Positions 1-33,819 of a DNA stretch of 33,819 nucleotides are shown here, in pieces; position 1 is the stretch's first letter; each line of letters opens with the position of its first letter. The translations under genes were made by a program, and so were the position numbers. The notes beneath the pieces were generated by a model, which was given only the letters and a program-made list of their open reading frames with translations, was not told the DNA's origin and did not search any database. The stretch is from Nitrospirae bacterium RIFCSPHIGHO2_01_FULL_66_17 (lineage in GTDB: Bacteria; Nitrospirota; Nitrospiria; 2-01-FULL-66-17). The stretch lies in the NCBI GenBank assembly GCA_001803875.1, contig MHEO01000039.1, forward strand, positions 1 to 33,819. The letters are read 5' to 3'.

Positions 1-803
1 AGGCGCCGACGCTCCGCCGCCGTCATCCGGGCCAGCGTCGTCTCGATCTCCTCCACGGCGGCGCGCGGCACGACGGTTTCGTGGAGCTTCGCGGCGTCGT
101 ACACCGTCAACTTGAGGTACAGCGCGGCCGCGGTGGTGACCGTGCCGGCGGTGCCGATCAGGGTGCCCGATCCCGTCCCGTCGCGCAGCCGCGCCGCCTT
201 GCCCAGCGCGGCGCGGATTGCGGCGTCCATTTCACGCCGTTCCGCGTCCAGTGGAGGGTCGTGACGCAGACACCGTTCGCTCAGCTTGACGACGCCGAGA
301 TCGAGGCTGATCGCGCGGTCGAACTCGCCGTCACGGATCCGGATGATCTCCGTGCTCCCCCCACCGATGTCGAGGACGAACGCCTCGGTCGCCCTCTGTC
401 GGCGATCGGAGAAGCCGGCCTGCACGCCGAGCCAGGTCCGACGCGCCTCCTCCTCCCCCGAAATGACCTCGACGTCGAAGCCGATTTCGTCCTTCACCCG
501 TCCGAGAAAATCCGCGGCGTTCTCCGCCTCCCGCACCGCGCTCGTCGCCGCGGCCACCACCGCCTCGACCTCGTACCGGTGCACGACGGATCGGAACTCG
601 CGCAGGGATTCCAGCGCCCGTTCCACCGCATCGGGATTCAGTCGTCCCGTCCGGCCCACGCCCTCGCCCAGACGGGGAATGGCCCGCTGGACGAGACGAT
701 GGCGAACGCGCCCGTTGGCCGTGACGTCGGCAATCAAGAGCCGAAACGCATTGGTCCCGAGATCGATGGCCGCAACGAGGGCGGACGCGGCGGGCGGCGT
801 CAC
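1..803 (-). CDS. ppx: Ppx/GppA family exopolyphosphatase / pppGpp phosphatase (3' part beyond window)
   Basis: This reading frame is absent from the ORF track because it begins with GTG and leaves the window before a stop. About 267 residues are visible. The N-terminus reads AAIDLGTNAFRLLIADV, the phosphate-1 loop of the ASKHA-fold Ppx/GppA family, and VLDIGGGSTEIIRI is the second phosphate-binding motif. SGEEEARRTWLGV and LIGTAGTVTTAAALYLKL are further family signatures. Members hydrolyse inorganic polyphosphate and/or the pentaphosphate alarmone; the sequence does not separate the two activities. The GTG start lies one base after the TGA of the preceding small gene, so the two are probably translated from one mRNA that also carries recG. 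The family assignment is secure; the choice between Ppx and GppA is not. Confidence 0.88.
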   Translation of the reverse strand, partial: MTPPAASALVAAIDLGTNAFRLLIADVTANGRVRHRLVQRAIPRLGEGVGRTGRLNPDAVERALESLREFRSVVHRYEVEAVVAAATSAVREAENAADFLGRVKDEIGFDVEVISGEEEARRTWLGVQAGFSDRRQRATEAFVLDIGGGSTEIIRIRDGEFDRAISLDLGVVKLSERCLRHDPPLDAERREMDAAIRAALGKAARLRDGTGSGTLIGTAGTVTTAAALYLKLTVYDAAKLHETVVPRAAVEEIETTLARMTAAERRR

Positions 804-804
804 G

Positions 805-1119
805 TCAGATCCACGAGTGTGCGGCCAGTTCGTCCCGGAGGCGGCGGGCTTCGGCGAGGAGGCTTTCGATCCGCCGGCAGTACTGCTGCGCCTGATCGTC
901 CGCAGGTTCGATCACGCCGCCGGCGTTCAACCGGCCTGCGATGAACCGTCCGAACTCCTCGTAGACCGCGTCCAGCGCCGCGTCGGTCTCGCGAAGGCGC
1001 CAGCGCAATCGGAGGAACCCGGGAAGCGCCGCGCCGCGGCGGCCGGCCGCCCCCAGGCCTCCCGCCACTGCGTACAGCCCGAGCGTTCCATCCTCGCGAA
1101 TTTTCTTCCACACGTCCAT
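805..1119 (-). CDS. Conserved-looking small protein of unknown function, downstream of recG
   Basis: I do not recognise this 104-residue protein. The chosen start is ATG (MDVWKKIREDG), preceded by GAGGTGAGG; the ORF track begins two codons earlier at a GTG. The protein has a small hydrophobic/glycine stretch near residues 14-32 (LGLYAVAGGLGAAG). A charged, probably helical remainder follows, with an RLRWRLRETDAALD segment and a C-terminal RIESLLAEARRLRDELA helix that could form a coiled coil. It sits 39 bases after the recG stop and one base before the Ppx/GppA start, which supports a real gene in a three-gene operon. Codon choice looks like its neighbours. No function can be assigned. Confidence 0.6.
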   Translation of the reverse strand: MDVWKKIREDGTLGLYAVAGGLGAAGRRGAALPGFLRLRWRLRETDAALDAVYEEFGRFIAGRLNAGGVIEPADDQAQQYCRRIESLLAEARRLRDELAAHSWI

Positions 1120-1158
1120 CCTCACCTCACGCCTCCGCGCGCCCCGAGGCGCTCCCCG

Positions 1159-3651
1159 TCATCCGATCGTGCCCAGGGCGAGCCGCACGCCCCACGTGCG
1201 GACCACCGCCGCACGGAGCGCCGCGTGGCGCGGGTCGGCGAGCTGCGGATCCCGGCGCACCACGTCGAAAGCCTCGGTCCGGGCCTGCTCCAGGACCCGC
1301 GCATCGCGCACGAGATGGGCCACCTTGAGATCGGGGAGCCCCGACTGCCGGGTGCCCATCAACTCCCCGGGTCCGCGCAGCGCCAGATCCCGTTCGGCGA
1401 TGACGAAGCCGTCCTGAACCGCGACCATCGCCTCCAGTCGCTCGCGGGCGGCGTCCGACACCCGCCCGCCGGACATCAGAATGCAGACCGACGAGTGGCC
1501 GCCCCGGCCGACCCGCCCCCGGAGCTGGTGGAGCTGGGCCAGGCCGTAGCGATCGGCGTGCTCGATCATCATCACGGTCGCGTTCGGCACGTCGATGCCG
1601 ACCTCGACGATCGTCGTCGCCACAAGGACCTGAATGTCGCCGCGCAGGAAATCCCGCATGACGAGATCCTTCTCGGCCCGGTTCAACCGGCCGTGGAGCA
1701 GACCGACGCGCGCGTCGGCAAACACGTCGCGTCGGAGACGGGCGGCCAGCATGACCGCCGACCGCGCGTCGTCCTCGGCCGACCCCTCCACCAGCGGCGC
1801 CACCACGTACGTCTGGCGCCCGGCCCGCAGCTCGCGGAGCACCAGGTCGTTCGCGACGCGTCGCTGGCCTTCGCCGTACCACCTCGTCTCGACGGGTCGC
1901 CGGCCGGCCGGCAGTTCGTCGATCACGGAGATGTCCAGGTCGCCGTACACGCTCAACGCCAGGGTTCGGGGAATGGGCGTGGCGGTCATGATGAGCACAT
2001 CGGGGTGGTAGCCCTTCCCGACCAGGTGCGAGCGCTGGAGCACGCCGAACTTGTGCTGTTCGTCGATCACCGCCAACCCGAACCGGGCGAACCGGACGTC
2101 GGGCTGCACCACCGCGTGGGTACCGACGAGGCAGTCGACCTCCCCGCGCGACAGCCGGTTCAGCACCTCCGACCGCTCCCGTCGCGACAGGTCGCTGGTC
2201 ACCATGGCGACACGGACCCCGAGCTCGCCGAGAACCTTCTGGAGATGGCGGTGGTGTTGCTCGGTCAGCAATTCGGTCGGCGCCATCACGGCCGACTGGT
2301 ACCCGTCGCCCGCCGCCATCCAGATCGCCGCGGCGGCCACCAGGGTCTTGCCGCACCCCACGTCGCCCTGGATGAGCCGGTTCATCGGCCGCGCGGCCGC
2401 CATGTCCGCCAGCACCTCGCCGACGACGCGTCGTTGAGCCCCGGTGGGCTGAAACGGCAGGGACGACCACAGCGTCTCAAGCCGCACAGGGTCGCACCGG
2501 AACACCACACCGTCCCGTTCCCCGAGCGTCCGGCTGCGCCTCATCGCCAACCCGATCTCGAGGAGGAACAGTTCCTCGAACACCAACCGCCGATGGGCGG
2601 GGCTTGCGCCCGCGTTGTACTGCGCGAGATCGGCCTCGGACGGCGGAAAGTGGGCGGACCGGATCGCATCCGGCCGCGGAAGCAGGCTGTGCCGCGTTCG
2701 CACCTCTTCGGGCAGGCACTCCTCGTCGATCCCCGCCGCCGTCGCGAGAACGTGGTCCACGAGCACCCGCAGGGCGCGGGAGTTGAGGCCGCGGGTCTCG
2801 TGGTAGATCGGCGTCAGGCGGCCCGTGTGGAGCGAGCCCGCGTCCCCTGGAGCGAGAATCTCAAACTGGGGATTCTCCATGACGCCCACGGACAGGAGCC
2901 CCTCCAATTTGACCCGACCGCTGCACATGAGCATCTGGCCAGGCGCCAGCCGGCTCCCGAGATAGGACTGGTTGAACCATTTCAGCGCGAGGGTGCCGGT
3001 TGAATCGCCCAGGAGCGCCTGGACAATGCGCAGGGCGCGGCGCGACGTGACGATCGCGTCGACGGACAAGAGCGTACCGCAGACGGTGACGTCCTCGCCC
3101 ACACGGAGTGAGCCGAGGGGGATCGGATGGGCCCGGTCGACGTAACGCCACGGCAACATCCAGAGCAGGTCGCCGATCCGCTCGACGCCGAGACGAGCGA
3201 GCGATGCCGCCTTCCGAGACCCCACGCCGGGAAGATCCTGGATCGAAGCCGCAAGATCGATGTCGATGGGAAGCGGGGCCGGCTTGGCGGGCTCCCCCCG
3301 AACGGCGCCACCCCCTCCACGACGCAAGCCCTCCAAGACGTCACGAACGCGTTGCAGACGGTCTCGGCGGGTCTCGATCGGCAGACCGTCATACCCGTCG
3401 AGGAGACTCTGCAGGCGGCGCAACTGCGGATGGATCGACCGGAGCTCGGGGACGGCGAGGCCGTCGGCAATCCCATGCACCAAAAACGCCCCCAGGTTCC
3501 GGACGACCCCCAGCTTCGCGCCGGCCGCCCGACACGCAAACTCGACGGGCCCCTTCAATCGGTCCACGTACGCCGTCAGGCCGGGCGCCGGCTGGTTCGG
3601 CGCGACGGCGGCCGACCGGTCGGCCCTCGCTTGAACTTTGGGCGGCGTCAT
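1159..3651 (-). CDS. recG: ATP-dependent DNA helicase RecG
   Basis: RecG is a branch-migration helicase that regresses stalled forks and processes Holliday-type junctions. From the ATG the protein has about 830 residues, longer than the ~690 of E. coli RecG. The extra ~130 N-terminal residues form an arginine-rich helical extension, as in some other phyla. Then come the wedge/OB region opening with [15 protein letters not shown], and the helicase domains with Walker A GDVGCGKT (about residue 429), DEQH (about 530), [12 protein letters not shown] and [10 protein letters not shown]. The ORF track extends 17 codons further upstream, but that start would overlap rpmB on the other strand; ATG at 3651 (MTPPKVQ) is preferred. 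The gene is divergent from rpmB and heads the operon with the small unknown gene and Ppx/GppA. Confidence 0.95.
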
Positions 3652-3659
3652 GCTATGGT
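3631..3659 (+). promoter_or_regulatory. Putative sigma-70-type promoter of rpmB
   Basis: TTGAAC and TATGGT are separated by exactly 17 bases. The predicted start of transcription is about 30 bases before the rpmB ATG. The site overlaps the first codons of recG on the opposite strand. Inferred by motif only. Confidence 0.5.
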
Positions 3660-3695
3660 ACGCAAAATGTTGTTCGCTTGAAAGGAGCAAGAGCC

Positions 3696-3887
3696 ATGGC
3701 ACGGGTGTGTGAAATCTGCAGCAAAGGGCGACAGGTGGGATTCAATGTCAGCCACGCCAACAATAAAACCAAGAAGGTCTGGGAGCCGAACCTCCACCAG
3801 ATTCACGGGGTGATCGCCGGCGTCGTCCGGCGCATCAAGGTGTGCACCCGCTGCTTGAGGTCCCAGCGGGTCCAAAAGGCGGTCTGA
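3696..3887 (+). CDS. rpmB: 50S ribosomal protein L28
   Basis: This 63-residue basic protein matches bL28, a structural protein of the large ribosomal subunit. It has the N-terminal [26 protein letters not shown] and the later [13 protein letters not shown]. The two CxxC pairs (CEIC near residues 5-8, CTRC near 50-53) are the zinc-binding (C+) form. The ORF track shows it embedded in a much longer frame (3108-3887), which is antisense shadow of recG. The true start is the ATG at 3696, set by AAAGGAG eight bases upstream. It stands alone as a monocistronic gene, divergent from recG and ending four bases before the convergent barrel-protein gene. Confidence 0.96.
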
Positions 3888-3890
3888 GTC

Positions 3891-4673
3891 TTAGAACGTA
3901 TACGACGCTCCCAGCAACGCCCCGTAGTCGGGGCTGGGGGACGTCAGCCCCGTCACCAGCGAGCTGTCCAGGCTCACCCGTCGGTTGACCCGATACACCA
4001 CACCCAGCAACACCGTGAGCGGGTCCCCCGCGTCCGTGGGATCTCGATTGGTTTCCCCCGCCAGCTCGCTGACCACGGTGATGGCCGGCAAAATTGTCTC
4101 GTATTCGAAGGCGAGCGCGTAGTTGATCACATTGTCATACGCCCGCCCCGGCGCGTTGCCGACGAACGTGTAGCCGAGGTTGAAGTGAACGGTCAGGGGG
4201 AGGAATTCTTTCGTCGCGATCCCCATGAACCCGAGATCCGCCTCCCCCGTACACGCCGGCACCGGTGAGACCGCACCGCTTTCATCGCAACTTGGAAATT
4301 TCACCACCACCTCGCCGGCCAGGGACAAGGGGTTGGCCTCGCGCCCCTTCACGAACAGAATCTTCGGCCGCAGGGTGACGTCTCCCACGCCCTGGGTGCT
4401 CCCCGTCCCGCTCACGAAGACATACGGCGCTTGCACCTTGAAGTTGAGGTTGTTCAGCAGACCGTAGGTCAATTCGGTCATGAGCGTGTAGCGGGTGGCC
4501 TGGGATGAAAACCGCGCCGACTCCACGCCGACATCGAAGCGCGACACCCCGTGGTCAAGCGTCGGCCCTCGCTCGGTCGCGACAAAGGGCCTCGCGGCCT
4601 GGGCCCCGATCGCCGCCGCGAGCACGATGCCGCCCGCCACGGCCCCAATGAGCGGCCTCTTCCCGTTGGTCAT
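3891..4673 (-). CDS. Outer-membrane beta-barrel protein (phenol-degradation MetA/transporter-like family)
   Basis: The 260-residue protein starts with a clear Sec signal peptide (KRPLIGAVAGGIVLAAAIGAQAA, cleavage after about residue 27). It continues as alternating beta strands rich in aromatic and glycine residues and ends in ...LLGASYTF. A terminal phenylalanine is the usual recognition signal of the BAM complex. Segments such as YGLLNNLNFKVQAPYVF and GVGDVTLRPKILF resemble the MetA-pathway/transporter barrel family, whose real substrates are mostly unknown. Two cysteines (CDE..., CTG) lie in a predicted loop. The gene is convergent with rpmB and divergent from the response regulator. The barrel nature is well supported; the substrate is unknown. 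Confidence 0.75.
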   Translation of the reverse strand: MTNGKRPLIGAVAGGIVLAAAIGAQAARPFVATERGPTLDHGVSRFDVGVESARFSSQATRYTLMTELTYGLLNNLNFKVQAPYVFVSGTGSTQGVGDVTLRPKILFVKGREANPLSLAGEVVVKFPSCDESGAVSPVPACTGEADLGFMGIATKEFLPLTVHFNLGYTFVGNAPGRAYDNVINYALAFEYETILPAITVVSELAGETNRDPTDAGDPLTVLLGVVYRVNRRVSLDSSLVTGLTSPSPDYGALLGASYTF

Positions 4674-4736
4674 GGGGCGGGATTGTACGGATTTTCGTTC
4701 CGACGGTCAAGGATGGGCTTGAAGTCGACGGACGGC

Positions 4737-4764
4737 TCGACGTTTTTTCCCCTTCTGCTATCCT
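4737..4764 (+). promoter_or_regulatory. Weak candidate promoter for the response regulator
   Basis: TCGACG and TATCCT are separated by 16 bases, about 50 bases ahead of the ATG at 4818. The -35 match is poor, so this is tentative. Confidence 0.25.
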
Positions 4765-4817
4765 TAACCGCGCTTCGGTCCTTGCACCACATTCACTGTC
4801 CTCGAAAGGAGCGCACC

Positions 4818-5228
4818 ATGGAGAAGGCCGTCCGCGAAAACATCAATGTCCTAGTGGTCGACGACGAAGTCGGGCCCCGTGAATCGCTCAAGATGATCCT
4901 GAAACCCTTCTATCACGTGTATACGGCGGAGAACGGAACCGATGCCCTGGCCCTGATGAAGGCAAACAAAATCGACCTCGTCACCCTCGATCTGAAAATG
5001 CCGGGCCTCCACGGCACGGAGGTGTTGCAGGCGATCAAGCGCGACCACCAGGGCACCGAAGTGGTCATCGTGACGGGATTCGGCGGTCTGAAGACCGCGG
5101 TGGACGGCATCCGGTTCGGCGCGTCCGACTATCTCCTCAAACCATTCAACATCACCGAAATGTTGACCACCATCCGACGGGTGCTCGACCGTCGCCCCTC
5201 GACCGCATCCCCGACGGCCGCGGCCTGA
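4818..5228 (+). CDS. Single-domain response regulator (receiver only)
   Basis: The 136-residue protein is a complete CheY-like receiver with no output domain. The acidic pair D15-D16 (VLVVDDE), the phospho-acceptor D58 (VTLDLKMPG), T86 (VIVTGFGG) and K108 (YLLKPF) are all present, so it should be phosphorylatable. After the fold only a short Ser/Thr/Ala tail remains (RRPSTASPTAAA). The start is the ATG at 4818 after AAAGGAG; the ORF-track extension upstream has no support. No histidine kinase lies nearby, so it is an orphan whose partner must be elsewhere. Such proteins relay phosphate or bind targets directly. The end lies two bases from the convergent recN stop. Confidence 0.9.
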   Translation: MEKAVRENINVLVVDDEVGPRESLKMILKPFYHVYTAENGTDALALMKANKIDLVTLDLKMPGLHGTEVLQAIKRDHQGTEVVIVTGFGGLKTAVDGIRFGASDYLLKPFNITEMLTTIRRVLDRRPSTASPTAAA

Positions 5229-5230
5229 TT

Positions 5231-6979
5231 CTACGCAGGCGGCGACTCGCGCCCTCGCGGCGCCTCGATGGCGTGGGCGTGATCGTGATCGAAGGATCCT
5301 CCCTGAGGCGCCGCAGACACGAGACGGATCATCTCTTCCGCGTGGCGCAGGGCGGTCGACGTCACCGTCTCGCCGGCCAGCATCCTGGCGATCTCGCGCA
5401 CGCGCTCCTTGGGAGCCAACAGGCGCGCGCGGGTCGTGGTCCGGCCGCGCTGGACCGATTTTTCCACCAGGAGATGGGTGTGGGCGCCGCTCGCCACCTG
5501 GGGAAGGTGGGTGACGCACAGGACCTGGCGGTGCGCGGCAATCGCCTGGAGGCGTCGGCCGACGACCTCGGCAACCGCGCCTCCCACCCCGGTGTCCACC
5601 TCGTCGAAAATCAACGTCGGCACCTGATCGATCTGGGCCAGGACGGTCTTCAGCGCGAGCATGAGGCGCGACAGCTCGCCGCCCGACGCGATCTTCTTGA
5701 TCGGCTTGGAGGGCTCCCCCGGGTTGGCGCGAATGCAAAACTCCACGCGATCGCTCCCTCGCGGTCCCAGGGTCCCCGTCTCATCAAGCGCCTCGATCAT
5801 CACGTCGAAACGGGCGGTCATCTTGAGCCGCTCCAGCTCGACATTCACCGCCGTTTCCAAACGCGCCGCGGCCGCAAGCCGTTGGTCGTGTAACCGGGTC
5901 GCGAGCCCGTCCAGGCGGCGCCGCTGCTCGTCCACCCGCTCCGCCAGGTTGAGGCCGGTTTCAGCCTCCGCCTGGAGCGCCGTCAGGGCAGCCCGCTTCG
6001 AGGCCAGCAGTCCGGCGAGATCGTCACCCGAGACGCCGTATTTTCTCCGTAGGCGCTGCAACAATTGCAGGCGCGCCTCGATGCCGTCGAGCCGGCCTTC
6101 GTCCTGGGGAAGCCCCTCCGCGTACCCGCGCAACTGCGCCGCCACGTCCTGCAGCTGAATCAACGCGGCGCGGGCCAGGCCGGCCGCATCGCCCATCCGC
6201 CCGTCCACGCCGGCGAGTTCATCCACCTCGTCGCACGTGGTGCGGATCTCACCCAGCACGCACGCGTCCTGTTGGTGCAAGCGTTCGTACGCCCGGCGTG
6301 CGGTCTCCCGCAGCCGTTCCGCCTGCCCCAGGATCACCCGTTCCCGCTCCAGGGCTTCGTATTCGCCGGGCTGCACACCTGCCGCGGCGAGCTCGTCGAC
6401 TTCGGCCGCGAGTAGTTCCAGGTCGCGAGCCCTCGTGGACTCCCTGGCTCTCGACGCGTCGAGCTCCCGGCGCAGCAAGGACCACCGCGCCCAGGTGTGA
6501 CCATAGTCGGCGATCACGTCGTCGAGCCGCGCGTAGGCGTCCAGCAGCGTGAGGGGGATGTCGGCGCGAAGCAGTGACTGGTGGTCGTGCTGCCCGTGAA
6601 GATCGACCAGACGCTCGGTCACCTGGGCAAGCATACCCACGGTGATCGGCCGTCCGTTGAGGTACACCCGGCCCTTGCCCGCCCTGGTCAACACCCGCTG
6701 GACGACAAGCTCCCCCTCGTGCTCGTACCCCATGGCTCGAAGCTCCGACGCGGCCGGAGCCTCATCCTCGATGGCGAACGCGGCCTCGATGACCGCCTCG
6801 TCCTTGCCGGTCCGGATCAGGTCGGGGGAGCTTCGGCCGCCCAAGATCATCGTCACCGCATCGATGAGGATGGATTTCCCGGCGCCGGTTTCGCCGGTAA
6901 GGACGTTGAGATGGGAACCGAACGTCAGGTGGACCTGATCGATGAGGGCGAAATCCTGGATCCGGAGGTCACGGAGCAT
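5231..6979 (-). CDS. recN: DNA repair protein RecN
   Basis: RecN is an SMC-like ATPase that holds DNA ends together during double-strand-break repair. The 582-residue protein is slightly longer than the usual ~555. It opens with MLRDLRIQDFALID and Walker A GETGAGKS (29-36). A long coiled-coil region lies between about 150 and 370. It closes with the ABC signature IASGGELSRLMLAL (about 425) and Walker B LIFDEVDTGVGG (about 450), followed by VLCVTHLPQVAS. The ATG at 6979 has GCGAGGA just before it. The C-terminal tail after the ATPase (SFDHDHAHAIEAPRG) is histidine-rich and unusual. The gene lies 49 bases downstream of the thioredoxin stop and may be cotranscribed with it. Confidence 0.95.
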   Translation of the reverse strand: MLRDLRIQDFALIDQVHLTFGSHLNVLTGETGAGKSILIDAVTMILGGRSSPDLIRTGKDEAVIEAAFAIEDEAPAASELRAMGYEHEGELVVQRVLTRAGKGRVYLNGRPITVGMLAQVTERLVDLHGQHDHQSLLRADIPLTLLDAYARLDDVIADYGHTWARWSLLRRELDASRARESTRARDLELLAAEVDELAAAGVQPGEYEALERERVILGQAERLRETARRAYERLHQQDACVLGEIRTTCDEVDELAGVDGRMGDAAGLARAALIQLQDVAAQLRGYAEGLPQDEGRLDGIEARLQLLQRLRRKYGVSGDDLAGLLASKRAALTALQAEAETGLNLAERVDEQRRRLDGLATRLHDQRLAAAARLETAVNVELERLKMTARFDVMIEALDETGTLGPRGSDRVEFCIRANPGEPSKPIKKIASGGELSRLMLALKTVLAQIDQVPTLIFDEVDTGVGGAVAEVVGRRLQAIAAHRQVLCVTHLPQVASGAHTHLLVEKSVQRGRTTTRARLLAPKERVREIARMLAGETVTSTALRHAEEMIRLVSAAPQGGSFDHDHAHAIEAPRGRESPPA

Positions 6980-7028
6980 TCCTCGCCCCCGCCGTCACGA
7001 GTGGGAGGGGACGCCTCGCACGACGCCC

Positions 7029-7361
7029 CTACGAGACGGCCAGCAATGAATCGATTTTCTCTTTGAACTGTTGCTTGGACGCGGCGCCGACGATCTTCTC
7101 GACCGGCTTCCCATCCCGAAAAAAGATCAGTGTCGGAATACCCATGATCTGGTAGCGGCTGGCCACGTCCGGATTTTCATCCGTGTTCAGCTTGGCGACG
7201 GTCAGCCGACCGGCATACTCGGTCGCCAGCTCCTCGATGGTGGGGGCGATCATCAGGCACGGCCGGCACCACGCCGCCCAAAAATCCACCATGATCAGCC
7301 CCTTCGTCTTTAACACCGCCCCTTCCCACGTGGCAGCGTCGACCTTCAGCGCCTGACCCAT
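7029..7361 (-). CDS. trxA: Thioredoxin with atypical WCRPC active site
   Basis: The 110-residue protein is a full-length thioredoxin, a cytoplasmic disulfide reductase. The active site is WCRPC (residues 31-35, in VDFWAAWCRPCLMIAP) instead of the canonical WCGPC; the arginine codon is plain in the sequence. The cis-proline loop MGIPTLIFF (P76) and the buried-aspartate position D26 (MVDFW) are intact, so the fold should be functional. The dipeptide between the cysteines tunes redox potential, so the Arg may alter reactivity. The ATG follows AAGGGGGAACGGT. The gene has its own strong promoter just downstream of the groEL terminator and precedes recN. Confidence 0.92.
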   Translation of the reverse strand: MGQALKVDAATWEGAVLKTKGLIMVDFWAAWCRPCLMIAPTIEELATEYAGRLTVAKLNTDENPDVASRYQIMGIPTLIFFRDGKPVEKIVGAASKQQFKEKIDSLLAVS

Positions 7362-7388
7362 ACCGTTCCCCCTTGCGATGTGGCCGAA

Positions 7389-7418
7389 ATCCTATCGCAC
7401 CGCGAACGATCCTGTCAA
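7389..7418 (-). promoter_or_regulatory. Probable trxA promoter
   Basis: Read on the minus strand, TTGACA and TAGGAT are separated by 18 bases, about 30 bases from the trxA start. The -35 hexamer is a perfect consensus. It sits immediately after the T-run of the groEL terminator, as expected for a new transcription unit. Confidence 0.6.
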
Positions 7419-7420
7419 CG

Positions 7421-7454
7421 AAAAAGCCGCGGCCCCTCGCGAGAGGGGCCGCGG
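7421..7454 (-). terminator. Rho-independent terminator after groEL
   Basis: On the minus strand CCGCGGCCCCTC pairs perfectly with GAGGGGCCGCGG across a four-base loop. The hairpin is followed by GC and five T residues. It lies 25 bases past the groEL stop, a textbook intrinsic terminator for the groESL operon. Confidence 0.9.
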
Positions 7455-7478
7455 TCACAATCTCTATCTGGGATGATT

Positions 7479-9146
<1,668 letters not shown>

Positions 9147-9203
9147 TCACAGGCCCCGTTTTCACGGGCCGAGAAGCGAAGTCCATTGACGTTTCTGTCC
9201 TCG

Positions 9204-9497
9204 TTACTTTTCTAACACGCCCAGAATGTCTTCCTCTTTGAGGATGAGGTAATCGGTGTCGTCGAACGAGATCTTGCTGCCCGAATATTTATCGAACAGC
9301 ACCTCGTCGCCGACCTTGACTCCCTTCACTTCGCCGCCGATCGCCTCGATCCGACCCCGTTGCGGTTTCTCCTTTGCGGCGTCGGGAATGTACAACCCCC
9401 CACTCGTCCGCTCCTGCTCTTCGGAATAGCTGACGAACACGCGCTCCTTGAGCGGTTTAAAGTTGACCTTCTTTCGGGTTGCCGTCTCCGTTCCCAT
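9204..9497 (-). CDS. groS: 10 kDa co-chaperonin GroES
   Basis: GroES is the heptameric lid of the GroEL chamber. The 97-residue protein has FKPLKERVFVSYSE at the N-terminal barrel strand, the mobile loop around RTSGGLYIPDAAKEKPQRG and the core VKVGDEVLFDKYSG. The ATG at 9497 is chosen because AAGGAGGAGAT lies just upstream; the ORF track starts 12 codons earlier with no support. An N-terminal MGTETATRKKVN extension of about a dozen residues precedes the usual start of the family. The gene is first in the groESL operon and is preceded by a CIRCE operator. Confidence 0.96.
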   Translation of the reverse strand: MGTETATRKKVNFKPLKERVFVSYSEEQERTSGGLYIPDAAKEKPQRGRIEAIGGEVKGVKVGDEVLFDKYSGSKISFDDTDYLILKEEDILGVLEK

Positions 9498-9526
9498 CGG
9501 ATCTCCTCCTTGCTGAACAGGTGGTG

Positions 9527-9553
9527 GTAGCACTCATGGCCGTCGAGTGCTAA
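9527..9553 (-). promoter_or_regulatory. CIRCE operator (HrcA binding site) of groESL
   Basis: The inverted repeat GAGTGCTAA / (G)TAGCACTC with a 9-base spacer matches the CIRCE consensus TTAGCACTC-N9-GAGTGCTAA with a single mismatch at the outermost base. It lies just after the -10 hexamer, where HrcA would block transcription and heat release it. The hrcA gene itself is not in the window. Confidence 0.93.
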
Positions 9554-9554
9554 C

Positions 9555-9583
9555 AATATACTGAAGCCATTTTCAAAAATCAA
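9555..9583 (-). promoter_or_regulatory. Vegetative promoter of groESL
   Basis: On the minus strand TTGATT and TATATT are separated by 17 bases, directly upstream of the CIRCE element. The arrangement indicates housekeeping-sigma transcription repressed by HrcA rather than an alternative heat-shock sigma. Confidence 0.8.
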
Positions 9584-9613
9584 GCACTTTTTTTCTTACC
9601 GTAATTCAACAGG

Positions 9614-10978
9614 TTAGATGCTGTTACCAGCTCCTGCCGCCGGAGCGTCCTGAGGCTTGTTCAAAAAATCTTTAAATACTGCCCAGCTTTTGAGCAGTTC
9701 GATGGCCTTTTGGAGCTGGAGATCCTCATCCGGTCCCACGCGAGGTTCATCCGGAATCGGCGTCAGCTCGGGGGTTTCCTGGGGCGTGGTCGGGGCCGGC
9801 GTGTCGCTTTCATTTTTGAGATGCCGCTCAAGGTCGCGCTCCCGAACCGCGGGGCGCCGAGGCCCCTCCTTGACGGGCGCGATGCGGACCGTGATCGTGG
9901 GATCGATCCCGGTGTTTTGGATCGAACGGCCCTTCGGCGTGTAGTACTTCGCGGTGGTCAGCCGCAGCCCGGACCCATCGCTCAACGGGATGACCGTCTG
10001 GACCGAGCCCTTGCCGAACGTGGTCGTCCCCACCACCACCGCCCGTCCCCAGTCCTGCAGCGCGCCGGCCACGATCTCCGAGGCGCTCGCGCTGCCTTCG
10101 TTGACAAGGACGATCATCGGGAGGTCCAGGATCGGGTGCGCACCGTCCGCCGTGTAGTCTTCGCCCTTGCCCTGGCGACCCTTGATCGACACGACGGCTT
10201 TGCCCTTCGGCAGAAAGAGTTCCGAGACCTCCACCGCGGCGGTCAAGAGCCCGCCCGGGTTATTGCGGAGGTCCAGGACCAGCGACTGCACCTTCTGCGA
10301 ACGAAGCGCGTCCAGCGCCTTGGTCAGATCCTTGCCGCTCTGCTCCTGAAATTGCGTCAACCGCAGGTAGCCGATGCCGTTGTCGAGCATCTTGTGGCGC
10401 ACGCTCTGGATCTTGATGATCTCCCGGACCAGCGACACGTCGAAGGGCGCGGCGCCCCCCTCCCGCTCGACGGTGAGGACAACCTTGGTGCCCTTGGGAC
10501 CGCGCATCTTGTTGACCGCGTCCATCAGGCTCACGTCCTTCGTCGACACCCCGTCGATCTTGACGATCCGGTCGCCGGCCTTGATCCCCGCCCGATCCGC
10601 GGGCGTATCCTCGATCGGGGCAATCACGGTCAGCCGCTCCTCCTTCAAGCCGATCTGGATGCCGAGGCCGCCGAACTCTCCCTTGGTATCAACCTGCATT
10701 TCCTTGTACATCTCAGGCGGCATGAAGGCCGAATGGGGATCGAGGGTGTTCAGCATGCCGCGGATGGCGCCGTAAATGACGTCCCGCGTCGTGGTCTCTT
10801 CCACGTAGTGGCGCTGAACCTGGTTGAGCACCTCGGTGAACGGTCGCAGCTCTTCGTACGTTTCGGCTTGCTCGGCCAGCCCCTTGCTCTCCAGCACCTT
10901 CCCGGACAGCATCCCCGCGAGAAACACCGCCACGATTCCCAGGGAGAGCCAGCCCGAGCGTCTGCGTTGATCGATCAT
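9614..10978 (-). CDS. ctpA: S41-family C-terminal processing protease (CtpA)
   Basis: CtpA-type proteases are periplasmic serine proteases that trim or degrade envelope proteins, including peptidoglycan hydrolases. The 454-residue protein has an N-terminal signal/anchor (SGWLSLGIVAVFLAGMLSG) and a PDZ domain (FGGLGIQIGL... to about residue 150). The S41 catalytic domain has NEGSASASEIVAGAL with the nucleophilic Ser near residue 298 and the general-base Lys in TTFGKGSVQ near 323. The C-terminal tail is proline-rich. The start is the ATG at 10978, preceded by AAGGAGG and sharing ATGA with the stop of the upstream EnvC-like gene, so translation is coupled. The ORF track begins nine codons earlier. 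Being in one unit with ftsEX and envC suggests a role in cell-wall turnover. Confidence 0.93.
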   Translation of the reverse strand: MIDQRRRSGWLSLGIVAVFLAGMLSGKVLESKGLAEQAETYEELRPFTEVLNQVQRHYVEETTTRDVIYGAIRGMLNTLDPHSAFMPPEMYKEMQVDTKGEFGGLGIQIGLKEERLTVIAPIEDTPADRAGIKAGDRIVKIDGVSTKDVSLMDAVNKMRGPKGTKVVLTVEREGGAAPFDVSLVREIIKIQSVRHKMLDNGIGYLRLTQFQEQSGKDLTKALDALRSQKVQSLVLDLRNNPGGLLTAAVEVSELFLPKGKAVVSIKGRQGKGEDYTADGAHPILDLPMIVLVNEGSASASEIVAGALQDWGRAVVVGTTTFGKGSVQTVIPLSDGSGLRLTTAKYYTPKGRSIQNTGIDPTITVRIAPVKEGPRRPAVRERDLERHLKNESDTPAPTTPQETPELTPIPDEPRVGPDEDLQLQKAIELLKSWAVFKDFLNKPQDAPAAGAGNSI

Positions 10979-12183
10979 TCCCTGCCTCCTTGTTTCACCA
11001 GCCATGCCACCGGATCAAGCGGATCTTCGCCATGGCGCAACTCAAAGTAGATGCGGTCGTCACCCGTCTCGTCGCGGGCCGTGCCGATGACCTGTCCCGC
11101 GCTCACCGCGTCCCCGGGGCGAACCCGGAGCGCATCGGCGTGCGCGTACAGCGACAGGTAGCGCTCCCCGTGGTCGATGATCACGACCATGCCATACCCC
11201 TTGAGGCGGTCTGCGTACGCGATCCGGCCGTCCGCCACCGCCCGAATCGGCGTACCGTCGGCCGCGCGGATTTCGACGCCCTTGCGATCCACATAGGTGT
11301 CGAAGCGCGGATGCTTATGCCGGCCGAACGCGCCCACGATCGCTCCCGACAACGGCCAGAGCAACCGTCCTTTCTCTTGCGCGAACCCCCTTCCGCCCGT
11401 GGGCGGCCGAGAGGCCCGCACCATCTCGCCGATCAATTTCTCGAGGCGACGGGACGCTTCCTCGAGATCCTCAATCGACCGCGTATAGGCGACCTTTTCC
11501 GCCCGGAGCCCGCGGAGGAGGCGCTGCCGCGTCTCCCGCTCCGCGAGGACGGCGTCCAGGGCGTCGCCCTTGTCGCGCCGAAACGCGTCCAACTCCTCCT
11601 TGAGATGTTCCAGCGCCGCGACCTGCACGGTGACGCTCGCCGCCGCCGCCTGCGCGTCGGTCAGCAGGCGGCGATCCCGGTCGAGAATCTTCCGAACGGT
11701 GTCATACCGAATCGTCATATCGGCGGGAGCGGCCGCCAGGATGAAGGACCCGTACGCCGCCGTCCTCCATTTCGCGATCTCACGGAGCCGGATTCGAGCC
11801 CTCCGACGCGTGTCGTCCGCCCGCTGCGTCAAGCCCCCCAGGGTCCGCGTCGCCTCGGCGATTTCAAGATCCTTCTGCGCCGCGCTGAGTTCGGCCAGGC
11901 GCAGGGCGCGGCGATTGATGCCCAGCACGCGCGCCGTCTCTTCAAGCCGCTCGGCCACCGATCGCTCCCGCGAACTGACGAGATCGCGCCGTTTCTTGAT
12001 CCGATCGAGTTCCTGCTGCAACACGGCCAGCTCCTGGCGCTCCTTGGCGATCCGGTCCGCCGGCGAGACCGCCCACGCCGCGTGCGGCGCGGGCCAGAGT
12101 GCGATCACCACGCCCACCGCGAACCCGCCGCACCCCCACCCCCGGTTACGGCGCGAGTTGCCGAACCCGTCGAGCCGCGACAA
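10975..12183 (-). CDS. envC: EnvC-like coiled-coil protein with degenerate M23/LytM domain
   Basis: The ~402-residue protein has an N-terminal signal (GFAVGVVIALWPAPHAAWA), a long coiled coil (about residues 40-270, AERLEETARVLG..., DLEEASRRLEKLIGEM) and a C-terminal LytM domain (about 285-395). Active M23 peptidases need HxxxD and HxH zinc ligands. Here the first site reads RKGVEIRA and the last YFELRHG, so key ligands are missing, although LSLYAHAD keeps one His. E. coli EnvC is degenerate in the same way and activates amidases at the septum under FtsEX control. The gene directly follows ftsX and overlaps its end by 38 bases. The ORF-track start is TTG; a GTG inside the signal would truncate it, so the TTG is kept, but the start is uncertain. 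Confidence 0.85.
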   Translation of the reverse strand: MSRLDGFGNSRRNRGWGCGGFAVGVVIALWPAPHAAWAVSPADRIAKERQELAVLQQELDRIKKRRDLVSSRERSVAERLEETARVLGINRRALRLAELSAAQKDLEIAEATRTLGGLTQRADDTRRRARIRLREIAKWRTAAYGSFILAAAPADMTIRYDTVRKILDRDRRLLTDAQAAAASVTVQVAALEHLKEELDAFRRDKGDALDAVLAERETRQRLLRGLRAEKVAYTRSIEDLEEASRRLEKLIGEMVRASRPPTGGRGFAQEKGRLLWPLSGAIVGAFGRHKHPRFDTYVDRKGVEIRAADGTPIRAVADGRIAYADRLKGYGMVVIIDHGERYLSLYAHADALRVRPGDAVSAGQVIGTARDETGDDRIYFELRHGEDPLDPVAWLVKQGGRE

Positions 12184-13009
12184 CGCTTCCCGCCCCCCCC
12201 ACGATGGCGCCCAGGCCGATCAAGAGCGGCACGAACTCCATCGGAAACACCAACCGATCGATCCACGCCGCCAGCAGGCCCTCGAAGGTCGAACCCCACC
12301 GCTCGTGGACCGCCAGCCACGCACCGCCCAACACCGCCGACGCGGCGAGCCCCCCCATGGTCCCGATGGCAAGCCCTTCCAGGAGAAACGGCTTGAGGAT
12401 CACGCCATCCGGCGCGCCCAGCAGACGGAGCAGGGAAACTTCCTCTCGGCGCACCCCCAGCGAAATGTGCACCATCACGCCGATGACCACCGCCACCGCC
12501 GCCGCCAGCGCCCCGCCGATCACCGCCCCCACGATCCACACGAGCCGGGCGGCCGCGCTCAGGTCCCGGATCAGCGCCTCCCCGAACCTGACATCCTCGA
12601 CCCCCGCGAGCGTCGCCCAGCGACGCGCCAGAGCCGCCATTCCGCTCGGCGTTTGCGCCGTATCGGCGACCGACACCTCGATCGAGGCGGGAAACGGATT
12701 GTCGCCCAGCCCCTCAAGCGCCGACCGGTCGAGCTGCATGAACCGCAGGAACTCCGCCTCCGCCTCGGCCTGGGTGACCAGATGGTGGGTCCGCACCGCG
12801 GGCTCGGACGCGATGGCCGCGCGAATCGCGTCAATCTCCTCCGGGGCGGCCGCGTCGCGCAGGTACACCACCACCTTCACATCGGCCCGCCACGCGCGCA
12901 TCAGCGTCCACGCGTTCCACGCCGCCAGCCAGCAGCCGCCGGCCAGGGTCAAGACCACGGCGGCCGTCAGGGTCACGCCCGCCGTCGCCGCCCGTTGCCC
13001 CCGGCTCAT
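12146..13009 (-). CDS. ftsX: Cell division ABC transporter-like permease FtsX
   Basis: FtsX is the membrane half of FtsEX, which transmits ATP hydrolysis across the membrane to EnvC-type activators of septal peptidoglycan hydrolases. The 287-residue protein has one N-terminal membrane segment (about 9-29), a periplasmic loop domain (about 40-150) and three C-terminal membrane segments (VWIVGAVIGGALAAAVAVVIGV, then GLAIGTMGGLAASAVLGGAWLAV, then FVPLLIGLGAIVGGAGSVVAA). Between the first two, VRREEVSLLRLLGAPDGVILKPFLLEGL is the FtsX signature. The true start is the ATG at 13009, overlapping the ftsE stop as ATGA. The track's longer frame (to 13663) is read-back into ftsE. Confidence 0.93.
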   Translation of the reverse strand: MSRGQRAATAGVTLTAAVVLTLAGGCWLAAWNAWTLMRAWRADVKVVVYLRDAAAPEEIDAIRAAIASEPAVRTHHLVTQAEAEAEFLRFMQLDRSALEGLGDNPFPASIEVSVADTAQTPSGMAALARRWATLAGVEDVRFGEALIRDLSAAARLVWIVGAVIGGALAAAVAVVIGVMVHISLGVRREEVSLLRLLGAPDGVILKPFLLEGLAIGTMGGLAASAVLGGAWLAVHERWGSTFEGLLAAWIDRLVFPMEFVPLLIGLGAIVGGAGSVVAARRVRQLAP

Positions 13010-13749
13010 GCGCGTTCGGCGACCGGGCCCGCCACGACCACACGGCCGGCCTGTAAGATCACGCGCCGGGCGCCCAGCCGTCCGGCCAGCCCGGGGTCGT
13101 GGGTGGCCACGAGCAGCGTCGCGCCGCGGGCGTGCGTCGCCCGGAGGGTCGAGATCACCTCCCGGGCGGCGACCTCGTCGAGCAGCGCGGTGGGTTCGTC
13201 GGCGAGCACGATCGGGGGCCGCGTCACCAGCGCGCGCGCCAGGCAGACCCGCTGGGTTTCCCCCCCCGACAGTTGCGGAGGATAGGCCGTCCGGCGCCCT
13301 TCCATCCCGACCGCCTTCAACATTTCGTAGACCCGGATGCGCGTGTCGTGAAACGGGGCCTTGACCGCCCTGAGCGCCAGCGCGATGTTGTCGGCCACCG
13401 TCAACGCGGGAAGCAACGGCATCCCCTGGACCATCAGCCCCATCGACCGTCGGACCGCCGCCAGATCGGGCGTCCCGCCCCCGCTGATCTCCGTCCCGTT
13501 CACGAACACCGTCCCGGCGTCGGCGCGCTCCGCTCCGATCATGAGCCGGAAGAGCGTGCTCTTCCCCGCGCCGGTCGGGCCCTCGATCACGACGAGTTCG
13601 CCCCGCGCCACGTGAAAACTGACGCCGCGCAACACGTCGAGACCGGCCTGGAACGATTTCCACACGTCGAGGACCTGGATCGCGACGGGTCCGTTGCCGC
13701 CCGCCCCAGCCCTCGCCGGAGCCTGGGCCGAGACGGTCCGGCGCGACAT
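13006..13749 (-). CDS. ftsE: Cell division ATP-binding protein FtsE
   Basis: The 247-residue cytoplasmic ATPase pairs with FtsX. It has Walker A GPTGAGKST (about residues 58-66), ABC signature LSGGETQRVCLARAL and Walker B PIVLADEPTALLD, followed by the H-loop LLVATHDPGLAG. An unusual 22-residue Ala/Gly-rich N-terminal extension (MSRRTVSAQAPARAGAGGNG) precedes the usual family start around VAIQVLDVWKSF. The ATG overlaps the upstream TGA as TGATG, and the stop overlaps ftsX as ATGA, so the whole set is translationally coupled. Immediate linkage to ftsX and an EnvC-like gene makes FtsE far more likely than a LolD- or MacB-type ATPase. Confidence 0.92.
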   Translation of the reverse strand: MSRRTVSAQAPARAGAGGNGPVAIQVLDVWKSFQAGLDVLRGVSFHVARGELVVIEGPTGAGKSTLFRLMIGAERADAGTVFVNGTEISGGGTPDLAAVRRSMGLMVQGMPLLPALTVADNIALALRAVKAPFHDTRIRVYEMLKAVGMEGRRTAYPPQLSGGETQRVCLARALVTRPPIVLADEPTALLDEVAAREVISTLRATHARGATLLVATHDPGLAGRLGARRVILQAGRVVVAGPVAERA

Positions 13750-14138
13750 CAGGACGGCTTCCCCCGTCGCGACGCCAACTGCTCGTCGATCACCTCGTCC
13801 AGGGTCCGTCGTCCGCGAGGCATGGTCGGGCGCGGCGGAACGGGGGGGACGGGCGGGGCCTCGGGCGCAGCCGCGGACGGCGTCGCCCCGCCGCCGAACT
13901 GGCCGGTCGTCAGACTCTTGATCATCCCCTGGTGCTGCGCCTTCATCATTTCCCGCACCACCTCGGGGTTCGGACCCGCCTGGATCACGTCCGCGTAGGA
14001 CACCTTCTTCGACGAGAGAATGGCGCCTCCCGCGAACAGATGGGTCACGATGACGGGGTTCTGCTGCCCCCCGTCCTCGGTCTGCACGTGGTACATCTTG
14101 CCCCCGTGCTCCACGTCGGTATTGATGCCGCTCAGCAT
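13749..14138 (-). CDS. Conserved protein of unknown function, first gene of the ftsEX unit
   Basis: The 129-residue protein starts MLSGINTDVEHGGKMYHVQTEDGG; a TGGAGAACC site precedes the ATG, so the track's GTG six codons upstream is rejected. Residues 1-75 look like a compact conserved domain (HVQTEDGGQQNPVIVTHLFAGGAILSSKKVSYADV). I recall similar sequences in other bacteria but no function for them. A linker rich in proline and alanine (about 78-105) follows, then a charged helix RRTLDEVIDEQLASRRG. There is no signal peptide or membrane segment, so it is probably cytoplasmic. The stop overlaps the ftsE ATG (TGATG), suggesting a functional tie with FtsEX, but this is context only. Confidence 0.7.
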   Translation of the reverse strand: MLSGINTDVEHGGKMYHVQTEDGGQQNPVIVTHLFAGGAILSSKKVSYADVIQAGPNPEVVREMMKAQHQGMIKSLTTGQFGGGATPSAAAPEAPPVPPVPPRPTMPRGRRTLDEVIDEQLASRRGKPS

Positions 14139-14232
14139 GGTTCTCCAGCCACGCACGCCCCGCTTGCCGCGGGGGCGTTACCGTCCGGGGTTCCCGTCCT
14201 CTGCGATCGACACGGACACTCCATCGCTCTCC

Positions 14233-14610
14233 CTACTCGGCGCACGAGGCGTCGAACGCGTTCGTGATGACATCCACCCGTGGCGGGCCCTCCGGCCGCT
14301 CGTCCACCACGACGATGTCAAACCGACACAACGGCTCGCCCAGTCGCCGGCGCGACAGATACTGCTGCGCCAAGCGAACCAGCCGGCGCTGCTTGCGCCG
14401 GTCCACGGCGAAGGCCGGATCGCCGAATTGCGCGCCCCGCCGCGCCTTGACCTCGACGAACACGAGGGTGTCGCCGTCGTACGCCACCACGTCCAGTTCG
14501 CCCCACCGCGAGCGGTAATTGCGCTCCACGATGCGGTAGCCGCGACGCGCGAGCGCCGCCGCCGCGACGGCCTCGCCGTGCGCGCCGAACGCGCCCGTGT
14601 CAGTGGACAC
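14233..14610 (-). CDS. yraN: YraN/UPF0102 family nuclease-like protein
   Basis: The 125-residue protein fits the UPF0102 family. These are small proteins with a PD-(D/E)XK-like endonuclease fold whose cellular role is still unclear. It reads GAHGEAVAAAALARRGYRIVERNYRSRWGELDVVAYDGDTLVFVEVKARRG. The GELD aspartate and the VFVEVKAR strand carry the usual catalytic acidic residues and lysine. It starts with GTG, overlapping the end of rnhB by 11 bases. The order rnhB-yraN is widely conserved at the end of the rplS cluster. About 95 bases separate its stop from the next gene, and they hold nothing notable. Confidence 0.9.
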   Translation of the reverse strand: MSTDTGAFGAHGEAVAAAALARRGYRIVERNYRSRWGELDVVAYDGDTLVFVEVKARRGAQFGDPAFAVDRRKQRRLVRLAQQYLSRRRLGEPLCRFDIVVVDERPEGPPRVDVITNAFDASCAE

Positions 14611-15211
14611 GCGACGCGCCTTCCCCCGGCACCCCGCGAAAGGTCCGACGATGAATCGCGCAGGCGCCGTAACGCGCCAGGCGATCGAGATGGGCCGGCG
14701 TCCCGTAGCCCTTGTGGACGTCGAATCCGTAGCGGGGATAGCGGACGTGGTAGTCGTCCATAAGCCGGTCCCGAACGACCTTGGCGACGATCGACGCGGA
14801 CGCGACGAGGTAACTGAGCCGGTCGCCCCCGATGATCGCCCGCTGGAGCAGGGGGAGGCGCGGCAACGGAACCGCGTCGATTAGAAGGGCATCGGGAGGA
14901 ACGCTCAACCGGGACACGGCCTCCTCCATGGCGCCGATCGTGGCCTGCAGGATGTTGATCCGTTCGATGTCGCGGGCTCCCACGATGCCCACGCCCACCG
15001 CCACCGCCTTCTCGAGTATCCGGTGATACAACTGCTCGCGCTCCGCGGGCGGGATGAGCTTGGAATCCCGCACGCCGTCGATCGGCCGGGTCCAGGGCAG
15101 GATGACCGCCGCCGCAACCACGGGCCCCGCGAGCGGGCCGCGCCCCGCCTCGTCGACGCCCGCAATGCGGACACGGCCGTCGGCCTCAAGCTCCCGTTCA
15201 TGGGTCAGCAT
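14600..15211 (-). CDS. rnhB: Ribonuclease HII
   Basis: RNase HII nicks RNA-DNA hybrids and removes misincorporated ribonucleotides. From the ATG at 15211 the protein has 203 residues, normal for the family. IAGVDEAGRGPLAGPVVAAAV holds the catalytic D20-E21. DSKLIPPAEREQLYHRI and LLIDAVPLPRL contribute the other conserved positions, and ASIVAKVVRDRLM and GYGTPAHLDRLARYG are family signatures. The ORF track extends the frame far upstream over rplS, which is shadow. No strong ribosome site precedes the ATG, but it is only 37 bases from the rplS stop, so coupling is plausible. Confidence 0.95.
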   Translation of the reverse strand: MLTHERELEADGRVRIAGVDEAGRGPLAGPVVAAAVILPWTRPIDGVRDSKLIPPAEREQLYHRILEKAVAVGVGIVGARDIERINILQATIGAMEEAVSRLSVPPDALLIDAVPLPRLPLLQRAIIGGDRLSYLVASASIVAKVVRDRLMDDYHVRYPRYGFDVHKGYGTPAHLDRLARYGACAIHRRTFRGVPGEGASRVH

Positions 15212-15248
15212 CGGCGCACGGCCGACGACCGCTTCCAGGGGAGACCGG

Positions 15249-15674
15249 TCAGGAGACGGGAAGCGTCTCGGCGGCCGGCGCTTCCGCCGGCTCGACCACC
15301 GGCCCGGCGGCCGACCGCGAGAGCCGGCTCTCCGCAGACCGCTCGGCGATACGCGCCGCGCGCCCCTTCTTGGAGCGCAGGTAATAGAGCTTGGCCCGCC
15401 GCACGCGACCGGATCGCACCACCTCGACCTTGTCGACAAACGGGGAATGGATCGGGAAAATCCGTTCCACCCCCACGCCGTAGGAGATCTTTCGCACGAC
15501 GAAGGTTTCGCGGTTGCTTCCGCCCTTTCTCCCAATCACCACGCCTTCGAAGACCTGAATGCGCTCTTTCTCGCCCTCGATCACCTTAACGTGGACCCGA
15601 ACCGTGTCGCCGACCTGGAACGCCGGAGCTTCCGGTTTCAAGAGGCGTTTTTCAATTCGCTGCATCTGACTCAT
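15249..15674 (-). CDS. rplS: 50S ribosomal protein L19 with C-terminal extension
   Basis: bL19 sits at the 30S/50S interface. [51 protein letters not shown], and [24 protein letters not shown] are the family core. At 141 residues it is about 20-25 longer than typical L19. The excess is an acidic Pro/Ala/Glu tail ([20 protein letters not shown]) of unknown role. The ATG at 15674 has an AGGAGG site five bases away. It is preceded by a hairpin in the 5' leader and follows trmD. Confidence 0.96.
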
Positions 15675-15697
15675 GGCTTCCTCCTATCCAAAGCTTG

Positions 15698-15716
15698 CCC
15701 CGGCGCACCGCCGGGG
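15698..15716 (-). promoter_or_regulatory. GC-rich hairpin in the rplS leader
   Basis: CCCCGGCG and CGCCGGGG form an 8-bp stem around a 3-base loop in the 106-base trmD-rplS gap, shortly before the rplS ribosome site. No T-run follows on the minus strand, so it may modulate L19 expression or mRNA stability rather than terminate. The function is inferred. Confidence 0.35.
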
Positions 15717-15780
15717 GTTCGCCCCGTGATCTTCGATTGGCCGACGCACCGGCTTCCAGATCCGTGACATCACGTCTGAC

Positions 15781-16527
15781 CTACGATGAGACCCGTTCGT
15801 CGAGGGCGTCCAGTCGGCGCCGCTCGTCCTCGCTCACCGCCGCGCGCTCAAGGAGGTCCGGTCGGCGGCGGTGGGTCTCCCGCAGTGCCTGCTCGCGCCG
15901 CCACGCCTTGATCGCGGCGTGATGGCCGGACAACAAGACGTCGGGCACCCGCAGTCCCCGAAACTCCGCGGGGCGCGTGTACTGCGGGTATTCCAAGAGA
16001 GAATCCACGAACGATTCCTCCACGGCCGAGGACGGATCGCCCAGGACGCCCGGCACGAGCCGCGCGGTCGCGTCCAGCATGACGAGGGCCGCCAACTCCC
16101 CTCCGGTGAGGACGTAATCCCCGATCGACACCTCTTCCCACGGGGCGGTCGCGCCGATCCGATCGTCGATGCCCTCGTAGTGCCCGCACAGAAACACCAG
16201 CCGACGGGGATCCCGGCTCCACTCCGCCGCCGCCTCGTGCGAAAAGCGTCGCCCGCGGGGCGACGTCACGATCCAGCGGCGCGGCCCGCCGTCGGCGGTC
16301 AGCGCGTCGATGGCTCGAGCGATGGGCTCCAGCTTCAACACCATGCCGACCCCGCCCCCGTAGGGCGCGTCATCCGCCGTGCGATGCCGGTCGTCGGTGT
16401 AGTCCCGCAGGTCCACCACGCGGACATCGAGCCGCCCCTGCTCCTGCGCGCGAGCGAGGATGCTGGCTCCGATCACCGAGCGGATCATCTCGGGGAACAG
16501 CGTCAGAATGTCACAGCGCATCGTCAT
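15781..16527 (-). CDS. trmD: tRNA (guanine-N1)-methyltransferase TrmD
   Basis: TrmD methylates G37 of tRNAs using S-adenosylmethionine and prevents frameshifting. The 248-residue protein begins near MRCDILTLFPEMI and carries ADDAPYGGGVGMVLKLEPI. The trefoil-knot cofactor loops are LVFLCGHYEGIDDRI and EVSIGDYVLTGGELAALV. YPQYTRPAEFRGLRVPDVLLSGHH is the C-terminal signature. Two ATGs are possible, 16527 (MTMRCD) and 16521 (MRCD), both inside the end of rimM. The first has GGGTGG upstream and is used here. The overlap with rimM implies coupled translation. Confidence 0.95.
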   Translation of the reverse strand: MTMRCDILTLFPEMIRSVIGASILARAQEQGRLDVRVVDLRDYTDDRHRTADDAPYGGGVGMVLKLEPIARAIDALTADGGPRRWIVTSPRGRRFSHEAAAEWSRDPRRLVFLCGHYEGIDDRIGATAPWEEVSIGDYVLTGGELAALVMLDATARLVPGVLGDPSSAVEESFVDSLLEYPQYTRPAEFRGLRVPDVLLSGHHAAIKAWRREQALRETHRRRPDLLERAAVSEDERRRLDALDERVSS

Positions 16528-17065
16528 CCAGCCACCCGTTCGGCGGTCGCACAATGATTCGCCCGCCCGCGAGATCGACGTCCACCACCACGCTCTTCAC
16601 CGAGGCCAGCAACCGCTCGGCGCCATCGGCGTCCAGTACCAGGACATCGTGCGGCCCGGTCGACCACACCTCGCGCACGACGCCCACCCGTTCGCCCGTC
16701 TCGGTCCACGCGACCAGCCCCCTGAGCTGATCGTGATAGTAGGATCCTTCCGGCAACGCCGGGCGCTCGGCCTCGGCGACCGCCAGATACCGCCCGCGCG
16801 CGGCCACCGCCTCATCGATCGACGACCACTCCTTGAAACGGAGGTACACGCCCCCGCGAGGCTCCCCTCGAACCTCCGCCACCGTCACGCGGGCCGGCGG
16901 CTCACCCAGCAACCAGAATGTCGCGCCGACCCGAAAGCGCCCCGAGACGTCGGAGAGCGATTCCACCCGTACCTCACCGCGCAAGCCGTGCGGCTTGACG
17001 ATCCGGGCAACCAGCACCGGCGATTCGGGCGCCGCCTCGGGCGATCGCCCATCCCGACTCGGCAT
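16511..17065 (-). CDS. rimM: Ribosome maturation factor RimM
   Basis: RimM binds uS19 and assists maturation of the 30S head. SPVLVARIVKPHGLRGEVRVESLSD is the N-terminal barrel signature. SYYHDQLRGLVAWTETGERVGVVREVWSTGPHDVLVLD, leading into VKSVVVDVDLAGGRIIVRPP, is the PRC-barrel half. From ATG 17065 it has 184 residues; the track starts at a GTG 15 codons upstream, which cannot be excluded because neither start has a clear ribosome site. The gene lies between rpsP and trmD. The small KH-domain gene (khpA) that often stands between rpsP and rimM is absent. Confidence 0.92.
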   Translation of the reverse strand: MPSRDGRSPEAAPESPVLVARIVKPHGLRGEVRVESLSDVSGRFRVGATFWLLGEPPARVTVAEVRGEPRGGVYLRFKEWSSIDEAVAARGRYLAVAEAERPALPEGSYYHDQLRGLVAWTETGERVGVVREVWSTGPHDVLVLDADGAERLLASVKSVVVDVDLAGGRIIVRPPNGWLDDDAL

Positions 17066-17121
17066 CAGAGCCCGCGGGCGGTGCGATCGAGCATCCGTCA
17101 CCGCCGCCACGCCCGCCGCGC

Positions 17122-17379
17122 TCAGCCCCCTTGAGGCGCCGCCCCGAGGCCGGCCCGCTTCAAGAGCTGCTTGACGGTCGCCGTCGTCTGGGCGCCCTGC
17201 TTCAACCAGCCCTCCGCCCGGCCCATGTCGAGCCGGACCCCCGATGCGTCGGCCAGGGGGTCATACGTCCCCAGGACCTCGATGAACCGACCGTCACGCG
17301 GCGCGCGCGAATCCGCAACCACGATCCGATAAAACGGCCGCTTGTGCCGACCGCGCCGAGCCAACCGAATCTTCACCAT
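17122..17379 (-). CDS. rpsP: 30S ribosomal protein S16
   Basis: bS16 is a primary assembly protein of the small subunit. The 85-residue sequence [41 protein letters not shown] is unmistakable, and the central [24 protein letters not shown] completes the fold. The ATG at 17379 follows AGGGGACGAACGAC. It opens the rpsP-rimM-trmD-rplS run, 43 bases after the sensor-like gene that separates it from ffh. Confidence 0.97.
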
Positions 17380-17422
17380 GTCGTTCGTCCCCTTTCCTTT
17401 CCGTTCCGCTCTTCTCTTCGCC

Positions 17423-18265
17423 TCACACGCCCCACGCCAGCCGGTCGCGAGTCGCTTTCAACAACCCTTCATACCCGTCCTGTGCGACCGTGCCAACCGC
17501 GTGCCGCACCGCGAGCGCCCCTCGAATCCTCCCCGCCGCTCGACTCGCCTCGACCCTGGCCTCGATGCGGCTCATGAGGCTCTCGGCCCCGACCGCGTCC
17601 GTGTCGAGCAGCACCATCGCGAAGGTCTGGTGGTCGTATCGTCCCGCCACGTCGACCTTCCGGAGGGACGCACGGATCGCCTCGCCGACCAGACGGATCA
17701 CCTGATCCGCGTCCGGACCGTCCAGCACCTCCCCCGAGAGGGCGGTCATCACGGCCGCCAGCGCGCGCTGTTGCCGCTGGGCGAGTTTGATCTCCCGCCG
17801 GTAGAGGTCGTCGAAATAGGCGCGGGCGTAAAGCCCCGTCACCCGATCGAGCCGCTCGTGCGCGAGAATCTGCTCCTCGAGCTCGGCCCGATCCGAGACA
17901 TCCCGGATCAAGATGAGCGCCAAGGGCGAGCCGTCGGCGGCCGTCATCGGAATGCACGACGCGGGCACCACCTGCCCCCCCCGGCCTGGGAGATTGACGT
18001 CCAGCGCCTCCCGGCGCTCGCGTCGTTCCAGCGCGGCCGCGCCCGGACACGCCGTCTCGCACAACTCGAACCCCTCCGCGTTCTGACACACCGCTACCTC
18101 GCTGCACACCCGCGTCCCGACCGCGTCGGACGCGGCGCAGGCGGTCAAGCGCTCGGCCGCCGGATTGAGCGCGAGGATCCGCAGCGCCCGATCGATCACC
18201 ATCACGCCGTCCGAGGTGTGCTCGAACAACTCCTTAAAGCGCTCCCGCTCGATCTCAAACGCCAC
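17423..18265 (-). CDS. PAS domain protein with Cys cluster and degenerate GGDEF-like domain
   Basis: From the GTG at 18265 ([14 protein letters not shown], with GGGGGAGG upstream) the protein has 280 residues; the longer track start runs into ffh. Residues 1-120 form a PAS domain ([32 protein letters not shown]) with a cysteine cluster spaced CX5C-X8-CX3CP, which could bind metal or sense redox state. [12 protein letters not shown] links to a GGDEF-like fold ([21 protein letters not shown]). The signature position reads [13 protein letters not shown] where active cyclases have RYGGDEF, so cyclic-di-GMP synthesis is not expected. There are no membrane segments. It stands between ffh and rpsP, genes normally adjacent or nearly so. 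The partner and signal are unknown. Confidence 0.8.
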
Positions 18266-18335
18266 GCGTCGCCTCCCCCACCGGTCCGCCGTCAACGGCA
18301 ACGCCCCACCGCAGGGGCCGTCCGGCGCCGTGCGC

Positions 18336-19667
18336 CTACGCGGAAAATAGGCGGGCGGCAAGCGACCGCCCGCGGGGCCCACCCAAGGCTTTCATCATCT
18401 TCTTGGCCTGCGCGAACTGCTTCATCAGTTGGTTGATCTCTTGAACCGTCGTCCCGCTCCCCCGGGCAATGCGCTTGCGGCGACTCCCGTTGATCACATC
18501 GGGGCGCCGGCGCTCCTCGGCCGTCATCGAGTTCACGATCGCTTCGACCCGCACCAGATCGCGCTCGGCGCCGTTCCCCTCCATGCGCTCGGCGAGCTTG
18601 GCGCCCCCGGGAATCATCGCCACGAGATCCGACAGCGATCCCAATTTCTTGACCTGTTGCACCTGCGCCCTGAACTCGTCGAAGGTGAACGCGTCGGTCC
18701 CCAGCGTCCGCTCCAGCGCCCGGGCGTCGTCCTGCGAGAACGCCTCCCGCGCCCGCTCGACGAGGCTCTCGACGTCGCCCATCCCCAGGATGCGGGACGC
18801 CGCGCGCTCGGGATGAAACGGCTCGAGCGCCGCAAGCGACTCCCCCACCCCCACGTACCGGATCGGCTTGCCGGTCACCGCGCGCATCGACAGGACGGCG
18901 CCCCCGCGGGCATCGCCCTCGGTCTTGGTCAGCACGATCCCGGTCACCCCGACCCGGCGGTCGAACTGCTCGGCGATCGACACCGCCGCTTGTCCGGTCA
19001 TCGCATCAGCCACCAGCAGCACCTCATGGGGCCGCACCGCGTCGCGGATCGCCGCCAGTTCGCCCATCAACTCGTCGTCGATCTGCAGGCGCCCGGCGGT
19101 ATCGAGCACCACCACGTCGATCCCCCCGCGGTCGGCCCTGGCCACGGCCGACCGGCACACCGCCTCCGCGGACCGCTCGTCGGCCGGCACGTGGACCGGC
19201 ACCCCCACCTGCCCGCCGATGACCTCGAGTTGGCGAATCGCGGCGGGGCGCTTTAAGTCGGCGGCCGCCAACAGCACGCGGCGGCCCTCGGCGTGAAACA
19301 CCCGCGCGAGCTTTCCCGCGGTCGTGGTCTTCCCGGCACCCTGCAACCCCACAAGCATCACCACCGTCGGCGGGTTGGGCGCCAACTGCACCGGGCGGTG
19401 AGCCTCTCCGAGCAGCGCGCGCAGTTCCTCCCACACGATGGTGACGACCTGCTGGCCCGGGGTCAGACTGTGCAAGACCTCCTGTGTCAGCGCCCGCGCT
19501 TTGACGGCGTCCAGGAGCGTCTTGACGACCTTGACGTGCACGTCGGCCTCCAGCAGCGCCAGGCGCACGTCGCGGAGCGCCTCCGTCACGGCGGCCTCGT
19601 CGAGGAGACCCCGTCCGCGGAGTCGCTTGAAGATCGACTCAAACTTTGCTGTCAGTCCGTCCCACAC
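18336..19667 (-). CDS. ffh: Signal recognition particle GTPase Ffh
   Basis: Ffh binds 4.5S/SRP RNA and signal peptides and delivers ribosomes to FtsY. The 443-residue protein has the N domain (MWDGLTAKFESIFKRLRGRG), P-loop GLQGAGKTTTAGKLA, DTAGRLQIDDELM, TKTEGDARGGAVLS and GVGESLAALEPFHPER. The M domain follows, with RDLVRVEAIVNSMTAEERRRPDVINGSRRKRIARGSG (SRP-RNA binding) and a final methionine-bearing helix. It starts with GTG. A well-formed promoter lies about 40 bases upstream, so it is the head of the cluster that runs down to yraN. The length is at the short end of the usual range, with a brief C-terminal tail. Confidence 0.97.
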   Translation of the reverse strand: MWDGLTAKFESIFKRLRGRGLLDEAAVTEALRDVRLALLEADVHVKVVKTLLDAVKARALTQEVLHSLTPGQQVVTIVWEELRALLGEAHRPVQLAPNPPTVVMLVGLQGAGKTTTAGKLARVFHAEGRRVLLAAADLKRPAAIRQLEVIGGQVGVPVHVPADERSAEAVCRSAVARADRGGIDVVVLDTAGRLQIDDELMGELAAIRDAVRPHEVLLVADAMTGQAAVSIAEQFDRRVGVTGIVLTKTEGDARGGAVLSMRAVTGKPIRYVGVGESLAALEPFHPERAASRILGMGDVESLVERAREAFSQDDARALERTLGTDAFTFDEFRAQVQQVKKLGSLSDLVAMIPGGAKLAERMEGNGAERDLVRVEAIVNSMTAEERRRPDVINGSRRKRIARGSGTTVQEINQLMKQFAQAKKMMKALGGPRGRSLAARLFSA

Positions 19668-19708
19668 CGCCTAATCTCTTCATAGACGCATTTCGGCACA
19701 ACCGACGT

Positions 19709-19737
19709 AGTGTAGAGAAGCCACAACGGAAAGTCAA
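19709..19737 (-). promoter_or_regulatory. Promoter of ffh and the downstream ribosomal cluster
   Basis: On the minus strand TTGACT and TACACT are separated by 17 bases, about 40 bases before the ffh GTG. The -35 overlaps one arm of an inverted repeat (see the next entry). Confidence 0.7.
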
Positions 19738-19757
19738 GAAAATTTCCCTAGACTTTC
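19729..19757. repeat. Inverted repeat GAAAGTC-N15-GACTTTC at the ffh promoter
   Basis: Two perfect 7-base arms flank the -35 region of ffh, 35 bases past the PEP-carboxylase stop. It could be an operator or a weak transcript-end hairpin for the PEP carboxylase mRNA; no T-run of useful length follows. Role unknown. Confidence 0.4.
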
Positions 19758-19791
19758 TCGTGTGTTGCAGCGCAGCCGTCCATCCCACGGG

Positions 19792-21282
19792 TCACCCCAG
19801 ACTTCGGCGGATCTTGGCGGCATCGAGAATGTACTCCCCGAACTCCCTCCCTTCGCGCCAGAGGAGGTACGCGCTCGACACGAGGTTGCGGTGGAGGTAG
19901 TGCTCGGATCGACGAGGCCCCAGCTCTTCGCCGAAATGCACTTCAAGCAGCTTGACGTCGTCCTGAACGGTCGCCCACGCCGTGTCCTGCTTGGCCAGAA
20001 AATTGAGGTTTTCCTTGTTGAGGTACTGTCCCGCCTCGATGAGATCGGCCCGAAAATTCACGTAGATGGACTCCAGGTCGTCGAGCAGTCCCCGCTTTTT
20101 TGCCGCTCGCAACCCGCGTCCCGCCCCGATCAGCTCCGGGGGAACGCCGATCGAGTACAGCGCGGCCGTGAAGCCGATCGCGCGGGGCAACCGAACGCCC
20201 CCTTCGCCGCGCGCGTAGCCGAACAGGCCGAAGTGCAGCATCCGCTCGCGCCGCTGAGGGATGAACCGCGACAGGTCGTTGATCCGATCCGCCAGCGCCT
20301 CCACGGTGACCTTGTATTCGGCCGAGAAGAGCGCGTTGATCTGGCCGCCGCGTCTCACCTGGTCAGCGGTGTACAGCGGGGCGCGATGCTTTCCGAGCGC
20401 GCGATTGAGCACGCCGATCGCGCGCGTCACCTCGCTCAGGGGATAGTCGTACCGGAACGCCGACTGAATCGTCACGGTGCGGACCCCTGGATACTCACGG
20501 AGAAACGCATCCACCCGTCGCGGCGAGAGCCCCCCGCGGAAGGGAAGACAGCCGACACCGATGATGGGAAACACTGGAATCCCGGTTTCGTCCTCGAAGC
20601 GGTAGTACTCCGAGAGCGCAATCTTGGCCGCGATCGTGGCGGGAACGAGACCGTCGTTGAGCGAGGGGGCGGAGCGGGCCACGAACGGCCTCAAATAATC
20701 CGGCGCCGCCCCGTACTCCCGCCGGTGGAGATCCAGATACTCCATCAGGATTTTACGCGATGCGGTGAGGTGGGAGACGCCCTCGATGAGGGGGATCACC
20801 CTCAAATACGTGAACCGCTTTTCCTTGTCGCCGAACGCCTGGTGCTTGAGTGCGGCCACCTGGGAAAACGTCTTCTGAAGGTGGAGTAATTTTTTGGCAT
20901 CGTCGGTCATCGGAAGGATGACCTCGAACACCGGAGGATGCTTAAATCCCAGATCGTGCGCGAGATCTTCGAACGTCAGGATCCCGATGTACGCGCGCGC
21001 CAGGCGGTAGCCCTTTTCCTCCCAGATGTTCGGGAGCCGGAACGTGAGGAACACGTCCCCGCCCAGCGTCTTCTTCTTAAAGAAGTCGTAGTACTTGGAG
21101 AAAAGTTTGTCGACGACCGCCTCGTCGACGTATTTGCCTTCCCAGTCCCACATGTACTCCTGGCATTTGAGATCCCGAAACGCCGAGACGCACTCCTCCA
21201 CCTCCTCCTGCGCCGAAATGAAGGCGTCGCCATTCTTTTTCCACGGGGGGACGCCGGCGTGATCGGGGTGCTGGGTAGCCAT
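19792..21282 (-). CDS. ppcA: Archaeal-type phosphoenolpyruvate carboxylase
   Basis: The enzyme carboxylates PEP to oxaloacetate, an anaplerotic CO2-fixing step. At 496 residues it matches the short archaeal-type family, not the ~900-residue bacterial/plant enzyme. The N-terminal MATQHPDHAG corresponds to the family's hallmark TQHPDN segment. Further family-like signatures are KCQEYMWDWEGKYVDEAVV, IPLIEGVSHL, GVGCLPFRGGLSP and VTIQSAFRYDYP. Outside archaea this type occurs in scattered bacteria, so it points to an unusual lineage or old transfer, although codon use looks like its neighbours. It has its own candidate promoter and seems monocistronic. The ATG at 21282 has no strong ribosome site (CCGGCGACG upstream). 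Confidence 0.93.
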   Translation of the reverse strand: MATQHPDHAGVPPWKKNGDAFISAQEEVEECVSAFRDLKCQEYMWDWEGKYVDEAVVDKLFSKYYDFFKKKTLGGDVFLTFRLPNIWEEKGYRLARAYIGILTFEDLAHDLGFKHPPVFEVILPMTDDAKKLLHLQKTFSQVAALKHQAFGDKEKRFTYLRVIPLIEGVSHLTASRKILMEYLDLHRREYGAAPDYLRPFVARSAPSLNDGLVPATIAAKIALSEYYRFEDETGIPVFPIIGVGCLPFRGGLSPRRVDAFLREYPGVRTVTIQSAFRYDYPLSEVTRAIGVLNRALGKHRAPLYTADQVRRGGQINALFSAEYKVTVEALADRINDLSRFIPQRRERMLHFGLFGYARGEGGVRLPRAIGFTAALYSIGVPPELIGAGRGLRAAKKRGLLDDLESIYVNFRADLIEAGQYLNKENLNFLAKQDTAWATVQDDVKLLEVHFGEELGPRRSEHYLHRNLVSSAYLLWREGREFGEYILDAAKIRRSLG

Positions 21283-21374
21283 CGTCGCCGGAATTTTGCG
21301 GGGTGGCGAACGGCGTGGAATGGGAGATCTCCTGACTCAGGGGCAGCGCGGTTCCGATCAGTCGGTACCGCGCC

Positions 21375-21403
21375 AGACTACCAGAATCCTTGAACAATCT
21401 CAA
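21375..21403 (-). promoter_or_regulatory. Candidate promoter of the PEP carboxylase gene
   Basis: TTGAGA and TAGTCT are separated by 17 bases on the minus strand, leaving a leader of roughly 85 bases. The -35 is good and the -10 weak. The rest of the 21283-21469 gap shows no gene. Confidence 0.4.
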
Positions 21404-21469
21404 ACACGACCGGCCTCCATGGGTTGCTCGCCGCGGAGTGCGGTTGGGGTGAGGGGGCGACGATGGATG

Positions 21470-21627
21470 CTAGGAACCTGTCCATGAATGGTCATCTGCG
21501 GCGTTGCCGCTGCGCATCCGCTCCTCACGTACCCACCGCGTACGCTCCGGTGCGGTGCTCACGGCGCCTGGCATCTGACGCATTCCTGAACAGACTCCAA
21601 CGATCGAATACTCGGACAGGTTCCTAG
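21470..21627. mobile_element. MITE-like palindromic element, copy 1
   Basis: The element has perfect 14-base terminal inverted repeats, CTAGGAACCTGTCC and GGACAGGTTCCTAG, and is an imperfect palindrome along its length. The centre is a CGTAC...GTACG hairpin. It carries no credible gene. A second, inverted copy of the same length class (27903-28060) agrees over most positions by eye, including the blocks CCTGTCCATGAATGG, GCTGCGCATCCG, TCCTCACGTAC and GCATTCCTGAACAG. Both ends read CTAG, fitting a TA target duplication as made by IS630/Tc1-mariner transposases, so a non-autonomous element mobilised in trans is likely. Its right-hand TA forms the TAG stop of the anti-sigma gene. No transposase is in the window. 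Confidence 0.8.
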
Positions 21628-21869
21628 GGGTGGTCGGATCGGACGTCGCGGCTCCGAACGCTCGCGACGCGCACGCGCACCGACGGCGGCGCGGGGCTTG
21701 GCGTCAGATGCTTTCTCAGGAGATCGAGGAATTCCTTTTCGGCGAGGAAGATCTCGCGGCACGATGGACAGGCGGTTAAATGCGTCTGGGTCCGCATCGA
21801 ATCCTTCGCGTCCAGCTCCCCGTCTAGATGGGGATGCATCACCTTCCTGATCGCGGAGCAATCGTCCAT
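21624..21869 (-). CDS. Zinc-finger anti-sigma factor
   Basis: The 81-residue protein begins MDDCSAIRKVMHPHLDGELDAKDSMRTQTHLTACPSCREIFLAEKEFLDLLRKHL. The HxxxCxxC motif (HLTACPSC) and the preceding helices define the zinc-binding anti-sigma (ZAS) domain, which holds an ECF sigma factor inactive. A short basic tail with PAPPSVRVRV follows; there is no membrane segment, so it is a soluble regulator that might sense redox state through its cysteines. It lies 96 bases after the ECF gene. The ATG is preferred to the track's GTG five codons upstream. Its stop codon TAG is made by the end of palindromic element copy 1, so the original C-terminus may have differed slightly. Confidence 0.82.
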   Translation of the reverse strand: MDDCSAIRKVMHPHLDGELDAKDSMRTQTHLTACPSCREIFLAEKEFLDLLRKHLTPSPAPPSVRVRVASVRSRDVRSDHP

Positions 21870-21965
21870 CGGGATCCGGTGCACAGGGTGACAGAATGCG
21901 GTGGGACGATCCCCGTTAACGGACGTCGATCATCATCCCGCTGCGACGAGGGGAACGCCCGCCGC

Positions 21966-22577
21966 TCAGGCCACGGCGTGCTCGGCGTGATGGAGGCGGG
22001 TCTGGCGGGAGGCACCAGCCCAGTAGTCCTTGAGCAATTTCTTCAGAAGATTGCGGCCGCGAGACAACCGCGACATGACCGTGCCGAGCGGACAGCTCAT
22101 GATCTCCGCGATCTCTTTGTAGTCAAATCCTTCGACGTCCTTGAGCAGCACGGCGAGGCGCAGTTTTTCCGGCAGCGCATCCATCGCGCGCTGGAAATCC
22201 TGGCGGAAGACCCCCTTCTCGTGCCGGCCACTCGCCGCCACCAACACATCCTTGGGCGACTCGTACGGATCATCTTCCACCACCTCGAGCTCGGTCAGCG
22301 ACACCTCGCGCGCACGCTGGTGATACCGATTGATGAACAGGTTCTTGGTGATGGTGAACAGCCAGGCTTTGTAATTGGTGATCTGCTCGTACCGGTGGTA
22401 AAACCGGTAGGCTCGCAGGTACGCGTCCTGAACCAAATCGTGCGCATCGTCGCTGTTGCCGGTCAACACGAGGGAAAAACCGTACAGCGAGTCAAGGTAC
22501 TTCAGCGTGATCTCTTCAAACTCGGCTTTTCTGGCTTCTTCCGGTCTCACCAACGTCAGCAGGGCACCGCTTTCCAT
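21966..22577 (-). CDS. ECF-family RNA polymerase sigma factor
   Basis: The ~203-residue protein has sigma region 2 (EITLKYLDSLYGFSLVLTGNSDDAHDLVQDAYLRAYRFYHRYEQITNYKAWLFTITKNLFINRYHQ). A linker follows, then region 4 (MDALPEKLRLAVLLKDVEGFDYKEIAEIMSCPLGTVMSRLSRGRNLLKKLL), a helix-turn-helix for -35 recognition. Domains sigma-1 and sigma-3 are missing, as in extracytoplasmic-function sigmas. The ATG at 22577 has GGAG seven bases upstream; ATG 22589 and the longer track start are alternatives. The adjacent ZAS anti-sigma gene implies a stimulus-responsive pair, possibly autoregulated. The signal and regulon are not deducible from the sequence. Confidence 0.92.
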   Translation of the reverse strand: MESGALLTLVRPEEARKAEFEEITLKYLDSLYGFSLVLTGNSDDAHDLVQDAYLRAYRFYHRYEQITNYKAWLFTITKNLFINRYHQRAREVSLTELEVVEDDPYESPKDVLVAASGRHEKGVFRQDFQRAMDALPEKLRLAVLLKDVEGFDYKEIAEIMSCPLGTVMSRLSRGRNLLKKLLKDYWAGASRQTRLHHAEHAVA

Positions 22578-22885
22578 TGTTTGCTCCATCCGAGGTTGCT
22601 TTCCGGTCCGACCCAAACCACGGGCTGGGAAGTGCACGTACGGTGCCAATAGGTTCCGGTGGGAATTTACCGCGGGAACACGGGGATGGATCTAACGCAG
22701 GGGGAAAAAGTGAGACTCAACTTCCCTTATTCAGACCAAATCTTCATCACTTGAGACGGCCGCGACTGACCGTTATTGATGGAATTGCCCCCTTTCCCTC
22801 TTGAGCGACGAAAGAGTGGCTTGTGGCATTTCTTTCTCGCCAATGGCACCAACGCTATTGAAACTTAAGAAGAAACTTCGCTTGT
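22578..22885. other. Intergenic region between the ECF sigma gene and nrdJ
   Basis: No gene is seen. It should hold the ECF sigma promoter; a GGGAAGTTGAGTC segment (minus strand, near 22715-22730) faintly recalls an ECF -35, but no matching -10 is evident. Base composition is more AT-rich than the surroundings. Confidence 0.5.
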
Positions 22886-22915
22886 GGACGAACCGGCCAC
22901 CTGGCCGGTTCGTCC
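22886..22915. terminator. Perfect 13-bp hairpin downstream of nrdJ
   Basis: GGACGAACCGGCC pairs perfectly with GGCCGGTTCGTCC around a four-base loop, 34 bases past the nrdJ stop. No T-run follows on either strand, so it is either a non-canonical terminator or an mRNA 3'-end stabiliser. Confidence 0.55.
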
Positions 22916-22948
22916 CCCTAGTCATCTGTGCCCCGGTGGATAAGGTTC

Positions 22949-25294
22949 TTAGCTACAGCGCGAGTACCCACACACGCCGCACTTTTCGCACCCTTCCTCG
23001 AATTTCAGCTCGCACCCGCAGTCCGGACACGGGAATGTCACCTTGCCGGTCCGATGATCCAGCAGCATGGCGAATGGCTTCGCCTGGGGATCCACCGCCG
23101 GGGCCTTGGAAGCAAGGTTTTCGGCGAGGCTTTTGGCGATCGCGTCGGAGCAGGACAGGACGCGGTCGGGGCCGAGGCCGTAGGGCTTATCGCAACGGAT
23201 CCCGATAAGCTGCTTGACGATCGCCTGGGGATCGGCGCCGGCGCGGAGCGCGAGCGAAATTAAGCGGCCGATCGCCTCGTTGAAGGAGCCCTCGCACCCC
23301 CCGGATTTGCCCATCATGTTGAAGACCTCGAACGCGCGGCCGGCCTCGTCTTGGTTGACCGTGACGTAGAGATCGCCGCACGAGGTCTTGGTCCGGCTCG
23401 TGCTGCCCGTGGTCGTTCGCGGCCGCGGCTTCGGCATGATCAGTTGCGTCGTCGGCGCGGGGGGTGGTGCCGAGACCGGCTCCGGCTGAACCGGGGCCGC
23501 CTGCGCCACCTTCGACGACTGGCCGACGTTTAAGACCTGTTCTTCCCGGCTGGCGTCGCGGTACACCGTGATGCCCTTGCACCCCAGGTTGTACGCCATC
23601 AGGTAGGCCTTCTTCACGTCCTCGACCGTCGCGTTGGCCGGCATGTTGATCGTCTTCGACACCGCGCTGTCGGTATGCGCCTGAAAGGCCGCCTGCATCT
23701 TGACGTGCCACTCCGGCGCGATGTCGTGGGAGGTCGCGAACACCCGCTGCCAGTGCGCGGGAACGCAGGCCAGTCCGCGCGCGGAGCCGTGGTTGTCCAG
23801 GATCTGCTGGATGAGATCCTCCCGCCAGAACCCTTCGCGCTTGGCCACCTGGATAAAGTCGTCCAGGACGTAGGGGAGGTGCTCGCCGTCCATCACGTTC
23901 TTGTACCAGATGAGCGAGAACTCGGGTTCACAGCCGCCCGAGGTGTCGGCGATCATCGAGATCGTGCCGGTCGGCGCGACCGTGGTCACGTAGGAATTGC
24001 GCAGCCGGTGGCCTTGTTGCTGGTGCAGCGAACCTTCCCAGTACGCGTAGGGTCCGCGCGCGTCGGCCAGTCGCTTGGACTCGTCGTAGCCGACATCGCG
24101 GAAGAACTTCATCACCCGGCGCCCCATCTCGACGCCCTCCTCCGAGTCATACGGGATACCCAGCTTGAACAGCAGCCGCGCGAAGCCCATGATGCCGAGG
24201 CCGATTTTCCGGTTGGCCTTGGTCACTGCCTCGATCTGGGGAATCGGGTAATTGTTCATGTCGATGACGTCGTCGAGAAAGCGGACGCCGGTCCGGACAC
24301 TCGACTCCAACCTCGCCCAATCGACCTCATACCGCCCGTCGCGCTCGATGACGTGGCGCTCGACGTTGATGCTGCCGAGATTGCACGACTCGTACGGGAG
24401 CAACGGTTGCTCGCCGCACGGATTGGTCGCCTCCATCGCCGCGATGTGGGGGGTCGGGTTCGCGCGGTTGGTCACGTCGATGAAAAAGAGACCGGGTTCG
24501 CCGTTGCGCCACGCCGCCTGGGCGATCGTGTCGAACACCTCGCGGGCGGGCAGGCGCCGGACGACCTCGCCCCGGCGCGGGCTGACCAGATCGTACTCCT
24601 CGCCCCGCTCCACCGCCTCCATGAATCGATCGGTGATCGCGACGCTGATGTTGAAATTCGTGATCTCCTTCGTGTCGGTCTTGCAGGTGATGAATTCCAG
24701 GACGTCGGGGTGATCCACCCGCAGGATGCCCATGTTCGCGCCCCGCCGCGTTCCGCCCTGCTTGACCGCCTCGGTCGCGTGGTTGAACACCTTCATGAAC
24801 GAGACCGGCCCCGACGCGACGCCGCCGGTGGTCCGCACGACGTCGTCCTTCGGCCGAAGCCGGGAAAACGAGAACCCCGTGCCGCCGCCGGTCTTGTGGA
24901 TGATCGCGGCCTGCTTGACCGTCTCGAAGATCTCTTCCATCGAATCGCCGACGGGCAGCACGAAGCACGCGGACAACTGCTGCAACTCGCGTCCCGCGTT
25001 CATCAAGGTGGGGGAGTTGGGCAGAAAGTCCGTCTCGGCCATGAACGCATAAAACGCCTCGGCGGCCCGCTCCACGTCCGCCTCGGTGCCGTAAAGCCGC
25101 TCGGCTTGGGCAATGTTGCGCGCCACGCGCTCGAACAGTTCCTGCGGGGTTTCGGTCACCTGGCCGCGCTCGTCCTTGGCCAGATACCGTTTCTTGAGAA
25201 CCCGCAGGGCGTTAGGTGAGAGCCGCGGGGCCTGGCGTGCGGAACCATTCCGGATCGGCTCACCCGTCACCGCCGTCTGGGCGCCTTCGTTCAT
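22949..25294 (-). CDS. nrdJ: Adenosylcobalamin-dependent (class II) ribonucleotide reductase
   Basis: The enzyme makes deoxyribonucleotides with a B12-generated thiyl radical, independent of oxygen. From the ATG (MNEGAQTAVTGEPIRNG, after AAGGAGGG) it has 781 residues. Landmarks are PNSPTLMNAGRELQQLSACFVLPVGDSMEEIF near residues 108-140 (first active-site Cys), KTGGGTGFSFSRLRP and NPCGEQPLLPYESCNLGSIN (radical Cys loop). Later come VAPTGTISMIADTSGGCEPEFS and KTINMPANATVEDV. A low-complexity Pro/Ala linker (about 620-660) precedes a C-terminal domain ending CPDCGCELKFEEGCEKCGVCGYSRC, the zinc ribbon with the terminal redox cysteines. No intein is present. The upstream region carries a strong promoter and likely operator sites. 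Confidence 0.96.
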   Translation of the reverse strand: MNEGAQTAVTGEPIRNGSARQAPRLSPNALRVLKKRYLAKDERGQVTETPQELFERVARNIAQAERLYGTEADVERAAEAFYAFMAETDFLPNSPTLMNAGRELQQLSACFVLPVGDSMEEIFETVKQAAIIHKTGGGTGFSFSRLRPKDDVVRTTGGVASGPVSFMKVFNHATEAVKQGGTRRGANMGILRVDHPDVLEFITCKTDTKEITNFNISVAITDRFMEAVERGEEYDLVSPRRGEVVRRLPAREVFDTIAQAAWRNGEPGLFFIDVTNRANPTPHIAAMEATNPCGEQPLLPYESCNLGSINVERHVIERDGRYEVDWARLESSVRTGVRFLDDVIDMNNYPIPQIEAVTKANRKIGLGIMGFARLLFKLGIPYDSEEGVEMGRRVMKFFRDVGYDESKRLADARGPYAYWEGSLHQQQGHRLRNSYVTTVAPTGTISMIADTSGGCEPEFSLIWYKNVMDGEHLPYVLDDFIQVAKREGFWREDLIQQILDNHGSARGLACVPAHWQRVFATSHDIAPEWHVKMQAAFQAHTDSAVSKTINMPANATVEDVKKAYLMAYNLGCKGITVYRDASREEQVLNVGQSSKVAQAAPVQPEPVSAPPPAPTTQLIMPKPRPRTTTGSTSRTKTSCGDLYVTVNQDEAGRAFEVFNMMGKSGGCEGSFNEAIGRLISLALRAGADPQAIVKQLIGIRCDKPYGLGPDRVLSCSDAIAKSLAENLASKAPAVDPQAKPFAMLLDHRTGKVTFPCPDCGCELKFEEGCEKCGVCGYSRCS

Positions 25295-25377
25295 ACGAAA
25301 CCCTCCTTGGTGTGGACTTGCTTTATGATTGAAGCGATAAGGTCGGATGACGCATCGATCACGTTCGGGAAAATTTT

Positions 25378-25390
25378 TCACACCGTGTGA
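25378..25390. promoter_or_regulatory. Palindrome TCACACCGTGTGA in the nrdJ leader
   Basis: Six-base arms surround a single central base, downstream of the predicted nrdJ start of transcription. It could be an operator for an unidentified dimeric repressor. Supported only by symmetry. Confidence 0.35.
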
Positions 25391-25437
25391 GGTGCTGGAT
25401 TATCTCTCCTCGAGAATCGAGATATCGAGAGCGCCGC

Positions 25438-25467
25438 ATCCTACGCTCGTCACAATGTCCCTGTCAA
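25438..25467 (-). promoter_or_regulatory. Probable nrdJ promoter
   Basis: TTGACA and TAGGAT are separated by 18 bases on the minus strand, the same hexamers and spacing as the trxA promoter. The leader would be about 135 bases long. No B12-box was found in it, so a cobalamin riboswitch is not supported. Confidence 0.65.
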
Positions 25468-25474
25468 GGGAAAA

Positions 25475-25570
25475 GCACAAGATACGGGGCCATGCAAGTC
25501 ATAAACCAACTAGATGTTGTGGATATACCTGTGAGTCGGAGGGGATCACATGTGGATCGGCTGTGGACAG
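25475..25570. promoter_or_regulatory. Candidate NrdR boxes and TGTGGA cluster upstream of nrdJ
   Basis: CCACAACATCTAGTTGG (minus strand, 25506-25522) resembles an NrdR box (ACACTATATCTAGTGT type). A weaker relative, GCACAAGATACGGGGC on the plus strand (25475-25490), lies roughly three helical turns away, the usual spacing of NrdR site pairs. Three TGTGGA units (starting at 25518, 25551 and 25562) recall DnaA boxes; the first reads ATATCCACA on the minus strand, one base from consensus. Both regulators are known to control nrd genes in other bacteria. The assignments are by eye. Confidence 0.4.
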
Positions 25571-25585
25571 CGCGGTTTCAGCGGC

Positions 25586-27382
25586 TCAGGGAAGCGGCGC
25601 CTCCAGAGTCACGAGCAGGCCGTATGAACCCATCGTGCCGGCTCCGGCTGACGGGCCCTTGAGGGACGCGGTGACCCTGGCGTAATAGGGGCCGGGCTGG
25701 GCGTCGAACACGACCGTGGAGGCCAATCGCTCCCCGTTGTTCACTCCCATATCGCGATAGAACGCAGGCAAGGGGACGGCCCGGTTGCACACCCCGAGCT
25801 GGACCGTTTTAGGAATCGCCGCGTCATCGTTCTCCACCTTCACGGTACTCACCACCACGACTGCCCCGGTCGCATTCACTATTTGCAGAAACGTGTCGGC
25901 CCCGTTGCTCAGGTTGAACGTCTCGACCTTCACGGATCGAGGCACATCAACGGTGAACTTCACGTAATCCACATCCCCAGCCGGGTAGAGCGTGTGGCAA
26001 GTCGGAGCCAGGCCGGCGTCCGGAGCGCTCACCATCACATCGTCGGGGCGGCTCTCGTACGCATCCGGCACGAACTCGATTTTCCGCAGCGTCGCCGTGG
26101 TCGCGAAATTCGAAAAGCTCGTCGGACCGAAGAGGTCCTTGAAATAGCCCGCGAAACTTTCCAGCGTGCCCGTCGGCGGTGGCACCGTTCTGAATCGGCT
26201 CATGATCTGCCACACGCGCTGGAGACCTTCCGCGGAGACGTCCCCGCCCTCTCCGTAGCCGTCGAGCAAATCCCAGAGCACTGCCGCCACCGCGATCTCG
26301 CTGGTCGTGTAGGTACCGTAGTCCTCGAGCGGGGTCCCGATGCCGGTGAGCACGGCGGAGTAGGGCTTCTCGATATCGAACGCGTAGCTGAGGCCGCGAT
26401 TCGGACTCCCCGGATCGCCCGCGTAGGTGTTCACCATCACCGGGCTCTCGCGGATCGCAGCCGACAAGAATGTCGCCCACCCCTCGGACCACGCGAGTCG
26501 GATGTCCTGGCTGTTGTCGTTCAGATAGTGCGCGCCGCCGATTTCGGCGGGCTTTGAAAAGCTGTAGGCCATGAAGTGCCCGAACTCGTGGAGGATCACG
26601 TCGTCGTCGTACTCGTCATGATCCCCGTTGTCCGGACCTCCGCCGTCCCCCCCCGAGAGCACGATGAATGCGTCGCCAGTCTGCTCATCGCCGCCAAAAT
26701 ACGTCCCGAAGGTCCCATCCCCGAAGAATGTCCCCGGCCGCCACACGCCATACAATTGTTCGGCGGGCGCCTGCCCGGTCAATGCGACGGCTTTCTCGGC
26801 CCCGGTGGTCAGCACGTCCATGATGTTGAAGGCGCCGGAAAACGGATACGCCACCCCGCCGGAAAGCTGCACCATGAGCGGCAGCGGAAAATCCCGCTTA
26901 TTAACTCCCGGCTTGGACGCGTCGAACGGGTCGCCCGGCCGGCTGTAGAGCTCGACGTTGTCGCTGGTCACGACGATCTTGAACTTCTGGGGATCGGTCC
27001 TCGAGGCGACCCGTGGATAGACGGTGGAAAAGCTCGTCAGCGTGGGGATGTCGGTGCAGTAGGACCCGTTCTTGTCGGTAAACGTGGTCGCGACCACGCT
27101 GCCGTCGACCTCGCGGACGATCTCGACCGCACCGTAGCGAACCGGCTTGATGATCCGTTCGCCGGTCAACCCCTGCGGGCTGTATAAGCGCTTGACGAAG
27201 GTGACCTTCCCGCCGACCACCACGCCCTGCCCCCGGCAGATGAGGTCGCCGATCGGCGTGCCGCCGCCTCCGGAGCCGCACCCCATGAGGCCCGCGAGGC
27301 CGGCGATCGCCGCCGCGCGCGCCAGCCGACGCCGGCGACACGGCAGGTCACGGCTCGTCGCGATATTCGATAACCGATTCAC
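25586..27382 (-). CDS. Putative secreted zinc-metalloprotease lipoprotein
   Basis: The ~598-residue protein starts with a basic region and a hydrophobic stretch ending in a lipobox (AGLAGLMGC followed by GSGGGG), so it should be lipidated and exported. Residues after about 40 look like a beta-sandwich (VVVGGKVTFVKRLYSPQG ... GSYCTDIPTL). The catalytic-looking centre is VILHEFGHFMAYSF (HEXXH at about 265). LAWSEGWATFL follows, with Glu about 35 residues later (about 300), which fits a gluzincin zinc site. The C-terminal part (DAGLAPTCHTLYPAGDVDYVKFTVD ...) resembles a pre-peptidase C-terminal beta domain. The start is uncertain: GTG 27382 is used, since the track start (GTG 27436) lies deep inside the upstream gene. 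Substrate unknown. Confidence 0.72.
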   Translation of the reverse strand: MNRLSNIATSRDLPCRRRRLARAAAIAGLAGLMGCGSGGGGTPIGDLICRGQGVVVGGKVTFVKRLYSPQGLTGERIIKPVRYGAVEIVREVDGSVVATTFTDKNGSYCTDIPTLTSFSTVYPRVASRTDPQKFKIVVTSDNVELYSRPGDPFDASKPGVNKRDFPLPLMVQLSGGVAYPFSGAFNIMDVLTTGAEKAVALTGQAPAEQLYGVWRPGTFFGDGTFGTYFGGDEQTGDAFIVLSGGDGGGPDNGDHDEYDDDVILHEFGHFMAYSFSKPAEIGGAHYLNDNSQDIRLAWSEGWATFLSAAIRESPVMVNTYAGDPGSPNRGLSYAFDIEKPYSAVLTGIGTPLEDYGTYTTSEIAVAAVLWDLLDGYGEGGDVSAEGLQRVWQIMSRFRTVPPPTGTLESFAGYFKDLFGPTSFSNFATTATLRKIEFVPDAYESRPDDVMVSAPDAGLAPTCHTLYPAGDVDYVKFTVDVPRSVKVETFNLSNGADTFLQIVNATGAVVVVSTVKVENDDAAIPKTVQLGVCNRAVPLPAFYRDMGVNNGERLASTVVFDAQPGPYYARVTASLKGPSAGAGTMGSYGLLVTLEAPLP

Positions 27383-27851
27383 CCGTCTTGGTTTTCTTGG
27401 GGGGGGGAAGGTTGAGTTTGTGCTTGGACGGGTCACCCAGCGGGAGCATGAGCGACCGGGCGTCGCCGAGCGTGGTCCCGTCGGCGAATTTCAGCATCGC
27501 GGCGCCCTGGATGACCGCCGGCGCGGCCTTCCGCGGCCGGATCGTCACCATCAATGTTCGAACATCGCCCGCCCGCGCCGCCCCCTCCCAGGTCGTCGTC
27601 CCCGACACGAGATCCACGCCGTCCGGGAGAGTGATCGACAGCGACAGGCTCGGCGCGTCCACCAGGGGCCTCGCGCGGAGGGTCACGGTCACGTCCGCGT
27701 CCACCGCGACCGGCCCGCCGAAATCGAGCGACACGTCGAGTGGGGCGGCCGGCATCGTCGCCAAGCCGGGTCGGGGACACGAGAGAAACACAAGAACCAG
27801 CGCCGCCATCAAGGGCGCGCGGCTCCGCCCAAAGACCACGTTCATATTCAT
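27348..27851 (-). CDS. Small secreted protein of unknown function
   Basis: The 167-residue protein has a Sec signal peptide (RAPLMAALVLVFLSCPRPGLA; a CPRPG cysteine could alternatively be lipidated). It continues as a likely immunoglobulin-like beta fold (LDVSLDFGGPVAVDADVTVTLRARPLVDAPSLSLSITLPDGVDLVSG, VRTLMVTIRPRK), with a basic C-terminus (KHKLNLPPPKKTKTG). The ATG at 27851 follows GGAGGAG. Its end overlaps the start region of the metalloprotease lipoprotein, so the two are probably cotranscribed and may act together at the cell surface. I do not recognise a specific family. Confidence 0.72.
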   Translation of the reverse strand: MNMNVVFGRSRAPLMAALVLVFLSCPRPGLATMPAAPLDVSLDFGGPVAVDADVTVTLRARPLVDAPSLSLSITLPDGVDLVSGTTTWEGAARAGDVRTLMVTIRPRKAAPAVIQGAAMLKFADGTTLGDARSLMLPLGDPSKHKLNLPPPKKTKTGESVIEYRDEP

Positions 27852-27902
27852 CTAGACTCCTCCGTGTGGGGGTTTATTCTGAACCGAACCGGGGGGAACG
27901 GC

Positions 27903-28060
27903 TAGGAACCGGTCTGAACATTCGGCAGTTGGAGCCTGTTCAGGAATGCGCCAGATGCAAGGCGCCGGCGAGCACCCGGACCGGAGCGTACTGTTCCGTA
28001 CGTGAGGACCGGATGCGCAGCCGGCAACGCAGCAGATGGCCATTCATGGACAGGCTTCTA
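27903..28060. mobile_element. MITE-like palindromic element, copy 2 (inverted relative to copy 1)
   Basis: This is the second copy of the element at 21470-21627, in opposite orientation and of nearly equal length. Its ends are imperfect (GGAACCGGTC against GAAGCCTGTC) but both are bounded by TA. The centre is a CGTAC / GTACG hairpin whose loop sequence differs from copy 1 while the stem is kept. Its TA at 28059-28060 forms the TAG stop codon of gspK. On its other side lies the promoter region of the small secreted protein. No coding potential is evident. Confidence 0.78.
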
Positions 28061-29035
28061 ATCGGCCAGCCGCCAGTAGCGTAAGGTGGGCTCCCCGCGG
28101 GAGCGGTCCACGACCGCCAGAACGCCCTTTTTCACGCCGTTGGCCTCGCCTTCCGCGTAGACCGAGAACCACGAGCTGGCCACGGTAATTCGCGGCAGCA
28201 GTTGGCTGACCACGGCCGAGGTCATGCCGGGGACCTTGATCAGATCGCCCTTGGCGGCGAACGGCCGGGCATCGACGATCGTCTCCACCTGCTTGTCGTC
28301 GAGCGGGAACGCGACAGCGCCATCCTGGCCAGGCACCGGCAGTGTCTGCAGCACCACCGGGTCGGCGGTGTTGACGTTGATACTCTCGTCGGATGTGTAG
28401 ACCGTCAAGTACGGGCTGATCGTGCGGTACACCTCGTCGGAGATGCCTTTGACGAGGTGCAACTCGGCCAGGGTGTCCATCCGGCCGTTGCGGCAGCGGT
28501 ACGGCCGATCCAGGCGCTCGTAGTACGCCGACTCCGCGCCGGAGGGCTCCTCGATCTCGTCCCGATCCAGCCAATCCACGATCGCGTCGACCGGCGCGGG
28601 GTCGAGCCCCTTGAGCCGGAACAGGCGTTTGAGCTGCTCGATCTGAAGCGGAACCGAGGGTTTCGTCCCGCTCGGGGTCACCAGCATGTTGACGTTGATC
28701 TTCCCCCCCTCGTCCTGGATCCACGCCGCGACCGTCCCGTCCCCCAGGGGGTAGGGCGGGAGCGGCGTCGCCCAGAGTTCGGTCAAGTCGTCGCGGCCGC
28801 CGTGCCGGACCAGATCGTCCTTCAGGAGCGCCTGCGCGGCGGCGATGCCCGACGTCGCGAGGTGAAACGCCTTCATCCCGTCCCGGAAGTTGCCCGCGGC
28901 CTTCACCATCGTCCGGGTGGATCGGTCGAATTCGAGCACCGCCGTGACGAGCAGCACGAGGACGAGCAACGTGAGCACGAGGGCCATCCCGCGTTCGCCC
29001 GGCCGAGCGGCCCGCCGGTCAGGACGGCTTGTCAT
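28058..29035 (-). CDS. gspK: Type II secretion minor pseudopilin GspK
   Basis: GspK caps the tip of the T2SS pseudopilus together with GspI and GspJ. The 325-residue protein has a prepilin signal (ARPGERGMALVLTLLVLVLLVTAVLEF) cleaved after Gly16. Position +5 is hydrophobic rather than Glu, the expected GspK exception. IQDEGGKINVNML, DAIVDWLDRDEIEEPSGAES and SINVNTADPVVLQTL are GspK signatures around the helical insertion domain. The start overlaps the end of gspM by 17 bases. The stop codon TAG is supplied by palindromic element copy 2, and this is the last gene of the operon as transcribed. Confidence 0.9.
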   Translation of the reverse strand: MTSRPDRRAARPGERGMALVLTLLVLVLLVTAVLEFDRSTRTMVKAAGNFRDGMKAFHLATSGIAAAQALLKDDLVRHGGRDDLTELWATPLPPYPLGDGTVAAWIQDEGGKINVNMLVTPSGTKPSVPLQIEQLKRLFRLKGLDPAPVDAIVDWLDRDEIEEPSGAESAYYERLDRPYRCRNGRMDTLAELHLVKGISDEVYRTISPYLTVYTSDESINVNTADPVVLQTLPVPGQDGAVAFPLDDKQVETIVDARPFAAKGDLIKVPGMTSAVVSQLLPRITVASSWFSVYAEGEANGVKKGVLAVVDRSRGEPTLRYWRLAD

Positions 29036-29567
29036 AGGTCGAGACCACGAACGACCCGTCGAGCAGTTTCGGATCGGCGTACCGCGTCTTGAGGCGGAGG
29101 GACTTGACCCGGAGCCGCTGGGGCGCGCGATCGAGCGCGGTCAGGTACGCGACGATCTGGGGCAGGGTGACGCTCTCCAACTTGACCTCCGCGCTCAGTT
29201 CGCGATACGGCGGGAGCGTCTGGCTCGGCTGGGGACGAATCGACGTCAGCCGGCCTCGCATCTGCTGAGTCACCGCGGCCTCTTCGAGAAACGAGAGCAG
29301 CGAGAACGCGCCCGGGCGGGCGACCCGGCGGTCCAGCGCCGAGACCCGCTCCGCCGCGTCCTTGTACTGGGCGGCGAGACGCACCACGCGGTCCAAATCC
29401 GCCTGGCGCTGGACGATCACTCGATCCAGCCGCGCGCTCCGAATCAGCAGGGGATCGACCACCAGGCCGTACCCCGCCAGGACCGCCACGGCGACCGCGC
29501 CCAGCCCCAGCACGACGCGCTCGCGCTCGTTCCGCTCGCGCCACCACGCGAGGAGGCGGTCCCGCAT
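29019..29567 (-). CDS. gspM: Type II secretion system protein GspM
   Basis: GspM is an inner-membrane assembly-platform protein that pairs with GspL. The 182-residue protein has a short cytoplasmic N-terminus (MRDRLLAWWRERNERERVVL), one membrane segment (GLGAVAVAVLAGYGLVVDPLL), a periplasmic coiled coil and a ferredoxin-like domain (ELSAEVKLESVTLPQIVAYLTALDRAPQRLRVKSLRLKTR). The ATG overlaps the gspL stop as TGATG; the track's GTG one codon earlier is an alternative. Assignment rests on topology, size and position more than on sequence identity. Confidence 0.8.
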   Translation of the reverse strand: MRDRLLAWWRERNERERVVLGLGAVAVAVLAGYGLVVDPLLIRSARLDRVIVQRQADLDRVVRLAAQYKDAAERVSALDRRVARPGAFSLLSFLEEAAVTQQMRGRLTSIRPQPSQTLPPYRELSAEVKLESVTLPQIVAYLTALDRAPQRLRVKSLRLKTRYADPKLLDGSFVVSTYDKPS

Positions 29568-31093
29568 CACACACCTTCTCTCAGCGTGATGGTCATCAGG
29601 AACCGGACCTTGGACTGGTCGGCGGTCGTCTTGGCGTCACTCACCACGATACGGCCGACAAAGGGCGCCTTCGAGAGCGCGCCCTCGATGCGGTTCACCC
29701 AGTCGAACGACGCGGTCTCCGCCTCGATCCGGACCTTGTCCTGATCGATGGTCAGATCGGACACCGCGATGCCGCTGTCCTTGGGGATCGCGTCGGTCAG
29801 CTTCAACAGGATGTCGAGCGCGCCAACCTCGCCGCCGAGAAACGCCCGCTGTTTGGCGAGCGTGTCGATCGCAGCCTGGAGCTGATCGGGTTCGCTCACG
29901 ATCGTCGTCACTCCGGGGAGCGCGTCCTGAAAGGCCGCGCGCACCCGGTCCTGCACCTCGCGGTACCGGCGCTCCTTCCCGGCGGCTCGCACCCCCAGGT
30001 CGGCGACGCCCGCCGCGAGCACGAGCGCCGCCATGACGCCCGCGATCATCGCGCGCTTGCGCACCCCCGCCCGCTCCCGACCGTACGCGAACTCCCCCCG
30101 GCGGAAGTCGATGCGGCCGCGGTCGCGGGCCAGCCCCGCGAGCGCCAGACCGGCCGCGAGGGCGACCGGCGCGAGCGGCCGCGGCGCACCGCCGATCGGC
30201 ACCGACGGCCACGCGACGAGCTCCAGCCCCAGCGCGTCGGCGAGGAACGCGCCGACCTCCGGAAGATCCGACCAGAGGCCGCTCAGCGCCATCGCCCCGA
30301 CGCGCCGGCCCGAGTCGACCGCGTCGGCGTGCAGGGTGCGCCGCAACTCGTCGACCGCGGTCCGGAGCGCGGGAACCAGGGCGTCCGCCGCGCGAGCGGC
30401 CGAGGCCCGGTCGGCGTCGTCTCTCGCGTGACGGTAGATGGTTGCCTCCCGGAGCGCCTCGGCTTCGATCCCCGACTCGGCCGCCGCGCGCCTCGCCGCC
30501 TCGCCGTCCCAAGGCACGCCCCGCATCGCCCGCAGGCGCCGGCCGTCGAGCAGCGCCACCGAGATCCACCGATCGTCCAGGTGGATCAGCGCCAGGTCGG
30601 GACGGAGCGGCAGCCAGACCTCGGCGGCATGCGCGAGGGCCTCGGCGTCCACGGTCACCACGCGGGGATCGAGCCCCGCGCGAGCCGCCTCCTCCAGCCG
30701 GGCCCGCAAAGTCGTTTTCGGAACGGCCGCCGCCAGGAGGCGCGAGCGCCCCTCCGCCTGAGACACGAGCGACGCCGCGACCACGACCTCGTCGAGCTCG
30801 AACGGCAACTGCCCCTCGAGCTCGGACGGGAGGACGGCGTCGAGCTTCTCCCGCTGGGTGAACGGCAGGGTGACCGCCCGCGCGGATACGGCGTGAACCG
30901 GCACGCCGAGCGCGACCGGTTGCGCCCCCGGCGCCGCTTCCCGCGCGAGCGCCCGCAGCGTCTCGACCGGGCCCTCGGCGCCCTCGGGCACCCGCCGCGT
31001 GACGGCGCGCTCGATCCGAACGCCCTTGAGCCCCCGATTCACCACCGCGAGCGTAAGCGCCCGCGCGCCGATATCGAATCCCGCCCCGCGCAT
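29567..31093 (-). CDS. gspL: Type II secretion system protein GspL (PilM/PilN-like)
   Basis: GspL links the secretion ATPase GspE to the membrane platform. The 508-residue protein has an actin-like cytoplasmic domain (FDIGARALTLAVVNRG to about residue 320, with LPFTQREKLDAVLPSELEGQLPFELDEVVV). One membrane segment follows (AMIAGVMAALVLAAGVADLGV, about 350-370), then a PilN-like periplasmic domain (LDILLKLTDAIPKDSGIAVSDLTIDQDKVRIEAET). One copy of a 30-bp repeated DNA motif falls in the middle of the coding sequence, in a different frame from the other copies. It lies between gspN and gspM. Confidence 0.85.
   Translation of the reverse strand: MRGAGFDIGARALTLAVVNRGLKGVRIERAVTRRVPEGAEGPVETLRALAREAAPGAQPVALGVPVHAVSARAVTLPFTQREKLDAVLPSELEGQLPFELDEVVVAASLVSQAEGRSRLLAAAVPKTTLRARLEEAARAGLDPRVVTVDAEALAHAAEVWLPLRPDLALIHLDDRWISVALLDGRRLRAMRGVPWDGEAARRAAAESGIEAEALREATIYRHARDDADRASAARAADALVPALRTAVDELRRTLHADAVDSGRRVGAMALSGLWSDLPEVGAFLADALGLELVAWPSVPIGGAPRPLAPVALAAGLALAGLARDRGRIDFRRGEFAYGRERAGVRKRAMIAGVMAALVLAAGVADLGVRAAGKERRYREVQDRVRAAFQDALPGVTTIVSEPDQLQAAIDTLAKQRAFLGGEVGALDILLKLTDAIPKDSGIAVSDLTIDQDKVRIEAETASFDWVNRIEGALSKAPFVGRIVVSDAKTTADQSKVRFLMTITLREGV
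30422..30451 (-). repeat. T2SS 30-bp repeat, copy A (inside gspL)
   Basis: The shared core is GCGTGACGGTAGAT, then a short variable stretch and GCCTCCCG (plus-strand reading). It differs from copy B at two of 30 positions. Here it is read as REATIYRHAR, a different frame from copies B and C. Confidence 0.75.
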
Positions 31094-31097
31094 CCCG

Positions 31098-32036
31098 CTA
31101 CGAAATCGGTGTCCCGTTGAGTGTCACGTCGGGCCTCCCAAGCCGACCCCCGATATGCACCGTGATCGGACCGCCCTTGGTCCCCGCGAGGGCCAGCAGC
31201 GGCACGCGCGCGGTGGCCCCCGGCGAGGGCGACAGCTTGAGCGTGAGGTTGAGAATGCTCTCGCTCCAAGGCATCCGCACGAGGACCGTGCCCTCGCCCG
31301 AGGCGGTGCCGAGCGCCCCGCCCGCCGCGAAGCGCTGGACCGTCACCGTCCCGCCCTTGAGCGCAACCTGGGCGGCGATCGTGTCGAACTCGATCCCGTT
31401 GATGGGAACGCCCGCCGCCGTCAGCCCGTCGATCCGCAACCCCGTCACCTCCGCCGACCCCGCGCCCTCGCCGCTCCACCAGGCCTCGTTGGTCCACCGG
31501 CAGGTCAGATCGAGCCGCAGCGTGCCCCGCCAGTCGCCCGGGGGAAGAAACGGCAGGCGCGCCAGTTCGAACCCCTGGCCGACCTGGTCCAGCGCGAACC
31601 GCGCGCCCCCCGGCGCCGGGCGCAACACCCACGTCCCGCGCGACCGGCCGCCATACGCCTCCCACGCGATGTCGGCGTCGACCGTCCGCCGCAGCAACGG
31701 CCACAGCGCGAGCCGGACGCGGACCGCATCCACGGTCAGCGCGTTGAACGGCACCAATAAGCGGCCGCGGTCTCCCGCCGGCTCGAACCGCACGCCCCGC
31801 CACCCCACGCCGAGGGGGAAGAGGAACCGGCCGGACTCCACCGTCACCCGGGCGTGCGTGCTCCGCGCGACCCCGGCCACCAAGGCCGCCTGCAGGCGCT
31901 CGTACGGGAACGTCAGGACCAGAAACAGGCCCGCCGCGACCACGGCGTAGAGGGCGTACGCGGCCGCCGACCGCCACGGAACCCGCGCCGAGCCATCCCG
32001 TGCCGGGCTCATCGTGCCGGCCCGCGCGGGCGCCAC
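31098..32036 (-). CDS. gspN: Type II secretion system protein GspN
   Basis: The 312-residue protein has one N-terminal membrane segment (AAYALYAVVAAGLFLVLTFPYERLQ, about 25-45) and a long beta-rich periplasmic part (ARVTVESGRFLFPLGVGWRGVRFEP ... ALTVDAVRVRLALWPLL). The AsmA/GspN-like pattern continues to the end (GGALGTASGEGTVLVRMP, KGGPITVHIGGRLGRPDVTLNGTP). GspN is an accessory T2SS component of uncertain role. The GTG at 32036 lies four bases after the gspJ stop; ATG 32012 is the alternative, and neither has an ideal ribosome site. Placement between gspJ and gspL differs from the classical order, where gspN is last. Confidence 0.78.
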   Translation of the reverse strand: MAPARAGTMSPARDGSARVPWRSAAAYALYAVVAAGLFLVLTFPYERLQAALVAGVARSTHARVTVESGRFLFPLGVGWRGVRFEPAGDRGRLLVPFNALTVDAVRVRLALWPLLRRTVDADIAWEAYGGRSRGTWVLRPAPGGARFALDQVGQGFELARLPFLPPGDWRGTLRLDLTCRWTNEAWWSGEGAGSAEVTGLRIDGLTAAGVPINGIEFDTIAAQVALKGGTVTVQRFAAGGALGTASGEGTVLVRMPWSESILNLTLKLSPSPGATARVPLLALAGTKGGPITVHIGGRLGRPDVTLNGTPIS

Positions 32037-32040
32037 GGCC

Positions 32041-32772
32041 TCACCGCGTCCCGGCGAGGGGCAGGGCCACCACCGTCCGGACGCGCTCGGCGGGCGCGCG
32101 GCCGACGCCCGCCAGCCCGACCGTCACCTCGACCGCTCTCGGCAGGCCCTGGCGCGGTTTCGCCTCCCACGCGTCCACCCAGTCGGCGCCTGCGAGGTAT
32201 CGGAGCTTGAACTCCGTTACGCCCTCGGCCATGTCGTCGGTCTGAACGGCCCACGGCGCGTCACTGAGGACGTTGGATCGTTCCTCCCGCACCAGCCGTC
32301 CGGTCGCGCCGTCGGGGTCGGCCTCGACCCGATACTCGATCTGCGACACGTCGGACTCGGGGCGGTCGGCCACGTACCGCCGGTGGGCGAACGTCGTCCA
32401 GACCAGGCGGTCCCGGCGCGTATCCGCCCCGGCGGCCGTGTCGCTCGATCCCTCGAACCGTCCACGCCCGCCGTTGTCGGCAAACCAGTACGCGGCCGAC
32501 AGCTCGTCCACCAGGCGCTCCGTGATGACCTGCACCTGGCGCATCCGCTCGCTGGCCTCCGCGGTGTCGCGCGTCACGTCCACGCTGCGCGCAAACGCGC
32601 CGTACACGAGGGTCATCACGATCGCTAACAGCCCGATCGCCACCACCACTTCGATCAGAGTAAATCCGCGCTGCGCCAAAGGCGCGGCATGAAAATCGCC
32701 CCTTCCTCTCGGATCGCGAAGCAAGCCGCCGCGCGGCTCTAGCGTGACGGTAGATAGTTGCCTCCCGCTCAC
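32041..32772 (-). CDS. gspJ: Type II secretion minor pseudopilin GspJ
   Basis: GspJ is a tip pseudopilin. The prepilin signal is QRGFTLIEVVVAIGLLAIV, with Gly at -1, Phe at +1 and Glu at +5. The downstream ERMRQVQVITERLVDELSAAYW and RDRLVWTTFAHRRY, leading into GVTEFKLRYL, are typical of GspJ. The GTG start overlaps the gspI stop as GTGA and gives an unusually long ~35-residue leader; an internal TTG just before AQRGF would give a normal short leader. The leader DNA is nearly identical to that of gspI (see the repeat entries), so the true start is open. Confidence 0.85.
   Translation of the reverse strand: MSGRQLSTVTLEPRGGLLRDPRGRGDFHAAPLAQRGFTLIEVVVAIGLLAIVMTLVYGAFARSVDVTRDTAEASERMRQVQVITERLVDELSAAYWFADNGGRGRFEGSSDTAAGADTRRDRLVWTTFAHRRYVADRPESDVSQIEYRVEADPDGATGRLVREERSNVLSDAPWAVQTDDMAEGVTEFKLRYLAGADWVDAWEAKPRQGLPRAVEVTVGLAGVGRAPAERVRTVVALPLAGTR
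32656..32727 (-). repeat. Pseudopilin leader repeat (gspJ copy)
   Basis: The block contains GGCTTGCTTCGCGATCCG, GGGGCGATTTTCAT, a GCGCC/GGCGC hairpin and GCGGATTTAC. It recurs before the gspI signal sequence (33135-33206), and its last part recurs before gspH. Confidence 0.75.
32738..32767 (-). repeat. T2SS 30-bp repeat, copy B (start of gspJ)
   Basis: This copy differs from copy A at two positions and from copy C at two positions. It is read here as GRQLSTVTLE in the doubtful N-terminus of GspJ, just upstream of the leader repeat. Confidence 0.75.
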
Positions 32773-33242
32773 GCCCCGCCCCCCGTCTTTGGACGCTGGA
32801 AGACGTAGCTCACCAGATCGACGCGCTCGTTACGGGAGGGTTCGCCCCAGGCCACCATGACGCGCACCTCCCGGACGAGATCGGTCGAGAACAGGCCGGT
32901 GGGGCTCACCTCCTGCCGCCACGTAAACCGCGCGTGCGCGTCGTCGAACCGGCCTTCGCTGGTCCCCAGGTCGGGGAACCCCCCGATGGTCGCGTCGGCC
33001 ATCCGTTGCTGCGCCAGCGCCGTGGCCGCGATGACGGCGCGGGCCTCGTCGTGGAGGACCATGTCCCGGTTGCGGAGGCCGAGTAGCGCGACGAACGCCA
33101 CCGCGATCACGGCGAGCGCCACCATGATTTCGAGCAGGGTAAATCCGCACTGCGCCGACGGCGCAGAATGAAAATCGCCCCTTCCTTGCGGATCGCGAAG
33201 CAAGCCGGCCACCCGCGTCGAGGTTCGCTGCGTCGGAGCCAT
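32769..33242 (-). CDS. gspI: Type II secretion minor pseudopilin GspI
   Basis: GspI is a tip pseudopilin. The signal reads AQCGFTLLEIMVALAVIAVAFVALLGLRNRDM with Gly -1 and Glu +5. AVIAATALAQQRMADA and the C-terminal VREVRVMVAWGEPSRNERVDLVSYVF fit the family. The ATG at 33242 overlaps the gspH stop (TGATG), giving 157 residues with a long leader of about 33 residues. That leader DNA is duplicated in gspJ. A Cys before the -1 Gly, instead of Arg or Lys, is unusual and shared with gspH. Confidence 0.85.
   Translation of the reverse strand: MAPTQRTSTRVAGLLRDPQGRGDFHSAPSAQCGFTLLEIMVALAVIAVAFVALLGLRNRDMVLHDEARAVIAATALAQQRMADATIGGFPDLGTSEGRFDDAHARFTWRQEVSPTGLFSTDLVREVRVMVAWGEPSRNERVDLVSYVFQRPKTGGGA
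33135..33206 (-). repeat. Pseudopilin leader repeat (gspI copy)
   Basis: This near-identical copy of the gspJ block has a perfect 7-bp hairpin, CTGCGCC-GTC-GGCGCAG. The hairpin and the following GCGGATTTACCCTG also occur at the gspH signal sequence (33776-33819). Confidence 0.75.
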
Positions 33243-33814
33243 CACGAGGCGGTCGTGTCTAGCGTGACGGTAGATCGTGGCCTCCCGTCGACGTAGCCCG
33301 CGACCACCGTCACCCGGCCGGTGATTGGGTTGATCGTGAGGGTGTAGCGCGACGGCCGCTTATTGATGCCGTTCAACCGATCGCCCTCCTCGAGGTGAAT
33401 CGCCGTCCGCGTGACGCCGCCCGACGGGAAGAACTGGGTGAACGCCGTGCCATCCGTCACCAGACCATGATGCGGGGTGGCCACGTCCTCGAAGCGGACC
33501 TCCGCGGGCAGCGCCCGTTTGGGCCCGACCGGCGGCCCCTCTTCGAGGACGCCGCCACGCGACACCAGCGTCGTCACCCAGAACTCGTCGGTGTCCAGAT
33601 CATAATACAGCCGCTGGATCGTGCGGGTCGCGATCGCCTCCTGAACGAGGGCGGCGGCCAGCCCCGCGAGGTCGCGCGACGCCGATCGCGCGTCGCCCCC
33701 GACGACACGCTGCAGGCGCGGCGCGACCAGCATGGCGACCAGGGCGAGGATGAACACCACGATCGTGATCTCGATCAGGGTAAATCCGCACTGCGCCAAC
33801 GGCGCAGACTGCAA
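33242..33814 (-). CDS. gspH: Type II secretion pseudopilin GspH (5' end at or beyond the window edge)
   Basis: GspH is a minor pseudopilin beneath the tip complex. About 190 residues are visible, starting at a TTG just inside the window; the true start may lie outside, because the leader matches the longer ones of gspI and gspJ. The signal is AQCGFTLIEITIVVFILALVAMLVAPRL (Glu +5), followed by RSASRDLAGLAAALVQEAIATRTIQRLYYDLDTDEFWV, typical of the GspH head. The C-terminus SGGVTRTAIHLEEGDRLNGINKRPSRYTLTINPITGRVTVVAGY also fits. It overlaps gspI (TGATG). Core genes gspC-G would be expected further upstream. Confidence 0.85.
   Translation of the reverse strand: MQSAPLAQCGFTLIEITIVVFILALVAMLVAPRLQRVVGGDARSASRDLAGLAAALVQEAIATRTIQRLYYDLDTDEFWVTTLVSRGGVLEEGPPVGPKRALPAEVRFEDVATPHHGLVTDGTAFTQFFPSGGVTRTAIHLEEGDRLNGINKRPSRYTLTINPITGRVTVVAGYVDGRPRSTVTLDTTAS
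33258..33287 (-). repeat. T2SS 30-bp repeat, copy C (end of gspH)
   Basis: This copy differs from copy B at two of 30 positions. It is read as GRPRSTVTLD at the very C-terminus of GspH, just before the gspI leader repeat. Confidence 0.75.
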
Positions 33815-33819
33815 TCGTC

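Follow-up and report, generated by a model that had tools for sequence, protein, structure and literature searches.

A palindromic miniature element, probably ERIC-like and inserted in trans, that takes the place of stop codons in a Nitrospirae bacterium

The DNA under study, a stretch of 33,819 nucleotides hereafter called the window, belongs to contig MHEO01000039.1 of Nitrospirae bacterium RIFCSPHIGHO2_01_FULL_66_17, whose genome assembly comprises 1.41 Mb and is 65% complete. Two minus-strand genes of the window, one coding for a zf-HC2 anti-sigma factor and the other for a type II secretion system protein K, end within the outermost bases of two copies of the same palindromic element, and in both cases it is the element that provides the TAG stop codon. 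The features are listed in Table 1.

Table 1. Elements and associated features in the window (positions are those of the window)
Feature	Position	Strand	Evidence
Element copy 1, including TA at both ends; left end of family consensus at 21471	21471..21626	+	Sequence, family consensus, R2 match
Left terminal inverted repeat plus target C, CTAGGAACCTGTCC	21470..21483	+	Repeat comparison, shuffles
Right terminal inverted repeat plus target G, GGACAGGTTCCTAG	21614..21627	+	Repeat comparison, shuffles
Copy 1, inner hairpin with covariation; its left end pairs with the inner right repeat	21471..21598	+	Covariation, R2 match
Apical motif CACGTAC-loop-GTACGC, common to several phyla	21526..21545	+	Pattern scans
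Anti-sigma gene TAG stop, from right end of element	21624..21626	-	ORF reading
Anti-sigma factor gene (zf-HC2), 86 aa	21624..21884	-	Pfam; adjoins ECF sigma factor gene (21966-22649)
Element copy 2, including TA at both ends	27903..28060	-	Sequence, consensus, R2 match
Apical motif of copy 2	27986..28004	-	Core-pattern scan
Protein K gene TAG stop, from left end of copy 2	28058..28060	-	Element-free CTAG orthologue in sister species
Type II secretion system protein K gene	28058..29035	-	Pfam T2SSK_1st

The terminal inverted repeats of copy 1 match at 14 of 14 positions, as the initial annotation had described them, and a perfect repeat of this length at this spacing is unique in the window and does not occur in 20 shuffled sequences. 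The 158-bp block which that annotation had delimited is real, but its outermost C and G are target DNA, leaving an element of 156 bp including both TAs; its reading of the anti-sigma stop as the terminal TA of the element plus the first G is borne out by the open reading frame. Relative to its gene, copy 1 lies in the minority orientation, in which the right end supplies the stop, and the counterpart of this gene in the sister species has a different tail and offers no clean element-free site. The inner hairpin measures 126–130 nt, with fold z-scores of −2.8 and −4.7 on the two strands, and an Rfam search of the element gave no match. Inspection of the sequence at either end of copy 1 revealed no T-run, and an intrinsic terminator of the ordinary type is ruled out for the element since the hairpin has no U-tract. 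A covariance model built from the cross-phylum elements described below, leaving out both the present family and ERIC (R2), finds the inner hairpin of copy 1 with E=8e-26 and copy 2 over positions 27931–28060 with E=3e-30, the E-values of such models being rough. For copy 2 the unoccupied site is available: in the sister species the gene ends in GCC GAC TAG without the element, a CTAG stop with a single TA, and here in GCC GAT TAG continued by the element.

The two copies belong to a numerous family. The core pattern CACGTAC-N3-9-GTACGC occurs at least 89 times in the host genome, itself 65% complete; the sister species has 76 occurrences and a related genus 133, and the reversed control pattern occurs in none of the three. 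Across a sample of the phylum the pattern is present in 75 of 296 genomes, those with high copy numbers being scattered and single hits being about as frequent as for the control; the best-scoring named element that we found lies in a Nitrospirae metagenome assembly (L096). Copies at unrelated loci are 80–95% identical, and the family consensus reads TA-GGAGCCTGTCCATGAA, a variable stem, the apical motif CTCACGTAC-N4-8-GTACGCTCCG, the variable stem again, TTCCTGAACAGGCTCC and, to the right, an extension by about 26 bp that ends in GGACAGGCTCC-TA. For the left end, either of the two right repeats, inner or outer, is a possible pairing partner. Compensatory changes occur within the family in 13 of the 38 base pairs of the inner hairpin. 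In some copies the left arm contains a 31-bp insert or the apical loop contains other palindromes; palindromes of the TGTAGGGGCGGG and CCTCCAGGAGCCTCC types sit precisely in this loop at four loci. Among terminal repeats lacking the core we have seen no autonomous copy, most of them being degenerate copies or copies with inserts. A second subfamily shares the apical motif and has ends of the form TAGCAGGCTGCTGAAAAAG (locus L287, on contig C29 of genome G001, and three contigs of the host genome), and in the sister species it occupies the same stop codon as the main family does here.

We have examined the position of the element relative to coding sequences using our own gene calls, made with a codon-usage model derived from long open reading frames, and reading each gene that runs into a copy. 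The genomic sequence read for this work comprised the surroundings of the copies, orthologous regions and terminal repeats left unexplained. Among the 76 copies in which both arms are present, 51 gene ends take their stop codon exactly from an end of the element, 41 from the left and 10 from the right. At the left end the stop corresponds to the first three bases of the element in 41 of 61 incoming genes; 15 of the others stop 1–14 nt upstream and one further upstream, two stop at position +14, which is the first stop met in another reading frame, and two further inside. At the right end of full copies the stop is exact in 10 of 18 cases. This placement is strongly non-random, since insertions falling at random in genes would be shared equally among the three frames, and the use of both ends agrees with the proposal in the initial annotation that a stop is restored in either orientation. 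Of 50 full copies, 29 are bounded by TA on both sides, which fits the non-autonomous, TA-ended element that it had envisaged; the remaining 21 lack TA at one or both ends, the kind of copy it had named as evidence against its reading, and this we read as decay. The 29 TA-bounded copies are flanked as C-TA-G in 14 cases and as N-TA-G in 23, which implies that the site before insertion was in most cases a TAG stop, frequently one within CTAG, a sequence preferred over ordinary TA-containing stops (p=1e-4). Also, there is an orientation bias among full copies (27 left against 10 right, p=0.008), which a symmetric CTAG target does not predict and which suggests either that the transcript is under selection or that the insertion step is asymmetric. 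Of the left-anchored copies 22 of 39, and of the right-anchored ones 4 of 8, have a degraded gene-distal end; such decay would be expected where selection acts solely on the end that provides the stop.

Orthologous gene ends, compared in two relatives, give a consistent picture. Eight could be fully aligned, that of copy 2 and seven others, and all of them stop at the codon that is replaced by the element, which in the seven others is TAA, TGA or TAG. At L287 that stop is occupied in the orthologue by a different subfamily of the same structure, and at L297 the orthologue has its own stop with an element a few bases after. The existence of orthologues with the same stop and no element, together with the placement on stop codons, thus indicates insertion targeted to TA or CTAG within stop codons, with regeneration of the stop. 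The TA/CTAG target, the duplication of TA, the protein-neutral replacement of the stop, the decay of the unused end and the conservation of the hairpin are supported directly, and the movement by an enzyme acting in trans is inferred. We consider it highly probable that this is a non-autonomous, ERIC-like miniature element, inserted in trans at TA or CTAG and replacing stop codons.

According to the mechanism that we propose, a trans-acting enzyme would insert the element at TA, for the most part in a CTAG context. Where a TAG or TAA stop is hit, the protein would stay unchanged, because both ends of the element read TAG outward, and the original stop would give way to the TAG of the element itself, so that copies at stops would be tolerated. 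Selection would then keep the end that provides the stop and the other would be free to decay, and the long hairpin would become the start of the 3′UTR, and there it would probably influence how the mRNA is processed or how stable it is, in analogy to ERIC in Yersinia, for which an effect on transcripts as a 3′UTR hairpin has been reported (PMC2229807, PMC10969869). The element would thereby offer a clean and testable example of mobile DNA that stays harmless by substituting its own stop codon for the one it hits.

A rather unlikely alternative, which nonetheless survives better than the others, is that insertion occurs at random TA sites and that the copies at stop codons are mere survivors of selection. 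Indeed, if replacing a stop is harmless, survivors would concentrate there, and CTAG is rare in coding sequence, accounting for one of 52 background sites. However, non-coding CTAG sites outnumber those at stops by 37 to 14 and yet the copies are mostly at stops (49 of 76, against 14 of the 52 background sites, p=3e-5), a comparison in which the background sample lies around the copies and does not include filled sites. The non-random niche at gene ends postulated by the initial annotation is upheld.

In respect to the mobilising enzyme, the same annotation had invoked an IS630-type transposase with matching termini. The corresponding explanation, that the element derives from an IS630 by deletion and has kept ends that an IS630 transposase recognises, as has been proposed for RUP, agrees with the TA duplication, with the CTAG preference and with the presence of IS630-type (DDE_3) genes, one found in the host genome and two in the related genus. 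We regard it as improbable: the gene of the host is flanked by TGCATAAGTAATGTCCTAT and not by GGAGCCTGTCC, the sister species (88% complete) has copies of the element and no DDE_3 gene, and of the two loci of the related genus one shows nothing resembling the element within the stretch fetched, the other lying near an ordinary hairpin copy with no matching inverted repeat. Besides, a conserved inner hairpin is not a feature of IS630. An IS630 partner is accordingly not supported by the genomes searched, of which that of the host is 65% complete: no DDE_3 gene in them has matching ends. The transposase gene of the host is split in two frames and is located at a contig end.

Still less probable is that the hairpin is moved as single-stranded DNA by a Y1 transposase, either REP-associated or of the IS200/IS605 type. 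Y1_Tnp genes are found in all three close genomes and the single-strand structure is conserved, as this explanation would have it, but Y1 elements do not typically duplicate TA or have terminal inverted repeats, and at the ten Y1 loci fetched none of the transposase genes is bracketed by the ends of the element. Several Y1 genes in one contig of the related genus are flanked instead by AAGTAGCCTGTC repeats, which are probably the REP-like sites of these genes. The notion that the hairpin is stationary, a 3′UTR regulatory structure that arose at gene ends and is repeated by virtue of shared function, would account for the fact that in several phyla the hairpins sit directly at stop codons, for the strong covariation and for the orientation bias, and is nevertheless disfavoured as most improbable, since 80–95% identity at unrelated loci, TA flanks and element-free orthologues with the same stop require movement.

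Of the known systems, the element is closest to ERIC (also IRU or RU-1), an imperfect palindrome of about 127 bp which is transcribed into a long hairpin, has no known transposase and, like the element, is TA-ended with duplication of TA (PMC2229807, PMC2759123). The two share the apical TCACnTAC-loop-GTAnGCTCC and the flanking GCGT and CGCCTT arm motifs. In the Escherichia coli ERIC the centre, GTCACTTAC-TTAT-GTAAGCTCC, is in the same frame as the apical motif, with CGTAC/GTACG changed to the compensated CTTAC/GTAAG, and in nucleotide comparison with the ERIC consensus (PMC2759123) the models align the arms and the apex while the ends differ. A covariance model of the present family alone (R1) ranks the ERIC of the E. 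coli ybhI-ybhJ region first, although weakly (11.3 bits, E=0.02), and R2 matches it at full length (27.9 bits, E=2.2e-6, the next best at 8.0 bits). Run with speed filters on 20 enterobacterial loci, R2 gave four matches only, its sensitivity to young ERICs being limited. Unlike ERIC, the element has another terminal repeat (GGAGCCTGTCC), an additional right extension of about 26 bp, a non-enterobacterial host and a mostly exact placement on stop codons; among ERICs sampled from enterobacterial species genomes, about 5 of 27 have an end 1–2 nt from a gene stop. With its long palindrome, its TA ends and TA duplication and the shared apex and arm motifs, the element is best read as a new, stop-codon-specialised family of the ERIC superfamily of non-autonomous elements, mobilised in trans.

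Other small repeats resemble it in part. RUP of Streptococcus pneumoniae is likewise small, TA-targeting and without coding capacity, but its ends match those of IS630-Spn1 (PMC2229807), whereas the element has no matching IS630 in the genomes searched. YPAL (RU-2) of Yersinia is a palindromic repeat co-transcribed with upstream genes, which differs in having no TA ends and in making duplications of 3–26 bp (PMC2229807). The Rickettsia palindromic elements are also small palindromic repeats, published ones being often inserted in frame inside genes (PMC10969869), and the apical motif is present in at least four Rickettsia contigs. REPs and REPINs, associated with RAYT, are similar as high-copy palindromes in intergenic DNA; REPs, however, have 20–40 bp and GTAG or CGTC tags (PMC3733652). 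The 156-bp length with TA ends and the lack of such ends at the Y1 loci fetched speak against membership of REP/RAYT. A search of open papers by motif sequence returned nothing relevant among the matches listed.

The apical structure extends well beyond this phylum. A scan of 84,980 species genomes with CTCACGTAC-N4-8-GTACGCTCCG gave at least 118 stretches, those among the matches listed including Mesorhizobium, Agrobacterium, Rickettsia, Klebsiella, Listeria, Paenibacillus, Clostridia, Nitrospirae, Myxococcales, Bacteroidales, Desulfobacterales and others; the pattern was chosen by us, so that the motif is conserved by construction, which does not hold for the flanks. The arms of one copy pair at a mean of −28.4 kcal/mol, against −17.2 kcal/mol when arms are swapped between copies. 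In an alignment of 57 cross-phylum elements, pairing holds for 88% of the cells, and both partners vary in 34 of the 38 pairs. Its covariation score of 0.699 compares with 0.165 after shuffling and about 0.09 after sliding, values that lean towards structure because the alignment was fitted to it. For 21 of 25 Mesorhizobium copies and 27 of 87 others, a gene on the same strand stops 42–70 nt ahead of the motif, the null rates being 3.6% and 2.3%, respectively. It is possible, if somewhat doubtful, that mobile hairpins form a superfamily across many phyla in which ERIC is a single branch, that all of them are recognised by a widespread machinery via one conserved apical structure, with insertion or retention coupled to stop codons, and that they so make up a general class of mobile 3′UTRs. 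The long-known ERIC repeat becomes tied to a covarying structure found across phyla, and a structure common to many genomes provides a route to the mobilising enzyme by co-occurrence.

In Rouxiella aceris the motif occurs five times in tandem with an exact spacing of 122 bp. In rhizobial copies, as well as in four enterobacterial ones, the outermost 7–12 bp vary between copies and match between the two ends of a single copy, as if the terminal repeat evolved by compensation or derived from the insertion site. Finally, the type II secretion cluster of the window contains other repeats. A 36-nt sequence with core TCTAGCGTGACGG and GCCTCCCG is found three times (30416–30451, 32732–32767 and 33252–33287), and a 31-nt sequence resembling it (CGGGAAGCAGCATTCGTCCGTCACGCTAGA on the other strand) is what is inserted in the left arm of many copies of the element: the two are possibly another small mobile repeat. 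Between positions 32619 and 33814, the starts of three type II secretion pseudopilin-like genes share a repeated stretch of the form GATTTCGA(T/G)CAGGGTAAATCCGC.
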